From contig NC_019908.1 of the NCBI RefSeq assembly GCF_000325665.1, positions 1 through 64,000 of the forward strand: a stretch of DNA of 64,000 nucleotides. Direction: 5' to 3'. Position numbers and translations under genes: made by a program. This document shows, in pieces, positions 1 through 64,000 of this stretch. Source of the stretch: Brachyspira pilosicoli P43/6/78 (GTDB lineage Bacteria; Spirochaetota; Brachyspiria; Brachyspirales; Brachyspiraceae). Each line of letters starts with the position of its first letter. Position 1 is the first letter of the stretch. Under the pieces are notes generated by a model, which was not told where the DNA came from, ran no database searches, and saw nothing but the letters and a program-made list of their open reading frames with translations.

Positions 1-23
1 TTAATTTTTTTAAAGATAGATAA

Positions 24-1382
24 ATGGAAAAGATAAAAGAATATTTCAATGAATTTCTAGAGATAATATCAGAAAACGGAGAATATGCTGGGGTAGCTTT
101 ACTCAAGGGCAGTTTTTTTAGGGTTGATGATGAGGAAAATGTAAGTATTATTTGTTCTGGGGATTTTGCAGCTAATCATATAAAGAAGGATTTTTTAGAG
201 CGTATAAAATCTTATTTAAAAGATAAGTGCGGGCATGATATAAATGTAGAAGTACTAGTTGATGTAAATGTTGTTAATAATAATGAAGAAGAAAATATTG
301 ATGATGCTGCAGAAATAACAGTAACAACAGAAAATAATAATAATAATACAAAAAGTAAATCCAATTTAAACGAATATTTTAAGTTTGACAACTTTATAGA
401 GGGAAGCAATAATAAATTTGTATTTGCAGCTGCTAAGTTAGTTGCTGAAAAACCAGGCAGAGAATACAATCCTCTTTATATATATGGAAGTGTTGGTATA
501 GGTAAAACGCATTTACTTCAAGCTATTGGTAATTATTATTTAGAGAATAACCCTAATGCAAAAGTAAACTATATAGACGGAAGCGGATTTAGAGATGAAT
601 ATATATATGGCCTTCAAACTAAAAAGTCAGACAACTTCAAAAAGAAATATAAATCTTTAGACATGTTTTTGCTTGATGATTTGCAATTGTTAGAAAGTGC
701 TCAGGAGACTTCTAAAGAGTTATTTGAGATATTTCAGGCTTTAGATAATGCTTGTAAGCAGATGGTGTTTGTAAGTGATAAGCCTCCGAAGGAACTTAGA
801 AACATAGAGGCAAGATTAAAAAACAGATTTGAAAAGAGTTTGATATTATCCATAGAGCCTCCGCAGTATGAAACTAGGCTTGCCATAATTGAAAGAAAAT
901 TAATTGATTTAAATACAACTATTGATGAAGAAGTAGTTAAATATATGGCAGAAAATATTACAACAGATGTTCGTAAGATTGAAGGAGCTATTAGGGCTTA
1001 TTTGTCTGTGAGAGATTTGATGAAAATAACTCCTAATGTTGAAGAGTGCGATAAGTTAAATATATTCAAAGATTATTTTACTAATAAGCCAAAATTAAAA
1101 AATGCTACTATAAAAGAAATAAAAAGAATAGTTGCTGATTATTACGGCATAGAGATGAATGCTTTTGACAGTAAAGACAGAACAAAGTTTATAGCTAAAG
1201 TAAGACATGTTGCTGTATACTTAGCTTGTGAATATTCTAAGAAATCTGTTACAGAAATAGGCTTGGAGTTTAATAGAGACCATGCTTCTATTATACATGC
1301 GAGAGAAAAAATTAAAGAAGAGCTTAAAGCAGATTCTCATGTAGCAAGGGAAATTAACGACATAATATCAAGCATATCATGA
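24..1382 (+). CDS. dnaA: Chromosomal replication initiator protein DnaA
   Basis: DnaA (452 aa) is the AAA+ protein that binds DnaA boxes, opens the origin and recruits the replicative helicase. An N-terminal domain (about 1-80) is followed by an acidic Asn/Glu-rich linker (about 85-112). Walker A GSVGIGKT lies at 155-162 and Walker B FLLDD at 215-219. The C-terminal DNA-binding signature EFNRDHASIIHA is at 415-426. Length is normal for the family. No Shine-Dalgarno sequence is visible in the 23 bases before the ATG. It is followed by a 469-bp gap and then grpE, not by the usual dnaN. No DnaA-box cluster was recognised on the visible side, so the origin is not placed here. Confidence 0.97.
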   Translation: MEKIKEYFNEFLEIISENGEYAGVALLKGSFFRVDDEENVSIICSGDFAANHIKKDFLERIKSYLKDKCGHDINVEVLVDVNVVNNNEEENIDDAAEITVTTENNNNNTKSKSNLNEYFKFDNFIEGSNNKFVFAAAKLVAEKPGREYNPLYIYGSVGIGKTHLLQAIGNYYLENNPNAKVNYIDGSGFRDEYIYGLQTKKSDNFKKKYKSLDMFLLDDLQLLESAQETSKELFEIFQALDNACKQMVFVSDKPPKELRNIEARLKNRFEKSLILSIEPPQYETRLAIIERKLIDLNTTIDEEVVKYMAENITTDVRKIEGAIRAYLSVRDLMKITPNVEECDKLNIFKDYFTNKPKLKNATIKEIKRIVADYYGIEMNAFDSKDRTKFIAKVRHVAVYLACEYSKKSVTEIGLEFNRDHASIIHAREKIKEELKADSHVAREINDIISSIS

Positions 1383-1416
1383 TTAATAAAAAAGTATGAT
1401 ATTTTGATATTTTGCC

Positions 1417-1444
1417 TTGACATTTGTTTAAATTCTTATATAAT
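1417..1444 (+). promoter_or_regulatory. Consensus sigma-70 promoter of a small RNA
   Basis: The -35 box TTGACA (1417-1422) and the -10 box TATAAT (1439-1444) are both perfect and are separated by 16 bp. The predicted start is near 1451. No ORF with a ribosome site follows closely; the next gene starts 400 bp downstream behind another promoter, which points to an RNA gene. Confidence 0.75.
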
Positions 1445-1450
1445 ATTAAT

Positions 1451-1526
1451 TGTATTGTTAAATAATACAATTTTTCATAAACCTCCTTATCACCCTGCAG
1501 ATCCTTTCTCGGGGTGATACTTTTTT
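1451..1526 (+). ncRNA. Predicted small RNA with an exposed anti-Shine-Dalgarno stretch
   Basis: A predicted transcript of about 76 nt. It begins with an AT hairpin (TTGTATT 1450-1456 pairing AATACAA 1464-1470). A linker containing ACCTCCTT (1481-1488) follows, and it ends in a terminator: TATCACCC (1488-1495) pairs GGGTGATA (1512-1519), then six T (1521-1526). The linker is complementary to AAGGAGGT, the ideal Shine-Dalgarno sequence. Promoter, two hairpins, a C-rich single-stranded loop and a T-run is the usual layout of a trans-acting sRNA. It matches no known family (4.5S, 6S or tmRNA) that I can recognise. Existence and function are inferred from sequence only. Confidence 0.55.
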
Positions 1527-1767
1527 AAACACCTTTTTATAATTCACTGTATAATTATTAAACATCTATTATTCGCTTTTGTGTGTTATTATTAAACATA
1601 ATAAATTGTTAATGTTTTTTATTTTTTATAATTATAATATATATGTGTAGTTTCGCTAATTTATGGCATCTTCTATTAAATAAACTATATAATTTAAGCT
1701 CATATCAATGTTTTATTCAATTATTTTCTTTTGTTTTAAATAGATATAACAATAAAAAATAATATCT
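1527..1767. other. AT-rich gap without recognised features
   Basis: This gap between the small RNA and the grpE promoter is almost pure A/T. I see no ORF, no convincing DnaA-box cluster, no CIRCE element and no hairpin with a GC stem. Confidence 0.5.
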
Positions 1768-1784
1768 TTGGCACGATTATTGCA
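1768..1784 (+). promoter_or_regulatory. Sigma-54-type promoter of grpE-dnaK
   Basis: TTGGCACG, four bases, TTGCA: the -24 GG (1770-1771) and the -12 GC (1782-1783) are separated by exactly 10 bases, as the sigma-54 consensus requires. A start near 1795 would give a leader of about 57 nt before grpE. An overlapping sigma-70 reading is possible (TTGGCA 1768-1773 and TATAGG 1790-1795, 16 bp apart) but is a poorer match. No HrcA/CIRCE inverted repeat is visible. Confidence 0.5.
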
Positions 1785-1851
1785 TATATTATAGGTGTAA
1801 CTTCTGTAAATAATTAAGAGGAAATTAAAAAGGAAACAAAAAGGAGATTAA

Positions 1852-2493
1852 ATGCAAGAAGAAGAAATGAAAGAAGGCAATGAAGCTGCTAGTAATGGTA
1901 GTGAGGACATTGCAGAAAACAATTCTAATGCAGAAGCTAATGAAATTAATGAGACTAATGAAGTTAATGAAGAAGAAAAAGAAAATTTAGAAAATAATGA
2001 AGATGAAATTAGCATTCTAAAAAAGAGAGTAGAAGAGTTAGAAAATGAAGTTTCTGATATGAAAGATAAATATATGCGTGCTATGGCTGAGGCAGAAAAT
2101 ATTAGAAAGAGAACTGCCAAAGAAAAAGCTGACGGCATAAAGAGAGCTAATAAAGGTTTATTATTATCTCTTATCAATTTTATGGATAATTTTGAGAGGG
2201 CATTAAAATCTTTTGATAATGATGAAACTATAAAGGGAAGCGAATATTATAAGGGTATAGAATTAATACATAAACAGTTTATAGATTTTTTAACTGATAA
2301 TGGCGTGAGTGAAATAGAGGCATTAGGAGAGGAGTTTGACCCTAACTTGCATGAGGCATTAACTATGTTAGAAGTTCCTGATATTGATAAAGAGCAGGTT
2401 GTAGAAGTTTATGCTAAGGGTTACAAATTAAATGATGAACTTTTGAGAACAGCTAAGGTTGTGGTTGGAAAACCAAAGAAAGCTGAACAATAA
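1852..2493 (+). CDS. grpE: Nucleotide exchange factor GrpE
   Basis: GrpE (213 aa) drives ADP release from DnaK in the Hsp70 cycle. The first 55 residues are acidic and low-complexity (Glu/Asn). A long coiled-coil segment follows (about 56-105), then the beta-wing domain with its signature around residues 190-207 (GYKLNDELLRTAKVVVG). The start at 1852 has a good ribosome site (AGGAGA at 1842-1847); a second in-frame ATG at 1870 is less well placed. It is first in the grpE, small ORF, dnaK operon behind the sigma-54-like promoter. dnaJ and hrcA are not in the window. Confidence 0.95.
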   Translation: MQEEEMKEGNEAASNGSEDIAENNSNAEANEINETNEVNEEEKENLENNEDEISILKKRVEELENEVSDMKDKYMRAMAEAENIRKRTAKEKADGIKRANKGLLLSLINFMDNFERALKSFDNDETIKGSEYYKGIELIHKQFIDFLTDNGVSEIEALGEEFDPNLHEALTMLEVPDIDKEQVVEVYAKGYKLNDELLRTAKVVVGKPKKAEQ

Positions 2494-2516
2494 ATTTTTA
2501 TAAGGAGATTTTTTTT

Positions 2517-2726
2517 ATGGCACATATTCAACTTTTTAGAGCTTATTTTGAACCTAAAGATTCAAAGAAAGAAAGCATAAATCATATTAATAAGGTTTTG
2601 CAAGATTTAACAGATGAGATTAACAGACATATAGAAAACAGAGAAGTTATCAATGTTGATCTTAATACATCACATTTAGGCAATGGGCATACTGAATATA
2701 TTGTAAGCGTTCTAACGAAGAATTAG
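2517..2726 (+). CDS. Small conserved-looking protein between grpE and dnaK
   Basis: A 69-aa protein with a strong AAGGAGA ribosome site, 23 bp after grpE and 57 bp before dnaK, so it is very probably co-transcribed with the chaperones. It has no signal peptide, membrane segment or cysteine. The pattern looks like a helix (about 15-42, charged and amphipathic) between beta strands, ending INVDLNTSHLGNGHTEYIVS. The layout loosely recalls small proteins of the Cse60 type, but I cannot claim membership. Function is unknown; the position suggests a role with the Hsp70 system. Confidence 0.75.
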   Translation: MAHIQLFRAYFEPKDSKKESINHINKVLQDLTDEINRHIENREVINVDLNTSHLGNGHTEYIVSVLTKN

Positions 2727-2783
2727 ACTTATAGACTTTAATCGTACATAAACATTTAATTAATATTTAAGGAGAAATTTATA

Positions 2784-4703
2784 ATGAGCAAAATTATTGG
2801 AATAGATTTAGGAACAACAAATTCATGTGTATCAGTAATGGAAGGCGGAAAACCTGTAGTAATAACAAACAGCGAAGGAAACAGAACAACACCTTCTATA
2901 GTAGCATTTACAAATAAAGGGGAAGTATTAGTAGGTCAGCCTGCTAAAAACCAAATGGTAACTAACCCAGAAAATACAATATTTTCTATAAAAAGATTTA
3001 TGGGTAACACTTATTCTGAAGTAACAGAAGAGCGTTCAAGAATGCCTTATACAGTTATAGAGGAAGACGGAAAAGTAAAAATTAAAACACTTGAAGGAAA
3101 CTTTACTCCTCAAGAGATAAGTGCAAGAACACTTCAAAAGATGAAACAAACAGCTGAAGAGTATCTAGGAGAAACTGTAACAGATGCAATCATCACAGTA
3201 CCTGCATACTTTAATGACAGCCAAAGACAAGCAACTAAAGATGCTGGAAGAATTGCTGGGCTTAATGTATTAAGAATAATAAACGAGCCTACAGCTGCTG
3301 CTTTAGCTTATGGTATGGAGAAAAAGAAAGATGAGAAAATAGCAGTTTATGACTTGGGCGGCGGTACATTTGATATATCTATACTTGAATTAGCTGACGG
3401 AGTATTTGAAGTAAAAAGTACAAACGGTGATACACATTTAGGCGGTGATGACTTTGACCAAGCTATAATTAACTGGCTAATAGAAGAGTTTAAGAAAGAT
3501 ACAGGCGTTGATTTAAATAGCGACAAAATGGCTTTACAGAGATTAAAAGAAGCTGCTGAAAAAGCTAAAAAAGAACTTTCTAGCTCACTTCAAACAGATA
3601 TCAACTTGCCATACTTGACAGCAGATGCATCAGGTCCTAAACACTTGAATGTATCTTTATCAAGAGCAAAATTTGAGGATTTAGTAAGAGACTTAGTAGA
3701 AAAAACTCGTATCCCATGTGAAAAAGCATTGAAAGATGCAGGACTTTCTACTAGCGATATAGATGAAGTTATACTTGTTGGAGGTTCTACAAGAATACCT
3801 TTAGTACAAGAGACAGTTAAAAACATATTTGGAAAAGACCCAAATAAAAGCGTAAACCCAGACGAAGCAGTAGCAATGGGTGCTGCAGTACAGGGCGGTA
3901 TTATTAAAGGTGATGTTAAAGACGTTCTTCTTCTTGACGTTACTCCGCTTTCACTTGGTATTGAAACAGAAGGTTCAGTAATGACTGTTTTAATTAACAG
4001 AAACACTACTATCCCTACAAACAAAAAACAAGTGTTCTCAACAGCAGCAGACAATCAATCATCTGTAACTATTAGAGTATTACAAGGTGAAAGAAAAATG
4101 GCTAATGACAACAGAGAGCTTGGAAGATTTGATTTAGTAGGCATACCACCTGCACCAAGAGGCGTACCACAAATTGAAGTTTCATTTGATATAGACGCTA
4201 ACGGTATAGTACATGTTACAGCTAAAGATTTGGGTACTGGTAAAGAGCAGAAAATAACAATAGCTTCTTCAAGCGGACTTAGCGAGGAAGAAATAAACAA
4301 AATGGTTCAGGATGCAGAAAAACATGCTGAAGAAGATAAAAAGAAAAAAGAGGAAGTTGAAGCTAAAAACAATGCTGACCATATGATTTATCAAACAGAA
4401 AAATTGTTAAAAGAAAATGGCGATAAATTACAGCCTTCAGATAAATCAGAGATTGAGTCAAAAATGAGTGCTTTAAAATCAGCAGTAGAATCTAACAATA
4501 CAGACAGCATTAAAAAAGCTACAGATGATTTACAAGCAGCATGGAGCAAAGCTTCAGAGGCTCTTTACAAACAAGCAGGAGCACAGCAAGGACAAGCTGA
4601 TGCAGGACAGCAGCAAGCACAGCAAAACACTAACCAAGATTCAGGCAGAAAAGATGACGGCGTAGTTGATGCTGACTATGAGGTTGTTGATGACAATAAA
4701 TAA
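2784..4703 (+). CDS. dnaK: Molecular chaperone DnaK (Hsp70)
   Basis: DnaK (639 aa) is the ATP-dependent Hsp70 chaperone acting with GrpE and DnaJ. Visible signatures: the phosphate-1 motif [11 protein letters not shown] at the N-terminus, [10 protein letters not shown] in the nucleotide-binding domain, [11 protein letters not shown], and the substrate-binding domain start [16 protein letters not shown] Gln/Ala-rich helical tail ends in [11 protein letters not shown]. Length and domain order are normal. AAGGAGA lies before the ATG. The codon usage has more C/G-ending codons than its neighbours, which fits high expression. A strong hairpin terminator follows the stop codon. Confidence 0.98.
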
Positions 4704-4746
4704 TAATATAGATAAAAAGTAAAAGTTGAATATATAAAGTCTAGTA

Positions 4747-4799
4747 GGCGGTTGGAAGTTAATTTTTAATGGTTAATTTCTAGCCGCTTATGTTTTTTT
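4747..4799 (+). terminator. Rho-independent terminator after dnaK
   Basis: A long stem starting GGCGGTTGGAAG (about 4747-4760) pairs with CTAGCCGCTTA (about 4779-4790) with a few G-U pairs, and a run of seven T follows. It closes the grpE-dnaK operon. Confidence 0.8.
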
Positions 4800-4878
4800 A
4801 AATTATAACAAAATATTATTTGACGATTTTTCTATGATATTAGAATATGCAATTATATTTCATCATACAAGTTTTTTG

Positions 4879-4960
4879 TTCAACTTTTTCCCGTAGCATA
4901 CGCTCTGCGGACTTCGTCAAAGTTTTAGCCCTTCGGGCACGCTTCGCAAAAGTGCAATTA
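4879..4960 (+). repeat. GC-rich dispersed intergenic element, copy A
   Basis: A GC-rich island in AT-rich DNA. It shares three ordered blocks with the element at 15198-15275 on the opposite strand: CTTTTTCCCG (4884-4893), TGCGGACTTCGTCAAA (4906-4921, 16 of 16) and AAAAGTGCAA (4948-4957). A small hairpin GCCC-TTC-GGGC (4928-4937) lies inside. No ORF of note. The sequence between the blocks differs between copies. Confidence 0.65.
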
Positions 4961-5046
4961 TAAGAAAGTACATTACTATACAAAGCCCTGCAAAATAAAA
5001 AACATATTTTCAACGCATAAGCCTAAATAATCAAATGAATCACTCT

Positions 5047-5075
5047 TTGACAATTTTCTCCAACATTAGTATAAT
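5047..5075 (+). promoter_or_regulatory. Consensus promoter giving a near-leaderless mRNA
   Basis: TTGACA (5047-5052), a 17-bp spacer, then TATAAT (5070-5075): a perfect sigma-70 promoter. The start codon of the next gene is at 5082, only six bases after the -10 box, so transcription should begin at or within a base or two of the ATG. There is no ribosome site. Confidence 0.7.
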
Positions 5076-5081
5076 ATATAT

Positions 5082-5966
5082 ATGAACAAGATTAATCTAT
5101 TAAATGACTTTTTTATTAGGTATCTTTTAGCTTCTAAAGGTGATGAGGATATACTTGAAAATATAGTGAATGCTGTACTTACTAATATTGGTTTTGAGAC
5201 GGTTCATAATTTAGAGATAATTAATCCTTATAATCTTAAAGATAATCAATATTTAAAAGAATCTATTTTAGATGTTAAAGCTAAAACTAATGATAATAAA
5301 AAAATCATAATAGAGTTTCAGCTCTTTGGAAATATAGATTTTTTAAAAAGAATTTATTATTATATATCAAAAAATATAGCTTTAGAATTAAAAACTAATG
5401 AGGCTTACAGAGATATAAGTCAAATAATTAGTATAAATTTTTTGGATTTTAATTTAAACTTTAATGATAACGGAAAAGAGCATAGATGTTTTAAGCTTAT
5501 AGATACTGATAATCATGATATAAGTTTAGATATGATTCAAATACATTTAATAGAGATAAAAAGATTTAAGAAAATATTAGAAGCTTCAACTATTGAAGAA
5601 ATAAAGAAAAATAAATTACTTTCTTGGATAGAGTTTTTTACATCGAATGATTTAAATAAAATTATAGATAAGCTAAAGGAGGAAAACATTATTATGAGTA
5701 AAGTTATAGAAAAATATAAAATATTTACCTCTGATGAAGAGAGTATGCAAGTTTATAATGCTCGTGAGGCTTTTCTATATGGACAGGAAGTAATGCTAAA
5801 GAGAGAAAGAGAAGAAGGTATAAAAGAAGGTATAAAAGAGGGTATTGAAAAAGGTGTAGAAAAAGAAAAATATGCATTAGCTAAAAATATGAAAACAGAA
5901 AATATAGATATTAATTTAATAAGCAAAATAACAGGTTTAAGCAAAGAAGAAATTGATAATTTATAA
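5082..5966 (+). CDS. Rpn family recombination-promoting nuclease (PD-(D/E)XK)
   Basis: A 294-aa protein of the Rpn/PDDEXK_2 family (formerly annotated as transposase-like): DNA endonucleases linked to RecA-independent recombination. The nuclease core is visible as ESILDVKAK at about 66-74 followed by IIIEFQ at about 80-85, the D-x(n)-ExQ catalytic pattern. The C-terminal tail has the family's EGIKEGIKEGIEKG low-complexity stretch and ends in a small helical ISKITGLSKEEIDNL motif. It is transcribed alone from a strong promoter with almost no leader. No inverted repeats or target duplication were found, so it is not a visible insertion element. Confidence 0.85.
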   Translation: MNKINLLNDFFIRYLLASKGDEDILENIVNAVLTNIGFETVHNLEIINPYNLKDNQYLKESILDVKAKTNDNKKIIIEFQLFGNIDFLKRIYYYISKNIALELKTNEAYRDISQIISINFLDFNLNFNDNGKEHRCFKLIDTDNHDISLDMIQIHLIEIKRFKKILEASTIEEIKKNKLLSWIEFFTSNDLNKIIDKLKEENIIMSKVIEKYKIFTSDEESMQVYNAREAFLYGQEVMLKREREEGIKEGIKEGIEKGVEKEKYALAKNMKTENIDINLISKITGLSKEEIDNL

Positions 5967-5993
5967 TTCAATTATTTGCAAACGGATTTATTT

Positions 5994-6344
5994 ATGGAAA
6001 ATAATATTAAAAATGAAACCACTTTTGACAATTTCCTTTCACTTGACATTAGAGTAGGTACAATCATAGAGGCAGAGGATTTTCCAAAGGCTAAAAGACC
6101 AGCATACAAATTAAAAATTGATTTTGGAGAATTGGGCATAAAGGTGTCATCTGCTCAAATTACAAAACTCTACAAAAAAGAAGATTTAATCGGAAGAAAA
6201 ATTATTGCTGTTGTGAATTTCCCAAAAAAACAAATTGCTAACTTTTTTTCTGAATGTCTTGTCCTTGGTGCTGTAAAAGAAAATAATGAAGTTGTTTTAC
6301 TTAGCATTAATGAAGAAGCAGAAAACGGCACTCCTATAGGCTAA
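5994..6344 (+). CDS. csaA: CsaA-like tRNA-binding-domain protein
   Basis: A single-domain protein of the CsaA / tRNA-binding (EMAP) fold, related to the C-terminal domain of MetRS; CsaA proteins have been described as export-related chaperones. The family pattern LDIRVGTIIEAEDFPKAKRP is followed by YKLKIDFG and then SSAQIT, with VVNFPKKQIANFFSECLVLGA later. I prefer the ATG at 5994 (116 aa), which matches the usual 110-aa length; a TTG at 5976 would add six residues. Neither has a clear ribosome site. It lies close after the Rpn gene but in an unrelated context. Confidence 0.85.
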   Translation: MENNIKNETTFDNFLSLDIRVGTIIEAEDFPKAKRPAYKLKIDFGELGIKVSSAQITKLYKKEDLIGRKIIAVVNFPKKQIANFFSECLVLGAVKENNEVVLLSINEEAENGTPIG

Positions 6345-6439
6345 TTTTTTAACATACTAATTATAATTTGACTTTTTGTATAATTGATTTATCATTATAT
6401 CCAAATACATTTATTAAATATTTTTTATTAGAGGAAAAT

Positions 6440-7294
6440 ATGGAAAAGATAAAAATAGAAAATGTAGAGCTTACATTATCTCACCCAGATAATTTAAATA
6501 TAAAATGGACAGGACAAAATGATTTAGTAAGGCAGATAATGGCTTCTTGGCATATAATATCTGAAGATGATATACCACTAAACCCTAGAATTGTGGGAAA
6601 ACCTGGTGCTGGAAAAACTACTCTTTCTTATTATGTAGCTAAAGAGCTTCTTAAAAGAGATGTTTATATATTTCAATGTACAGTGGATACTAGACCAGAG
6701 GATTTAATAATAATACCTGTAATATCAGAAAATAACACAATAAGCTATCATGCTTCAAGTTTGGTTACTGCTATGATTAAAGGCGGCGTTGCTATACTTG
6801 ACGAAGGAAACAGAATGAGTGAGAAAACTTGGGCTTCTCTTGCTCCGCTTCTTGATGACAGAAGATATGTTGAAAGTGTTATTGCCGGCATAAAAATAAA
6901 AGCTCACCCAGATTTTAGAGTGATAGTTACAATGAATGATGATGCGAGCACTTTTGAGCTTCCTGAATATATACATTCTCGTTTGCAGCCTACAATAGAG
7001 CTTCCTTTTCCAGATGTTAAAGAAGAGTATGATATATTAAAAATGAATCTTCCTTTTGCTGATGATGAAATATTAAAAATTACTGTTGGTTTTCTACAGA
7101 AGTCGCATATACATAATGCTTCTTTTTCTGTGAGAGATGGTATTAGTATGGCAAGGTATGCTATGAAGCTTTATAACAGCAATATTGCTCATAGTAAAGA
7201 TTCCGCTTTTTTAATAGCTTTAAAATCTGTGCTTGGAAGTGAAGGTATTAGAATATTATCGCTTAATATTGATGAGAATAACAAAGATGAATAA
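6440..7294 (+). CDS. MoxR-like AAA+ ATPase (AAA_5 family)
   Basis: A 284-aa AAA+ ATPase of the MoxR/dynein-related group. Walker A GKPGAGKT is at about 53-60, Walker B VAILDEGNRMSE at about 113-124, and sensor 1 VIVTMNDDAS at about 155-164. The region ending SRLQPTIELPFP is typical of these proteins. The start at 6440 follows GAGGAAAAT; an upstream in-frame extension from 6368 looks untranslated. MoxR ATPases usually work with a von Willebrand factor A protein, but none is next to it here. It overlaps thiE by 8 bp. The substrate is unknown. Confidence 0.85.
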   Translation: MEKIKIENVELTLSHPDNLNIKWTGQNDLVRQIMASWHIISEDDIPLNPRIVGKPGAGKTTLSYYVAKELLKRDVYIFQCTVDTRPEDLIIIPVISENNTISYHASSLVTAMIKGGVAILDEGNRMSEKTWASLAPLLDDRRYVESVIAGIKIKAHPDFRVIVTMNDDASTFELPEYIHSRLQPTIELPFPDVKEEYDILKMNLPFADDEILKITVGFLQKSHIHNASFSVRDGISMARYAMKLYNSNIAHSKDSAFLIALKSVLGSEGIRILSLNIDENNKDE

Positions 7295-7976
7295 TTTTAA
7301 AAATTTAAAAAACAAAAAAGATAAAAGAGATTATTTAAAAGAGAATTATTTTAATAAGTCTATATACTGCGTTACTGCTGAAGATTTTTCTAAGGGCAGA
7401 AATAATATTGAAGTAGTAGGCTCTATGCTTGATGCGGGTATAAAGATTATTCAATATAGAGAAAAAGAGAACCCTAAAAAATATATGCGTGAGAAGTATA
7501 AAGAGTGCGTTAAGATAAGAGAGATGACAAGAAAGAGTAATGCATTATTTATAGTAGATGATTATGCTGATTTGGCTTTAGCAGTGGAAGCTGATGGGGT
7601 GCATATTGGGCAAAATGACATGCCAATAGAAGTGGTTAGAAAGATTGTTGGCGATGATATGATTATAGGGCTTTCTACAAAAAATATTGATGAAGCTAAT
7701 GAGGCTTTTAATAGCAGTGCTGATTATATTGGGGTTGGTCCTATATTTGATACTAATACTAAGATTGATGCTAATAGTGCTGTGGGTATTGAGTATTTAG
7801 ATTATATTGCTAAAAATATTGATATGCCTTTTGTTTGTATTGGTGGTATTAAACTTAATAATATGGATTTACTTATAGAGCATAATGCAAAATGTTTATG
7901 CATGCTTACTGAGATTGTTGCTTCTGATGATATTAAAAATAAATGCGAAACTTTAATAAAAAAAATGCACTCTTAA
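7287..7976 (+). CDS. thiE: Thiamine phosphate synthase
   Basis: ThiE joins the pyrimidine (HMP-PP) and thiazole phosphate moieties to make thiamine phosphate. TIM-barrel signatures are clear: IIQYREKE for pyrophosphate binding, FIVDDYADLALAVEADGVHI, GLSTKN and YIGVGPIFDTNTK. From the ATG at 7287 the protein has 229 aa with an N-terminal Lys/Asn-rich extension of about 25 residues that is not typical. The start overlaps the end of the ATPase gene by 8 bp. No other thi genes and no TPP riboswitch are seen here, so it may serve salvage from genes elsewhere. Confidence 0.93.
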   Translation: MNNFKNLKNKKDKRDYLKENYFNKSIYCVTAEDFSKGRNNIEVVGSMLDAGIKIIQYREKENPKKYMREKYKECVKIREMTRKSNALFIVDDYADLALAVEADGVHIGQNDMPIEVVRKIVGDDMIIGLSTKNIDEANEAFNSSADYIGVGPIFDTNTKIDANSAVGIEYLDYIAKNIDMPFVCIGGIKLNNMDLLIEHNAKCLCMLTEIVASDDIKNKCETLIKKMHS

Positions 7977-8806
7977 TAATAATAATTTCATTTGTTTTTT
8001 TATTTATTTTAAGTAATTTTTTATTTGATGATAAAGAAGCGTTATTTATAGATGATGTTTCTATTGAGGCATTTATTAAAAACTCTAACACTCAAATAAT
8101 ATATGATTATATAAAATTTAGAGAAGATGTTTTTGTTGTTGGATATAATAATAAAGATTATATAAAAAATGTTTTCCCAAGTATTAAGTTTATAAGCGAG
8201 TTTCGTTTTAGAATATATTCAAGATTAAGAAAAAATATATTATGTTTTTTTAGCGATGATAGTCTAATAGAATATGCGTATAAAAACAAAATAACCTATT
8301 ATAAAGTTGTACTAAATATTAACGACATAAAAAAAGAAGAATATATTACATTAAGAGATTTTAATAATTCAAAAATATTTTTATCTGTTACAAATAATAA
8401 TTATAGTGAAAATAATATTGATAAAGATTTGATAAAAGTTTTGGACGGAGACACCATATCGTATAATAATAATGTTTATAGGTTCATAGGAATTGACGCA
8501 CCAGAATTAGAACAAGTTTACGGCAAAGAGGCGAGGGACTATGTTTCTAATTTAATAAAAGACAGCGATAAAGTTTCTATGCTTGTTTCTTCCTATGATA
8601 TATTTGATAGAATATTATGCCATGTTTTAATTGATGATGTACCTTTAGCTTATTATATGATAGAAGAAAAATTAGCAAAAGAGACTGTATTAAAATATGG
8701 AGATAATGGTTTTAGTGAGATTGCTAGTAATATAGTTTATTTATCGAAGTTTCAGGGCAGGAGAAAGTTTATAGACCCATCTAGATACAGAAGAGAGAAC
8801 CGCTAA
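7943..8806 (+). CDS. Membrane-anchored staphylococcal-nuclease-like protein
   Basis: A 287-aa protein with an N-terminal membrane anchor (about 8-27, very hydrophobic) and a C-terminal thermonuclease (SNase) domain from about residue 155. Family signatures are KVLDGDTISY, YRFIGIDAPELEQVYGKEA and RILCHVLIDDVPLAYYMIEEKLAK, which place the usual Asp, Glu and Arg active-site positions. The segment between anchor and nuclease (30-150) is unrecognised. The most likely start overlaps thiE by 34 bp, so the two are coupled. It probably acts on nucleic acids outside the cytoplasmic membrane. Confidence 0.8.
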   Translation: MRNFNKKNALLIIIISFVFLFILSNFLFDDKEALFIDDVSIEAFIKNSNTQIIYDYIKFREDVFVVGYNNKDYIKNVFPSIKFISEFRFRIYSRLRKNILCFFSDDSLIEYAYKNKITYYKVVLNINDIKKEEYITLRDFNNSKIFLSVTNNNYSENNIDKDLIKVLDGDTISYNNNVYRFIGIDAPELEQVYGKEARDYVSNLIKDSDKVSMLVSSYDIFDRILCHVLIDDVPLAYYMIEEKLAKETVLKYGDNGFSEIASNIVYLSKFQGRRKFIDPSRYRRENR

Positions 8807-8902
8807 TTTTGTTTAGCATTTTTTAATTATGAATATTAGTATAAAAATTATATTAATTTTATTTTAAATGTAGTATAAAGTATATATTTTAGCTAAAAAA
8901 TA

Positions 8903-8990
8903 GCCTTTTTGCTTCTTTGGGTCACGCCGCCGGCACTTCCTTCGGTCGCAAAAGAAGTGGGGTCTGGGTCAAAGCCCCAGATATAAAACA
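8903..8990 (+). repeat. GC-rich dispersed intergenic element, copy C (partial)
   Basis: A GC-rich intergenic patch. It shares GGCACTTCCTTCGGTCGC (8932-8949) exactly with the complement of 15233-15250 in copy B, but lacks the three blocks common to copies A and B. It ends in a small stem, TCTGGG with CCCAGA (about 8963-8982). No gene is visible. Confidence 0.5.
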
Positions 8991-9031
8991 AAAATATAAA
9001 TTTATTTTTTGACAAAGTTAAAAAAATTAAG

Positions 9032-9068
9032 TATATAAAAAAGGAGCTTAAAAAATATTAAGCCCCTT
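9032..9068 (-). terminator. Terminator of the PTS gene
   Basis: AAGGAGCTTA (9041-9050) and TAAGCCCCTT (9059-9068) form a stem. On the minus strand it is followed by a T-rich tract (complement of 9032-9040). It lies 23 bp after the PTS stop codon. Confidence 0.75.
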
Positions 9069-9090
9069 TATATTTATTTTTTATTAATTA

Positions 9091-11249
9091 TTATTTTTTA
9101 ACATCAATGAGTTTGTCTAAAGCATTTATACTAAGAGATGATGTTGGCTCTATATTTGCATAATCATCAGAGTTAGTGATAATTACAGGAGTAACTGTAG
9201 GGTAGCCTGCAGATTTTATTCCCTCAATGTTAAACTCTAATAATAAATCGCCTTTCTTAATCTTCTGACCATCTTCAATATGTGAAGTAAAATGCTCACC
9301 ATTGAGTTTAACAGTATCCATACCTATGTGTATTAACAACTCAACACCTTTATCAGAACTAAGTCCAATAGCATGTTTTGTAGGAAAAGCAGTTTCTATT
9401 ATTCCGTCAAAAGGAGCATATACTTTGCCTTCAGCTGGGTCAATAGCAATACCTTTACCCATAGCACCAGAAGAAAATGCCTCATCTTTAACATCTTCAA
9501 GTTTAACAATGTTTCCTTTAATAGGAGCATAAACAGTGTCAACAAGTTCATTACTACCAGAAGCTGCAGATTCTTGCTTTTGAGGTTCATTAGCAGAAGT
9601 GTTTTCATTAGAAGCAGTCATATTATCTTCATTGTCGCTTATAGGGTCATGTAAATACTCTTCAAGTCTTGATTTTATTACTGTAACTTTAGGTCCGTAT
9701 ATAACCTGTATGCCATTACCTTTTTTGATGATTCCAGCAGCACCGCTTTGTTTTAGCATAGTGTCATTAACTTTAGAAGCATCAAACACTGTAACACGAA
9801 GTCTTGTAGCACAGCAGTCAACATCGCTTATATTTTTCTTTCCGCCAAGTCCTGAAGTGATTAAAGGAGCTTCTTCATATTTAAATAAAGGATTAGTATC
9901 AATATTTTCTCCTTTAGCTAAAGCCTTAGCAGCCTCAACATCTGCTCTTTTATAAAGTTTAGGCTCTTCACTGTCTGGTTCTCTTCCTGGTGTTTTCCAG
10001 TCAAATTTCTTAATCAATGTAGAGAATAAGAAATAATAAATAAAGAAATAAACAGCACCAACTACTACAATCCAAACCCAATTAGTTTTAGCATTTCCTT
10101 GTATTACACCAAATAAAAGCAAGTCAATTAAACCGCCTGAGAATGTCATACCAACTGTAACATGAAGTATATGCATAAGCATGAAAGATATACCAGCAAG
10201 TACACAGTGTATAGCATAGAATATTGGAGCTACAAAAAGGAATGTAAACTCTATAGGTTCAGTGATACCAGTAAGCATAGCAGTTAAAGCAGCTGAGAAA
10301 AGCAAAGCACCTACAACTTGTTTCTTTTCTGCTCTTGAAGTTTTATACATCGCCAAAGCAGCACCTGCAAACCAAATATCATGAATGGGAATTTACCAGT
10401 CATAAAACGAGTAGCATCAACACTAAATGCAGTTGTAGTAGGAGAGCCTAATTGAGCAAAGAATATGTTTTGTGCACCTTCTACCAAATTGCCGTCTATC
10501 ATCATAGTGCCGCCGAGTGAAGTTTGCCATAAAGGTGTATAGAATACGTGGTGAAGACCGAAAGGTATTAATGCTCTTTCTATGATACCATAGAATAAAG
10601 TACCCACATAACCAGAACCAGCTATTAAATCACCGAGTTTATTCATTACAACCTGTATAGGAGGCCATACAAAATACATTAATATACCTACTACCAAAAA
10701 AGTAATAGCAGATATTATAGGAACAAATCTTGTACCGCCGAAGAATGATAATACTTGAGGAAGCTCTATAGTATAGAATTTGTTATGCAAAGCAGCTACT
10801 CCAAGTCCCACTATTATACCGCCGAACACACCCATTTGAAGTGATAATATACCAACAACATTAGTAGTAGAACCAGCCAATAATTTATCAGCTCCTCCCA
10901 TAACTGTTATCATCTTACCAATAGAAGCATGCATTACAAAAAATGCTATAGCTCCAGATAAAGCAGCAACCTCTTTTTCTTTCTTTGCCATACCAATAGC
11001 TACGCTCATAGCAAATATAATAGGCAAGTTTCCAAATATAATATTACCAGCCTCGCTTAATACTGATAATATATCATAAGCAATAGTACCCGGTCCTAAA
11101 ATCCCCATAAGATTATAGGTTTCAAGCATAGTAGTGTTTGTAAGAGAACTACCTATACCCAAAAAGAGCCCTGCTACAGGAAGCACCGCTATAGGAAGCA
11201 TGAATGACCTTCCTACTCTTTGCAATACTCCAAAAAGTTTATCCTTCAT
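9091..11249 (-). pseudogene. PTS glucose/N-acetylglucosamine-type EIICBA, split by a one-base frameshift
   Basis: A phosphotransferase permease that would import and phosphorylate a hexose (glucose or N-acetylglucosamine class). Domain order is EIIC (multi-membrane, from MKDKLFGVLQRVGRSFMLP at 11249), EIIB with the phospho-Cys motif DVDCCATRLRV, and EIIA with HAIGL and LLIHIGMDTVKLNG. The frame breaks after FMIFGL, near 10364-10368: the coding strand reads TTGCAGGT where TTGCCAGGT would restore the family sequence FGLPGAALAMYK. As it stands there is a truncated EIIC (10311-11249) and a separate frame carrying the EIIC end plus EIIB and EIIA (9091-10356). The gene has a TTGGAG ribosome site and its own promoter and terminator. 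Confidence 0.85.
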
Positions 11250-11281
11250 ATGTAAAAACTCCAATTTTTTTGATATATATA

Positions 11282-11309
11282 ATATTATCAATATTTTTTT
11301 ATATGTCAA
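11282..11309 (-). promoter_or_regulatory. Promoter of the PTS gene
   Basis: On the minus strand TTGACA (complement of 11304-11309), a 16-bp spacer and TAATAT (complement of 11282-11287). It lies 33 bp before the EIIC start codon. No cre-like or antiterminator hairpin was recognised in the short leader. Confidence 0.6.
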
Positions 11310-11404
11310 ATGCTATTTTGTTTTAACGATACTATTATCACAAAAAAGGGCAAATATCACTAAAATATCTTCTAATAACTATAATAAATATTGAAAATAA
11401 ATGC

Positions 11405-11432
11405 TTGATTTTTTCGCTTTTACTATTATAAT
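11405..11432 (+). promoter_or_regulatory. Promoter of the TPR protein/helicase pair
   Basis: TTGATT (11405-11410), a 16-bp spacer, then TATAAT (11427-11432). It lies 37 bp before the start codon at 11470, which is preceded by AAGAGGA. Confidence 0.6.
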
Positions 11433-11469
11433 TAAATACTAAAAATAATGAAATTAATAAGAGGATATT

Positions 11470-12165
11470 ATGTCTGAAAATACTACATCTAAACTTCAAA
11501 AAAATGCGGAATTAATATTTACTTATGTATATAACAATAAAGTAATTTTTATCTCTGGTTTTGTGTTGATAATAGCAATTATAGCTGGTATTTTAATTTA
11601 TAATATGAATATAGAAAATGCTGATAAAGAAACAGCAGCAAATTTTGAAGAAGCTTTGGCTTTATACGGTATGTATCAAACAGCAAATATTCCTCAGGAT
11701 CAATTAAACAACCCTGCTTTAATAGTAGATATTACTACAAGAGTTCAAAAGGCTTATAATGATGCTAAAGGTAAAACTCTAAAACTTAGAGCAGCTTTCA
11801 CTTTGGGCGGACTTTATTTTGATGTTGCTAATTATAATGAAGCTAAAAAATATTATCAGGAAGTGGCAAACTCTAGAGGTTTTTATTTACAGCCAGCAGC
11901 TTCATACAATTTGGCTAATGTATTAATAGAGCAAACTAATTATACAGAAGCAGCTACTGTTTTAGAAAACTTCACTAAAGCATATCCTAAAAATTATTTA
12001 ACTCCTCAAGCAACTTTAACATTATCTGATGTATATAGAAAACAAAATGATAAAACTAAAGCTATTAATGTATTAAGAACTTGGGTAAACAACAATACTA
12101 ATAATACAGAATATTTTAATATATTTAATGAAACTATCACTCTTATAGAAAATAATATATATTAA
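11470..12165 (+). CDS. Membrane-anchored TPR protein
   Basis: A 231-aa protein with a cytoplasmic N-terminus, one membrane helix (about 26-46, VIFISGFVLIIAIIAGILIY) and a periplasmic TPR region. At least three helix-turn-helix repeats are seen, for example AAFTLGGLYFDVANYNEAKKYY and AASYNLANVLIEQTNYTEAA. The layout resembles YfgM/BamD-type periplasmic scaffolds. It is 27 bp upstream of the XPB-type helicase and may share its transcript, although no functional link is obvious. Confidence 0.75.
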   Translation: MSENTTSKLQKNAELIFTYVYNNKVIFISGFVLIIAIIAGILIYNMNIENADKETAANFEEALALYGMYQTANIPQDQLNNPALIVDITTRVQKAYNDAKGKTLKLRAAFTLGGLYFDVANYNEAKKYYQEVANSRGFYLQPAASYNLANVLIEQTNYTEAATVLENFTKAYPKNYLTPQATLTLSDVYRKQNDKTKAINVLRTWVNNNTNNTEYFNIFNETITLIENNIY

Positions 12166-12192
12166 TTTTTTATTAATTTTAAGGAAAAAACA

Positions 12193-13890
12193 TTGAATAA
12201 TAATGCTCCTATCATAGTTCAGGGCGATGGTACTATTTTATTAGATGTAAGTACAGAGCATTTTGAAGAAATAAGAAATTTTTTGCTTGTATTTGCAGAG
12301 CTTGTAAAGAGTCCTGAATATATTCATACATATAGAATTACATTAGTATCATTATGGAATGCTGCTAGTTTGAATTATACAGCTCAGTCTATAATAGATT
12401 TTTTAAAGAAATATTCTTCTTATGATATACCAAAAAACATTGTAAAACAAATAGAAAGCAGTATATCAAAATACGGAAGAATAAAAATTATTAAAGAAGA
12501 TGATGATAAATATTATCTTGTAAGCGATGATGAAAGCATTATAGAAGAAGTATTGCATTATAAGGCAATGGTAAAATATATTAAAAGAGAAGTTAATGAC
12601 AATAAAATAGAGATAGACCCAATTTACAGAGGTCATATAAAATTAGCTCTTATAAATATAGGATACCCTGTAGAAGATTTAGCTGGTTATAAAACAGGAG
12701 AAGAGTATCATTTTAATTTAAGAAACAAGCTTTTATCTAATGGTGAAGATTTTTCTTTGAGAGAGTATCAATTAAATGCGATAGAAGCTTTTTATGCAAA
12801 TGGGCGTCCTGAGGGTGGGGCTGGTGTTATAGCTTTGCCTTGCGGTACTGGTAAAACTGTTGTAGGAATAGCTGCTATGAGTAAGATGCAGACAAAAACT
12901 CTTATAATAGTTACAGGGGTTACAGCTTGCAGACAGTGGAGAGATGAGATATTAGATAAAACAGATATACCAAAAGAAGATATTGGCGAGTATAATGGAC
13001 TCAACAAAGAAATAAAACCTATAACAATAGCTACATACAAAATACTTACATATAGAAAAGACAAAGAATCTCCTTTTGTGCATTTTGAATTATTTTTTAA
13101 GCATAATTGGGGGCTTATAATATATGATGAGGTTCATTTGCTTCCTGCTCCTATAATAAAGCTTACAAGTGAGATTCAGAGTATGAGAAGGCTTGGGCTT
13201 ACTGCTACTTTAGTGCGCGAGGACGGGCTTGAAAAAGATGTATTTTGTCTTATTGGACCTAAGAAGTTTGATATGCCTTGGAGGGAGCTTGAAGAGAAGA
13301 AGTTTATTGCTGAGGCTTATTGTTATGATTTGAGAATACCGCTTGACAATGAGCAGAGGGCTGATTATGTGGTTTCTAGCGATAAAGTGAAGTTTAGAAT
13401 TGCAAGCGAAAATATACTTAAATACGAAATAGTTAAAAAAATCATCAAAAAACTAGAAGGCAAAAACATACTAATTATAGGGCAGTATTTAAATCAGCTT
13501 AATGAGATGAAAAGACAAACTGGATATACAATCATTACAGGTAAAACTCCTCAAGCTGAAAGAGATGAGATTTATAAAAAGTTTAAGTCTGGTGAAATAA
13601 AAATACTTATAGTAAGCAAAGTAGCTAATTTGGCAGTTGATTTGCCTGATGCTAATGTATTAATACAGATATCTGGTACTTTTGGTTCTAGACAGGAAGA
13701 AGCTCAAAGGTTAGGACGTGTTCTTCGTCCGAAAAAAGGTGAAAATAAAAGCTATTTCTTTTCGGTTATTACAAGCGATACAAAAGAAGAAGATTTCTCT
13801 CATAAAAGACAATTATTTCTTACAGAGCAGGGATATCATTATGAGCTTTTGGATATGGCTTCTTTTGAAGAGCTTACTTTTTCAAAATAA
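12193..13890 (+). CDS. XPB/ERCC3-type DNA helicase
   Basis: A 565-aa superfamily 2 helicase of the XPB (Ssl2/ERCC3) type. The N-terminal 180 residues match the helicase-associated region of bacterial XPB proteins. Walker A is PCGTGKT at about 216-222, the DEVH box is IIYDEVHLL at about 311-319, motif III is LGLTAT and motif VI is QRLGRVLRP. Start is a TTG preceded by AAGGAA. XPB homologues are patchy in bacteria but known in actinobacteria and spirochaetes, with 3'-5' helicase activity in vitro. No Bax1-like nuclease partner is adjacent. Confidence 0.88.
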   Translation: MNNNAPIIVQGDGTILLDVSTEHFEEIRNFLLVFAELVKSPEYIHTYRITLVSLWNAASLNYTAQSIIDFLKKYSSYDIPKNIVKQIESSISKYGRIKIIKEDDDKYYLVSDDESIIEEVLHYKAMVKYIKREVNDNKIEIDPIYRGHIKLALINIGYPVEDLAGYKTGEEYHFNLRNKLLSNGEDFSLREYQLNAIEAFYANGRPEGGAGVIALPCGTGKTVVGIAAMSKMQTKTLIIVTGVTACRQWRDEILDKTDIPKEDIGEYNGLNKEIKPITIATYKILTYRKDKESPFVHFELFFKHNWGLIIYDEVHLLPAPIIKLTSEIQSMRRLGLTATLVREDGLEKDVFCLIGPKKFDMPWRELEEKKFIAEAYCYDLRIPLDNEQRADYVVSSDKVKFRIASENILKYEIVKKIIKKLEGKNILIIGQYLNQLNEMKRQTGYTIITGKTPQAERDEIYKKFKSGEIKILIVSKVANLAVDLPDANVLIQISGTFGSRQEEAQRLGRVLRPKKGENKSYFFSVITSDTKEEDFSHKRQLFLTEQGYHYELLDMASFEELTFSK

Positions 13891-13913
13891 AATTTAAATT
13901 ATTAATTAAATAT

Positions 13914-13945
13914 AAAAAAACACTCTATAGAGAACCTATAGAGTG
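13914..13945 (-). terminator. Perfect 10-bp inverted repeat, terminator-like on the minus strand
   Basis: CACTCTATAG (13921-13930) and CTATAGAGTG (13936-13945) form a perfect stem with a 5-base loop. Seven A at 13914-13920 give a T-run on the minus strand only. The plus-strand side has no T-run, so it does not look like a terminator for the helicase gene. Confidence 0.55.
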
Positions 13946-14053
13946 AAAGTAATGGGTTTGTATATATATCTTAAGAGTGCAACAAATGACGTTTGTGCTA
14001 TTTATATAAACATATTATAATAAAAATAGTAAAATATTATGGAAAAATAACAT

Positions 14054-14089
14054 AAAAAAAAATGGGGCTTATGAAAACATCATAAGCCC
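14054..14089 (-). terminator. Terminator of the glycosyltransferase gene
   Basis: GGGCTTATG (14065-14073) pairs with CATAAGCCC (14081-14089). On the minus strand the stem is followed by a run of nine T (complement of 14054-14062). It lies about 110 bp after the stop codon at 14198. Confidence 0.7.
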
Positions 14090-14197
14090 TTCATAATAGT
14101 GTTAGGAGTCTGATAATAATGAATAATTACTTATCTTTTAGTTATACTTATATAACCCAATAATTTAGTTTAGGTAAAATAGCCAAAAATATTAATA

Positions 14198-15037
14198 CTA
14201 TTGATTTTTATTTTTATAAACATTTTCTTTTTTTGAAATATTAAATTTTGATAATATATAAACTATTCCAATTAGAAATCTCAAAAAATACATAGATGTT
14301 GTATAAATAGGGTGAAGTAGTAATTTTTTCCATTTGCCTTTTTCTATATATACACCAAAATAGCGATAAAATAATCCAAATTGTTTTTTGGTAGTTTCAT
14401 CATATCCCCATTTATCAAAGTAATTATTAAAGTTTGAAGCGTAGTAGCTTTTTTTTACTATATATTGTTTGAGTGTATGATTTTCATGATGATATAGAGG
14501 AGATTTTATTATATCAACATCTCCTATTTGTTTTATGCGTCTGTCAATATCCCAATCTTCTGTGCCGTTTAAATTTGAATCGAAACCTCCTATTTTTATG
14601 AATGCTTCTTTTCTAAAAAAACGAACAGCATCTATTACAGTGGCATCATAAAAAGAGCGTTCAAAACTTCTCACTCTATTAAAAAAACTATTTCCAAATA
14701 TTTTCTCTGGTATATATAATGCTTGAATATTTTTATTGCTATTAAAAACTTCCAAGCATTCTGTTATAACATTTTCTGAGAGAGTCATATCAACATCTAA
14801 AAATCCTATTATTTCACCGCTTGACATTTCAGCTCCATAGTTTCTTTGAGCAGAGCGTTCAGGGCCTTTAATAAAAGTTTTAGCTCCTAATTCTTTTGCT
14901 ATTTCTACGGTTCTGTCAGTTGAGTTGTTGTCTACTAATATTATTTCTGTATCTTTATAATTAGAGTTTTTTACAGCATTTATGCAATCAGCAATAAAGC
15001 TTTCAGAGTTTCTTGTTGTGATGATTATGCTTACCAT
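14198..15037 (-). CDS. Family 2 glycosyltransferase
   Basis: A GT-A fold glycosyltransferase (about 279 aa) that transfers a sugar from a nucleotide donor. The N-terminal VSIIITTRNSE, the IILVDNNSTDRT nucleotide-binding segment and the metal-binding DVD in GFLDVDM are all present; NGTEDWDIDRR carries the ED acceptor motif. A hydrophobic segment near the C-terminus (about 250-268) suggests membrane attachment. I prefer the ATG at 15037, preceded by TTGGAAA; a TTG at 15049 would add four residues. It is monocistronic, so the acceptor (lipooligosaccharide or other glycan) is unknown. Confidence 0.88.
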   Translation of the reverse strand: MVSIIITTRNSESFIADCINAVKNSNYKDTEIILVDNNSTDRTVEIAKELGAKTFIKGPERSAQRNYGAEMSSGEIIGFLDVDMTLSENVITECLEVFNSNKNIQALYIPEKIFGNSFFNRVRSFERSFYDATVIDAVRFFRKEAFIKIGGFDSNLNGTEDWDIDRRIKQIGDVDIIKSPLYHHENHTLKQYIVKKSYYASNFNNYFDKWGYDETTKKQFGLFYRYFGVYIEKGKWKKLLLHPIYTTSMYFLRFLIGIVYILSKFNISKKENVYKNKNQ

Positions 15038-15197
15038 TAGTATTTCCAAAAGTATTTTTTAAAAAGTTATATATATAAATAACTATATTTTATAAAAAAT
15101 AAATCTAGAGTTTTACTATAACTGTATGTAAAGCTATATTCAAATCTAATAATTTATCTTCCATATAAAGTATAATTATTTTGATATTGTTTTTAAC

Positions 15198-15283
15198 TTG
15201 CACTTTTTGGTTCTTTTGACGAAGTCCGCACCGCGACCGAAGGAAGTGCCTGTGGGTGCGAGCTGCGGGAAAAAGAACAACAA
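15198..15283 (-). repeat. GC-rich dispersed intergenic element, copy B
   Basis: On the minus strand this element has CTTTTTCCCG (15266-15275), TGCGGACTTCGTCAAA (15215-15230) and AAAAGTGCAA (15198-15207) in the same order as copy A at 4879-4960. It also shares 18 bp (15233-15250) with copy C at 8932-8949. The rest of the 15050-15365 gap is AT-rich and featureless apart from a terminator at its right end. Confidence 0.65.
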
Positions 15284-15306
15284 AAAAACATAAACTTAAA
15301 ATGATA

Positions 15307-15347
15307 CAAAAAAATAACAAGAGTTATTAATAAAAGCTCTTGTTATT
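15307..15347 (-). terminator. Terminator of the carboxymuconolactone decarboxylase-like gene
   Basis: AATAACAAGAG (15313-15323) and CTCTTGTTATT (15337-15347) form a perfect 11-bp stem with a T-run on the minus strand (complement of 15307-15314). Confidence 0.75.
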
Positions 15348-15365
15348 TAATTTCAAAAAATAAAA

Positions 15366-15923
15366 TTAATTATTCTTAGCTCTCCAAGTTTCTTTTTCAA
15401 ATTCATTAGCAATACCTACCAATGATTCATCTAAATCTATTTGAAGTACAGCATTAAAATTGTTAGTAGCCATCATTTGAGCTGCAAAACCTACTATAGT
15501 AACTATTTCAGAATCATTAAAATATTTTTTTAAGTTATTCATAAGTTCATCAGTTACACCATTAGGGTCTTTTACCATTTGTTTGCCTAATTCTGATAAT
15601 AATTTTTCTTTTTCATCTAATTTAAGATTTTTAGGGTCATCGCCTATAGCTTTCAAATCTCTTATAAAAAATAAAGAACAAAGCATACAGCCATTTGTAG
15701 TAGAAACACTATGTGCTAGTATCATAGCAGCTCTTTTTCCTACAACTTCTACCAATCTTTCAAAAGATACATACCAACCCATAAATGCTTCATATGTTGC
15801 ATAATCATTTAAAAGTGCTTTTTTCATGTTTGTAACATTACCGCTTTTTTTTAATTGATAATCAAAAGCCTCTTTTACTTTGCCTTGAGCTTCTTCATAT
15901 TGCATAAACTTCACTCTTGCCAT
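15366..15923 (-). CDS. Carboxymuconolactone decarboxylase / AhpD-like protein
   Basis: A 185-aa all-helical protein of the CMD/AhpD superfamily. The redox-active cysteine pair lies in HSVSTTNGCMLCSLFF (C-x2-C, about 78-81), the usual place for AhpD-like peroxidase-reductase activity. Length fits the longer CMD family proteins. It starts MARVKFMQYEEAQGKVKEAF, the common beginning of this group. It stands alone between two terminators. Alkylhydroperoxide defence is plausible for an anaerobe, but the substrate cannot be read from sequence. Confidence 0.82.
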   Translation of the reverse strand: MARVKFMQYEEAQGKVKEAFDYQLKKSGNVTNMKKALLNDYATYEAFMGWYVSFERLVEVVGKRAAMILAHSVSTTNGCMLCSLFFIRDLKAIGDDPKNLKLDEKEKLLSELGKQMVKDPNGVTDELMNNLKKYFNDSEIVTIVGFAAQMMATNNFNAVLQIDLDESLVGIANEFEKETWRAKNN

Positions 15924-16155
15924 AATTTTACTCCTAATATAAAAGCTTTATAAAAAAATATTATATTATAAGAAAATAATTTAATATAATTTTTTAATGA
16001 TGCAATGATAAACAACATTTATAACTAAGTCAAGCAGTTTTATTATTGTTTAAAAGTGTTTGTATAAAATAAAAAACTATTATATAATTTTTTATTATTA
16101 TGTAAAATATAGGTTATTATTATTTATAAAATTCAAATTATTAGATATGGACATT

Positions 16156-17892
16156 ATGAGAAAAATAGCATTTATAATTTTTGTATTATCATTTAATTTA
16201 TTATTCGCACAAGAAGAAGAAAAGCTTCCTCCAATGCCTCCAGATAATCCAGAGGTAATACCTATGAGTGAAATAAAAGAGGGTATGGAAGGAGTAGGCT
16301 ACACTGTAATACATGGTACAAATGTAGAGCCATTTAAAGTAAAAGTAATATCTGTATTAAGAAAGATGTGGAATGGAAGCGACGCTATACTTATACAGCT
16401 AGAGGGGCTTAATTTAGAGCATTCTGGCACTGTTGCGGGAATGAGCGGCTCTCCTATATATTTTGACGGTAAAATAGCAGGTGCTTTAGCTTTTGGCTGG
16501 AATTATTCTAAAGACCCTATTGCTGGTGTTACTCCTATAGAAGAGATGTATAAATTATATAATGACACTAATGTAAGACCTACAGGATCAAAGGGAGGAA
16601 ATGCTTTACAGACTCCTTTAATGTTTTCTGGATTTAATGCTAATTCTTTTAATGAATATTCTTCAAAGTTTAAAGAGATGGGCTTTTACCCTATGCAAGC
16701 TGGCGGAACTGTATCAGACACTAATCAAAGCAGTAAGTTTTTATTTGGAGATTCTGTTGCTATAGTTTTGGTTGATGGAGATTTATCTATAGCGGGAGTT
16801 GGTACTGTTTCTCATACTGATGATGAGAAGTTTTTGCTTTTTGGTCACTCTATGTGGGGCAAAGGGCATTTGAGAGCTCCTGTTTCAAGGGCTTATATTA
16901 ATCATATAGTGGCATCTGTTGCTTCTTCTTTTAAGATTGGTGCTGCTTATTCTAATTATTTAGGTTATACTGTTTATGACGGTACTTTTGGGGTGTCTGG
17001 TGTATATGGTGAAGTACCTGAAGATACTATGATACCTGTTAGTCTTAAAGTTGAAGACCAGAACTTTTTAAATAGAGATTTTAATTTAAGAGTATTAAAT
17101 GACCCTACATATTTTTCACAGCTTCTTTCTATGGCTATATATGAGGCTATTAGTTCTACTGCAGGAAGCGAAGAGGAAGGGGTGTTTAGCATAAGCTATG
17201 AGATTGAAACTGATTATTTTGATGAGCCTTATAAAATAGAAGAGAGAATACTTTCTTATTCTTCAAAAGATGCTTTTAGAGAGGCTATTAATCAGCTTGT
17301 AGCTCCTATAGATTTCTTTATATACAATAACTTTAATAGGGTAGCTATAAAATCTATTAAATTATCTGTAAAAAGAAGCAATTTGGAATATGGTTTTATT
17401 AATGATATTACATTATTAGAGCCTAGAGCTGTTGCAGGAGAGACTATACATTTAAGAGTTGGTGTTACTCCTTACGGCAAAGAAAAAACTTATGTAGATA
17501 TACCTGTAAAATTGCCTGTTAATCTTAATACTGATGTTTATTCTATATATGCTGCCAATGAATATATATATGCTTATGCACAAAAATTGTTTATGCCGAG
17601 TAAATATAAAATTAGAAGTTTAGATGATGTAATGAAATATTATAACAAGTCTTATGATGATAAGGCATTAAAGGTTTGGCTGTATTCATCATCGAGAGGA
17701 GTTCAGATAGGGGAGTATTCTTACCCAACGCTTCCTATGTCTAAATATGGTGTAATGGCAAAAGATGCTACATCAGACAAGGCGGCTGTTATTACTGATA
17801 TAAATGGAAATTATAATATGCCATATTCTATACTTGGTTTAATGAAAATAGATATAATAATTGAAGGGGCTAAAAAATATGAAAATCGCTAA
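16156..17892 (+). CDS. SpoIVB-type S55 peptidase domain protein
   Basis: A secreted protein of about 578 aa: signal peptide MRKIAFIIFVLSFNLLFA, a Pro-rich linker, then an S55 (SpoIVB) serine peptidase domain. The catalytic-serine motif GMSGSPIYFDGKIAGAL is at about 96-112. The domain starts PMSEIKEGMEGVGYTVIHGT, as in other S55 proteins. The 350-residue C-terminal part is not recognised. I use the ATG at 16156; 16147 is an alternative and the ORF extends in frame to 16060 without good start signals. It overlaps the next gene by 14 bp. Since no sporulation genes are nearby, a periplasmic processing role is inferred. Confidence 0.8.
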   Translation: MRKIAFIIFVLSFNLLFAQEEEKLPPMPPDNPEVIPMSEIKEGMEGVGYTVIHGTNVEPFKVKVISVLRKMWNGSDAILIQLEGLNLEHSGTVAGMSGSPIYFDGKIAGALAFGWNYSKDPIAGVTPIEEMYKLYNDTNVRPTGSKGGNALQTPLMFSGFNANSFNEYSSKFKEMGFYPMQAGGTVSDTNQSSKFLFGDSVAIVLVDGDLSIAGVGTVSHTDDEKFLLFGHSMWGKGHLRAPVSRAYINHIVASVASSFKIGAAYSNYLGYTVYDGTFGVSGVYGEVPEDTMIPVSLKVEDQNFLNRDFNLRVLNDPTYFSQLLSMAIYEAISSTAGSEEEGVFSISYEIETDYFDEPYKIEERILSYSSKDAFREAINQLVAPIDFFIYNNFNRVAIKSIKLSVKRSNLEYGFINDITLLEPRAVAGETIHLRVGVTPYGKEKTYVDIPVKLPVNLNTDVYSIYAANEYIYAYAQKLFMPSKYKIRSLDDVMKYYNKSYDDKALKVWLYSSSRGVQIGEYSYPTLPMSKYGVMAKDATSDKAAVITDINGNYNMPYSILGLMKIDIIIEGAKKYENR

Positions 17893-19930
17893 GATAATTT
17901 TTATACTGCAAACTATACTAATATTATCATCTTCGAATGTTTTTGCTGTTGTAACAAGAAGTTATGCAAGCACAAAAAAAGGTTTTTATGATAATGGACT
18001 TTACAATGGAATAATGCTTACAGAGCAAGGTTCTTTGAGTTTAGCTCCTCTAATAGAGAAAGAAAGTTCTATAGACGGCAAATATATATGGAAAATCTAT
18101 CCTGCTAAAGACGGAAGTATGTATGCTGCTATAAGCGGAAATGGAGCTGAGTTATATAAAAAAAGTGCTAATGAAACTAATTTCAGCCTTTTTGTAAAAT
18201 CTGATAATGACAATGCTTTTACTGCTGTAATTACAGATGATGCCGGCAATGTTTATGCGGCAGTTGGACCTTATGCTAAAATTATGAAATATGACAGTAA
18301 CGGAAAAGAGATTTGGTCTAAAGATGTTGATGATACTTATATATGGGACATGAAGTTTGATGCTAATGGTAATTTATATTTAGCTGCAGGCGGAAACAAT
18401 GCAAGAGTATTAAAAGTATCTGTTGCCGACGGAAAGATTACTGAAATATTAAAAACAGAAGAACAGCATGCTATGTCATTATATTATGATAAAAAGCAAA
18501 ACAAATTATATGTAGGCACTGCTGGAAGAGGCTTAGTATTATATATTGATTTATCTACAAATGTTGAAAACCCTTCATATAATGTGCTTTATGATACAGC
18601 ACAAAACGAAGTATATGCTATCACTATGGATAATATAGGCAATTTATATTTTGGTACAGCTACAAGAGAGCCTTCATATTTAATACTTCCTTCCATAATA
18701 GATAGCGGTAAAACAGTAGAAGACAGCGATAAAGAGTTTAGAAACTCTCTATATAAGGCAGATACAAACGGTACAGTTCAGAGACTTTTCTTCTTAAATC
18801 AAACATTAGTATTTGCTTTAAGCAGCGATAACAACAATAATATATATTTCATTACAGGCGATTCTGCTGATGTTTATAGAATAAATGGAAATGACGGTTT
18901 ATTATCATATATAGGCGGCTTAAGAAACAAGATATTATCCACTTTTGCTGCTACAGATAATGGACTTTATTTTGCAATATCAAAAACTGGTGAAATATAT
19001 AAAATGGACAATGAATATCCAACAGAAGGCACTTTTACAAGCGATACTTTAGATTTGAGAGTGCTTAGCAAATTTGGAAGTTTAAATGCTGTAACTACTA
19101 CACCAGATGGTTCTAGCATTACTATAGAGATGAGAAGCGGAAATGTTGCTAGAGTTGATGAGACATGGAGCGAGTTTAAGCCTATAAACAATAATGGTAA
19201 AATAGAAGCTCCTGACGGAAGATTTTTGCAATACAAAGTTACAATGAAAACTACAAATCCAGAGATAAGCCCTGTATTAAGTTCTATGGATTTTACTTAT
19301 GTAGAAAATAATTTAGCTCCTGATGTTATTAATGGAGGTTTGGCTACATATTACAGACAGCAAAATGATTCTGCTGAAAATAAAACTCCTCAATTAGAAG
19401 AGAATGAGGCTATGGTATATTGGAAGGGAACTGACCCTAACGGAGATAAACTAACATATACTTTAGAATATAGATTAAAAGGCGAGAAAAATTATAAGCT
19501 TATTGCTGACAATATAGAAAATCAATATTATAAGTTTAAGTCTTATTTGCTTCCTTCTGGTATTTATGACTTTAGAATAACTGCAAGCGATAAGTATGAT
19601 AATCCTGTTGGAGATATTAAAACAAAATCTCTTGAGGTATTTAATATAAAATATGATAATGAAGCTCCTGAGTTGCTTGATTTTAAATCTGTTTCTGAAG
19701 GAAAGATAAGAAAAATTACGTTTAAATTATCTGACAAATTATCATTCTTAAAAACAGTAAGATATTCTACTATTAACAATGAATGGTTATATATAGTTCC
19801 AGATGATAGAATATTAGATTCTATGAATGAGAGTTTTACTATTACTATAGAAGATGAAAATATATCATCTATTACTATAGAGGCTATGGACGTTGAGGGT
19901 AATGTTAAATATTATTCTTTCTTAATATAA
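17879..19930 (+). CDS. Secreted beta-propeller / fibronectin-like repeat protein
   Basis: A 683-aa secreted protein with signal peptide MKIAKIIFILQTILILSSSNVFA. Residues about 30-380 contain repeated WD/NHL-like blades (DDAGNVYAAVGPYAKI, DANGNLYLAAGGNN, DNIGNLYFGTATREP, DNNNNIYFITGDSADV), so a beta-propeller is likely. The C-terminal 280 residues look like Fn3-type beta domains (YWKGTDPNGDKLTYTLEYRL). The start at 17879 has AAGGGG in front and overlaps the S55 peptidase gene, which suggests the two act together in the periplasm. Confidence 0.75.
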   Translation: MKIAKIIFILQTILILSSSNVFAVVTRSYASTKKGFYDNGLYNGIMLTEQGSLSLAPLIEKESSIDGKYIWKIYPAKDGSMYAAISGNGAELYKKSANETNFSLFVKSDNDNAFTAVITDDAGNVYAAVGPYAKIMKYDSNGKEIWSKDVDDTYIWDMKFDANGNLYLAAGGNNARVLKVSVADGKITEILKTEEQHAMSLYYDKKQNKLYVGTAGRGLVLYIDLSTNVENPSYNVLYDTAQNEVYAITMDNIGNLYFGTATREPSYLILPSIIDSGKTVEDSDKEFRNSLYKADTNGTVQRLFFLNQTLVFALSSDNNNNIYFITGDSADVYRINGNDGLLSYIGGLRNKILSTFAATDNGLYFAISKTGEIYKMDNEYPTEGTFTSDTLDLRVLSKFGSLNAVTTTPDGSSITIEMRSGNVARVDETWSEFKPINNNGKIEAPDGRFLQYKVTMKTTNPEISPVLSSMDFTYVENNLAPDVINGGLATYYRQQNDSAENKTPQLEENEAMVYWKGTDPNGDKLTYTLEYRLKGEKNYKLIADNIENQYYKFKSYLLPSGIYDFRITASDKYDNPVGDIKTKSLEVFNIKYDNEAPELLDFKSVSEGKIRKITFKLSDKLSFLKTVRYSTINNEWLYIVPDDRILDSMNESFTITIEDENISSITIEAMDVEGNVKYYSFLI

Positions 19931-19946
19931 TAGGAGTGTGTGTATA

Positions 19947-20138
19947 ATGGCAGTTAATTGTGTATGGTGCGGCAAGAAAATAGATGATGTTGCAGGACAG
20001 GCTACAATGGACACTTGTGATGAGTGCGAGGAGTTTTTTGAAGAGCATATTGATGATATAGCAAAGTCATTAAATGAGCTTCTTAAAAAAAATGAATCCT
20101 CTTCCTCTAAGCCAGATAGAAAAAAAAGCTTGGATTAG
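19947..20138 (+). CDS. Small zinc-ribbon-like protein
   Basis: A 63-aa acidic protein with two CxxC pairs (CVWCGKK at the start and CDECEEF about 20 residues later), consistent with one structural zinc site. AGGAG precedes the ATG at 19947. The last codons include a run of eight A (about 20119-20126); with one A fewer the frame would continue into the ORF at 20092-20229 and add 33 residues (AWISYSLITAIHML...). Which form is real is unclear. Function unknown. Confidence 0.65.
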   Translation: MAVNCVWCGKKIDDVAGQATMDTCDECEEFFEEHIDDIAKSLNELLKKNESSSSKPDRKKSLD

Positions 20139-20229
20139 CTATTCACTTATAACTGCTATACATATGCTAAGTTCAAAGCCTTGTATTGAGTTTAAGGATT
20201 CTAAATATAAAGATATTTTATCAGAATAA
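20092..20229 (+). other. Short ORF overlapping the zinc-ribbon gene end, possible frameshifted extension
   Basis: A 45-codon ORF in another frame (begins MNPLPLSQIEKKAW, ends SKYKDILSE). Its first third overlaps the zinc-ribbon gene and it ends 3 bp before the next start at 20233. No ribosome site precedes it. Composition is protein-like, so it is either the continuation of the zinc-ribbon protein across the A8 tract, or a small coupled ORF. Confidence 0.35.
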
Positions 20230-20232
20230 TTT

Positions 20233-20547
20233 ATGAGAGTAAAATTATTATTATTTATATTATCTATTTTTTTTATTTTATCTATGTCTAGAAATAAAGA
20301 GACTCTCTACTGTGAAAGATGCGGTTTAACTTTTAAAAATTTAAACGAACTATTATCACAAAGATGTGAAAAAGCTTTGGAAGGACCTTATTTAAATAGA
20401 CATAAACTTTATGAAGGCACAGAAAAAGAGATGTACACTTGTAAATATTGCGGCTATCAGTATAAAACGATAAGGCTTCTCACTTCATTAAAATGCATCA
20501 AACACCCAGACGGAGAATACAAGGGCGACCATGCTCCTGAATTATAG
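20233..20547 (+). CDS. Small protein with duplicated Cys/His zinc motifs
   Basis: A 104-aa protein with an N-terminal hydrophobic segment (about 4-18, anchor or signal peptide). Two copies of a similar motif follow: CxxCG, about 15 residues, C, about 12 residues, H (CERCGLTF...RCEKALEGPYLNRH and CKYCGYQY...KCIKHPDGEYKGDH). The duplication suggests two zinc-binding units. It has no clear ribosome site and starts 3 bp after the preceding short ORF. The family is not recognised. Confidence 0.65.
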   Translation: MRVKLLLFILSIFFILSMSRNKETLYCERCGLTFKNLNELLSQRCEKALEGPYLNRHKLYEGTEKEMYTCKYCGYQYKTIRLLTSLKCIKHPDGEYKGDHAPEL

Positions 20548-20667
20548 AATAAACATTTTTTAAATATAATTTTTTCATATTTTTTGCTTTAATTTTTAAT
20601 AGTAATATGTTATAATACGGCAAAATTTTCAAATATTATTAATATTTGTTATAAGGAGAATTATATT

Positions 20668-21039
20668 ATGAACAAAAAATTATTAACTATCTTTTCATTA
20701 TTATTAATCTTTTTTGCAATGTCTTGTAACAACAAAACTACAGATCCAGTAGCACCTTTGAAAGATTCTCAATATGTAGGAAAATGGTATGAAGTAAACG
20801 TGGATACTCCTGTATTTGAAATAAAACAAGATGGAAGTATTGATACTTTAAATGGAACAACAGTGGTAGCAACTGTAAACGGAACTGATGTTGTAAAAGA
20901 AAATGATACTACATTTAAAGCTACTTTTTCAGCAAATGGTCAAAGCCAAGAAGTTGTTTTTGTTTTTACTAGTGATACAACTGGTACTGTAACAGCATCA
21001 GGACAAGAAGGCAGTACTATTTCAATTGTGAAAAAATAA
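20668..21039 (+). CDS. Small lipoprotein
   Basis: A 123-aa predicted lipoprotein. The signal peptide MNKKLLTIFSLLLIFFAMSC ends in a lipobox (AMSC), followed by an Asn/Lys/Thr linker and a single beta-rich domain of the lipocalin-like kind (KWYEVNVDTPVFEIKQDGSI, GTTVVATVNGT, VVFVFTSDTTGTVTAS). AAGGAGA precedes the ATG, and an extended -10 TGTTATAAT (20609-20616) lies upstream. Monocistronic, ended by a terminator. Function unknown. Confidence 0.8.
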   Translation: MNKKLLTIFSLLLIFFAMSCNNKTTDPVAPLKDSQYVGKWYEVNVDTPVFEIKQDGSIDTLNGTTVVATVNGTDVVKENDTTFKATFSANGQSQEVVFVFTSDTTGTVTASGQEGSTISIVKK

Positions 21040-21058
21040 TAGTTAATTAGTTTATTTA

Positions 21059-21094
21059 AAAAAGTGTCTGATATCATATTTCAGGCACTTTTTA
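21059..21094 (+). terminator. Terminator after the lipoprotein gene
   Basis: AAGTGTCTG (21062-21070) pairs with CAGGCACTT (21082-21090), one mismatch, flanked by A-run and T-run. Confidence 0.8.
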
Positions 21095-21162
21095 TATTTT
21101 AAATAATTTCAAATAAATATTAAAATATATACTCCTAAACAAATTATAATAACTTTTTTGTC

Positions 21163-21192
21163 TTGATAATAGAAAAAAAATAAAAGTATAAT
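21163..21192 (+). promoter_or_regulatory. Promoter of pyrH
   Basis: TTGATA (21163-21168), an 18-bp spacer, then TATAAT (21187-21192), 37 bp before the pyrH start codon. Confidence 0.55.
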
Positions 21193-21229
21193 CATATAAA
21201 TTTAATTACAAAAAAAGGAAAATTGTTTT

Positions 21230-21934
21230 ATGAAACAAACTGTGCTTCTTAAAATATCAGGTGAAGCTTTGCTTGGCGAAAAGGACTATGGTATAGATAA
21301 TAATGTTGTAGACAGAATAGCTATGGAGATGAAAGAGGCTGGAAATAATACTCAAATAGCTGTTGTTGTGGGAGGAGGCAACATATTTAGAGGAATGCAG
21401 CTTTCTAGTAAGACAGGTATGGTAAGAGCTACAGCAGACTCTATGGGTATGCTTGCTACTATAATGAATGCTATTGCTTTAAAAGACAGATTTATGGCTG
21501 CCGGCACTCCTACACAGATACTTTCTGCTTTCAATATTGAAGGCATGATTGAGGGCTTTGAAAGAGATAAGGCTATTCGTATATTAGAAAGAGGTAATGT
21601 GCTTATAATAGCAGGAGGTACATCTAACCCTTACTTTACTACAGACAGTACTTCTATATTGAGAGCTTTAGAGATTGGTGCTTCTATAGTGTTAAAAGGC
21701 ACTAATGTTGATGGGGTTTACAATAAAGACCCTAAAACTAATGAAGATGCTGTTATGTATAATGATATTACTTTTAAAGAGGCTATTAATCAAAACTTAC
21801 GCGTTATGGATATGACTGCTTTTGCTATGGCTAATGATAATAATATGCCTATTAGAGTATTTAACATGAATAAAATGGGCAATATTACAAAGGCTATTAA
21901 AGGCGAAAATATAGGAACTTATGTTCATAATTAA
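21230..21934 (+). CDS. pyrH: UMP kinase
   Basis: PyrH (234 aa) converts UMP to UDP in pyrimidine nucleotide synthesis and acts as a hexamer in the cytoplasm. Signatures of the amino-acid-kinase fold are present: [11 protein letters not shown] at the N-terminus, [11 protein letters not shown] for the phosphate loop, [31 protein letters not shown], and [13 protein letters not shown] near the nucleotide site. Length and order are normal. AAAGGAA precedes the ATG. frr, which often follows pyrH, is absent; floA follows instead after 32 bp. Confidence 0.96.
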
Positions 21935-21966
21935 AAAATAAAATTCAAAATAAAATTAAGGAGATT

Positions 21967-22971
21967 ATGATGTTTGATTTATTTTGGGGGGCTGGAGTGG
22001 CACCTATGTTTGTTGGAATAATAATTATAGTAATATTTTTAATTATTTTCTTTAGATTTTTCCCATTAGGTTTATGGATTACTGCTTTATTTTCTGGGGT
22101 AAGAATTAGTATCATTACTTTACTTACTATGCGTTTGAGGAGAGTTAATCCTTCTTTAATAGTATTGAATCAAATTAAGCTATGGAAAGCTGGATTAAAA
22201 ATAAACAGTAATGAACTTGAGGCACATTATTTAGCTGGCGGTAACCCTACTGCTGTTGCTGATGCTTTGATTGCTGCTGATAAAGCTTCATTAGATTTAA
22301 GCTTTGAGAGAGCTGCTGCTATAGACTTAGCTGGAAGAGATTTAGTTGATGCTATAAGAACATCAGTTTCTCCTAGAGTTATAGCTACTCCATTAATTGC
22401 TGCTGTTGCTAAAGACGGTATACAGGTAAAAGCTACTGCTAGAGTTACTGTTAGAACAAACATTAACAGACTTGTTGGCGGTGCTGGAGAAGAGACTATT
22501 ATTGCTAGAGTAGGTGAGGGTATTGTTACTACTATTGGTAGTGCTGCTACACATAAAGAGGTATTAGAAAATCCTGATAGAATATCACAGGTCGTTTCTG
22601 CTAAGGGGCTTGATTCTGGTACTGCTTTTGAGATACTTTCTATAGATATTGCTGATGTTGATGTTGGAAGCAATATTGGTGCTGTTTTACAAATTGACCA
22701 AGCTGAGGCTGATAAGAAAATTGCTCAGGCTAAAGCTGAAGAGAGACGCGTTATGGCTATTGCTCGTGAACAGGAGATGAAAGCTCAAGTTGAAGAGATG
22801 AAGGCTAAAGTTGTTGAGGCAGAAAGTCAGTTGCCGCTTGCTATTGCTGAGGCTTTGAAAAAAGGAAATATTGGAGTATTGGATTATTACAACATGAAAA
22901 ATGTAATGGCTGATACTGAAATGCGTTACAGTATATCTGGAATGGATACAACAAGCAAAAATTCAAAATAA
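21967..22971 (+). CDS. floA: Flotillin-like protein FloA
   Basis: FloA (YqfA-type, 334 aa) is a membrane-embedded SPFH/flotillin protein that organises ordered membrane microdomains. An N-terminal hydrophobic hairpin (about 12-55) is followed by the SPFH domain and an Ala/Glu-rich coiled-coil (about 235-300: [28 protein letters not shown]). The motif [19 protein letters not shown] is typical for the family. Two adjacent ATG codons (21967, 21970) follow AGGAG. It lies 32 bp after pyrH and ends at a strong terminator. No NfeD-type partner is next to it. Confidence 0.92.
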
Positions 22972-22988
22972 TTTATTTTTTATAAAAT

Positions 22989-23020
22989 AAGCGGGCTATT
23001 AATTTTTAGCTCGCTTTTTT
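22989..23020 (+). terminator. Terminator after floA
   Basis: AAGCGGGCT (22989-22997) pairs with AGCTCGCTT (23008-23016) with one mismatch, followed by six T. Confidence 0.8.
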
Positions 23021-23045
23021 ATTTATTAAATTAATAAAAACATTT

Positions 23046-23660
23046 ATGGAAATATTAGATTTAGACAGAGCCGAGTATGAATTAAATAAGGCTTACAAAT
23101 TAAATCCAACTCCTTGGGCTAATCATTCAAGATATGTAGCAAAGGCTGCTAGGATTATATCAAGTGAATATAATAAAAAAAGTCCTTCTGATAAAAAACT
23201 CAATGAAGATAATGCGTATATATTTGGTTTGCTGCATGATATAGGCAGATATACAGGCATAAGTGCTGAGAGGCATTTAATTGATGGATATAAATATTGC
23301 ATTAATTATGGCTGGGAGAAGATGGCTCAGATATGTATAAGTCATGCTTTTATGATAAAAGATATTAATAGTGCAATAGGTGCTTTTGATATGAGTGATG
23401 AAGACTATAATTTTATTAAAGAGTTTTTAGAAAATGTTCAATATGATGATTATGATTTACTTATTCAATTATGCGATAGTCTTGCTTTGCCTGATGGTTT
23501 TTGTTTATTAGAAAAGAGATTTATTGATGTTGCTTTGAGATATGGTACATTTCCGCAAAGTGCATTAAGATGGAAAAAAGTATTTGAAATAAAAAAATAT
23601 TTTGAAGATACTATTTCTACTTCAATATATAATTTACTTCCAAATATTAATATTTATTAA
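23046..23660 (+). CDS. HD-domain phosphohydrolase
   Basis: A 204-aa HD-superfamily metal-dependent phosphohydrolase. The first His is in NHSRYVAKAARII (about 26), the HD doublet in GLLHDIGRYTG (about 64-65), further His at ISHAF (about 99), and the distal Asp in LIQLCDSLAL. This is the layout of small HD nucleotide or phosphate-ester hydrolases. No ribosome site is visible before the ATG. The next gene has its own promoter, so it may be transcribed alone. Substrate unknown. Confidence 0.8.
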   Translation: MEILDLDRAEYELNKAYKLNPTPWANHSRYVAKAARIISSEYNKKSPSDKKLNEDNAYIFGLLHDIGRYTGISAERHLIDGYKYCINYGWEKMAQICISHAFMIKDINSAIGAFDMSDEDYNFIKEFLENVQYDDYDLLIQLCDSLALPDGFCLLEKRFIDVALRYGTFPQSALRWKKVFEIKKYFEDTISTSIYNLLPNINIY

Positions 23661-23666
23661 ACTAAT

Positions 23667-23695
23667 TTGTTTTTATATTTCTTTTAATATATAAT
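23667..23695 (+). promoter_or_regulatory. Promoter placed for a near-leaderless mRNA
   Basis: TTGTTT (23667-23672), a 17-bp spacer, TATAAT (23690-23695). The start codon at 23703 is seven bases after the -10 box and has no ribosome site, the same arrangement as at 5047-5082 and 46567-46601. Confidence 0.5.
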
Positions 23696-23702
23696 AATTA
23701 TC

Positions 23703-24683
23703 ATGAAAAAAGAAAGAAAAGAAATTTATTTAGATAAAAATGAAAACCCATATAAACCTTCAAAAAATATTATAAAAGAGCTTGAAAGTTTTGATATAGA
23801 ATCTTTTAGGCTTTTTCCAGATTATAGTGCCAAAGAATTGGATTTAGCTATGGCGAATAATCTTAATATTGATAAGGATAATATTATATCTGTTAATGGT
23901 ATGTATGAGGCTTTTTACTGTATATTAAATTCATTTGAAAATAAAAAAATATTATTACAAGAGCCTTATAGGGATTTGTATAAAAAGATTTTAGAATATT
24001 CAAAAATTAGTTATGATACTATTAAAATAAAAGAAGATTATAATATAGATTTAGAGAGTTTTAATAATATAGATAAAAGCATTATAATAACAAGCAACCC
24101 AAATGCAGAAACAGGGCTTTTTGTAGAAAATATAGAAAAATATATAAACAATAATAATATATATATAATAGATGAGTCCTATATAAGTTTTGCTTGGAAT
24201 AGTGCTTTAAGATTAATAGATAAATACGACAATTTAGTAATAATATCATCGATAGCTCACTCTCATTCACTTTCAGCACTTAATATAAACTTTTTAATAT
24301 CAAATAAAACTAATATAGAAAAGTTTTCTCATATAAGACAAAAATACGGCATAAATAAATTATCAGAAAAAATAGCAATATCTTCAATTAATGATAAAGA
24401 GACTTCTATAAAAAATATAAGCTCAATAATATTAGAAAGAGATAAAATGGAGAGTTTATTAAGCAAAGAAGGTTTTTTAGTACTTCCTTCTAAAGCAAAT
24501 TTCCTTCTTATAAAGCACCCAAATAAAAGCTCTAAGTATATATATGATGAACTTAAAAAGAATCATATATTTGTAAAAAGCTATGAAGATAGTAATGTCT
24601 TAAAAGATTTCTTAAGAGTTACAATATCAGACAGCAAAACAAACAATATATTTCTAAAAACTTTATGCGATATAATTAATTAA
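23703..24683 (+). CDS. HisC-like fold-type I aminotransferase homologue lacking the PLP lysine
   Basis: A 326-aa protein resembling histidinol-phosphate aminotransferase / CobC (class I/II). Family landmarks: N-terminal YLDKNENPYKPS, SNPNAETGLF in place of the SNPNNPTG motif, the PLP-ring Asp and Tyr in IIDESYISF, and the substrate-carboxylate Arg in DFLRVTISD. Where active enzymes have the Schiff-base lysine (S-K-A-x-G-L-A-G-L-R), this protein reads SSIAHSHSLSAL, with no lysine. It may be a pseudoenzyme or use another chemistry. The 3' end overlaps the convergent atpG end by 8 bp. Confidence 0.75.
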   Translation: MKKERKEIYLDKNENPYKPSKNIIKELESFDIESFRLFPDYSAKELDLAMANNLNIDKDNIISVNGMYEAFYCILNSFENKKILLQEPYRDLYKKILEYSKISYDTIKIKEDYNIDLESFNNIDKSIIITSNPNAETGLFVENIEKYINNNNIYIIDESYISFAWNSALRLIDKYDNLVIISSIAHSHSLSALNINFLISNKTNIEKFSHIRQKYGINKLSEKIAISSINDKETSIKNISSIILERDKMESLLSKEGFLVLPSKANFLLIKHPNKSSKYIYDELKKNHIFVKSYEDSNVLKDFLRVTISDSKTNNIFLKTLCDIIN

Positions 24684-25557
24684 TAGCCTCAGAACCGCCT
24701 ATAATATCAAGAAGTTCATTAGTAATATGTTCTTGTCTAGCTCTGTTAGCTTTATTTTTCAAGTCTTCTATTAGCCTTTCTGCATTATCAGTAGCATTTC
24801 TCATAGCAATAGCTCTCTCAGCATTCTCTGATAAAAAAGAACTAGTAATCATAAAGTAAAAATAAGTTTTTATAGCTAATGGAACAACTTCTTTTAATAC
24901 ATCATCAATATTAGGCTCTATCAAATAATCAATCTGTTTTTTTACTTTTCTTCCCTCAATATCTTCTTCATCTGGAATCATAGGAATTAAACTTTTAATT
25001 TTAGGTATATGCACCACTCTTGTATAATATCTTGTATATATAACTTCCACCCTTGAAGCATTGTCCACAACATAATCATGCATGAAACGCTGTACAACAG
25101 TAGCACAATCATCAAAAGTAGATTCTTCATCTATACGCGGATATTTACGGGATATTGGTATGTTTTGTTTTTCAAAGTATACTTCGCCTTTTTTACCCAA
25201 TACGTGAAGCTCAACAGTTCTTCCATGTCTGTAATGGTGTCTAATTCTCTCCATTGCTTCATCTAATATTTTTGTATTATAAGAACCGCATAATCCTCTG
25301 CTTGATGTTATTACAAATAAGATAATATTTTTTATTGTCTTTTTAGGAGAGAGAAGCGGATGCAAATGGTCCATATCTGAATGTGAAAGCTCTTCTACTA
25401 TTCTGTTTAGCTTTTGTGTATAAGGTCTCATGCCTTGTTCTATTGTAAGTATTTTAGCAGTTTTTGAACGAGCTATCATATCCATAGTTTTAGTAATTTT
25501 ATGTGTGCTTGTTACAGCTTTAATTCTTGCTTTTAATACATTAAGTTTCTCTGCCAT
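24676..25557 (-). CDS. atpG: F-type ATP synthase gamma subunit
   Basis: AtpG (293 aa) is the central rotor shaft of F1. The N-terminal coiled-coil LKARIKAVTSTHKITKTMDMIARSK and the C-terminal coiled-coil ERAIAMRNATDNAERLIEDLKNKANRARQ, both conserved, flank a Rossmann-like middle (VITSSRGLCGSYNTKIL). It is the last gene of the atp operon here, one base after the second glycosyltransferase. atpD and atpC, which normally follow, are absent; the next gene is convergent. So beta and epsilon must be encoded elsewhere, if this enzyme is complete. Confidence 0.95.
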   Translation of the reverse strand: MAEKLNVLKARIKAVTSTHKITKTMDMIARSKTAKILTIEQGMRPYTQKLNRIVEELSHSDMDHLHPLLSPKKTIKNIILFVITSSRGLCGSYNTKILDEAMERIRHHYRHGRTVELHVLGKKGEVYFEKQNIPISRKYPRIDEESTFDDCATVVQRFMHDYVVDNASRVEVIYTRYYTRVVHIPKIKSLIPMIPDEEDIEGRKVKKQIDYLIEPNIDDVLKEVVPLAIKTYFYFMITSSFLSENAERAIAMRNATDNAERLIEDLKNKANRARQEHITNELLDIIGGSEAIN

Positions 25558-25558
25558 A

Positions 25559-26404
25559 TTATTTCACCTCTAAATCTTTATATAGCTTATTTATTATATC
25601 ATTATCAAAATTTTCATCAAATTTACGTGCAAATAAATTATTGTTAATATTTTCTTTTATAATATTATAATCATTAATATTAAAAGTCTTTGGAGAAGAG
25701 CCCTTTTTCTCACTCCAATCAATATATCTTAAATTATCATTTATACAATCATTCTTAAACTCGCTGTTTAATAATATAGATTGAAAAAACATCTCATCAC
25801 CGCACCAAGTATAATTAAATCTCTTAAGAAAATTAGGATTTTTTTCTATATACTCTAATATATATTTAATAGCATTATTAGTTAAGTTCCACCAAGATGA
25901 ACCATAATAAATATTTTTAGGCATCTCTCTTTTTAAAAAAGGTATATTTGATATAAAAGCTCTTACCTTAGCATGTAAACATTTTCTATACAAAGGTCCG
26001 AGATTATAAGTGTTAAATCTATAGCACATCTCTTTATACATGTTTTCATCAGCTTCAACATCTTGATATGAGATAAACTCTTTATTTATTTTATTTTTAA
26101 AAAACTCATTTATTTCTTTATTAGTTTTTAAAGGTATATCCTGAGCACTTATAAAAATATATCTGTCATAATTATTCTTAAAAGCCTCTTTCATTAAATA
26201 TAAAGTAGTAGTTATCTGACTAAATCCTCCATAATAAACACTATATTTTTTGTATATATAAACATTATCAAAACTTTTTATGTTTAATTTGCTTTTTTTA
26301 TCTATATGCACATACAAATCAAAATCGGTTTTAAGATGATTAATTAATCTCATAGTCTGATTATAATTTTTATGTGCTATAATAATAAAACAAATCCTAC
26401 TCAT
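25559..26404 (-). CDS. GT14 (core-2/I-branching type) glycosyltransferase, copy 2
   Basis: A 281-aa protein of the GT14 'Branch' family, relatives of beta-1,6-N-acetylglucosaminyltransferases. It starts ICFIIIAHKNYNQTMRLINHL and has FDLYVHIDKKS, YGGFSQITTTLYLMKEA, FISAQDIPLKTN and GSSWWNLTNNAIKYIL. It has no membrane segment, so a cytoplasmic or peripheral role in making a glycan or glycoconjugate is likely. It is a close tandem paralogue of the preceding gene, overlaps it by 8 bp, and is one base ahead of atpG, so it is translationally embedded in the ATP synthase operon. Confidence 0.85.
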   Translation of the reverse strand: MSRICFIIIAHKNYNQTMRLINHLKTDFDLYVHIDKKSKLNIKSFDNVYIYKKYSVYYGGFSQITTTLYLMKEAFKNNYDRYIFISAQDIPLKTNKEINEFFKNKINKEFISYQDVEADENMYKEMCYRFNTYNLGPLYRKCLHAKVRAFISNIPFLKREMPKNIYYGSSWWNLTNNAIKYILEYIEKNPNFLKRFNYTWCGDEMFFQSILLNSEFKNDCINDNLRYIDWSEKKGSSPKTFNINDYNIIKENINNNLFARKFDENFDNDIINKLYKDLEVK

Positions 26405-27230
26405 TTAAATCCTCATACAATTTATCTATTATAGTGTTATCAATATCTTCATCAAATTTACGTGCAAATATATTGTTGTTAATATTGTTTTTTATATTCT
26501 CATAATCTTTCATTTGTAAATTAAACGGAGTTCCGCCATTCCATATAAGATATCTTAAATTATCATTTATACAATTATTCTTAAACTCGCTATTAAGAAG
26601 TATAGACTGAAAATAAAACTCATCACTTCCCCAAGTATAATTAAATCTCTTAAGAAAATTAGGATTTTGTTTTGTATAATCTAATATATATTTAATAGCA
26701 TTATTAGTTAAGTTCCACCACTGAGAGCCATAATAAATATTTTTTGGAGTAGCGCGTTTTATAAGAGGAAAATTAGATAATAATTCTCTTATATTTCTAT
26801 GGAAAATTAGTCTATATAGTTTTCCAAAATTATAGGAATTTAATCTAAAAGACATTTCTTTATACATAGCTTCACTATTATTAATGCTTTCGTATGAAAT
26901 ATATTCTTTATTTTTGTTTGTATCAAAGAAGTTAATAATCTCTTTATTTGTTTTTAGAGGCACATCTTGACCGCTAATAAATATATATCTATCATAGTTG
27001 TTTTTATAAGCTTCTTCTATTAAAAATAGGGTAGCTATAACTAAACTTACACCGCCATGATAAGTTTTAAATTTTTTATAAACATTTACATTATCAAAGC
27101 TTTTTATGTTTAATTTATTTCTTTTATCTATATGCACATACAAATCAAAATCAGTTTTAAGATGATTAATTAATCTCATTATCTGATTATGATTCTTATG
27201 TGCTAAGATTAAAATACAATTTTTATTCAT
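26397..27230 (-). CDS. GT14 (core-2/I-branching type) glycosyltransferase, copy 1
   Basis: A 277-aa GT14 'Branch' family protein, clearly paralogous to the next gene over its full length (shared blocks: NHLKTDFDLYVHIDK, NNYDRYIFIS, DVPLKTNKEI, WWNLTNNAIKYIL, NPNFLKRFNYTW). Its ATG follows the atpA stop codon after two bases, so translation is very probably coupled to atpA. Nothing in ATP synthase biology explains glycosyltransferases here; the insertion may date back far enough to have become a stable part of the operon. The acceptor is unknown. Confidence 0.85.
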   Translation of the reverse strand: MNKNCILILAHKNHNQIMRLINHLKTDFDLYVHIDKRNKLNIKSFDNVNVYKKFKTYHGGVSLVIATLFLIEEAYKNNYDRYIFISGQDVPLKTNKEIINFFDTNKNKEYISYESINNSEAMYKEMSFRLNSYNFGKLYRLIFHRNIRELLSNFPLIKRATPKNIYYGSQWWNLTNNAIKYILDYTKQNPNFLKRFNYTWGSDEFYFQSILLNSEFKNNCINDNLRYLIWNGGTPFNLQMKDYENIKNNINNNIFARKFDEDIDNTIIDKLYEDLNE

Positions 27231-27232
27231 TA

Positions 27233-28732
27233 TTAGAATTTAGCCTTAAACTCTTCTATTACGCTGCTAAGTTCATCAATATTTTCAATATCTTTTTTCT
27301 CTTTTATATTATCCAATATATACTGTTTATCAGCCTTCATATATTGAAGCAGTCTCCATTCAAATTCAGGCACTCTTTCTAATTCAATATTATCCAAAAA
27401 TCCCTTTGTAGCAGCAAATAATATAACAACTTGCTCTTCCATAGGTATTGGGCTATATTGTTTTTGTTTAAGAAGCTCAACCATTTTAGCACCTCTGTCT
27501 AATTGAGCCAAAGTAGCCTTGTCAAGACCTATACCAAGCTGAGAGAAAGCCTCAAGAGACCTATATGATGCCAAATCAAGCCTCAAAGTACCGGCAACTT
27601 TTTTCATAGCCTTAGTTTGAGCATTACCTCCAACACGAGAAACCGATATACCAACATCAATAGCAGGACGAACACCGCTCATAAACAAACTAGGAAGCAA
27701 ATATATCTGTCCGTCTGTAATTGATATTACGTTTGTAGGAATATATGCAGATACTTCATTGTCTTGAGTTTCAATGATAGGCAAAGCAGTTAGAGAGCCT
27801 CCTCCTAATTCATCGCTAAGTTTTGAAGCTCTTTCCAATAATCTTGAATGCAAATAAAATACATCACCAGGAAAAGCTTCCCTTCCAGGAGGTCTTCTAA
27901 GAAGAAGTGATATTTGTCTGTATGCATTAGCCTGCTTAGATAAGTCATCGTATATTATGAGAGTGTCTTTTTTCTCTTCATACATAAAATATTCTGCCAT
28001 CGCACAACCAGCATAAGGAGCAATATATAATAGCGGAGCAGAATCTGAAGCAGTAGCAGCTACTACTATAGTATAATCTAAAGCACCATGCTGTCTCAAA
28101 GTTTCAACAACACCCGCAACAGTAGAAGCCTTTTGACCTATAGCTACATATACACATATAACACCAGTATCTTTTTGATTGATAATTGTATCAAGAGCAA
28201 TTGAAGTTTTACCAGTGCTTCTGTCTCCAATAATAAGCTGTCTCTGTCCTCTTCCTATAGGAGTCATAGAGTCTATTGCCTTTATACCAGTTTGAAGCGG
28301 TTGTTTTACAGCCTGCCTATCTGCAATTCCAGGAGCAGGGTATTCAATCACTCTTCTTTTACTTGTATTAATATCACCTTTTCCGTCTAAAGGCACTCCC
28401 AAAGGATTAACAACTCTTCCTAAAAGCTCTTCACCAACAGGAACTTCTAATATTCTTTTTAATCTGCTAACCTTACTTCCTTCTTTGATGCCGACATAGT
28501 CCCCTAAAACAATAGCACCAATAGTCTCTTCTTCCAAGTTAAAAGCTATTCCTATAGCACCGCATTCAAATTTAATCATCTCATTAGCCATAATATGCGG
28601 AAGTCCAACTATTCTTGCTATACCATCACCAACTTCTACTACTACACCAACCTCATTAGGAGCAAAATCTGCTTTGTAATTTTTTATCTCCTCTTTAAGT
28701 AAAGCAGCAATTTCATTAGCTTTTATATTCAT
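27233..28732 (-). CDS. atpA: F-type ATP synthase alpha subunit
   Basis: AtpA (499 aa) forms the non-catalytic nucleotide-binding subunit of F1. The P-loop GDRSTGKT, the [21 protein letters not shown] segment, [28 protein letters not shown] and the [17 protein letters not shown] motif with the arginine-finger residue are intact. Length is normal. It follows the second delta gene after 31 bp and is directly coupled to the first GT14 glycosyltransferase gene. Confidence 0.98.
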
Positions 28733-28763
28733 AAAACGTTTCCTTAAAAATTATTCGCAAAAA

Positions 28764-29390
28764 TTATTCTGCAAGAAGAGAATCTTTTACATTATTTAAA
28801 AGTCTCTTCATACTATAATCATATATAATATCTTCTATCTCTACTATAATACCGCCTATAATAGATTCATTAATATCAATATAAAAATGAACATTCTTAT
28901 TAACCATCTTTATAATATCTCTCTTCAATTCTTCAATGCCTTCCAATTCTTTGGCAATGGTAATTCTTACAGAAAGTATATCATAAAACTCATTACATAA
29001 GTTTTCATATTCTACTATTATAGCAGGCAAAATATTAAATAAATCCTTTTCAACTAATATAGATAATAAATTAAGAGCCTCATGAGATATTTTATTCTCA
29101 TATACCCTCCTAATAACATCAACCCTTACGTTTCCATCTATAAAATTTGAAGTAAAGAAAGAAAAAGTATCCTTATCCTCAAATAAAGATGAATAAATAA
29201 TGTCAAAATCTTTTTTAATAATATCTATCTTTTTTAATTCATTAGCTGCATCAAACATAGCCTTAGCATAGTTTTTAGCACTTGCCTCGTTTTTTACTAT
29301 ACGCTTAAATCTAGCAGTTTTCTCTTTCTGAACTTCATTGAATATTTCAGTTTTTAAATTTGTAAAAATCTCAGCAGTTATAGGATTCAT
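28764..29390 (-). CDS. F-type ATP synthase delta (OSCP) subunit, second paralogue
   Basis: A 208-aa protein of the delta/OSCP family, which ties F1 to the peripheral stalk. The helical N-terminal domain (AKNYAKAMFDAANEL... onward) follows an extra 35 residues of charged sequence. The C-terminal signature is IIGGIIVEIEDIIYDYSMKRLLNNV. It directly follows another complete delta gene (26-bp gap) and shares the same C-terminal pattern, so the operon codes for two delta-like subunits. One could have taken over part of the stalk function of a second b subunit. Confidence 0.85.
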   Translation of the reverse strand: MNPITAEIFTNLKTEIFNEVQKEKTARFKRIVKNEASAKNYAKAMFDAANELKKIDIIKKDFDIIYSSLFEDKDTFSFFTSNFIDGNVRVDVIRRVYENKISHEALNLLSILVEKDLFNILPAIIVEYENLCNEFYDILSVRITIAKELEGIEELKRDIIKMVNKNVHFYIDINESIIGGIIVEIEDIIYDYSMKRLLNNVKDSLLAE

Positions 29391-29415
29391 ATTCTCCTCT
29401 ATAAACTAATAATTA

Positions 29416-29952
29416 TTAAACAAATCTATTTTTCATCATATTTATCTGATTCTTTATACTATAATCATAAACCGTGTCGCCAATATTAACTATTATACCG
29501 CCAATTAAACTATCATCTACCTCTATAGTATATTCTATTTTTTTATCAGAAAATGTTTTTATAGTATCTATTATTTTTTTTATAGTATCTTCATTTATGC
29601 TGCAAGAAGCTATAATTTTTACCCTCACAGTATTATTATATTCATCAAGCATTTTACCATAAATATCTGCTATATTTGCTAATTCATCTATAAGCTCATT
29701 TTCTATGAGTAAATTGATAAAAGAAAAAATCTCTTTAGAAAATATTGATTTTAATTTTTTTTCTACAAGTTTTGTTTTTTCTCTTTTATCTATTTTTTTA
29801 TCATCAAAATATTTTTTTATTTCCTCATCTTCAAATAATTTAGAGCATTCTTTAAGTTCTTTATATATTTCATTTATTAAACCAGCCTCTTTAGCTATGT
29901 TAAATATAGCACTGGCAGCCGGTGTTAATAATTTCTCTTCATTACTATTCAT
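29416..29952 (-). CDS. atpH: F-type ATP synthase delta (OSCP) subunit, first paralogue
   Basis: A 178-aa protein of normal delta-subunit length. Its helical N-terminal half (TPAASAIFNIAKEAGLINEIYKEL) and C-terminal signature LIGGIIVNIGDTVYDYSIKNQINMM identify it as OSCP/delta. It sits between atpF and the second delta gene, the normal atpH position. Spacing is 39 bp after atpF. The two delta proteins are divergent outside the C-terminal motif, so the duplication is not recent. Confidence 0.88.
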   Translation of the reverse strand: MNSNEEKLLTPAASAIFNIAKEAGLINEIYKELKECSKLFEDEEIKKYFDDKKIDKREKTKLVEKKLKSIFSKEIFSFINLLIENELIDELANIADIYGKMLDEYNNTVRVKIIASCSINEDTIKKIIDTIKTFSDKKIEYTIEVDDSLIGGIIVNIGDTVYDYSIKNQINMMKNRFV

Positions 29953-29991
29953 ATTTTAATAAAGCCCTATCTTTATAGAGATACATATTTT

Positions 29992-30492
29992 TTATTTATT
30001 GTTATCTTTTTCAAAATTATTCACAAACTCATTTATCAAAGCCTGATTATCATTTTTATCTATATTTCTTTTTAATATAGTTTCAGCCATAACAACGGCA
30101 ATATCCACAGCCTGTTTTCTTACATTTCCCATAGCTTCATCTTTAGCTCTATCAATTTCAGAGAGTATTTTATTTCTATGAGATTCAGCCTCTTCACGAG
30201 CATTGCCAATAATCTTATCTCTAACCCTATTAGCCTCAATCCTAGCATTTTCTATTATAGAACTAGCCTCTGCTTTAGCATTGTCAATCTGCTCTCTATA
30301 TGCAGCCAAAGATTTCTTAGCATTTTCCCTAGTTTTTTCTGCCTCTTCCAAGTCCTCTTGTATCTTATCTGCACGTGCATTCAAGCCTTTAAGAATAATC
30401 TTCCAAGTAGAAGCTCCAAGCACAGCAAGAACTAGTAAAAATGTTATCCAAGTCCATATAATAATACCCGGATCTATTTTTAAAAGTGCCAT
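29992..30492 (-). CDS. atpF: F-type ATP synthase b subunit
   Basis: AtpF (166 aa), the peripheral stalk dimer subunit: one N-terminal membrane helix (IIIWTWITFLLVLAVLGAST) followed by a long charged coiled-coil (RADKIQEDLEEAEKTRENAKKSLAAYREQID onward). Length is normal. Only one b gene is present, so the stalk would be a b homodimer unless the duplicated delta alters it. Confidence 0.93.
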   Translation of the reverse strand: MALLKIDPGIIIWTWITFLLVLAVLGASTWKIILKGLNARADKIQEDLEEAEKTRENAKKSLAAYREQIDNAKAEASSIIENARIEANRVRDKIIGNAREEAESHRNKILSEIDRAKDEAMGNVRKQAVDIAVVMAETILKRNIDKNDNQALINEFVNNFEKDNNK

Positions 30493-30540
30493 AGGTATTT
30501 ACCCCCATTTATCTTTTATTATAATCAGTATTATTAAATG

Positions 30541-30798
<258 letters not shown>

Positions 30799-30804
30799 TT
30801 ATAA

Positions 30805-31713
30805 TTAATGCTCATCGCTAATGGCAATCTGTATATAAACCGCCGATAACAATGAGAATATATAAGCTTGTAAAACAGCAACAAACATCTCAAGTACATA
30901 TATAAAACTTAAGAATAATACTGCAAAAGGCGATACCAATAAACTTCCAGACATAATGATAAGATAAGGTATTACTATCATCATTATGTGTCCGCCTGTG
31001 ATGTTCGCAAATAAACGAATAGTTAAAGCAAATGCTCTATTAAACAAAGTAATAAACTCTAAAACCCATATTATAGGTATTAAAGGTATTGGGAGACCTT
31101 TTGGTACTAATTTTACCCAGTATTTTATTATTCCTTTTTTCCTTATTCCTGCGAATATATAGACAATAAATACTAATAAAGCAACAGCACCGGTAAAACC
31201 AATATTAGCTCCTAAACCGCCTGCCAAATAAGCATAATGTCCATCTTCTGTAGGAAGTTTTATTAGTGCAGGTAAAAGTCCTAGAAGGTTAGAGAATAAT
31301 ACGAATAAAAATACAGTTAAGCAGAAAGGTACATATTTTTTGCCTTCTTCACCCAAAGCGGCCCCTATAACATCTTTATTCATATAGTCTATTATAATTT
31401 CTAATAGGTTTTGTAAATATGTTGGCTTGTTAAATGGTCTTTTTAATTTATGAGCCAAATATTTCATGCTAAGTATTGATAAAATACCTGCTATTGTAAC
31501 TAAAATAATATGTTTTGTTATTTTAAAGTCGAAATCTATATAATGTCCTAATTTTATAGGTATAGAGAAGAAAGGGTGTTCTGTATTATCTCCAATCTCT
31601 TCCATAATATAGTCATTAATACTTTCGGCAGCAAACACTTTAGTATTTGAAAAAACACTGAAGCAAATTAAAAACATTATAAAAACATTTCTAATAAAAA
31701 TTAATCTATTCAT
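30805..31713 (-). CDS. atpB: F-type ATP synthase a subunit
   Basis: AtpB (302 aa), the stator channel protein next to the c-ring. A signal-peptide-like N-terminus (MNRLIFIRNVFIMFLICFSVFSNTKVFA) precedes the first conserved region, and five to six membrane helices follow. The essential Arg is in AFALTIRLFANITGGH. Loop SNLLGLLP is also conserved. It is the first gene of the operon, with a promoter 32-59 bp upstream. Confidence 0.95.
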   Translation of the reverse strand: MNRLIFIRNVFIMFLICFSVFSNTKVFAAESINDYIMEEIGDNTEHPFFSIPIKLGHYIDFDFKITKHIILVTIAGILSILSMKYLAHKLKRPFNKPTYLQNLLEIIIDYMNKDVIGAALGEEGKKYVPFCLTVFLFVLFSNLLGLLPALIKLPTEDGHYAYLAGGLGANIGFTGAVALLVFIVYIFAGIRKKGIIKYWVKLVPKGLPIPLIPIIWVLEFITLFNRAFALTIRLFANITGGHIMMIVIPYLIIMSGSLLVSPFAVLFLSFIYVLEMFVAVLQAYIFSLLSAVYIQIAISDEH

Positions 31714-31744
31714 AAGTTCTTTTCTTTAATATAATTTGATATTA

Positions 31745-31772
31745 ATTGTATAACTATTAAATAAAAAATCAA
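31745..31772 (-). promoter_or_regulatory. Promoter of the atp operon
   Basis: On the minus strand TTGATT (complement of 31767-31772), 16-bp spacer and TACAAT (complement of 31745-31750). It lies between the STAS gene stop and atpB. Confidence 0.5.
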
Positions 31773-31780
31773 GAATTATT

Positions 31781-32116
31781 TTACAACTTTTCTATAGCAT
31801 CAGATACAGTCATAAAAATAGGAAAGAAGCTTATTATTTTAGTTAATTCAAAAACCTTTCTTACATTTTCTGTGATTTTTACTATACCTATTTTACCATT
31901 TACCCTTTTAAAAGAGCCTATTGCAAATACAAAAACTCCTATTCCGCTGCTGTCTATATAATATACATCTTCCATATCTATAATTATTCTTTTTGCTCCG
32001 AAGTCTATTTGAGAGTTTATAGCATCTTTTAAATCTGAAGAAGTATAAACATCAATATCTCCCACTAATTTTATTACAGAAGTATTATTTTCTAATTCTT
32101 CGACACTTATCTCCAT
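31781..32116 (-). CDS. STAS-domain anti-sigma factor antagonist
   Basis: A 111-aa single STAS domain. The phosphorylatable serine lies in YYIDSSGIGVFV (about 55-66), the usual site for a serine kinase/anti-sigma partner of the RsbW/SpoIIAB kind. It starts MEISVEELENNTSVIKLVGDID, the standard fold entry. No kinase or phosphatase partner lies adjacent; it is upstream of the atp operon on the same strand but has a separate leader. It probably belongs to a partner-switching stress or motility circuit encoded elsewhere. Confidence 0.88.
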   Translation of the reverse strand: MEISVEELENNTSVIKLVGDIDVYTSSDLKDAINSQIDFGAKRIIIDMEDVYYIDSSGIGVFVFAIGSFKRVNGKIGIVKITENVRKVFELTKIISFFPIFMTVSDAIEKL

Positions 32117-32207
32117 TTTTTTACTCCAATAAAATTATATAAAATTATATATATAAAAATTAACATATATGCCAATTTTTTACAACAATATTTTAAAAAG
32201 CACCATA

Positions 32208-32246
32208 TAAAAAATAAAGAGCCTGATTTATAAAAAAACAGACTCT
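32208..32246 (-). terminator. Terminator of the nucleotidase gene
   Basis: AGAGCCTG (32218-32225) pairs with CAGACTCT (32239-32246) with one mismatch. A T-rich tract follows on the minus strand. Confidence 0.6.
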
Positions 32247-32272
32247 CTTAAAAAATTAAATACTAAATTATT

Positions 32273-33817
32273 TTATTCAAATATTACTCTAGGATTATTA
32301 TCTATATAGCTTTCTGGTATATTATTAAGCTCTTTAATTTTTGCTATCATAGCATCACGCATATCATTGCCAGTCATAACTATATTTTTGCCCTTTTCTC
32401 CTATAGCTTTTCCTTCACTGTCTTGATAACCGTCTCCTCCCAAAAATACAAAACTAGATAAAGCAACAGTGTAATCTTTTGTTTCATCAATATTTTCACC
32501 ATCTAAAGCAGCAGATAATAATTCTCCATTAGCATTATATTTTACTTCCATTCCTCTAGATAACTGTAGAAAAGCACCAGCACCTCTCTTTTGTCCAGAT
32601 ATTTTTAGCATTTCAATAACATCTTTTCCTGTTAATGTTACTAATACAACCTCATTATCAAATGGGAAAAACTCATTTTGTATATTACCCAATGTTATAT
32701 CGCCTTTTTTTAATGGAGTTCTAAGTCCGCCAGAGTTCATCAATACCATATCCAAATTATCATAAGAATCTAATACCAAATCGCAAGCAAAGTTTCCTAT
32801 AGCCATAGAATTAGACCTTATTCCGTCATGTAGAAGTTCTACAGGCAAAGTTCCTATTCTTACATTAAACTCTTTATCCACAGTGCCTTTCATCTCATCA
32901 ATAAATGCAAGCATATCAGCATCTTGTTCTATATTACCGTCCATAGGTATGAGTTTATAATTAAATTTTTCTATTTTTCCGCTATTTACAGATAAATCTA
33001 TTTGTCCTAAATATCTTCCATAATATCCAGCCTGTACTATAGGCGTGCCGTTTACAATGTCTGCCTCTTCTAATACAGTGTGGCTATGTCCTCCAACTAT
33101 TACATCAAAAGTTTTAGGGAAGGCTTCTGCTATTTTTTTATCGCCCTCATAACCTACATGGCTTAAAAGTATTGTAATATCGTTTGTTGTATTAAGAGGT
33201 GTAGACTTTAAGAAACTTTTTAATGAATCTATCTCTTTTTCAAATACTAAACCTTCAACATATTTAGGATTATAAACAGAATCTGTTGTTGTAATTCCTA
33301 TTATAGCTACATTAAGTCCATTTACATTTGTAACTATATATGGTAAAGCATAATAACTATTGTCTTCTTTATTTTTTATATTTATAGATAGAGTAGGGAA
33401 TTTCCTCTCTTTCATTATTGCTGTAAAATTATCAAGTCCATAATCTACAAAATGGTTTCCAATAGCAGCAGCATCAACTCCTATCATATTCATAATATCA
33501 ACTTCATCTCTTCCCATAAATACTGTAGAATAAACGCTTCCTGTGATAGTGTCTCCTGCATGAAGAATTAAAACATTATTATTTGTTTTTTCTACATCTT
33601 TTATATATGAAGCTCTTCTTGCAGCTCCATACATATAATTAGTTTCTGGTGGGGTTACTTCTTTATTAACTATCATTTCTTCTTCATCTCTTCCATGTGT
33701 ATCATTCATATGTATAATAGTTAATTCACCGCTGTTTGTAGATTTTTTTGCTGTGTTATTATTGCATGATGATAAAGCAAAAAAAATCATTAGTAAAATA
33801 ATGCTAATTTTTTTCAT
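32273..33817 (-). CDS. 5'-nucleotidase / UshA-family lipoprotein
   Basis: A 514-aa lipoprotein of the UshA/CpdB family, which hydrolyses nucleotides or sugar nucleotides at the cell surface. The signal MKKISIILLMIFFALSSC ends in a lipobox. Metallophosphatase motifs are IIHMNDTHGRDEE, LILHAGDTITGSVYS, AIGNHFVDYG (a variant of GNHEFDYG) and VIVGGHSHTV. The C-terminal nucleotidase domain contains LVLDSYDNLDMVLMNSGGLR and FLQLSRGMEVKYN. Start 33817 is supported by TTGGAG; upstream in-frame codons look untranslated. Confidence 0.9.
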   Translation of the reverse strand: MKKISIILLMIFFALSSCNNNTAKKSTNSGELTIIHMNDTHGRDEEEMIVNKEVTPPETNYMYGAARRASYIKDVEKTNNNVLILHAGDTITGSVYSTVFMGRDEVDIMNMIGVDAAAIGNHFVDYGLDNFTAIMKERKFPTLSINIKNKEDNSYYALPYIVTNVNGLNVAIIGITTTDSVYNPKYVEGLVFEKEIDSLKSFLKSTPLNTTNDITILLSHVGYEGDKKIAEAFPKTFDVIVGGHSHTVLEEADIVNGTPIVQAGYYGRYLGQIDLSVNSGKIEKFNYKLIPMDGNIEQDADMLAFIDEMKGTVDKEFNVRIGTLPVELLHDGIRSNSMAIGNFACDLVLDSYDNLDMVLMNSGGLRTPLKKGDITLGNIQNEFFPFDNEVVLVTLTGKDVIEMLKISGQKRGAGAFLQLSRGMEVKYNANGELLSAALDGENIDETKDYTVALSSFVFLGGDGYQDSEGKAIGEKGKNIVMTGNDMRDAMIAKIKELNNIPESYIDNNPRVIFE

Positions 33818-33880
33818 ATATATAAACTCCAATATTTTATATATAATATAGTATATTTTACTAATGATTATTGTCAATTA

Positions 33881-35772
33881 TTAATATAAATTATTTTTTT
33901 TGTTTAGTACCTGTCTTAAACCCTCTTTTGCCTGGTAGTCTCCTCCATTATAGCTTAAAGCATTTCTATAGCTTTCTTCTGCATTATCCAATTCATTTAA
34001 TCTGAAATAACATTTACCCAAAGCCAAGTTTATATCAAACATTTCTTTTTTCTCTTCTGCCATACTTAAAGCCTCACTATAAGCATATATAGCATCATTA
34101 TATTGAAGTCTTCTATAACAATAATTACCATAAAGCATATAGTTTTCTACTTTAGGAGACATTTCTACAAGCTGTCTATAATATGAGTTTGCTTCATTAT
34201 ATGAACGAATCTCTTCCATCATAGTAGCCAATGTTTTCCAAGCTGTTTCTCTTATAAAAGTATTGTTGTTTTCATCATTAGCCGCTGCCAATAGAGATTC
34301 ATTTGCTTTTTTATATTCTCTGTTTCTGTAATATAGCATTCCAGCCCTATATAAGCTTTCTCTGTCATTAGGGTATTTTGATAATGTGTAATTATAATAA
34401 TTTAAAGCTTCATTATAATTACCTATACTTTCATAATATATAGCCAAAGTTCTGCTAGGAAAAGCGTTTCCTATAGATTCTTTTATTGAGTTTTCAAGTA
34501 ATTTAATTCCTCTGTCTGAGTTGCCGTAATATAATTCTAATTCGCCTAATCTTGGTTTGAATATTGCATTATTTGTTTCTATTGTATATATTTCTTTATA
34601 ATATTTTAGTGAAGCAGTAAAAGACTTTTGTCTATAAGTGATATCTCCAAGTCTCTCTAAAGCTGTTTTATATAAATCATCTTTTTTATCTAGCATGATT
34701 ATTTTTTTATAATTATCTTCAGCTTCATCTAATTTGCTTCCTTTATAGTAGGCATTGGCAAGTAAACCTATAGCCTCATAAGCATTTGTATAATTTTTTA
34801 TTTTTGATAATCTATAATAATACTTTATAGCCTTATCATAATCATTTTCTTCTTCATATAAATTACCCAAAGCTATAATTGTATTAATATCATTAGGATT
34901 TTGATATAATATCTGTTCATAAACCTTTTTAATAGAGTCATAGTCTTCAACTTGTTCATATACCTTTACTAATCTCTTTACAGACTCTACTTGTGTCTTT
35001 GAATTAGCTAAACTTTTTAAATACATTTCTATGGCACTGTCAGTATCTCCAGCTATAACATATATATCGCCAAGCACATTAGCAGCCATATCAGCATATT
35101 CATTATTGCTCTTTCTCACTAGCTTACTTAAAGTATCATAAGCTAAACTTTGCATTCCTTCGTTTAGGGCTATTATACCAACATTAAACATAGCCTCATC
35201 ATTTTCTTCTAGTTTTAATACTCTTTCATAATACCCCTTAGCTAAACGCGGTAAATCCCTATCCATATAAAATTTACCAATAGTAAGCAGAGTAGGCACA
35301 TAGTTTGAATTAATAGATAATGCCTCTTCAAATGTTACCAAAGCATCATCATACATCTCCATATTTAAATATGTTATTCCTATATTATGCTTCAACTCTT
35401 CATCAAAATACAAAGAATTGCTCACAGAACTAAATATTTTTAAAGCTTCCTCATAATTTTCTGTATCATTGTATATTTTTCCTAATAAAATATTAGCTTC
35501 ATATTCTTTTTTTGGGTCTATAGTTGTTGCTATTTCTTTTTTTAATATTGATTTTGCTTTATTATAATCTTTTTTCTATAATATTCTTGTGCTAAAGTAT
35601 ATTCATCTACTATTCTTGGGTTTAATCTTATTTTGCCTTGATTAATAGCTACATTTAAAGATATTATAGATATTAAGCCCAATGCTCCTATAGATAATAT
35701 AAATACAAAGATTCGTATACTTTGAAATTTTTTTTCAATTTTTTTATTGTATATCTTCTTCTTGTATTGCAT
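33881..35772 (-). pseudogene. Membrane-anchored TPR protein, split by a homopolymer frameshift
   Basis: Reading the minus strand, the gene starts at 35772 (overlapping the nusB end by 29 bp) with an N-terminal membrane helix (FVFILSIGALGLISIISLNV) and runs to EYTLAQEYYRKK, where the frame breaks at an A6 tract (T6 at 35570-35575). One extra A gives RKKDYNKAKSILKKEI and then a continuous frame to 33881. The rest holds about 12-14 TPR units (for example DDALVTFEEALSINSNYVPTLLTIGKFY). In total about 630 aa. The intact 514-aa portion from 35425 lacks the anchor. Probably a periplasmic scaffold. Confidence 0.8.
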
Positions 35773-36267
35773 CTAAAATCCCATTAACAAATTTATAAGA
35801 ATCTTTATCACCAAATATTTTAGCTATTTCTACAGCCTCATCTATTATTACAGACTTTGGTATATCTTTTAAATATATAAGTGAATATATAGACATTCTT
35901 ATTATAGATTTATCTACATATTGTATTCTTGAAATGTTCCAGTTTTTAGAATATTTTTCTATAATACTGTCGATTTTTTGTAAATTATTTATAGTGCCTT
36001 CAACAAGCTCTTTTGTAAAACTGTTATTAGCAGCTTTTTTGTCATCATATTCAAAATTAAATAGCTCATTTATATTTACTTTTTTTCATTTATCTCATAC
36101 GAATACAAAGCCATAACAGCATATATTCTAGCCTGTCTTCTTGTTCCATATTTTGATAAATCTAAATCTTTTATTTTCTCTTTAGATTTTACAATTACTT
36201 TTTTCTTGATAGCTTTTTTAGGTGCTTCAGTATTTACTTCTTCGTTATTGTTTATTTCTTCAGACAT
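35744..36267 (-). pseudogene. nusB: Transcription antitermination factor NusB, split by a homopolymer frameshift
   Basis: NusB, with S10, forms the rRNA antitermination complex. The N-terminal part (36076-36267) has a Lys/Glu-rich extension and then the NusB start TRRQARIYAVMALYSYEIN. The frame stops after NEKK. If the A7 tract (T7 at 36080-36086) had eight bases, it would read on as VNINELFNFEYDDKKAANNSF, and later RMSIYSLIYLKDIPKSVIIDEAVEIAK and FVNGILDAI, the conserved NusB C-terminus, ending at 35744. A broken nusB would be costly, so a base-call error or slippage rescue is plausible. Confidence 0.85.
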
Positions 36268-36538
36268 ACATATCCCAGCAAAAAATTAATTTTCTGTTAT
36301 TATTTTCGGCAATGATATGCTTAAAAAATAATAGCAAATAATATTTTATATATATAAATATTAATAAATATTCATAAAATTAGTAGTGCAAATTAATAGT
36401 TTTTATTTTTATTAATTTAAAATAAAAAATATTAAGATAAAATAAAAACTTGTAAAAAATTAGCTTCTAATATAAAATTGAATATCTTTGTATATTCAAA
36501 AAATATTAAAGAAAATAAAAAAATGGAGCAAAAATAAG

Positions 36539-39304
36539 ATGGATTATAGTTCTACTATCAATTTGCCTAAAACCGCTTTTCCTATGAAAGCTGGTTTAAA
36601 GGAAAAAGAGCCCAAAATAATAAAAAAATGGGAAGATGAAAAACTTTATCAACAACTTAGAGAATTAAGAAAAGGTGCTCCTAAATGTATTTTACATGAT
36701 GGACCGCCTTATGCGAATGGAGACATTCATATTGGAACATCATTAAATAAAATTATTAAAGATATTATTGTAAGATATAAATCTGCTAAGGGGTTTGATT
36801 CTCCTTATGTTCCTGGTTGGGATTGTCATGGTATGCCTATAGAATTAAAGGTTCAAGAAAGTTTAGGAGATAAATATAAAGAAACTTCTAAATTTATAAT
36901 GAGAAAAAAATGCCGTGCTTATGCTCAAAAATATATTGATATTCAAAGAAAAGAGTTTAAAAGACTTGGAGTAATGGGAGATTGGGAAAATCCTTATCTT
37001 ACAATGTCTCCTGAATATGAATCTGAAATAGTTGAAGTATTTGCACAGTTAGTAGAGAAAGGCTACATATATAAAGGACTTAGAACTATTCACTGGTGTA
37101 TGGAGTGTGAAACTGCATTGGCTGCTGCTGAGATAGAATATGATGAAAACCATACTTCTACAAGTGTGTATGTAAGATTTCCTGTATTAAATAAAATAAA
37201 TGATAAATTAAACGGCAATGTTGATGTTATGATATGGACTACTACTCCTTGGACATTGCCTTCAAATATGGCTTGTGCTTTCAATAGAGATTTAGAGTAT
37301 GTTGCTGTTGAAATAGATGGAAGATATGCGATAATGACAACTTCTTTGGTTGATACAGTTTTATCTAAGAAAGAAATGAAAGCAGAGGGAAGAGACATTA
37401 TTCCTATATCTATAGAAGAGATTGAAAAACTTGAAATAGCACACCCATTTATAAAAGACAGAAAGTCTGCTGTTGTATTTGCTGATTATGTTGAGGCTAC
37501 TGCTGGTACAGGTGTTGTTCATACTGCTCCTGGTCATGGTATGGAAGACTATCAGACAGGTATGAATTATGGGCTTGAAATATATTGTCCGGTTGATAAA
37601 GCTGGAAGATATACAAGCGAGTTTCCAGAAATGCAGGGCATGAAAGTAAGAGATGCTAACCCTAAAGTGGTAGAAATACTTGAAAATAACGGTTCATTAT
37701 ACCATAAAGAGAAAGTTACTCACAGTTATCCTATTTGTTGGAGATGTAAAAATCCATTAATATTCAGAGCTACTTCTCAGTGGTTTATGAATATGACTCA
37801 TGATAATATAGATGAAAGAACAGTTAAATCTTTAGATAATATTAAATGGTATCCAGCTTGGGGACATGACAGAATGAAAAAAATGCTTGAAAATCGCCCT
37901 GACTGGTGTTTATCAAGACAGCGTTCTTGGGGAGTTCCTATACCTGCATTCTATTGTAAAAACTGCGGAAAAACTTTACTTACTGCTGAATCTACAAGAC
38001 ATTTTGCTGAAATAGTAAAAACTAAAGGAATGGACGTTTGGTTTGAATTAGAGGCTAAAGATTTACTTCCTGAAGGCACTAAATGTGAATGCGGAAGCTG
38101 TGATTTTGATAAAGAGCAAGATATTTTGGACGTTTGGTTTGATTCTGGTGTATCATCTTTTGCAGCACAGAAAACTAACAAAGATTTGGACGGAGTTTTC
38201 CCTGTTGATATATATTTAGAGGGAGGCGACCAATACAGAGGTTGGTTCCAAGCTGCAATTTGGCCTTCTATGGCTATAAGAGGAATACCTCCATACAAAG
38301 AGCTTGTAACTCATGGTTGGACTTTAGACGAGCAGGGCAGAGCTATGCATAAAAGTGCGGGTAATGTTGTTTCACCTTTAGAAGTTATTGACAAATATGG
38401 TGCTGATATATTAAGACTTTGGTGTATAAGCGAAGACTTCACTCACAATGCACGTGTTGGTGATAACATGATGAAGGCTATTGCTGACAACTACAGAAAA
38501 ATAAGAAACACTTTCAGATATTTGTTAGGCAATATTTCTGATTTTGATTACAGCAAAGAAAAGGTTGAAGTTAAAGATTTACTTCCTGTAGACAGATATG
38601 CTTTATCAAGACTTCATAGTTTTATAAAAGTTGCTGATAAGGCTTGTGATGGTTATGAGTTCCATTTATTCTATCAAAGACTTATAAATTACTGTGTTGT
38701 TGAGCTTTCTGCTACTTACTTTGACATTATAAAAGATAGATTATACTGTGATAGAAAAGATTCTCTCTCAAGAAGAAGTGCTCAGACTGTACTTGTTGAG
38801 ATATTAGATGTATTAGTAAAATTAATAGCTCCAGTACTTCCTTTCACAACCGATGAGGTTTGGGGGTACTACAAAGGTGAAAATGCTTCTTCTGTACATT
38901 TAGAGTTATATCCTAAAGCTGATGAGAGTTTAATTGATTTAGAGTTAGAAAGCGAGTGGGCTTCAATTCTTAAAGTACGCGATGATGTATTATTATCACT
39001 TGAAAGAGCTAGAGATAACAGCACAATCGGAAAATCTTTAGAGGCTTATATCACAATATGCACTAAAGAATCATCAACTAAAGACTTGCTTGCTAAATAC
39101 GAAAAATATTTAAACGAAATCTTCATCGTAAGTAAAGTAACACTTTCTGATAGCAAAGATGACACATTTATAGAAGGCGCCGTTTCTTTTGTTAAGACAG
39201 AGAAAGCTAGTCATGAAAAATGCGTACGCTGTTGGGGACATTATGACAGTGTAGGAAGTGAGCATAAAGAGTTATGTACTAGATGTGCTGAGGCAGTAAA
39301 ATAA
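36539..39304 (+). CDS. ileS: Isoleucyl-tRNA synthetase
   Basis: IleRS (921 aa from the ATG at 36539, which has GGAG upstream) charges tRNA-Ile. The class I HIGH motif is in PYANGDIHIGTSLN near residue 57-70. The CP1 editing domain carries TTPWTLPSNMACAF and GTGVVHTAPGHGMEDY. The KMSKS loop reads MHKSAGN near 602. The C-terminal zinc finger is CVRCWGH...CTRC. Length and order are those of bacterial IleRS. An in-frame upstream extension to 36488 is unlikely to be translated. No T-box leader was recognised. It is monocistronic with a terminator. Confidence 0.96.
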   Translation: MDYSSTINLPKTAFPMKAGLKEKEPKIIKKWEDEKLYQQLRELRKGAPKCILHDGPPYANGDIHIGTSLNKIIKDIIVRYKSAKGFDSPYVPGWDCHGMPIELKVQESLGDKYKETSKFIMRKKCRAYAQKYIDIQRKEFKRLGVMGDWENPYLTMSPEYESEIVEVFAQLVEKGYIYKGLRTIHWCMECETALAAAEIEYDENHTSTSVYVRFPVLNKINDKLNGNVDVMIWTTTPWTLPSNMACAFNRDLEYVAVEIDGRYAIMTTSLVDTVLSKKEMKAEGRDIIPISIEEIEKLEIAHPFIKDRKSAVVFADYVEATAGTGVVHTAPGHGMEDYQTGMNYGLEIYCPVDKAGRYTSEFPEMQGMKVRDANPKVVEILENNGSLYHKEKVTHSYPICWRCKNPLIFRATSQWFMNMTHDNIDERTVKSLDNIKWYPAWGHDRMKKMLENRPDWCLSRQRSWGVPIPAFYCKNCGKTLLTAESTRHFAEIVKTKGMDVWFELEAKDLLPEGTKCECGSCDFDKEQDILDVWFDSGVSSFAAQKTNKDLDGVFPVDIYLEGGDQYRGWFQAAIWPSMAIRGIPPYKELVTHGWTLDEQGRAMHKSAGNVVSPLEVIDKYGADILRLWCISEDFTHNARVGDNMMKAIADNYRKIRNTFRYLLGNISDFDYSKEKVEVKDLLPVDRYALSRLHSFIKVADKACDGYEFHLFYQRLINYCVVELSATYFDIIKDRLYCDRKDSLSRRSAQTVLVEILDVLVKLIAPVLPFTTDEVWGYYKGENASSVHLELYPKADESLIDLELESEWASILKVRDDVLLSLERARDNSTIGKSLEAYITICTKESSTKDLLAKYEKYLNEIFIVSKVTLSDSKDDTFIEGAVSFVKTEKASHEKCVRCWGHYDSVGSEHKELCTRCAEAVK

Positions 39305-39331
39305 AAAAATAATTAATATTTAGATATTATA

Positions 39332-39361
39332 AAAGGGCGGCTGTAATGGCTGCCTTTTTTT
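39332..39361 (+). terminator. Terminator after ileS
   Basis: AAGGGCGGC (39333-39341) pairs with GCTGCCTT (39349-39356) through G-C and one G-U pair, followed by seven T. Confidence 0.75.
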
Positions 39362-39475
39362 ATTTATAAATTTGTTAAAATATAATATTAATTATTGATA
39401 GCAGTAAAATGGAACTATAAGAGGTTTAAATAAATTATTATATTATTATAATTTAAGAATTAAAAAGGAGTTATA

Positions 39476-39751
39476 ATGATGACAGTATATAATAAAATAG
39501 GAACTTCAAACGAAAATCCTCCAAATGGTTATAATACTTGGAAAGAATATTGGGAATATAAAAAAGGGAAAAAATTTCAAAAGTGTTCTAATCTGCTATG
39601 TAATAATGATGCTGAAGTTGGAGCTCATGTTTATCCTAATTATTCACATGATACAATATACATAGTACCTTTGTGCAAAGAATGTAATCATATTTATAAC
39701 CAATCACCTATGAATGTAGAAGAAATGGATTTGCTTAGACTTAATCAGTAA
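39476..39751 (+). CDS. Small HNH-like zinc protein
   Basis: A 91-aa protein with four cysteines and two histidines in an HNH/treble-clef-like order: KCSNLLCNNDAEVGAHVYPNYSHD followed by IVPLCKECNHIYN. That order (C-x4-C, GAHV, then LC-x2-CN) is what HNH endonuclease cores look like, but the last catalytic His/Asn helix is short, so nuclease activity is uncertain. AAGGAG precedes the ATG. It stands alone between ileS and the PadR pair. It could equally be a zinc-binding adaptor. Confidence 0.6.
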   Translation: MMTVYNKIGTSNENPPNGYNTWKEYWEYKKGKKFQKCSNLLCNNDAEVGAHVYPNYSHDTIYIVPLCKECNHIYNQSPMNVEEMDLLRLNQ

Positions 39752-39872
39752 ATATATTTTTGTATGATGAAAATTATTTATTATCAATTCTTTTATTGAT
39801 TATTAAAATTTAAAATAAACTGTTAAATTTATATATAAGTAATAAATATTTTATTATAATGTAAATATAATG

Positions 39873-39904
39873 GTATAGTTAGTATTTGCTAGCTATACTT
39901 TTTT
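39873..39904 (+). terminator. Terminator upstream of padR, sibling of the one at 41395
   Basis: GTATAGTTAG (39873-39882), loop TATTTG, CTAGCTATAC (39889-39898), then six T. The arms and the identical six-base loop match the terminator at 41395-41425. The rest of the 280-bp gap is AT-rich and empty apart from the padR promoter. Confidence 0.75.
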
Positions 39905-39956
39905 GTTTTAATAATCATTATTCTATTAAAATATTAAAAAATAATTATCTTTCTAC

Positions 39957-40006
39957 TTGACAATTCTATGTATATGATGTACTATACTGTGTATAACACA
40001 CTATAG
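39957..40006 (+). promoter_or_regulatory. padR promoter overlapped by a 25-bp palindromic operator
   Basis: TTGACA (39957-39962), a 17-bp spacer and TACTAT (39980-39985) make a good promoter. A near-perfect palindrome spans 39982-40006: outer arms CTATA and TATAG, inner arms TGTGT and ACACA, separated by one unpaired base on each side and a 3-base centre. It covers the end of the -10 box and the start site. It is the expected place for PadR autorepression. Confidence 0.7.
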
Positions 40007-40031
40007 CGTAATAACTAATAAGGAGGTCTGC

Positions 40032-40364
40032 TTGAATAATGATGATTTAATTTCTAGTTTGGTGCAAGAATTAAGGAGGGGAACTTTAATAATGGTTGTA
40101 TTAAGCCAGCTAAAAAATGAAGAATATGGATACAGCTTAATAAATAAGTTAAAAGAAAATGGGATAACAATAGAGTCTAATACTTTATACCCGCTTTTAA
40201 GAAGATTGGAAAATCAGGGGCTTTTAAAAAGTGAGTGGAAAACAAATGAAGAAAAACCCAGAAAATATTATTTAATAACAAAAGATGGTTTGAAAGTATT
40301 AGAAAAATCTAAAGAACATTGGAGAGAGTATTCTAATGCCATAAACAAAATTCTTGAAAAATAA
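40032..40364 (+). CDS. PadR-family transcriptional regulator
   Basis: A 110-aa PadR-type winged-helix repressor. Start is TTG at 40032 with a perfect AGGAGG five bases ahead. The family pattern is complete: RRGTLIMVVLSQLKNEEYGYSLINKL (helices 1-2), NTLYPLLRRLENQGLLKSEW (recognition helix and wing entry), PRKYYLITKDG (wing), then a dimerisation helix. It is paired with a HAAS-domain membrane protein 19 bp downstream, a frequent PadR arrangement. The palindromic operator in its promoter predicts autoregulation. The inducer is unknown. Confidence 0.92.
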   Translation: MNNDDLISSLVQELRRGTLIMVVLSQLKNEEYGYSLINKLKENGITIESNTLYPLLRRLENQGLLKSEWKTNEEKPRKYYLITKDGLKVLEKSKEHWREYSNAINKILEK

Positions 40365-40383
40365 TTAAATTAAAGGAAAAATT

Positions 40384-41349
40384 ATGAAAGAACTTAGTAA
40401 AGATGTAAATGATTTAATAGAAAGATATATTTATGCTGTTACAAAGAAAATGTCTTCAAAAATTAGAAATGATGTTGCTGATGAATTAAAGACATTAATT
40501 TATGATACAATAGAAGAAAGATATAATGATAAAGAAATAACTTTAAAAGATGCAAAAATCGTTTTAATGGAATTGGGAAGCCCTAATCAACTTTATCAAA
40601 AATATGATAATTCTTCAGATAAATGCTTAATAGGTCAGCCTTATTATAATTATTATAAAGATATATTAAAGATTGTTTTAACATGCACTATCTTTGGAAT
40701 AGTATTGTCTTATATAGTTAATATTGGAAATCAGAGTATATCAAAATTTATTAGTGATATAATATTTGCTGCTATATTATCTTTTTCTTTTGTTACTTTA
40801 ATATTTATTTTTATGTATAAGTTTAATATTGATTTTTTAAACAATGATATTGATTTTGATAAATTACCAAAACTTCCAAATAATAATATAAAAACAAATA
40901 AATATTTTTCTTTATTATCAATATTATTTGCTGTTATATTTTTAAGTTTATTTATTTTATCTCCAAGTATATTTAGTTTTAATATAGATGGTAAGTTTAT
41001 AAATTTATTTAATACTGATATTATAAAATCATCATATTTATTTGCTGTATTTTTTATTGTTTTATTAATATTTAGAGAGATAATAAAGATAGTTGATAAT
41101 AGTTATAATATTAGAAACACAATATTATTTATAGCTATTAATATATTTTCTGCCGTTGTTTCTTTTGTATGGTTTTTTAATTATAATTTAATAAATGAAG
41201 TATTTATTGATTCTTTGATAAAAAATGCAAGCAATAATTTGATTTTATCTATATTTAATAATTTTCAAATTTTTTGTTTTTTTATGATATTATTAGCATT
41301 GGTTTTAGATAGTATTGATAAAATATTAAAATTTAGGCGTAACTGTTAA
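40384..41349 (+). CDS. HAAS-domain multi-pass membrane protein
   Basis: A 321-aa protein. Residues 1-75 form a HAAS/DUF1700-like helical domain (DLIERYIYAVTKKMSSKIRNDVADELKTLI, then DAKIVLMELGSPNQLYQKY). From residue about 95 there are six or seven predicted membrane helices. HAAS proteins typically accompany PadR repressors and are thought to pass membrane or envelope signals to them. AAAGGAAAA precedes the ATG. A terminator follows, so PadR-HAAS is a two-gene operon. Confidence 0.82.
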   Translation: MKELSKDVNDLIERYIYAVTKKMSSKIRNDVADELKTLIYDTIEERYNDKEITLKDAKIVLMELGSPNQLYQKYDNSSDKCLIGQPYYNYYKDILKIVLTCTIFGIVLSYIVNIGNQSISKFISDIIFAAILSFSFVTLIFIFMYKFNIDFLNNDIDFDKLPKLPNNNIKTNKYFSLLSILFAVIFLSLFILSPSIFSFNIDGKFINLFNTDIIKSSYLFAVFFIVLLIFREIIKIVDNSYNIRNTILFIAINIFSAVVSFVWFFNYNLINEVFIDSLIKNASNNLILSIFNNFQIFCFFMILLALVLDSIDKILKFRRNC

Positions 41350-41394
41350 ATTTGTATATTTATATAACTAAATAAAAATGTAGAAGATATGAGA

Positions 41395-41425
41395 GGATAG
41401 TTAGTATTTGCTGACTGTCCTTTTT
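41395..41425 (+). terminator. Terminator after the HAAS gene
   Basis: GGATAGTTAG (41395-41404), loop TATTTG, CTGACTGTCC (41411-41420) with two G-U pairs, then five T. It shares loop and arm sequence with the hairpin at 39873-39898, so the PadR pair is bracketed by two related terminators. Confidence 0.75.
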
Positions 41426-41492
41426 ATTATTATTGAATATTTAAGTAAAATTTTATATACTATATAAAAAGTATTGTGAAAATGAGGTGTTT

Positions 41493-44400
41493 ATGGCGAA
41501 TTATAATTCAGCTAAACAGAAAGCTTATGATGTTATTTTGCATTTGGTGGATAATTTTCAAAATGGTATAAAAAGTAAAAATGAAACGGAGACTAGAAGG
41601 TATTATATTGATAAGTTTTTTGAGGCTTTGGGGTGGGATGTTGGTAATGAAAAAGGTAAAAGGGAAGTTATACATGAGGATATAGTGAAGGTGAAAGGGA
41701 AGACTAAATTTCCTGATTATGGCTTTTATTTTAAGGGGAAGAGAGTATTTTTTGTGGAGGCGAAAGATACTAAAGTTGATATAAAAAATGACAGTAGGCC
41801 TGCATTTCAATTGAGGTCTTATGCTTGGAGTGCAAAACTTGGTGTGAGTATTTTGACGGATTTTGAGGAGTTTGCCGTTTATGACTGTACTGTGCGTCCG
41901 AAAGAAAATGATAGGACTGAGGCGGCTAGAATAAAGTATTTTACTTATGAAGATTATTTGAAAGAGGGTGTTTTTGATTATATATATGATTTATTTGAAA
42001 GAGATAATGTTGCTAATGGTTCTTTAGATGCTTATTCTGAGAACTTATGCAATAGAAAGGGGAGCGAGACAGTTGATGTGCATTTTCTTAGCACTTTAGA
42101 TGAGCTTAGGACGAAATTGGCTGTTGTGATAAGTAAGCTTAATAGGGAGATGAGCGAGAAAGATATAAATTATGCGGTGCAGCAGATTATTGACAGGATT
42201 ATATTTTTGAGGGTGGCTGAGGATAGGAATGTTGAGAATTATGGGCTTCTTGCTTTGGCTAATCCTAAAAATAAAAATGAAGATGATTTTAAAAATTACG
42301 GTTTTAATGGGGAGAATAGTTATTATGAGAATTTGAATTATATTTTTGATAGGGCTAATGAGAAATATAATTCGGGGTTATTTGATGAAGATGCGATAGT
42401 AAGAAATTTAAATATAGATGATAAAACAATAAAAGATATTATAGATGAGCTTTATACACCTAAGAATCCTTATCAGTTTTCAGTGATACCAGTTGAGATA
42501 ATAGGTAATGCTTATGAGCAGTTTTTGGGCAAGACTATTAGTATAGATAAGAATCACAAGGCGGTTATAGAATTAAAGCCTGAGGTACGCAAGGCGGGAG
42601 GAGTTTATTATACGCCTGAGTATATAGTAGATTACATAGTAGCGAATACGGTAGGGGAGGCTATAAAGGGTAAGACACCCGATGAGATAGTAAATATAAA
42701 GATATTGGACCCAGCTTGCGGCAGCGGAAGTTTTTTACTTGGGGCGTATAAATATTTGCTAAATTATCATAAGGAATATTTTTTGAAGAATAAGACAAAG
42801 AAATATATGGGTTCAAGATATGAGATAATAGACGAGAGCGGTAATTTAGCATTATGGGTACGTAAGCAGATACTAATTAATAACATATTTGGTGTAGACA
42901 TAGACAGCAATGCGGTAGAGGTAGCGAAATTATCACTTTTATTAAAAAGTTTTGAAGATTCTTTCAATGTTAATGAATACGGGCAAGGTTCTTTACTTAA
43001 TGAGAAAATCCTTCCAAGTTTGGATAACAATATCAAGTGCGGTAACAGCTTGATAGGTAATGATTTTTACGAGAGCCATTTAGATTTGGACGATGCCACT
43101 TTATATAAAATAAACTGCTTTGATTGGGAGGAAGAGTTTAAAAGCATTTTTAAAGGCGGCGGCTTTGATGTAGTTATTGGCAATCCTCCGTATGTAAAAA
43201 TTCAAACTATGATGGAGTCAAGTCCTTTATCTGTTGAAACATTAAAACAAACTTATAAAAGTGCAAGCAGCGGTAATATAGATATTTATTTATGTTTTGT
43301 TGAAAAAGCTTTTGAGTTATTAAAGCCTACAGGTGAAATGGGCTATATTTTGCCGCATAAATTTTTTAAAGTAGATATGGGAGAGAATTTAAGAGAAATA
43401 ATATCTAATAAGAAGGCATTAAAAAAAGTTGTATATTTTGGAGAAAACCAAATATTTGATAATGCTACTACATATACTTGTTTATTATTTTTATCTAATG
43501 AAGAACAAGATAATTTTAAATTATTGAGATTTGATGAAAATGTAGATGTAAAAGAAAAATTGATTGACGCTACTTTTGAAACTTTTCCTATTAGTATAAT
43601 AACAAAAGATAATTGGAATTTCTATAGTAATAATACTTTATCTATAATAGAAAAGTTAAAAAATTATAAAACAGTTTTAAAAGACATATCTCGTAAAATT
43701 TTTGTTGGACTTCAAACTAGTTCTGACATTATTTATGTTTTACATGGAGGAGAAGAAAATAACGGAATTGTTAAAACTTATTCTAAATCATTAGATAGAG
43801 AAATTGAGATAGAAAGAGGATTTATAAAACCATTTTTATTTGGTAAAGATATTAAAAGATATTGTACACCTATAAATACTAAATGGGTTATATTTCCATA
43901 TAAATTAGTATCTGATTCTGCAGTATTATATTCTCAAAAAGAAATAAAGGAACAGTTTCCAAAGGCTTGGGAATATTTAAAAGAGAATAAAAAAGCATTA
44001 GAAAATAGAGAAAATGGTAAAATGCGAAATGAAAAATTTTATGCATATATATATCCTAAAAATCTTAATGAATTTGAGCATAAGAAAATTTCTTTTCCTG
44101 ATATTAATATGAGAATGCAGGCTGTTATTGATGATAAAAATTTGTATCATACAACTACAATTTACAGTATTGTATTTAATGAAAAAGCTATATATAACAT
44201 CAATGTTTATATGGGAATTTTTAATAGTAAGTTATTTACTTATTATGTTAAAAAAACAGGTACTATATTAAGAGGCAATACAACAAGATTTAAACCTCAA
44301 TATATAAATGATTTTCCTATTCCAGATATTGATAAAAATACAGAAGAAAATTTAATTAAACTCGTTGATAATATTATGGAGCTTAATAAAAAATTATCTT

Positions 44401-44531
44401 CTGAAAAAAATCCTAATTCTATTACTATGCTCAACAGGCAAATAAATGCTGTTGACAAGCAGATTGATGCTTTAGTGTACAAGTTATATAATTTGAACGA
44501 TGAGGAAATAAAGATTATTGAGGGTGAATAA
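41493..44531 (+). CDS. Type IIG restriction-modification enzyme (Eco57I-like, fused nuclease-methyltransferase)
   Basis: A 1012-aa single-chain restriction enzyme. An N-terminal PD-(D/E)XK nuclease domain (FPDYGFYFKGKRVFFVEAK, about 72-91) is followed by a helical linker and an N6-adenine methyltransferase with motif I ILDPACGSGSFLLGAY (about 403-418) and motif IV NPPY (about 564-567). A C-terminal target-recognition region of about 350 residues includes DISRKIFVGLQTSSD and ends in a coiled coil. It would methylate and cut at its own site without partners. I prefer the ATG at 41493 over a GTG at 41487. Its stop codon overlaps the RT start by one base (TAATG), so the two are coupled. Confidence 0.9.
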   Translation: MANYNSAKQKAYDVILHLVDNFQNGIKSKNETETRRYYIDKFFEALGWDVGNEKGKREVIHEDIVKVKGKTKFPDYGFYFKGKRVFFVEAKDTKVDIKNDSRPAFQLRSYAWSAKLGVSILTDFEEFAVYDCTVRPKENDRTEAARIKYFTYEDYLKEGVFDYIYDLFERDNVANGSLDAYSENLCNRKGSETVDVHFLSTLDELRTKLAVVISKLNREMSEKDINYAVQQIIDRIIFLRVAEDRNVENYGLLALANPKNKNEDDFKNYGFNGENSYYENLNYIFDRANEKYNSGLFDEDAIVRNLNIDDKTIKDIIDELYTPKNPYQFSVIPVEIIGNAYEQFLGKTISIDKNHKAVIELKPEVRKAGGVYYTPEYIVDYIVANTVGEAIKGKTPDEIVNIKILDPACGSGSFLLGAYKYLLNYHKEYFLKNKTKKYMGSRYEIIDESGNLALWVRKQILINNIFGVDIDSNAVEVAKLSLLLKSFEDSFNVNEYGQGSLLNEKILPSLDNNIKCGNSLIGNDFYESHLDLDDATLYKINCFDWEEEFKSIFKGGGFDVVIGNPPYVKIQTMMESSPLSVETLKQTYKSASSGNIDIYLCFVEKAFELLKPTGEMGYILPHKFFKVDMGENLREIISNKKALKKVVYFGENQIFDNATTYTCLLFLSNEEQDNFKLLRFDENVDVKEKLIDATFETFPISIITKDNWNFYSNNTLSIIEKLKNYKTVLKDISRKIFVGLQTSSDIIYVLHGGEENNGIVKTYSKSLDREIEIERGFIKPFLFGKDIKRYCTPINTKWVIFPYKLVSDSAVLYSQKEIKEQFPKAWEYLKENKKALENRENGKMRNEKFYAYIYPKNLNEFEHKKISFPDINMRMQAVIDDKNLYHTTTIYSIVFNEKAIYNINVYMGIFNSKLFTYYVKKTGTILRGNTTRFKPQYINDFPIPDIDKNTEENLIKLVDNIMELNKKLSSEKNPNSITMLNRQINAVDKQIDALVYKLYNLNDEEIKIIEGE

Positions 44532-46162
44532 TGGAATCTAATGCCAAAAAAGAATTTTTTGATAAAAAATCAAAATTATTAAAATTGGAAAAAAAAGATA
44601 TTTATAATTATCTTTTTTATAATGGATATTATGGGGAAAGATATACATATCCTCCAATATTTAATGTATTAAAGTATAACGAAAATAATTTGAATTCTAA
44701 TACCGAAAACATAGACCATTATGATTTACTAAATATTGAAGTAAGACATACAGAAACTGCAAAGAGAATATTTTCTCTAATTCACCCAGATATATATTGT
44801 CAGATTGTTGATGAAATTGTTAATAATTGGGTTAAAATAATAAACCATATATATAATGATAATTTAAAAGTATATTCTTATAGTTTTCCAATTACTATTA
44901 CAAATAAAAATAAGATAGATTTCAAAAAGTCTAAAACTATGATTTATAATTTTTTAACTTTAGAAGAAAAGATAGCTTACGATAGCTATAATTATAAATA
45001 TATTTTGATAACAGATATATCTAAATTTTATCATTCTATATATACGCATAGTATAGCTTGGGCTTTATATGGTGATAGAGAAAAAGCTTATGAAAATAGA
45101 AAAGATAAAAGTGCTTTACCTAATAAATTAGATATGTTGTTTCAAAAAGCTAATCATAAACAGACTAATGGTATACCTATAGGTCCCGTTGTATCTGATA
45201 TAATAGCCGAAATTGTTTTAGCAGGAGTTGATAAATCATTTTCTGAAAATGAAGAAATAAAAAAAATGGATTTTATTTCAATAAGATATAAAGACGATTA
45301 TAGATTTTTGGTTAATACAAAAGAAGATGCTGAATATATATTAGAAATATTAGAAAGAGAATTACAAAAATATAATTTATGGGTTAATAAAGAAAAAACT
45401 AATATTTATAAAATGCCTGCAGGTTTAGAAAGAAAGTGGAAAAAAGAATATAATACGAATTGTGTATTATCAAATAAAATAACTATGAGTAAATTTCAAG
45501 ATGCTTATAATTATTTAATAGAAATAGAAGAAAAATATCCCGGTACAGCTATGTTATCTAAATTCTTTGATAGTCTTATTGATAAAAAAGGAAATGTAAT
45601 ATTTAGTAAATTTGCCCTTATGAATAAAATTAAAGTAATTAATTTATTATCGTTATTAGTAGATTATTCTCCAAGAATTTTACCACAATTACTTTCTATT
45701 ATAGAATTATTAATATTACATGATAAATCAGAAGAATTTAATAATTTTATAAAACAATTTATTAATAAAATGTACTATCATATAATTATAAATAAAAAAG
45801 TAGACATATTTAGATTTATATGGGTATACTATTTTGCTAAAAAACATAATATTATATTGGAAATAAATGAGGAGTTAAATATAAAAAAGGAAGAACTAAA
45901 AAAACAAAAAGAAGGATTGGAACAGACAATAAAAGAATTTGGGAAGACAATAAAAGAATTTGAGAATACAATAAAAGAGTTAGAAAGTAAAGGAGAATTA
46001 GAAAATAAAAAAGAATTTGAAAATAAAAAAGATGAATTAATAGAGTTAAAAGAAAAGTTAATAGAAGAAAAAAGTAAAATTAATGGAAGAAGAATTAACT
46101 CAAAAAGAAAAAGAATTAGAAAAAATATTAAAAACAGACCCATTTATACAATATATAGATAA
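44531..46162 (+). CDS. Abi/DRT-like defence reverse transcriptase
   Basis: A 543-aa reverse transcriptase of the unknown-group/abortive-infection kind. Motif A is ITDISKFYHSIYTHSIAWAL (about 160-178), motif B QTNGIPIGPVVSDIIAEIVL (about 210-229), and the catalytic box YKDDY at 253-257. A helical C-terminal region (about 320-450) and a strong Lys/Glu coiled-coil (about 455-520) follow. There are no group II intron maturase or retron signs that I can see. The last 28 codons are Arg/Lys-rich and look out of frame; a more protein-like continuation lies in the next frame (46083-46274). It is coupled to the type IIG gene. Antiviral function is inferred from family and context. Confidence 0.85.
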   Translation: MESNAKKEFFDKKSKLLKLEKKDIYNYLFYNGYYGERYTYPPIFNVLKYNENNLNSNTENIDHYDLLNIEVRHTETAKRIFSLIHPDIYCQIVDEIVNNWVKIINHIYNDNLKVYSYSFPITITNKNKIDFKKSKTMIYNFLTLEEKIAYDSYNYKYILITDISKFYHSIYTHSIAWALYGDREKAYENRKDKSALPNKLDMLFQKANHKQTNGIPIGPVVSDIIAEIVLAGVDKSFSENEEIKKMDFISIRYKDDYRFLVNTKEDAEYILEILERELQKYNLWVNKEKTNIYKMPAGLERKWKKEYNTNCVLSNKITMSKFQDAYNYLIEIEEKYPGTAMLSKFFDSLIDKKGNVIFSKFALMNKIKVINLLSLLVDYSPRILPQLLSIIELLILHDKSEEFNNFIKQFINKMYYHIIINKKVDIFRFIWVYYFAKKHNIILEINEELNIKKEELKKQKEGLEQTIKEFGKTIKEFENTIKELESKGELENKKEFENKKDELIELKEKLIEEKSKINGRRINSKRKRIRKNIKNRPIYTIYR

Positions 46163-46274
46163 TGAAAAACCAATATTTGATTATAAAGATGATAGATTAA
46201 TTATATATAAAGATACCAATTACGATGATTTTATATATAATTATGTTACAATTTTTGGTAAGAAAATAAAATAA
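46083..46274 (+). pseudogene. Frameshifted C-terminal tail of the reverse transcriptase
   Basis: A 63-codon ORF continuing the coiled coil (MEEELTQKEKELEKILK) and ending with a small folded-looking end (FIQYIDNEKPIFDYKDD...VTIFGKKIK). If the A6 tract at 46068-46073 had five (or eight) A, the RT frame would run into it without a stop, giving a protein of about 580 aa. It has no ribosome site of its own, so an independent gene is unlikely. Confidence 0.55.
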
Positions 46275-46335
46275 AAAATAATTGAATTATTAATTGTTAA
46301 TTGAGTTCTTTATTTAATTTATGTTAGATAGTCTA

Positions 46336-46363
46336 TTGACGAAAACTTATGCTACTCTAATAT
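46336..46363 (+). promoter_or_regulatory. Promoter-like sequence after the RT gene
   Basis: TTGACG (46336-46341), a 16-bp spacer and TAATAT (46358-46363). It lies 60 bp after the end of the RT reading frames and would start a transcript near 46370 that runs through the inverted repeat and tandem repeats. There is no ORF. Confidence 0.45.
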
Positions 46364-46373
46364 GCGATAATGA

Positions 46374-46509
46374 ACCGCACACTGTTACATATTCTACAAT
46401 ATTAAACTATGCCGTGCGGAAAGCCCGTATGGCGAATACTGCGGAGTGGTGCTACAGCTAGTAGTGGCGAATACTGCGGAGTGGTGCTACAGCTAGTAGT
46501 GGCGAATAC
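46374..46509 (+). repeat. 35-bp tandem repeat and inverted repeat, candidate RT-associated RNA
   Basis: A GC-richer stretch between the RT and GH13 genes. CCGCAC (46375-46380) and GTGCGG (46414-46419) can form a stem. A 35-bp unit is then repeated exactly: 46430-46464 and 46465-46499, plus the first 10 bases again at 46500-46509. The unit begins TGGCGAATACTGCGGAGTGG and ends CTACAGCTAGTAG, the latter able to form a small hairpin. It is not similar to the GC-rich elements at 4.9, 8.9 and 15.2 kb. The remaining parts of 46275-46600 are AT-rich and hold the two promoters. Confidence 0.6.
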
Positions 46510-46566
46510 CTACGATTGTACATAAGCAAAAAGCCTCCTTTTTTCTTTAATAATAATAATTATTAG

Positions 46567-46594
46567 TTGTATTTTTGTATTAATTTTATATAAT
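46567..46594 (+). promoter_or_regulatory. Promoter giving a near-leaderless GH13 mRNA
   Basis: TTGTAT (46567-46572), 16-bp spacer, TATAAT (46589-46594). The start codon at 46601 is six bases beyond the -10 box, and no ribosome site exists. Confidence 0.5.
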
Positions 46595-46600
46595 ATATAC

Positions 46601-47959
46601 ATGAATACTTCTATTTACAATCTATTTCCTCCTCTTTTGGGGCACATCTCCAACTGGTATAAGCATATTGATAGAATTAAATACATGGGTTTTGAATGGA
46701 TTTATATAAACCCTATTACATATCCTGGCTTTAGCGGTAGTTTGTACGCTGCGAAAGATTATTACAAATATAATGAAAACTTCTTTTCAAGTGCTGAGGC
46801 TAATATTGCTGAAAAAGAATTAAAAGATTTTTTGAAATATTGTAAAAAAAATAATATTAAGGTTATGATAGATTTAGTTATCAATCATTCTTCGAAGGAT
46901 AGTGTATTAGTTGATGAGCATTTTGAATGGTATTTGTTAGATGATGAAGGTAAATTAAAATCCCCTGGTGCTTGGGATAATGGTGTGTGGATTGAATGGG
47001 GCGATTTGGCTAGCTTCAACAATGAAAAGCCTGAAGATGGTGATAATTCTATTTGGAGCTATTGGAAAGAGTTAATACTTCATAATTTGAGTTTAGGTTT
47101 TGACGGGTTTAGATGTGATGCTGCTTACAAGGTTAATAAAGATTTGTGGATATATCTTATTGGCATTGCTAAAACTAAGAAAAAAGATACTGTGTTTTTT
47201 GCTGAGAGTTTAGGCTGTTCTATGGAAGATACATTGTCTTTGATTGAGGCTGGATTTGATTATGTGGCAAGCAGTGCAAAGTGGTGGGATTATGAGTCTG
47301 AATGGTTTATAGAGCAGTATGATTTGGCTAGAGAAAAATCTAAACAGATAGCTTTCCCTAGTAATCATGATACTTTGAGACTTATTAATGAATATAACGG
47401 TAATATATGGCAAGTTATGCAGAGATTTTTGTTTACTGCTATAGTTTGCGATATGTGGATGATAACTTTGGGCGATGAATACGGCTTTTATAATAGATGC
47501 GATGTTGTAAAAGGTAATGAGTTTGAGAATATTAGCTATGATTTAAGCGAGTTTATAAAAGATATTGGTAATTACATAAAAAATAATGATATACTTGCTA
47601 ATTGCGGTAAAATAGTGTCTATTGATTTGCAGGAGAAGAAGCTAATAGAGGAGCTTAAAAAGAAACTAGAAAACTCACAAGAAGAAAATAATATAAATAA
47701 TGATAATGAAGAAGAAGAGAAAAAAAATCCTCTAAAGCGTTTTTATAAATATAGCCTAGATGAAAAAGATGTTGTTTTAATAGTAATTAACACAAGTGAA
47801 GATAAAGAAACTTTAGAAATAGATAAATACAATATAATAGAAGATATATCATTTAATAATAGAGTAAATAATTTTGAAAGCGGCGTAGTGGAGTTTTTGC
47901 CTTATCAATTAAAGATATTTAAAGTGGTAAAAACTATTAGTTATAATTTAGAAGGTTAA
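46601..47959 (+). CDS. Glycoside hydrolase family 13 (alpha-amylase-like) enzyme
   Basis: A 452-aa GH13 (beta/alpha)8-barrel enzyme. Conserved regions: MIDLVINHSSKDS (region I), GFDGFRCDAAYKV with the nucleophile Asp (region II), VFFAESLG with the acid/base Glu (region III) and IAFPSNHDTLRL (region IV). The C-terminal part has a beta domain interrupted by a Lys/Glu/Asn linker. There is no signal peptide, so it acts on cytoplasmic alpha-glucan or maltosyl compounds. The exact reaction (hydrolase or transferase, for example GlgE-like) cannot be decided. It is 6 bp before the kinase gene. Confidence 0.85.
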   Translation: MNTSIYNLFPPLLGHISNWYKHIDRIKYMGFEWIYINPITYPGFSGSLYAAKDYYKYNENFFSSAEANIAEKELKDFLKYCKKNNIKVMIDLVINHSSKDSVLVDEHFEWYLLDDEGKLKSPGAWDNGVWIEWGDLASFNNEKPEDGDNSIWSYWKELILHNLSLGFDGFRCDAAYKVNKDLWIYLIGIAKTKKKDTVFFAESLGCSMEDTLSLIEAGFDYVASSAKWWDYESEWFIEQYDLAREKSKQIAFPSNHDTLRLINEYNGNIWQVMQRFLFTAIVCDMWMITLGDEYGFYNRCDVVKGNEFENISYDLSEFIKDIGNYIKNNDILANCGKIVSIDLQEKKLIEELKKKLENSQEENNINNDNEEEEKKNPLKRFYKYSLDEKDVVLIVINTSEDKETLEIDKYNIIEDISFNNRVNNFESGVVEFLPYQLKIFKVVKTISYNLEG

Positions 47960-47965
47960 TTTGTT

Positions 47966-50365
47966 ATGTCAGAACATAAATCTATAGAAACTTTTTTTAG
48001 AGACTTATCTATGGGGCTTCTTTATATGGAAAACACCTATGAGATAGATAGGGTTGTAGATTTTTTTTTGGAACAGGTTTGTACTTTTTATGGATTTGAT
48101 TGCGGAGAGGTTTATTTTTCTAAAGGGGATTATGTAATACTTAGGGGAGTATACGGCATTGACAGGTATTATGTTTGTAAAGTTGATTTCCCTATAGCAA
48201 AAAATAGAATAGAAGAGGTTTTATATAAGCAAAAGAGATATGTCGGCAATAATATGAATATTAGTGAGTTTGAAGTTTTTAATGATTATTCTTCACTAAT
48301 GGTTTTGCCTATTTATTTGCATAATAATCCTTTAGGTTTAATTGCTTTTAGAAATAAAGAGGATAAAAGAGAGTATTATAAAACTATATTAGAAGATTTA
48401 CTTAATATAATAGGTCATTTTGCAGTATATGCCAATAATGTTTTACAGAATGTTACATATAAAGAGAAAGATAAACAATTAAAATTACTTAGAGAGCTTT
48501 ATATAAAATTAAGCGATATAGACAAATTTGATTCTAATCTAAAAGGCATTTCAGAAGATATAGCAAATATATTCAGTTCACGCAAAGCATTTATGATGTT
48601 TAGCTATGATAATAATACTAGATTTGAAACTATATCTAAATATGGTTTTGATGATAATTTTGATTGTACTATTTTTGAGAAAGAAAATCATATATCTAAT
48701 TGTATAAAAGACGATAAATGTTTTATTAATAATATAGCAAAGACAGAATGTGCAGAAAGATTTGTAGGTATTATTAATAGGTCTGTGTTGTTTAATAGGG
48801 TTATGATTAGAGAGGGTTTTGATGTTTATATTGTAGTAATAGATAGAATTCCAGATGCTGTTAATCCATTAGGTGATTTTGACAATGAAGATGCTGGATT
48901 ATTAAAGCCTCTTTTATTAAACATTTCAAGTAGGGTATCAGAATATTTTAACATAGTAGAATTGAGCAAAGCTAATGAAAAAAATATGCGTCATATGGCA
49001 CGTTTAAATACGTTATATGATATGAGTAATATTTTAGTAGAGCGTTCAAAGACAGAGGATATATTATTTTTATTATTAACTATTACAACGATAGGAGATG
49101 TTTTTGCTTTTAATAGGGCATTTGCTTTTCTTTATGATGAGGGCTTTAATGTATTTAGGGGGCGTATGTGTATAGCTCCTAAAGACGGAGAAGAGGCTGC
49201 TTATATATGGAATGATATGAAAAATATTGATAAGTATGCTTTAAGAGAGAAGATAATGCTTTCTTTTAATATGAATAGTATTAAAGCTTCTTGGGATTTG
49301 AATCAGCAATTTATTAATACAGTTATACCTAATAATGAAAATTGCGAATTGTTTTTTGAGGTTTTCAATACTCATGATACTATTAATATTACTAATATAA
49401 ATGAAGATAATAGAGTTGAACAGTTAAGGCAATATACAGATTTATTTGGTAATTATCCTTTTGCTATTATACCAATAATGAACGCTACTAAATGTATAGG
49501 TATGATATTAGTTGATAATCCTTTTAATAATAAACCTATACCTAATGATGACTTAGATTATTTAAAAATGTTTGGAAGGCAGGCTGCTGTTGCTTTAGGG
49601 TATTCATATCTTTATAATGAACTTGAAAAGAATAATAGTGCTTTAAAGACTGCACAAAAGACTTTATTTGATATGAAGAGTTTAGCTATTATAGGAGAGA
49701 TGAGCTCTTCTATGGCACATAATTTGAGGAACTTCATTGTACCTATTGCGGGATTTGCTAATAGGCTTGTAAGAGTAAGTACTGATGAAAATATTAAGAA
49801 ATATGCTCAGATTATAGCTGATGAGGTTGAGAATTTAGAAAATTATATTAGAAAGAACCTATCATTTGCTAAGAGTATTAATCTAGAAACAGAAAAAATC
49901 AAAATAGAAGATATTATTAAATATATTACTATCATATCCAAAGAATATATAAAAAAGAGCAACAAAGATATAAAATTTTATGCTCATAATTTCTGTAAAA
50001 AAGATACTGTATACTGGGATTATGATAGAATGAATGAGGTTATATTTAATTTGGTTGTTAATGCGATAGATGCTATATCAAATGAAAAATATGCAATTAT
50101 AAGCGTATTGTTTAGCAATAATTTATATAATGATTCAATGATAGATATAATAGTAGAAAATACTAATTCTTATATTTCAGATGAAGTAATGGAGAATATT
50201 TTTAAGCCGTTTTTTACTACAAAAAGTCATGGTGTTGGTATTGGTTTGGCTATATCCAAAAGAATAGTAGAAGCACATGGCGGAAGCATGAATGTAAAAA
50301 GTATTAATAATCCATTTGAAGCTACTAGTTTTACTATTACAGTTCCTGAGGTTTTAAATAATTAA
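47966..50365 (+). CDS. Cytoplasmic GAF-domain sensor histidine kinase
   Basis: A 799-aa histidine kinase without membrane segments. Three GAF-like sensory domains are seen (about 15-155, 175-320, 355-550). The phosphoacceptor His is in SSMAHNLRNFIVPIAGF (about 580). The ATPase domain has NLVVNAIDAIS (N box, about 693), a G1 position replaced by VENTNSYIS, FKPFFTTKSHGVGIGLAISK (F and G2 boxes) and VEAHGGSM. No response regulator is adjacent, so it is an orphan. It begins 6 bp after the GH13 gene. The signal is unknown. Confidence 0.88.
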   Translation: MSEHKSIETFFRDLSMGLLYMENTYEIDRVVDFFLEQVCTFYGFDCGEVYFSKGDYVILRGVYGIDRYYVCKVDFPIAKNRIEEVLYKQKRYVGNNMNISEFEVFNDYSSLMVLPIYLHNNPLGLIAFRNKEDKREYYKTILEDLLNIIGHFAVYANNVLQNVTYKEKDKQLKLLRELYIKLSDIDKFDSNLKGISEDIANIFSSRKAFMMFSYDNNTRFETISKYGFDDNFDCTIFEKENHISNCIKDDKCFINNIAKTECAERFVGIINRSVLFNRVMIREGFDVYIVVIDRIPDAVNPLGDFDNEDAGLLKPLLLNISSRVSEYFNIVELSKANEKNMRHMARLNTLYDMSNILVERSKTEDILFLLLTITTIGDVFAFNRAFAFLYDEGFNVFRGRMCIAPKDGEEAAYIWNDMKNIDKYALREKIMLSFNMNSIKASWDLNQQFINTVIPNNENCELFFEVFNTHDTINITNINEDNRVEQLRQYTDLFGNYPFAIIPIMNATKCIGMILVDNPFNNKPIPNDDLDYLKMFGRQAAVALGYSYLYNELEKNNSALKTAQKTLFDMKSLAIIGEMSSSMAHNLRNFIVPIAGFANRLVRVSTDENIKKYAQIIADEVENLENYIRKNLSFAKSINLETEKIKIEDIIKYITIISKEYIKKSNKDIKFYAHNFCKKDTVYWDYDRMNEVIFNLVVNAIDAISNEKYAIISVLFSNNLYNDSMIDIIVENTNSYISDEVMENIFKPFFTTKSHGVGIGLAISKRIVEAHGGSMNVKSINNPFEATSFTITVPEVLNN

Positions 50366-50400
50366 TAAATGTATTCCGATAATAGTATTGGAGTAAGTTT

Positions 50401-51207
50401 ATGGCAAAGATAAGTGAAGTAGCTAAGGCTGAATGTATTAGAAGACAAAACAAATATAAAGATTTGCTTTCTGTTGTAGAGTCTAAGTTAAATAAATTAG
50501 AAAAAGAAATATCTACTATTGATGATGAACTATTGGCATCATATAAAAAAATAGATTTAGCAGTTTTATATATTAATGCTTCTTCTTTAATAGCAACTTC
50601 TTGTTATGTGGCAATAGATTCTATAGATGTAAGGTCAGAAAATCAGCTTAATGATGGAAGAAGATATATTAACAAGGCTATTATTTTGCTTGAAGAGGCT
50701 TTAGGAAATCATTCTGATGATTCGCTTTCATTAAATGAAAATATACATGAATACTTAAAAGATAAGCTTAATGATGAATGGAGATATAAGTTTATATGTT
50801 CTTTTGGGTATGTTATAGACTTTTTTAAGTACTGTTATGGTGAAAACTCAAAATGGCTTCAAAATTTTTATGAGATAGAATGGCGTTTTGCTTTAATATC
50901 AAAAAATATAATAGATTTCAAAAATTATATAAAAGAGTTAAGCCCAGATGTTGAAGGATATATTTACAGGGTGAAACTTATGAGATTATCAAAGTCTTTG
51001 TTATCGGCAGCAGCAGAACAGCATAGAACAAAATATGAATTAAAAGAGAGAAGATTAGACGATATGAAAATAGCTCTAAATTTAATGGCTGCTTTAAGAA
51101 GAATAAATGTATATCTCAATGAAACAGAAGAGGCAGAATCACAGAAAAAGATTTATGACCTTTGGAAAAAGAAAATGGACGACGACATTAAGAAAATGTC
51201 ATCTTAA
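50401..51207 (+). CDS. Hypothetical helical protein
   Basis: A 268-aa protein, all-helical by composition, with a coiled-coil N-terminal segment (YKDLLSVVESKLNKLEKEISTIDDELLASYKKID) and no membrane helix, signal or metal motif. GGAGTAAGTTTATGG gives a ribosome site. It is 35 bp after the kinase gene and convergent with mtaB. The pattern of Tyr/Trp-rich helices (EWRYKFICSFGYVIDFFKYCYG) is not from a family I recognise. It may be a partner of the kinase, judged by position only. Confidence 0.65.
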   Translation: MAKISEVAKAECIRRQNKYKDLLSVVESKLNKLEKEISTIDDELLASYKKIDLAVLYINASSLIATSCYVAIDSIDVRSENQLNDGRRYINKAIILLEEALGNHSDDSLSLNENIHEYLKDKLNDEWRYKFICSFGYVIDFFKYCYGENSKWLQNFYEIEWRFALISKNIIDFKNYIKELSPDVEGYIYRVKLMRLSKSLLSAAAEQHRTKYELKERRLDDMKIALNLMAALRRINVYLNETEEAESQKKIYDLWKKKMDDDIKKMSS

Positions 51208-51225
51208 ATATTTTTTATATTCTTT

Positions 51226-52472
51226 TTACTCTGCTATTATAATATCATCTTCATATTTTAAAGATTTTACAGTTATAAGCTCTTTTTTATTTAGAGTTTT
51301 ATCACTTTTAAACTTTACTTTTAAATATTCGCCGCTTGTGCCTATATAATAATTATTCTCCAAAACCTCTTCAACAATAACATCTAATTTTCTACCTAAA
51401 GCATTATTATAATAATTATCTTTCATTTTGTTGTTTAATTCATTTAAAAGTTTTGCTCTTTTTAATTTTCTTCTATATCCTATTTTATTTTGCATTTTTG
51501 ATGATGGTGTATTTTCTCTGTCTGAATATCTAAACACATGCATTTTTATAAACTTTGATTTTTCGCATAAATTGTATGTATCATTAAAATCATCATTTTC
51601 TTCTTCTGGAAAGCCCACCATTACATCTGTGCTTATTGCCATATTGGGATTAACTTTATATAGCTTTTCTATGGAAGTTAAATATTCTTCTCTTGTATAT
51701 CTTCTGTTCATTAATTTTAATATTTTGTTGCTTCCAGATTGTAAAGGAATATGAGCATGAGGGCATAATACATCTTTATTTTTAAAAAGGTTTATAAGCT
51801 CATCGTCAAAATAAATTGGCTCAACAGATGAAAGCCTTATTCTAATGCCGTATTTAGAAGAATGTTCTAATATGTTTTTTAGTATATCAGCAAATTTTAT
51901 TTCGTTGTTAAAGTTGTAAGAGCCTAAATTAAGACCTGTTAATACTATTTCTTTATAATTATAATCATTAGCAATTTTTATAGCTTCATATATTTTATTT
52001 GGCTCAAGGCTTTTATGTTTGCCGCGTACTCTTGAGACTATACAATAACTGCAAAATACTTCACACCCATCTTGTATTTTTAAATATGCTCTGCTTTGCT
52101 CCTGCGGGAAAAATATTGGAGATTTTATTTCTTTGTTTGTATCTTTTTGTATAGTATTAAATATAATTTGTGCTGCTTCTTCTTTATGGTCATTATTAAT
52201 TGTGATAATATTTTTATTTTCTGTAGTAAAGCCTTTTTTTGAAACATAACAGCCTATTAAAAATATTTTTTTTGTTCTATATCTTCCAATTTTTCTAAGT
52301 AGGACACTAATTTTTTATCGCTGTCATTTGTTACAGTGCATGTATTGATTGCTATAGCATCTGCTTCTTTTAGTGTTGTGATATTTGCTCCCATGTTTTT
52401 TAATTCGTAGGCTATCTTTTCGCTTTCGTATTGATTAAGTCTGCATCCGAATGTGTGTATGTGTATATTCAT
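51226..52472 (-). pseudogene. mtaB: tRNA t6A37 methylthiotransferase MtaB, split by a homopolymer frameshift
   Basis: A radical SAM enzyme that would convert t6A37 to ms2t6A in tRNA. The N-terminal UPF0004 domain begins HTFGCRLNQYESEKIAYELKN with NTCTVTN. The frame stops after EQKKYF at an A8 tract (T8 at 52266-52273); with nine A it reads on as IFLIGCYVSKKG, then the radical SAM cluster motif CEVFCSYC (C-x3-C-x2-C), RVRGKHKSLEPNKI, VLTGLNLGSY, LQSGSNKILKLMNRRYTREEY, MVGFPEEENDDF and the TRAM-like end. The total would be about 415 aa. Two residual pieces remain: 52257-52472 and the large remainder ending at 51226. Confidence 0.85.
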
Positions 52473-52655
52473 TTATTTCTCTCTTTATTAATAAAAAAAC
52501 TATATTTATTTTTTGTTTATAAATAATAACAAATTATATAATAACATATTTTTTTATTTTTACTACTTGCAGAAAATTTTAATTATGTTAATATAATTAT
52601 GTTTAGTAAAATGCCGATAATATCTTTATATTAAATTATATTCAGTGGAGTATAT

Positions 52656-54452
52656 ATGGATAGTAAGTATCGTATAGAATTAGATGAAAATTCCAAAGGG
52701 AGCATGGCAATGAATTCTTATAATAATCTCTCATCATTAGACACAGTAATCAAAGTTATAGGTGTCGGTAACGGCGGCTGTAATGCTATAAACAGAATGA
52801 TAGCTGAAGGATTAGAAAATGTAGATTTCATAGCTATGAATACCGATGCACAGGCACTATCTCGTTCTAATGCTCCTACTAGAATAGTTTTAGGCGACAG
52901 AGTTACACAAGGTTTAGGTGCAGGTACAGACCCAGAGAAGGGTGCTGAAGCTGCTAGAGAAGATGTTGCTAAAATAGAAGAGATTGTAAGCGGTGCTAAT
53001 TTGGTATTTATTGCAAGCAGTTTTGGAGGCGGTACTGGTACTGGTGCTAGTCCTGTTGTTGCAGAGGCTGCTAAAAAGGCTGGTGCTTTAACTATTGGTG
53101 TTGTAACTAAACCTTTTGAGTATGAAGGCAGACTTAAAATGGAGCGTGCTGAGGCTGGTATAGAAAAAATGCTTACAGTAGTAGACTCTCTTATCATTAT
53201 ACCTAATGAAAACCTTTATGATATGGTTGATATGGATAATTATAAATATGAAGAGGCTTTGGCTGTTGTTGATGATATACTACGTCAGGGTGTTCAGGGT
53301 ATTTCTGATATAATTACTCAGGTTGGATTTATAAATGTGGACTTTGCCGATGTAAAAACTATGATTTCTCTTTCTAATGGAAGGGCTCATTTGGGTATTG
53401 GTGTTGGTAAAGGTGATGATAGACTTCATAAGGCTATTACTAATGCATTTGAAAATCCGCTTTTAGATGTTGCTAGTATTAAAAACGCTAGAGGAATACT
53501 TGCTAATATTGTTTGTCCTAAAGATTTTGGTATGAAAGAATATAGAGAGGCAAGCAAGATTATCAATAACTATGCTAATGAAAATGCTAATATCAAAATT
53601 GGTGTTTGTACTAAAGAAGATATTAAAGATGAAATTATTGTTACAATAGTTGCTACTGGTTTTGATAATAACTCTAATAATAGTGATGATAAAAAAATAG
53701 AAGATAAAGAATCTAATACTATAAAAGATGATAAAGTAAATGATGTTTCTAATGAAGTAAAAAATACTAATATAGAAAATAATTCTAATAATATTCAAGA
53801 AACTCAAAAAAGCGATTTTGTTGTTGATGTTGCTGATGTTGTTGATATTGAAGAAAAAGCTAATGTTGATATAGAAGTAAATAGAGAAAATCTAGACGAG
53901 ATAAAAAGCAGCAAAATGGACGCTATTATAGGTAATTATATAAAAAACATAAAAAAATCAGACAATAATATAGAAGAAGAAATAGAAAATAATAATGATA
54001 TTTCAAACAATAAATATGTTATCAACTTTAAAAATAAAATAGAAGAGATGAAAAAACCTGTAATAGTAAAAAGCGGTTTTAGCAGATTAAATCTTGAGAA
54101 TGAATTAAAATCAAATAATTTAGATATTAATTTATCTAGCGATAACATATTGAGAGATGATGATGTTGCTGCGGAGTATGAAGAAGAGTTAGAGCATAGT
54201 AAAATGAGTAGTAAAGAGGAAGCTAAAGATTATAGACCTATGGCAGCAGTAGAGCTTAACAGTGTATTAGAAGATGAAGTTAATACAGAGAGAAAAGCTA
54301 TATCTCCTTTTGAGATTATGCCTGAAGAGGAGATGCAAAAACATAATAATTTGGGAGCTAAATTGCCGTTTGCTGATGAGAGTGTGGATACTGATTATGA
54401 AAAACCAGCATTTCTTAGAAGACAATTGCAGGTGAGAAATATTAATAGATAA
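52656..54452 (+). CDS. ftsZ: Cell division protein FtsZ with an unusually long C-terminal linker
   Basis: FtsZ (598 aa) is the tubulin-like GTPase of the division ring. The GTPase core is complete: VIGVGNGGCNAINRM, the tubulin signature FGGGTGTGAS (about 124-133), NENLYD and the T7 loop NVDFADV. The core ends near residue 335. A linker of about 240 residues rich in Asn/Asp/Lys/Glu follows, ending in a conserved tail DTDYEKPAFLRRQLQ. Typical FtsZ is 350-450 aa. GTGGAG precedes the ATG. ftsA and the mur cluster are not adjacent. Confidence 0.95.
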   Translation: MDSKYRIELDENSKGSMAMNSYNNLSSLDTVIKVIGVGNGGCNAINRMIAEGLENVDFIAMNTDAQALSRSNAPTRIVLGDRVTQGLGAGTDPEKGAEAAREDVAKIEEIVSGANLVFIASSFGGGTGTGASPVVAEAAKKAGALTIGVVTKPFEYEGRLKMERAEAGIEKMLTVVDSLIIIPNENLYDMVDMDNYKYEEALAVVDDILRQGVQGISDIITQVGFINVDFADVKTMISLSNGRAHLGIGVGKGDDRLHKAITNAFENPLLDVASIKNARGILANIVCPKDFGMKEYREASKIINNYANENANIKIGVCTKEDIKDEIIVTIVATGFDNNSNNSDDKKIEDKESNTIKDDKVNDVSNEVKNTNIENNSNNIQETQKSDFVVDVADVVDIEEKANVDIEVNRENLDEIKSSKMDAIIGNYIKNIKKSDNNIEEEIENNNDISNNKYVINFKNKIEEMKKPVIVKSGFSRLNLENELKSNNLDINLSSDNILRDDDVAAEYEEELEHSKMSSKEEAKDYRPMAAVELNSVLEDEVNTERKAISPFEIMPEEEMQKHNNLGAKLPFADESVDTDYEKPAFLRRQLQVRNINR

Positions 54453-54465
54453 AAGGGTTGCAGCA

Positions 54466-56361
54466 TTGAATATATATAAAATTTTTTGTTTATTTGTTTT
54501 AACAGTATGCAGTGCTTTGGCACAGAGTTATGATGATGCTTTAAATCTCTATAACAATAGAAATTATGAAGCATCTATCTCTGTGCTAAATTCTCTAAAT
54601 ATTAAACCTAGTAATATCAATGAATATCTTTTGCTTATAGATAATTATATAAAACTTCAAAATTATACCATGGCACAAACTCTTATAGATGATGCTTATA
54701 GATATCATTCTAAAGATTATAGAGTTTTGGAAAGAAAATTAACTATAGAACTTTTAAATAATAAAAACAATGAAGCAAGAACTACAATTAACCAAATTAA
54801 AGCATTAGACAGTAAAAATTATCTTGCTAATTATGCTGAAGGTGTATTAAGCGAAAGAGTAGGCTATTATAAAACTGCTATGAGCTTATATGAAAGGGCT
54901 ATGATAATAAACAGAACTAGAAGTGAATCTCCTATAGCACTTGCATATTTAAAGCTTGCTAATGGTGATAGAAATGCTGCTTTAGATTTATTTAATCTTA
55001 ATGTAAAAAACAACCCTAGAATGGCTGAGTCTTATTATAACTTGGCTAATTATTATTATATAACTGGAAATTATAATGCGTCTTTAAATGAAATAAAAAA
55101 TGCTTTGTATTATTATACAAATTATAATGATGCTAAAATATTACAGGCAAATGTTTATATGGCTTTAGACAGATATAATGATGCTATAGCTATATTGGAA
55201 TATTTACCGGAGTCAAGTTTTAGAGATGATACTAAAAATTATTATATAGGCAATGTTTATGAGAAGGCTAATAATTTTCCTAGTGCTAAAAATGCTTATA
55301 TAAATTATTTAAGAGTAAAACCAGAAGATGAGCTTGGCAGATTAGCTTATGAGAGAGTTTTATTTAATACTAATCCTCAAGCTGATTATGAGAGAGACAG
55401 AGCTGCTTTATATTATGCTAATAAGGCTTCTTACTATACAAGACTTGCTGATAAAGTTCGCTCTCAAGCATATTTAAAACATATGTTAAAATTAAATCCT
55501 GCTAATACTTATGCAAGACTTATGCTTTCTGATGTTTATAAAAGAATGGGGTTAGAGGAAAAGGCTTTAGAAGAATTAGAGATTGCTAAGAATGTTAATC
55601 CTACTAATAAATCTATTGTTTATAAATATGATAGTTATAAAAGAAAATTAGATAAAAATATAATATCTAGAACTTGGGGAATAGATAATCAGTATAATGT
55701 AGAAAGACCGGGTTTTACAGTTGCTATAGCTGATACTATTAATATACAAAAAGACAGCCCAATGTTTTTAAATACTGCATTATATCAAACATTATCATAC
55801 GTTCTTCCTCAATACGGCAGATTTAATGTTGTAGATATTTATAATACTTATTATTCTGAGAGAGATTTATATCAAGAATTAAAAAGAAGAAATGCTGATT
55901 ATTATTTAAGAGGCTCTACATTTAGCGGATATGACAATATTACTTTAATGCTTGACTTAGTAGATGTTAATACAGAGAGAGTTGTTACTAATTTTACTAT
56001 CACTACTAGAGGCAGAGATAAAATGATGACTGCTGCTGTTATGGCTGGAAATGTTATTAATAATACAGTGCCTTTCTATTCTAAAATAATTAAAATACAT
56101 AATGACAATATATATATTAATGCCGGCAAACTTCAAGGCTTAAGCAATAATATGAATATGATGATATATAACACAACTAAAGCAGAGTTAAATATGACTA
56201 ATGCAGAAAGTATTGGTATGGCTAAAGTAATAACAGTTGATGAGAATGTATCTTTAATTAAACTTATAGATAATAGAGCTTTAAGCAAACTTAATATAAA
56301 TCAAATAACAGTTCCTTATGTTACTAATACAGTAAATACAAATATTGCTGCTGTTAATTAA
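54466..56361 (+). CDS. Secreted TPR protein with a CsgG/FlgO-like C-terminal domain
   Basis: A 631-aa exported protein: signal peptide MNIYKIFCLFVLTVCSALA, then about nine TPR units (residues 25-390) and a C-terminal domain from about 405 (GFTVAIADTINIQKDSPMF, TALYQTLSYVLPQYGRFNVVD, LRGSTFSGYDNITLMLDLVDVNTERVV) that resembles CsgG/FlgO/LpoB-type domains. Start is a TTG with AAGGG upstream, 13 bp after ftsZ, so it may be co-transcribed with it. A periplasmic or outer-membrane assembly role is inferred. Confidence 0.75.
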   Translation: MNIYKIFCLFVLTVCSALAQSYDDALNLYNNRNYEASISVLNSLNIKPSNINEYLLLIDNYIKLQNYTMAQTLIDDAYRYHSKDYRVLERKLTIELLNNKNNEARTTINQIKALDSKNYLANYAEGVLSERVGYYKTAMSLYERAMIINRTRSESPIALAYLKLANGDRNAALDLFNLNVKNNPRMAESYYNLANYYYITGNYNASLNEIKNALYYYTNYNDAKILQANVYMALDRYNDAIAILEYLPESSFRDDTKNYYIGNVYEKANNFPSAKNAYINYLRVKPEDELGRLAYERVLFNTNPQADYERDRAALYYANKASYYTRLADKVRSQAYLKHMLKLNPANTYARLMLSDVYKRMGLEEKALEELEIAKNVNPTNKSIVYKYDSYKRKLDKNIISRTWGIDNQYNVERPGFTVAIADTINIQKDSPMFLNTALYQTLSYVLPQYGRFNVVDIYNTYYSERDLYQELKRRNADYYLRGSTFSGYDNITLMLDLVDVNTERVVTNFTITTRGRDKMMTAAVMAGNVINNTVPFYSKIIKIHNDNIYINAGKLQGLSNNMNMMIYNTTKAELNMTNAESIGMAKVITVDENVSLIKLIDNRALSKLNINQITVPYVTNTVNTNIAAVN

Positions 56362-56370
56362 TAATTATTT

Positions 56371-56988
56371 ATGAGAAACATTATAGGTGTATATGGTCTT
56401 ATCTGTTCTGGTAAGAGTTCTTTTTCTAAAATGCTTGCAAAAGAGCTTGATGCGTTTTATATAGATGCTGATAAGCTTGGTCATGAGGCTTTAGAAAATA
56501 AAAAAGATATTATTGTAAAAGAGTTTTCTGATAGTATATTAGATTCCAATAATAATATAGACAGAAAAAAACTTGGAAGTATTGTATTTTCTAATAAAAA
56601 CAAGCTTAAAAAACTTCAGGATATTACTTATTCTTATATAGAAAAAAAGACAGAAAATTTGATAAACTCCACTGATAAAGATGTTGTTATAGAAGCTGCT
56701 TTAATTATGAGGAGCAATATTTATAAACTTTGTAATAGTTTAGTTTTTGTTAATGCCAAAACTTCTAGTATCTTAAAAAGAATGCAAGAAACTAGAAACA
56801 TATCAGAGCATCATGCAAGAAAGATATTAAAAATGCAAAGAGATGTAAAAAATAAGAAACTTGATGCCGATATTATTGTTAACAATATGAGAGATTATAA
56901 TCATTTAGTAATTATATCTCGAAAATTAGGATGGCATTATGGAAATGAATCAAAAAGAAAACATGGAAGAAAGAGATTATTCTACTAA
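56371..56988 (+). CDS. coaE: Dephospho-CoA kinase
   Basis: CoaE (205 aa) performs the last step of coenzyme A synthesis. P-loop GLICSGKSSFSK (about 9-20), the CoA-binding ADKLGHEAL segment, KKLGSIVFSN, and the lid motif RMQETRNISEHHARKIL fit the family, although the P-loop Gly at the third position is Ile-Cys. No ribosome site is seen before the ATG; it begins 9 bp after the TPR gene. Its end overlaps the SPOR gene start by 50 bp. The C-terminal KRKHGRKRLFY tail is shared coding sequence. Confidence 0.9.
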   Translation: MRNIIGVYGLICSGKSSFSKMLAKELDAFYIDADKLGHEALENKKDIIVKEFSDSILDSNNNIDRKKLGSIVFSNKNKLKKLQDITYSYIEKKTENLINSTDKDVVIEAALIMRSNIYKLCNSLVFVNAKTSSILKRMQETRNISEHHARKILKMQRDVKNKKLDADIIVNNMRDYNHLVIISRKLGWHYGNESKRKHGRKRLFY

Positions 56989-57802
56989 TCTCAATAATCA
57001 TCAAAAAAACAAAAGAACATTATATATAGTTAATTTTACACCTATAAGACTATTGGTATTTTCTGTAAGTGCCGCTAGTTTAGTATTATTTATATTTGTT
57101 ATAGGTTTTCATTTAGGTTCTTCTAAAACTAGCTATGCTTCTAATAATAGTGCAGAAGTTTCAAGCGATATACTTATGAGAGAAAACAGCGGTGATTTAG
57201 ATACTACTGATACTTTGGCTATGGCTAATGATTTAAATACTCAAGAAAACACTATGCAAGAATCTAGTATTGTTGATTCAAATATAGATAATATTGAGCC
57301 TTTAAATAATAATAATGCTTCAAGCGGAAACAGCAGCAGTATTATTAGAGAGGGTGTATCTTCAGAAGATAGATATAATGAATACACTAAAAATTTAGCT
57401 TCAGAACTTGATGCTATTAATGCAAATATTAAAGGCGAACAAGCTCCAAATTCAACATATACACCTCCAGAGCAAATGATAGCTAGTGTAAAACCTATAG
57501 AGAAAAAAGAAGTAACTACAACTGTACCATATACTAGAAGCTCTTCTCAAGACTCTATTTATTTTATACAAGTAGCAGTTGGTTTTGATAAAGATAATAC
57601 ATATTCTGTAAGAGATACATTAAAAGCAAAATACCCAAAAACTTTTGTAAAAGAAGAAGTAGGCTCTGACGGAAAAACTATGTATAAAATTAAAATAGGA
57701 AGATATGAAACTAGAGAAGATGCTCAGAAGGTTTTAGCTGAAATTAAAAAGAATCCTGTTTATAAAGATAGTTATATTTATTCCGATAAGAAAGTAAGTT
57801 AA
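56939..57802 (+). CDS. SPOR-domain membrane protein
   Basis: A 287-aa bitopic membrane protein: cytoplasmic N-terminus, one helix (about 35-60, LLVFSVSAASLVLFIFVIGF), a low-complexity Ser/Asn/Thr periplasmic linker and a C-terminal SPOR domain (YFIQVAVGFDKDNTYSVRDTLK ... YKIKIGRYETREDAQKVLAEIK). SPOR domains bind denuded peptidoglycan at the division septum, so its presence in the ftsZ, TPR, coaE run suggests a divisome protein. Starts at 56939 or 56945 are possible; both overlap coaE. Confidence 0.88.
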   Translation: MEMNQKENMEERDYSTNLNNHQKNKRTLYIVNFTPIRLLVFSVSAASLVLFIFVIGFHLGSSKTSYASNNSAEVSSDILMRENSGDLDTTDTLAMANDLNTQENTMQESSIVDSNIDNIEPLNNNNASSGNSSSIIREGVSSEDRYNEYTKNLASELDAINANIKGEQAPNSTYTPPEQMIASVKPIEKKEVTTTVPYTRSSSQDSIYFIQVAVGFDKDNTYSVRDTLKAKYPKTFVKEEVGSDGKTMYKIKIGRYETREDAQKVLAEIKKNPVYKDSYIYSDKKVS

Positions 57803-57830
57803 TATTTTAAAGATATCCTAAAAGTTATTG

Positions 57831-57878
57831 TTAGTCCCCTTTTTAAAGCTATTTGCTTTGAGAGGGGATTAATTTTTT
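57831..57878 (+). terminator. Terminator after the SPOR gene
   Basis: TTAGTCCCCT (57831-57840) pairs with AGGGGATTAA (57863-57872), with an inner AAAGC/GCTTT stem, and six T follow. Confidence 0.8.
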
Positions 57879-57887
57879 AAAAATTTT

Positions 57888-58775
57888 TTAAAATAAAAGC
57901 ATTTCTTCTTCTTTTATATTAATTTTTTCTTTATGAAGTTCTTCTCTTGATTTGTATGATATATTATATTTCTCTTCTAATGCTTTTATTTTTTTGTACA
58001 TTTTCTCTTTATAATCATCTTTAAGAATACCATTGCTTCCATAAATATATAAATATTTTTTATAATGATTTGGAAAGTTCTCTCTAACAAAGTTTAAAAA
58101 TATCTTTCTGCATTCTCCGCAAAGTTTTAATGCATCAGCAGCACAGTAATCTATATCACATTCTTTTGCTGTTTTAAAAATATTTTCTAATTCATCTTCT
58201 GTGATAAAAGGCATTACAGGCATTGTATGAATTGCAACTGTTGCTTTTGTTTTTTTGAACTCTTTTAATATTTCTAATCTTTTTAATGGGCTTATTACAT
58301 TAGGCTCTATAAGTGATGAGAGTTTTTCATTTAATGTTGTTATAGTAACTGCTATTCTAACTGGCACTATATTTGAAAGCTCATCTATCAAATCAAAATC
58401 TCTTAATATTAAATCGCTTTTTGTAGATATGCACATTGGTGTTTTATATCTTATAAGAAGTTTTAATATATCTCTCATAAGTTTATAATCTTTTTCGCAT
58501 TCTTGATAATTATCTGTAACGCTTCCTAAGTTAATAATATCCCTTTTCCAATTTCTTGATGATAACTCTTTTTCTAACATTTCTGCAATATTTTTCTTTA
58601 CAAATATCTCGCCAAAAAAATCTCTTGAGTTAATATATTTATGAGAATATACAGCAAAGCAATAGTAGCACTTATGAATGCAGCCTCTGTATATATTTAA
58701 ATCATAACAGAAACCGTATTTATTATTTATTTTATTTAATGCTGATTTACAGTTAATTTCTCTATATTTAATCAT
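57888..58775 (-). CDS. SPL/Rv2578c-type radical SAM protein
   Basis: A 295-aa radical SAM protein of the spore-photoproduct-lyase-like / Rv2578c group. The cluster motif is YRGCIHKCYYCFA (C-x3-C-x2-C, about 32-39), preceded by NIYRGC as typical. Further conserved parts: VTDNYQECEKDYKLMRDILKLL, TKSDLILRD, VRIAVTITTLNEKLSSLIEPN and a Cys-containing DYCAADALKLCGECRKIF. Not a sporulating context, so the true substrate is not known; DNA repair or a nucleotide modification is possible. Confidence 0.82.
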   Translation of the reverse strand: MIKYREINCKSALNKINNKYGFCYDLNIYRGCIHKCYYCFAVYSHKYINSRDFFGEIFVKKNIAEMLEKELSSRNWKRDIINLGSVTDNYQECEKDYKLMRDILKLLIRYKTPMCISTKSDLILRDFDLIDELSNIVPVRIAVTITTLNEKLSSLIEPNVISPLKRLEILKEFKKTKATVAIHTMPVMPFITEDELENIFKTAKECDIDYCAADALKLCGECRKIFLNFVRENFPNHYKKYLYIYGSNGILKDDYKEKMYKKIKALEEKYNISYKSREELHKEKINIKEEEMLLF

Positions 58776-58919
58776 AAATACCCTTATATTTATACAGTAT
58801 ATTAATATATATTATATATTTTTGCAAGTGAGTTTTAATAAAATTCTTTAGTAAGTTTAATATATTTCGATATAGTTAATGGATTATTTTAAATTAAATA
58901 ATAAAGGCAATTTTTAATT

Positions 58920-61073
58920 ATGAAAGGTAAAAGAATTATCATAATAGGAGCTGGTCTATTACAAGTGCCGGCAATACAAATAGCCAAAGATATGGGATTA
59001 TATACAATAGTATTGGATTATAATAAAGATGCTCCGGGAATGAAGATAGCAGATTATCCTATAATAGCGTCTACAAGAGATGTTGATGGGTGTGTGAGAG
59101 TTGCTAGGGCTTTAAGCAAAGAAATGGGTATAGATGGTGTTATTACTGTTGGAACCGATGCTTCTAGCACTGTTGCGGCTGTTGCCAATGCTTTGGGGCT
59201 TCCGGGCAATAGATTTGAAGATGCTTATGCTGCTTCAAACAAAATAAGAATGCGTGAGAGATTTAAGAAAAACAATGTTCCTCAGCCTAATTTTTTCCCT
59301 GTGTGGAATTATGATGAGGCGGTTGAGGCTTATAGAAATTTAACTAAACCTGTTGTAATAAAGCCTGCCGACAATATGGGAGCACGCGGAGTAATGAAGG
59401 TGTCTGATGAAAAAGATGTACTTAATGCTTTTAATAGGGCTAAGAGTGCTTCTCCTTCGGGTGAGGTTATAATAGAAGAGTTTATGGAAGGGCCTGAACT
59501 TTCTATAGACATGCTTATTTATAATGATGAGATATATGTTACAGGTGTTGCTGACAGAATTATAGAATATCCTCCGTTTTTTATAGAGACTGGGCATATA
59601 CTTCCTTCTGCTTTAGAGCAAGAAAAGATAGATGATGCAATCAATGTAATGAAGGCTGGTATAAAGGCTTTGAATTTAAAAATTGGTGCTGCTAAGGGAG
59701 ATATAAAAGTAACAAAAAACGGTGCTATGGTAGGGGAGATTGCTGCGAGACTTTCTGGCGGTTTTATGAGTGCTTATACTTATCCTTTTGCTACTGGTGT
59801 AAACCTTATTAAAAATGCAATAGAGATAGCTTTGGGTAATCCTCCAAGTGATTTAAAGCCTAAATGGGATAGAGTTTCTGTTGAGAAGGCTTTTTTACCT
59901 GGTACAGGAATTATTGAATCTATAGAAGGCTTGGAAAATGCTAAAAATATAGACGGCGTAAAAGAGATATTTATTAAAACAAAGGTAGGCGATATATTAG
60001 TTTCTCCTACAAGCAATCTTGATAAGGCTGGAAACGTTATAGCTGTGGCAGATACTAGAGATAAAGCCATAGAAATTGCTAATAAGGCTATAAATGCTGT
60101 TCATTTTAAGCTAACCGATGAAAAATCTCTTACAATAGAAGAAATTAAAAAAGTATCAAAAGAAAAGTTATCTTCAAAACATAATGTTGATTATTTGTTT
60201 GATGAAAATAAAGATACAGGATTGGAAAATTATTCTTTCTCTCCAAGCATAATACATAATGATGATAAAGATGTTAGTTTGCAAACTAGTATATTTAATA
60301 TGCATTTATCTCAGCCTATTATAATAGATACTATTCATAACCTTCCAGAAGCTTTAGACGGTATAATGGATATAAAAGAATATTATAACATCACTATGGA
60401 TATAGCTTCAAACTCTGAGATACTTGCTATACTCAATGATTTTAATAATGATGAAATATTTAATTTAGCTATCCAATCTATCAAAGAACATAAGAGAGGA
60501 ATTGTTATGATTAGCGGTAATAACTCTCAAGATGTTATAATGAGAAAGCTTAAAGAGGCACAAAAAAATGGAGCTTGTGCTGTTGGAATAGATTTGTCTT
60601 ATTATTATAATGGCTGTGAAAATAATATACATCTAAAAACTCATAAAGAAATAAATTATATTCAAAAACATTTGGACATACCTCTAATAGTAAAAGGCAT
60701 ATCTAATGAAAAAGATATAGTTAATAATAACTTAAATAATGTATATTTTTCTAATAATAATAAGTATTCATTAAAAGGTATGAAAAAAGTTTCCGATACT
60801 ATTAGTAGCATAGCTTTAAACTTGCATAAGAATAAAATGCAAATTAATATTTTGGCAGAATCACCTAAATACGGCGGAGAATTATTTAAGTATTATGCTT
60901 TAGGTGCTAATGTTGTTTGCGTGACAGAAGAGAGTTTTATTTCTATTGTAAGCAAAGGCAGAAAAGGACTTGAATATATGATTTATTCTACTAAAGAAGA
61001 ATTAGAAAGAATGATGAAAATATTCGGATTCAATAAATTAAAATATGATAATACCGTATGGTGCAAAAATTAG
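58920..61073 (+). CDS. ATP-grasp enzyme fused to a degenerate FMN-dehydrogenase-like barrel
   Basis: A 717-aa two-part protein. Residues 1-400 are a full ATP-grasp carboxylate-amine ligase module (IIIIGAGLLQVPAIQIAKDMG, KIRMRERFKKNNVPQPNFF, VVIKPADNMGARGV, IIEEFMEGPELSIDML, GEIAARLSGGFMSAYTYPFATG). Residues about 440-715 align in order with FMN-dependent alpha-hydroxy-acid dehydrogenases: LSQPIIIDTI, KNGACAVGIDLSYY, LDIPLIVKGISNEKDIV, LAESPKYGGELFKYYALGANVVCV, RKGLEYMIYSTKEELERMMKIFG. The catalytic SNHGGR box is replaced by SNNNK and the DGGIRRG box by AESPKYGG, so the barrel has probably lost oxidase chemistry. Its product is unknown. Confidence 0.75.
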   Translation: MKGKRIIIIGAGLLQVPAIQIAKDMGLYTIVLDYNKDAPGMKIADYPIIASTRDVDGCVRVARALSKEMGIDGVITVGTDASSTVAAVANALGLPGNRFEDAYAASNKIRMRERFKKNNVPQPNFFPVWNYDEAVEAYRNLTKPVVIKPADNMGARGVMKVSDEKDVLNAFNRAKSASPSGEVIIEEFMEGPELSIDMLIYNDEIYVTGVADRIIEYPPFFIETGHILPSALEQEKIDDAINVMKAGIKALNLKIGAAKGDIKVTKNGAMVGEIAARLSGGFMSAYTYPFATGVNLIKNAIEIALGNPPSDLKPKWDRVSVEKAFLPGTGIIESIEGLENAKNIDGVKEIFIKTKVGDILVSPTSNLDKAGNVIAVADTRDKAIEIANKAINAVHFKLTDEKSLTIEEIKKVSKEKLSSKHNVDYLFDENKDTGLENYSFSPSIIHNDDKDVSLQTSIFNMHLSQPIIIDTIHNLPEALDGIMDIKEYYNITMDIASNSEILAILNDFNNDEIFNLAIQSIKEHKRGIVMISGNNSQDVIMRKLKEAQKNGACAVGIDLSYYYNGCENNIHLKTHKEINYIQKHLDIPLIVKGISNEKDIVNNNLNNVYFSNNNKYSLKGMKKVSDTISSIALNLHKNKMQINILAESPKYGGELFKYYALGANVVCVTEESFISIVSKGRKGLEYMIYSTKEELERMMKIFGFNKLKYDNTVWCKN

Positions 61074-61083
61074 GTAGTTATTT

Positions 61084-62109
61084 ATGGAAGTAAAAGAAAT
61101 TAGCTTATCAAAATCATACCTTTATGGTTTTTTTGCTGCTATGATAAGCACTCTAATATATAGTGCTATAGCAATACCTATTTATATATTACTTATCTCT
61201 TCAAACCCTAATAACTTTTTGGTTTATTTGCTTTATACTTTGGATATTTGGGTTTGGATATGGATATCTATGTCTATATTATATGCTTTTGTTGTGGTGT
61301 TTATATTTTCTGCAAAAGAGCATGAGGCTAATTTAAGAAAAAGTATAGGAAATATTTTATTTTTTGTTGTTACTTCTATAGTGATGCTTCTTTCTTTAAG
61401 CTATATACCAGAAATACAAAAAATATTATACAGACAAGAATATACTTTCTATAGTACAATATTATCTCTATGCTTATTTTTTATGGCTATATTTTTATCT
61501 TATAATATAAGAAATATTATATTTTTTATGTATAATTTAATATTATTTAATTTAGGATATGAATCTGCTAATTCTTCTAATAATTCATCTGATGAAGCAG
61601 AAAAAACTAATACTTTAGAATATGAAATATTTAATAATACATTAAAAACAGTAATATCATTTTCACAGAGACATAATTATGCTATAGGTATAATGGCGTT
61701 TAATATATCTAATGCTAATGATATAATAGAGCATTATGACAGACTTGGATATTATAAGATAAGAAAAGATTTGGTTGCTTTTATAAAAAAAGAAGCTAGA
61801 GCAGGCGAGAGTCAATGTTTGATAGATGATGATATTATATATATAATAGTATATGCTAATGAAGAAGAGGCTTTGAAGATTACTAAGAGATATTTAAAGA
61901 TGCTTCAAAATTATAACTTTAGCTATAATGGCGATAATATAGATGTAAAAGTGTCTATGGCTGTTAGCGGATTTGATTTTGCTGATAATAAGGCTAATAA
62001 AATATCAATATTTACAGTTAAAGATAATTTAACTGATAAGATAAAAGAAGCTTTAAGGGAATCTAAAGAAACAGAAAGCCCTGTTATAGTTTATCAAAAA
62101 GGAATATAA
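61084..62109 (+). CDS. Membrane protein with a degenerate GGDEF-like domain
   Basis: A 341-aa protein: four predicted membrane helices in residues 10-155, then a cytoplasmic domain (about 175-335) with the GGDEF fold order (YAIGIMAFNISNANDIIEHYDRLGYYKIRKDL). The signature loop reads GESQCLIDDD instead of GG(D/E)EF, so diguanylate cyclase activity is not expected. It starts 10 bp after the ATP-grasp gene and ends 2 bp before the next start, so the three genes look like one operon. Confidence 0.65.
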   Translation: MEVKEISLSKSYLYGFFAAMISTLIYSAIAIPIYILLISSNPNNFLVYLLYTLDIWVWIWISMSILYAFVVVFIFSAKEHEANLRKSIGNILFFVVTSIVMLLSLSYIPEIQKILYRQEYTFYSTILSLCLFFMAIFLSYNIRNIIFFMYNLILFNLGYESANSSNNSSDEAEKTNTLEYEIFNNTLKTVISFSQRHNYAIGIMAFNISNANDIIEHYDRLGYYKIRKDLVAFIKKEARAGESQCLIDDDIIYIIVYANEEEALKITKRYLKMLQNYNFSYNGDNIDVKVSMAVSGFDFADNKANKISIFTVKDNLTDKIKEALRESKETESPVIVYQKGI

Positions 62110-62111
62110 TA

Positions 62112-63473
62112 GTGGAATTTTCAATTATACTTATAATGATGCTAATAGTTGTATTGGGAGTTGCAACTAATTTTATTGTAAAGAGCGGTTCTTATCCTGC
62201 CAAATTAAAACGCATTACTCAATTTTATGAAGATGGTAATGTTGAACTTGCAATGAAAGAAATCAATGAACTTGACCCGAAATTTAGAAAAGACCCAATT
62301 ATATTATGGTATAGTGCCAATTTATATTATAAACAAAATCAGTATATATTGGCTATGGCGGCATTGCAATCTATGTTAGACGGTGCTTATTTTACTAAAG
62401 ATATTACCGAATTAAAGGTGCGTGAGTTTTTGGCTAATATTTATGAAGAGACTGGAAACTCTAAAAAGGCTTTAGATGAATATGATTATATAATAAAAAT
62501 AAAAAATCAGGATTATGATTCTTTATATAAAGCAGGTCTTATATCTTATCAAAGCGGTGAGTGGATATTGGCTCAAAAATATTTGTCATTGGCAGCTACA
62601 CGTAATGACAGCAATCCTGAATTATTGTATATGCTTGCTTTTTCTTATTATAAAATGAGAAGCTATCATGCAGCTCAGCAAAATATTGAAAAGGCTATAG
62701 CTTTGGATTCCTCTAATTATAATTATCATTTACTTTATGGAAGGATATTATCAGCATCTAGAGATTTCCAAAATGCTGTAAAAGAATTAGAAATATCTTA
62801 TGACAGCAGTTTTATAGATAATAAGGATAGTATATCATTAGATTTGGCTAATTCTTATTATGAGCTTGGAGATTATGATAAGGCTAATAAATATTATAGA
62901 GAAGTACTTACTAAAGATAATATTGCAAATGAGAAAGTTGTAGATGAAAGATATAGATATGCTGAAACTTTGGTTAAACAAAAACATTTTGAAGAGGCTG
63001 TTAAACAGTGGGAGATAATAAAATCTATAAGAAACATATATTTAGATGTTGATCAGAAATTAAAAACTTATAGTTCTATCATAGCTAATAATGCATTTAG
63101 AACAGCTTTGGAAATGGACGTTATTGATTATTTGGAAAAACATTTCTATAGAATATTAACTTTAAATGGATATATTGTAACAGACCATACTAAAAAATCT
63201 GATAGTTTAGTTTTCTTTGTAACTATTAAGAAATTTGGTTCTGAAGGTCAATCATATAAGAGTACTTTTGCTTTGGATACTTCTGGATATCCTATGAGAC
63301 AAAATACTGTAGATGAGTTTATGGATTATGCTAGGGCGTATAAGAGTGCTCACTCATTCTTAATTAGTATAGGTGATTTTGCTCCTAATTTGAAAGTTGA
63401 TGATACTGTTATGATTATAGAGCCTGAAAGATTTGAAGCTATTATTGAAGGCGTTATATCATTCAGCGACTAA
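62112..63473 (+). CDS. Membrane-anchored TPR protein with an Mrr-like C-terminal domain
   Basis: A 453-aa protein with an N-terminal membrane helix (MEFSIILIMMLIVVLGVATNFI), about eight TPR units (40-340) and a C-terminal domain (about 340-453) whose pattern (IDYLEKHFYRILTLNGYIV, FFVTIKKFG, QNTVDEFMDYARAYKSAHSFLISIGDFA) resembles the Mrr/restriction-endonuclease-like fold, without the catalytic D/E-x-K residues I would expect. Start is GTG at 62112, 2 bp after the previous stop. Scaffold function is likely; the nuclease-like part may be structural. Confidence 0.7.
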   Translation: MEFSIILIMMLIVVLGVATNFIVKSGSYPAKLKRITQFYEDGNVELAMKEINELDPKFRKDPIILWYSANLYYKQNQYILAMAALQSMLDGAYFTKDITELKVREFLANIYEETGNSKKALDEYDYIIKIKNQDYDSLYKAGLISYQSGEWILAQKYLSLAATRNDSNPELLYMLAFSYYKMRSYHAAQQNIEKAIALDSSNYNYHLLYGRILSASRDFQNAVKELEISYDSSFIDNKDSISLDLANSYYELGDYDKANKYYREVLTKDNIANEKVVDERYRYAETLVKQKHFEEAVKQWEIIKSIRNIYLDVDQKLKTYSSIIANNAFRTALEMDVIDYLEKHFYRILTLNGYIVTDHTKKSDSLVFFVTIKKFGSEGQSYKSTFALDTSGYPMRQNTVDEFMDYARAYKSAHSFLISIGDFAPNLKVDDTVMIIEPERFEAIIEGVISFSD

Positions 63474-63574
63474 TTATTTTTGTAAAGTTCTATATTGCAA
63501 AAAAAAGTAAAAACTCTTACTTGCAAAAAAAGAAAAATATATTATTCTTTTTTTTAAAAATGTTTGGAGTTTTT

Positions 63575-64000
63575 ATGATTAAGAAAGTATTATTATTAGT
63601 TTTATTTTTATTTGTTGCTTGTAATAATAAAGATAATTTGGATAAAAATCAAGAAAATACTGAAAATATAGAAAATAATTATATAGATACTAATCAAAAC
63701 GCTTTACCTGAAACAACAACTACTACTACCGTTAAAAGTGATGGTGATTACAATGAATGGTTTTCGCCTTATACTTTTATGAAAAATGATAATGGCTCTA
63801 TGGCTCAATTAGCTTTGAATGATATGGTTTTGCCGGAATATAATATTGCTCAATTTAGATTTACTTACATAGATGAAAATTTAATAAAGACTTATTTTTA
63901 TTCTAATGCCACTATTGATAATGACGGAGCTGATATGTATGCTCAGTCTGATACAGGCTATACAATAAGAGGCAATTATTATAATAAAAACTTTACCATT
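63575..64000 (+). CDS. Lipoprotein, 3' end beyond the window
   Basis: An incomplete gene, at least 142 codons. The signal MIKKVLLLVLFLFVAC has a lipobox (LFVAC). A Asn/Glu/Thr-rich linker (with six Thr in a row) is followed by a domain beginning YNEWFSPYTFMKNDNGSMAQLAL. TTTGGAGT provides the ribosome site, as in other genes of this region. Family not recognised. Confidence 0.75.
   Translation, partial: MIKKVLLLVLFLFVACNNKDNLDKNQENTENIENNYIDTNQNALPETTTTTTVKSDGDYNEWFSPYTFMKNDNGSMAQLALNDMVLPEYNIAQFRFTYIDENLIKTYFYSNATIDNDGADMYAQSDTGYTIRGNYYNKNFTI

Follow-up and report, generated by a model that had tools for sequence, protein, structure and literature searches.

A UG14 reverse transcriptase as probable exchangeable cargo behind a type IIG restriction gene in Brachyspira pilosicoli

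Organization of the locus

We analyzed a stretch of 64,000 nucleotides from Brachyspira pilosicoli P43/6/78T (positions 1 to 64,000 of contig NC_019908.1, hereafter the window), in which a type IIG restriction gene (IIG) is followed directly by a gene for a reverse transcriptase (RT). The features of the region are listed below by their coordinates in the window.

36488..39304, plus strand: ileS (isoleucyl-tRNA synthetase), the conserved gene that anchors the hotspot on its left
39476..39751, plus strand: p91, a 91-aa gene, with an 89% identical gene behind IIG in G098 and G072
41493..44531, plus strand: type IIG restriction-modification enzyme, 1,013 aa (PADLOC REase_MTase_IIG)
41493..43031, plus strand: IIG N-half (nuclease and methylase core), common to all full-length copies
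43054..43201, plus strand: putative left homology arm of IIG, just before NPPY; silent half-genes of relatives start near here
43202..44356, plus strand: IIG target-recognition part, apparently exchanged independently of the N-half
44364..44531, plus strand: putative right homology arm of IIG (conserved 3' end), containing a Shine-Dalgarno-like GAGGGTG that would serve the following gene
44529..44533, plus strand: TAATG, in which the IIG stop and the RT start overlap; in G118 a RES gene follows IIG with an identical overlap of -1
44531..46162, plus strand: reverse transcriptase, UG14 (class 1 UG/Abi RT), in the frame as found (PADLOC RT_UG14)
45287..45298, plus strand: YKDD catalytic box of the RT, read in the sequence
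45924..46091, plus strand: tandem-repeat tract encoding the RT coiled coil, missing from the G132 RT
46065..46274, plus strand: RT C-terminal tail, read in a different frame and resembling the end of the G132 RT; the span of the original prediction stops here
46375..46419, no strand: 45-nt hairpin repeat CCGCAC-N33-GTGCGG, of a genus-wide family found between cassettes of IIG islands
46430..46509, no strand: 35-bp tandem repeat with the motif GTGCTACAGCTAGTAGT, which precedes silent half-genes of relatives
46601..47959, plus strand: alpha-amylase-family gene on the right flank of the island; from window position 46522 on, identity to G088 is 96%

The original prediction, made from this DNA alone, described the pair as a type IIG enzyme coupled to an Abi/DRT-like RT, and both gene assignments were borne out. 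The upstream protein matched the REase_MTase_IIG profile with 778 bits (positions 28-1003 of 1011) and contains Eco57I methylase, N6_Mtase, TaqI_C and HSDR_N domains. It carries the motifs PD...EAK, DPACGSG (aa 408) and NPPY (aa 566), numbered from a GTG at 41487, although the ATG at 41493, preceded by GAGGTG, is the better start. Judged from these domains, a nuclease, an N6-adenine methylase and a recognition domain are combined in one chain, as in type IIG enzymes generally. The gene is intact along its full length in P43/6/78. Its stop codon (TAA, 44529-44531) and the RT start codon (ATG, 44531-44533) have one base in common, just as had been predicted, an arrangement of the kind that would couple translation. 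Both genes are of defense type, again in agreement with the prediction. The final codons of IIG ('IIEG') encode a ribosome-binding-like GAGGG or GAAGG, which would presumably serve whichever gene comes next. The p91-like gene lies 66-67 nt past the IIG stop in both G098 and G072, with the same leader GGAACTATAAGAGGTTTAAATAAA, and p91 is probably the remnant of an older IIG cargo.

A reverse transcriptase of the UG14 group

The downstream protein matched the PADLOC profile RT_UG14 with 537.5 bits over model positions 2-492 of 493; the next best RT profile was Drt6 (207 bits), with both Drt6 and Drt4 at about 200 bits. The predicted motifs THSIAWAL, IPIGP and YKDD were all found. With a full-length profile match and an intact YxDD box, the protein is by sequence a clear member of UG14, a sister of DRT4, DRT6 and AbiP2. 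Its nearest solved structures are six-chain entries of DRT4/UG15, followed by AbiP2, AbiK and Drt3b. Among the genomes searched, its only close relative is an intact homolog of 513 aa in genome G132, an uncultured Brachyspira.

The two proteins differ toward the C-terminus. The RT reading frame stops at 46162, and the conserved C-terminus lies in another frame, open from 46065 to 46274, in which the tail 'DPFIQYIDNEKPIF...NYDDFIYNYVTIFGKKIK' corresponds to the last part of the G132 protein, 'NKFINYMENRTDIF...NINDFIYNHVSIFKKINIKH'. The reading frame therefore changes within the tail. Because this genome (2,555,556 bp) was sequenced with 454 technology, and the paper describing it counts 100 potentially frameshifted genes (PMC3587939), a sequencing error and a true mutation are indistinguishable here as the cause. 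The coiled coil, which had been proposed as an arm that binds the restriction enzyme, is encoded by tandem repeats of 21/18 nt; since the G132 RT has no such tract, the coiled coil hardly qualifies as a conserved arm for binding the enzyme. A C-terminal helical-repeat (alphaRep) domain is expected of class 1 UG/Abi RTs; an AF2 model of the G132 homolog places helices in residues 311-450, mostly with pLDDT values of 61-91, and has an overall value of 45.

No mechanism for UG14 was found in the published literature, of which the open-access part was partially covered, and an Rfam search of 44400-46650 gave no match to a known noncoding RNA partner. Class 1 RTs studied so far carry out untemplated DNA synthesis (PMC13174585), and DRT4 makes random single-stranded DNA without a template and becomes toxic once a phage protein protects the product (PMC13213688). 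Given its relatedness to DRT4/UG15, DRT6, AbiP2, AbiK and Drt3b, the UG14 RT would most likely work as an oligomer that synthesizes untemplated DNA by protein priming.

Distribution of IIG and RT genes

We examined 26 Brachyspira genomes, one per species, and compared the IIG regions in stretches fetched from those other than P43/6/78. IIG is present in 21 of the 26, and the UG14 RT in two, P43/6/78 and G132. In 13 of the 21 IIG-carrying genomes, the gene lies downstream of ileS, which is 89-97% identical and on the same side of IIG within the stretch fetched for each. Neither the other genomes of the class nor a scan of viral contigs yielded a UG14 RT, and a scan of genome contigs for UG14 RTs beyond Brachyspira, run with poor patterns, returned G132 alone. 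Phages and plasmids yielded just more distant class 1 RT relatives, at about 26-35% identity.

The prediction was to fail if homologs of the two genes never occurred together elsewhere. They do: in G132 the RT lies between an unlike IIG (1,243 aa, 62 nt upstream) and the ortholog of the window IIG downstream, and two Pediococcus damnosus plasmids carry the same AbiP2-type RT followed by two different IIG-type genes. RTs also lie near type I restriction-modification genes in L. kefiri and L. lactis, and earlier authors noted such genes by AbiA and AbiK (PMC8934634). No restriction-modification neighbors of RTs appeared in the stretches shown for E. faecium, Paracoccus, a P2-like element, S. epidermidis, S. 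aureus and Rhizobium; DRTs of other groups adjoin PglZ, kinases or Gabija-like genes. The adjacency thus recurs, with exchangeable restriction-modification partners, which fits shared islands and leaves room for synergy. Conservation of IIG and RT together as a two-gene system was not found among the 26 Brachyspira genomes.

Exchange of cargo behind IIG

The slot directly behind IIG is filled differently from genome to genome, in many cases by defense genes. Several genomes have a RES gene there; others have the Gabija pair GajA and GajB (630 and 349 bits), a retron I-C RT-Toprim (494 bits in G103, and by similarity in G147), PRTase with DprA (PsyrA/ShosA), a TcmP-like gene (PDC-M30A), ImmA pairs or genes of no known family. 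With ileS as a flank in 13 of 21 genomes, contents that vary by genome, and the contrast between the window and G088 described below, the locus has the features of a defense hotspot. Several genes in IIG slots have no match in Pfam or PADLOC.

Close coupling proved to be common in this slot. Nine junctions between IIG and cargo have gaps of -1 to +8 nt and involve six kinds of cargo, namely RT, RES, TPR-DUF2971, KAP, a second TPR protein and a 384-aa protein without known family. Because six unrelated kinds of gene are coupled in this manner, the overlap belongs to the slot as such and is hardly informative about the RT in particular.

Closely similar IIG genes carry wholly different slot genes, even at 94-98% identity. 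Between G118 and G123 the full-length IIGs show 94-99% identity in each of the four segments, yet the gene behind them is the 384-aa one in G118 and Gabija in G123. Recognition parts linked at 94-97% identity in G118, G123, G022 and G136 come with four different cargos, and those of G065, G093 and G098, at 98-99% identity, come with three. G147 and G078 form one silent/expressed pair in which the recognition family and the retron cargo are both shared, and from this pair it appears that recognition part and cargo sometimes travel together.

Mosaic structure of IIG

The IIG gene of the window is a mosaic, as judged from sequence comparison, in which the N-half, the recognition part and the 3' end differ in their closest relatives. 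The N-half is 99.3% identical to that of G088, 87% to that of G098 and about 70% to most others. For the recognition part, the closest sequences are a silent half-gene of G072 (94% nucleotide identity) and the gene of G078 (88%), whereas the full-length genes of these two genomes are 71-72% identical to the window IIG in the N-half. In other species, the nearest recognition parts are frequently silent half-genes that have cargo of their own. The nearest copies of the 3' arm (81-84%) come with unrelated recognition parts, the best being a silent half in G078 (84%). Across 171 pairs, identity in the N-half and identity in the recognition part showed a correlation of r=0.14. We found six recognition families, which mix species, silent and full-length copies, and cargo.

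The nearest relative illustrates the exchange at the level of the island. G088 matches the window at 99.3% over 41421-43070, where its contig ends, and again at 96% from 46522 on. Before the equivalent of 46522, its contig holds a PD-T7-4/DUF4145 gene, the hairpin at the position that it has in the window, and a DUF2442/DUF4160 pair; no RT was found in the G088 genome. We infer that the G088 N-half is linked to PD-T7-4 across the contig gap.

Silent half-genes, conserved arms and repeats

About eight genomes (among them G072, G078, G108, G118, G123, G151 and G022) hold C-terminal halves or pieces of IIG beside a full-length gene. These silent halves start at aa 516-518 in several cases and at 548-551 in others, and extend to the C-terminus. 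The longer ones retain two stretches, one of about 150 nt that leads up to and includes NPPY and one of about 170 nt at the 3' end. Full-length IIGs are also alike in these two stretches, with a variable recognition part between them, and the 3' arm is conserved in full-length, silent and C-terminus-only copies alike. Each silent half, and each C-terminus-only remnant, has cargo behind it; behind the silent halves this includes KAP (PDC-S49), TPR-DUF2971 (PDC-S31) and others. Many silent copies in the relatives are frameshifted, and the silent halves may be dead.

The halves that start at 516-518 are preceded by a hairpin repeat with the motif GTGCTACAGCT or CGAATACTGCGG. The same hairpin lies behind the RT in P43/6/78, where the motif GTGCTACAGCTNGTAGT occurs at no other place in the genome and the two copies of GTGCTACAGCTAGTAGT at 46430..46509 are likewise the only ones; in G132, too, the hairpin is directly 3' of the RT (L006 10299-10344). 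The family is present in 24 of the 26 genomes, with 20 copies in P43/6/78 and up to 47 in another, and is concentrated in IIG islands (9 of 16 copies in G078, 6 of 7 in G123). We considered whether these repeats are integron attC sites; this was rejected, as inspection by eye showed no attC core sites and the copies are scattered across most of the genus.

P43/6/78 has a single IIG match in its genome at E<=1e-50 and no silent recognition cassettes. Because its island is without a silent half-gene, switching within this strain cannot be drawing on a local store, which counts against the cassette model proposed below.

Discussion

These observations suggest a modular defense island behind ileS, anchored by the type IIG gene, in which three parts would be exchangeable: the IIG N-half, the target-recognition part, and the cargo gene or genes directly behind the IIG 3' end. 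The two short conserved stretches of IIG, the one up to and at NPPY (about 150 nt) and the one at its 3' end (about 170 nt), would act as homology arms. Recombination there, which we read from the mosaicism, with DNA imported from other Brachyspira would replace the recognition part, the cargo, or both, and in the relatives the silent half-genes stored in the island could be alternative donors. The Brachyspira gene transfer agent VSH-1 is a plausible carrier of the imported DNA. Because the 3' arm ends in a ribosome-binding-like sequence, new cargo could be co-translated at once on arrival. The overlap suggests that IIG and RT would be made from one transcript; IIG would act earlier by restricting unmodified DNA, and the untemplated DNA product of the RT would block the phage or the infected cell independently of IIG. 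We consider it quite probable that the locus is such a recombination-driven cassette island, with the RT as an exchangeable, co-translated cargo that acts alone in the manner of DRT4. The RT is then probably one of many antiviral genes swapped through one slot and not a dedicated partner of IIG.

A stronger form of this idea is that the islands are switching devices, in which silent halves, each with its own defense gene, are recombined into the expression site via both arms, so that cells in a population change their specificity and their second-line defense, together or separately, and the UG14 RT is one of the defenses so dealt. We put this forward tentatively, as a possibility on the doubtful side. 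The original prediction was of a joint unit, and in its most definite form the RT would guard IIG, staying silent while IIG is intact and being set free once restriction is blocked by a phage. PrrC, as part of a type I locus, sets a precedent (PMC12707154), and the one-base overlap, the position of the G132 RT between another IIG (62 nt upstream) and the orthologous one, and the AbiP2 RT next to two different IIGs on Pediococcus plasmids are consistent with such a unit. The recurring adjacency stands, but the same IIG is found with many unrelated cargos and mostly without an RT (21 against 2 of 26 genomes), the IIG that lies close to the RT in G132 is another one, conservation of the coiled coil is lacking and the overlap is found with other cargo as well. 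On this distribution and exchange of cargo, the dedicated unit was dropped as the leading idea, and we regard it as unlikely.

Ordinary clustering, with two unrelated neighbors and no special role of IIG in exchange, would agree with the general gathering of defense genes in islands and with the occurrence of other DRT groups beside PglZ, kinases and Gabija-like genes. It does not account for cargo that repeatedly joins at the IIG 3' end, for the cargo behind every silent half and C-terminus-only remnant, or for breakpoints that coincide with conserved stretches of IIG, and it seems to us a quite improbable explanation. The locus might also be decaying, with an RT broken in its tail and an inactive pair; the frame change in the tail and the frequent frameshifts in the silent copies of relatives point in this direction. 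However, IIG is intact, the RT retains its catalytic core and almost the whole of the UG14 model, and the assembly is one with 100 reported potential frameshifts (PMC3587939), which makes decay very unlikely in our estimation.

The pair and its slot have parallels in several known systems. The RT shares the YxDD box and structural likeness to DRT4, AbiP2 and AbiK with its sisters in the UG/Abi (DRT) group, DRT4 (UG15), DRT6 (UG12), AbiP2 and AbiK, and differs from them in its C-terminal tail, which is also frame-broken here. The IIG protein, with its Eco57I-like methylase and TaqI-like specificity domain, shares the one-protein nuclease, methylase and recognition architecture of type IIG enzymes; unlike the usual ones, the Brachyspira gene has a 3' end that doubles as a junction for varied defense genes, and its relatives contain silent recognition halves, each followed by cargo. 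At the pneumococcal tvr locus, recognition domains are reportedly swapped at conserved flanking repeats. Similarly, domain movement (DOMO) and TRD exchange in H. pylori, S. pyogenes and M. agalactiae swap recognition domains by recombination at conserved flanking repeats (PMC3077401). These cases concern S subunits, whereas the Brachyspira case involves a single-chain IIG and an exchanged defense gene behind it.

The arrangement of the islands also recalls systems outside restriction. In orphan CdiA-CT/CdiI and Rhs tip-immunity arrays, a full gene is followed by promoterless C-terminal halves, each with a downstream gene, and these arrays likewise have conserved recombination entry points; here, by contrast, the halves encode domains for DNA recognition and are followed by defense systems, and the immunity relation is not part of the likeness. 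EcoprrI-PrrC resembles the window pair as a defense gene tied to a restriction locus, but PrrC lies within its type I locus and is kept silent by it, and no such dependence is indicated for the RT. Defense hotspots such as the E. coli immigration control region and P2/P4 have conserved flanks and highly variable defense content, as found here, whereas in Brachyspira the points of exchange are within the restriction gene.

If this interpretation is correct, the restriction gene would be at once a defense and a port for recombination, and its conserved ends would allow specificity and a second, expression-ready defense gene to be exchanged in small steps, which would help to explain the fast turnover of defense islands. 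It would also provide a search rule for new defense genes, namely behind IIG 3' ends and orphan IIG halves, and would caution against taking gene overlap for functional partnership.

Probable exchange and repeats at the type IIG island

Over window positions 41421-43070, the N-terminal half of the type IIG gene, comprising its nuclease and methylase core, is 99.3% identical to that of another genome (G088, stretch L042), whereas the flanking DNA is 91-96% identical. Because the half-gene is closer than its flanks, this comparison suggests that it moved between species recently. A 91-aa gene near ileS (39408-39751) is apparently left over from an older cassette; its leader is the same as that of the copies behind the type IIG gene in two other genomes (G098 and G072).

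A hairpin repeat family of 45-46 nt (CCGCAC-N33/34-GTGCGG; window 46375-46419) has about 20 copies in this genome. Its members are scattered through 24 of the 26 Brachyspira genomes, with enrichment in the type IIG islands. No match to a known family was found for it.

Reverse transcriptases beside other systems

The same AbiP2 reverse transcriptase adjoins a different type IIG gene on each of two Pediococcus damnosus plasmids; one enzyme has 922 aa, and the other, of about 1,194 aa, includes a TaqI-like specificity domain.

AbiP2 reverse transcriptase with type IIG gene
L073 2655-7143
L080 5749-10995

In another spirochaete (G368; L007 7578-13501), an Eco57I-type methylase, present as a split ORF, and a protein-kinase-like gene precede a DRT4/AbiP2-like reverse transcriptase. 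On Rhizobium lentis plasmid p4 (L078 1273-6359), an RNA-directed DNA polymerase gene lies directly behind a Gabija-like pair of TOPRIM-domain and helicase genes, with almost no spacing.

Other island genes

Many Brachyspira islands carry a recurrent DUF4160 and DUF2442 pair (84 and 80 aa), likely a toxin-antitoxin pair.

DUF4160 and DUF2442 pair
L069 1251-1756
L047 2630-3132
L006 3373-3872

Four genes behind full or silent type IIG copies, which had no match in Pfam or PADLOC scans, are candidate new defence genes.

Cargo genes behind full or silent type IIG copies
L053 7392-8546
L053 13675-15510
L048 5446-8079
L047 3249-5216
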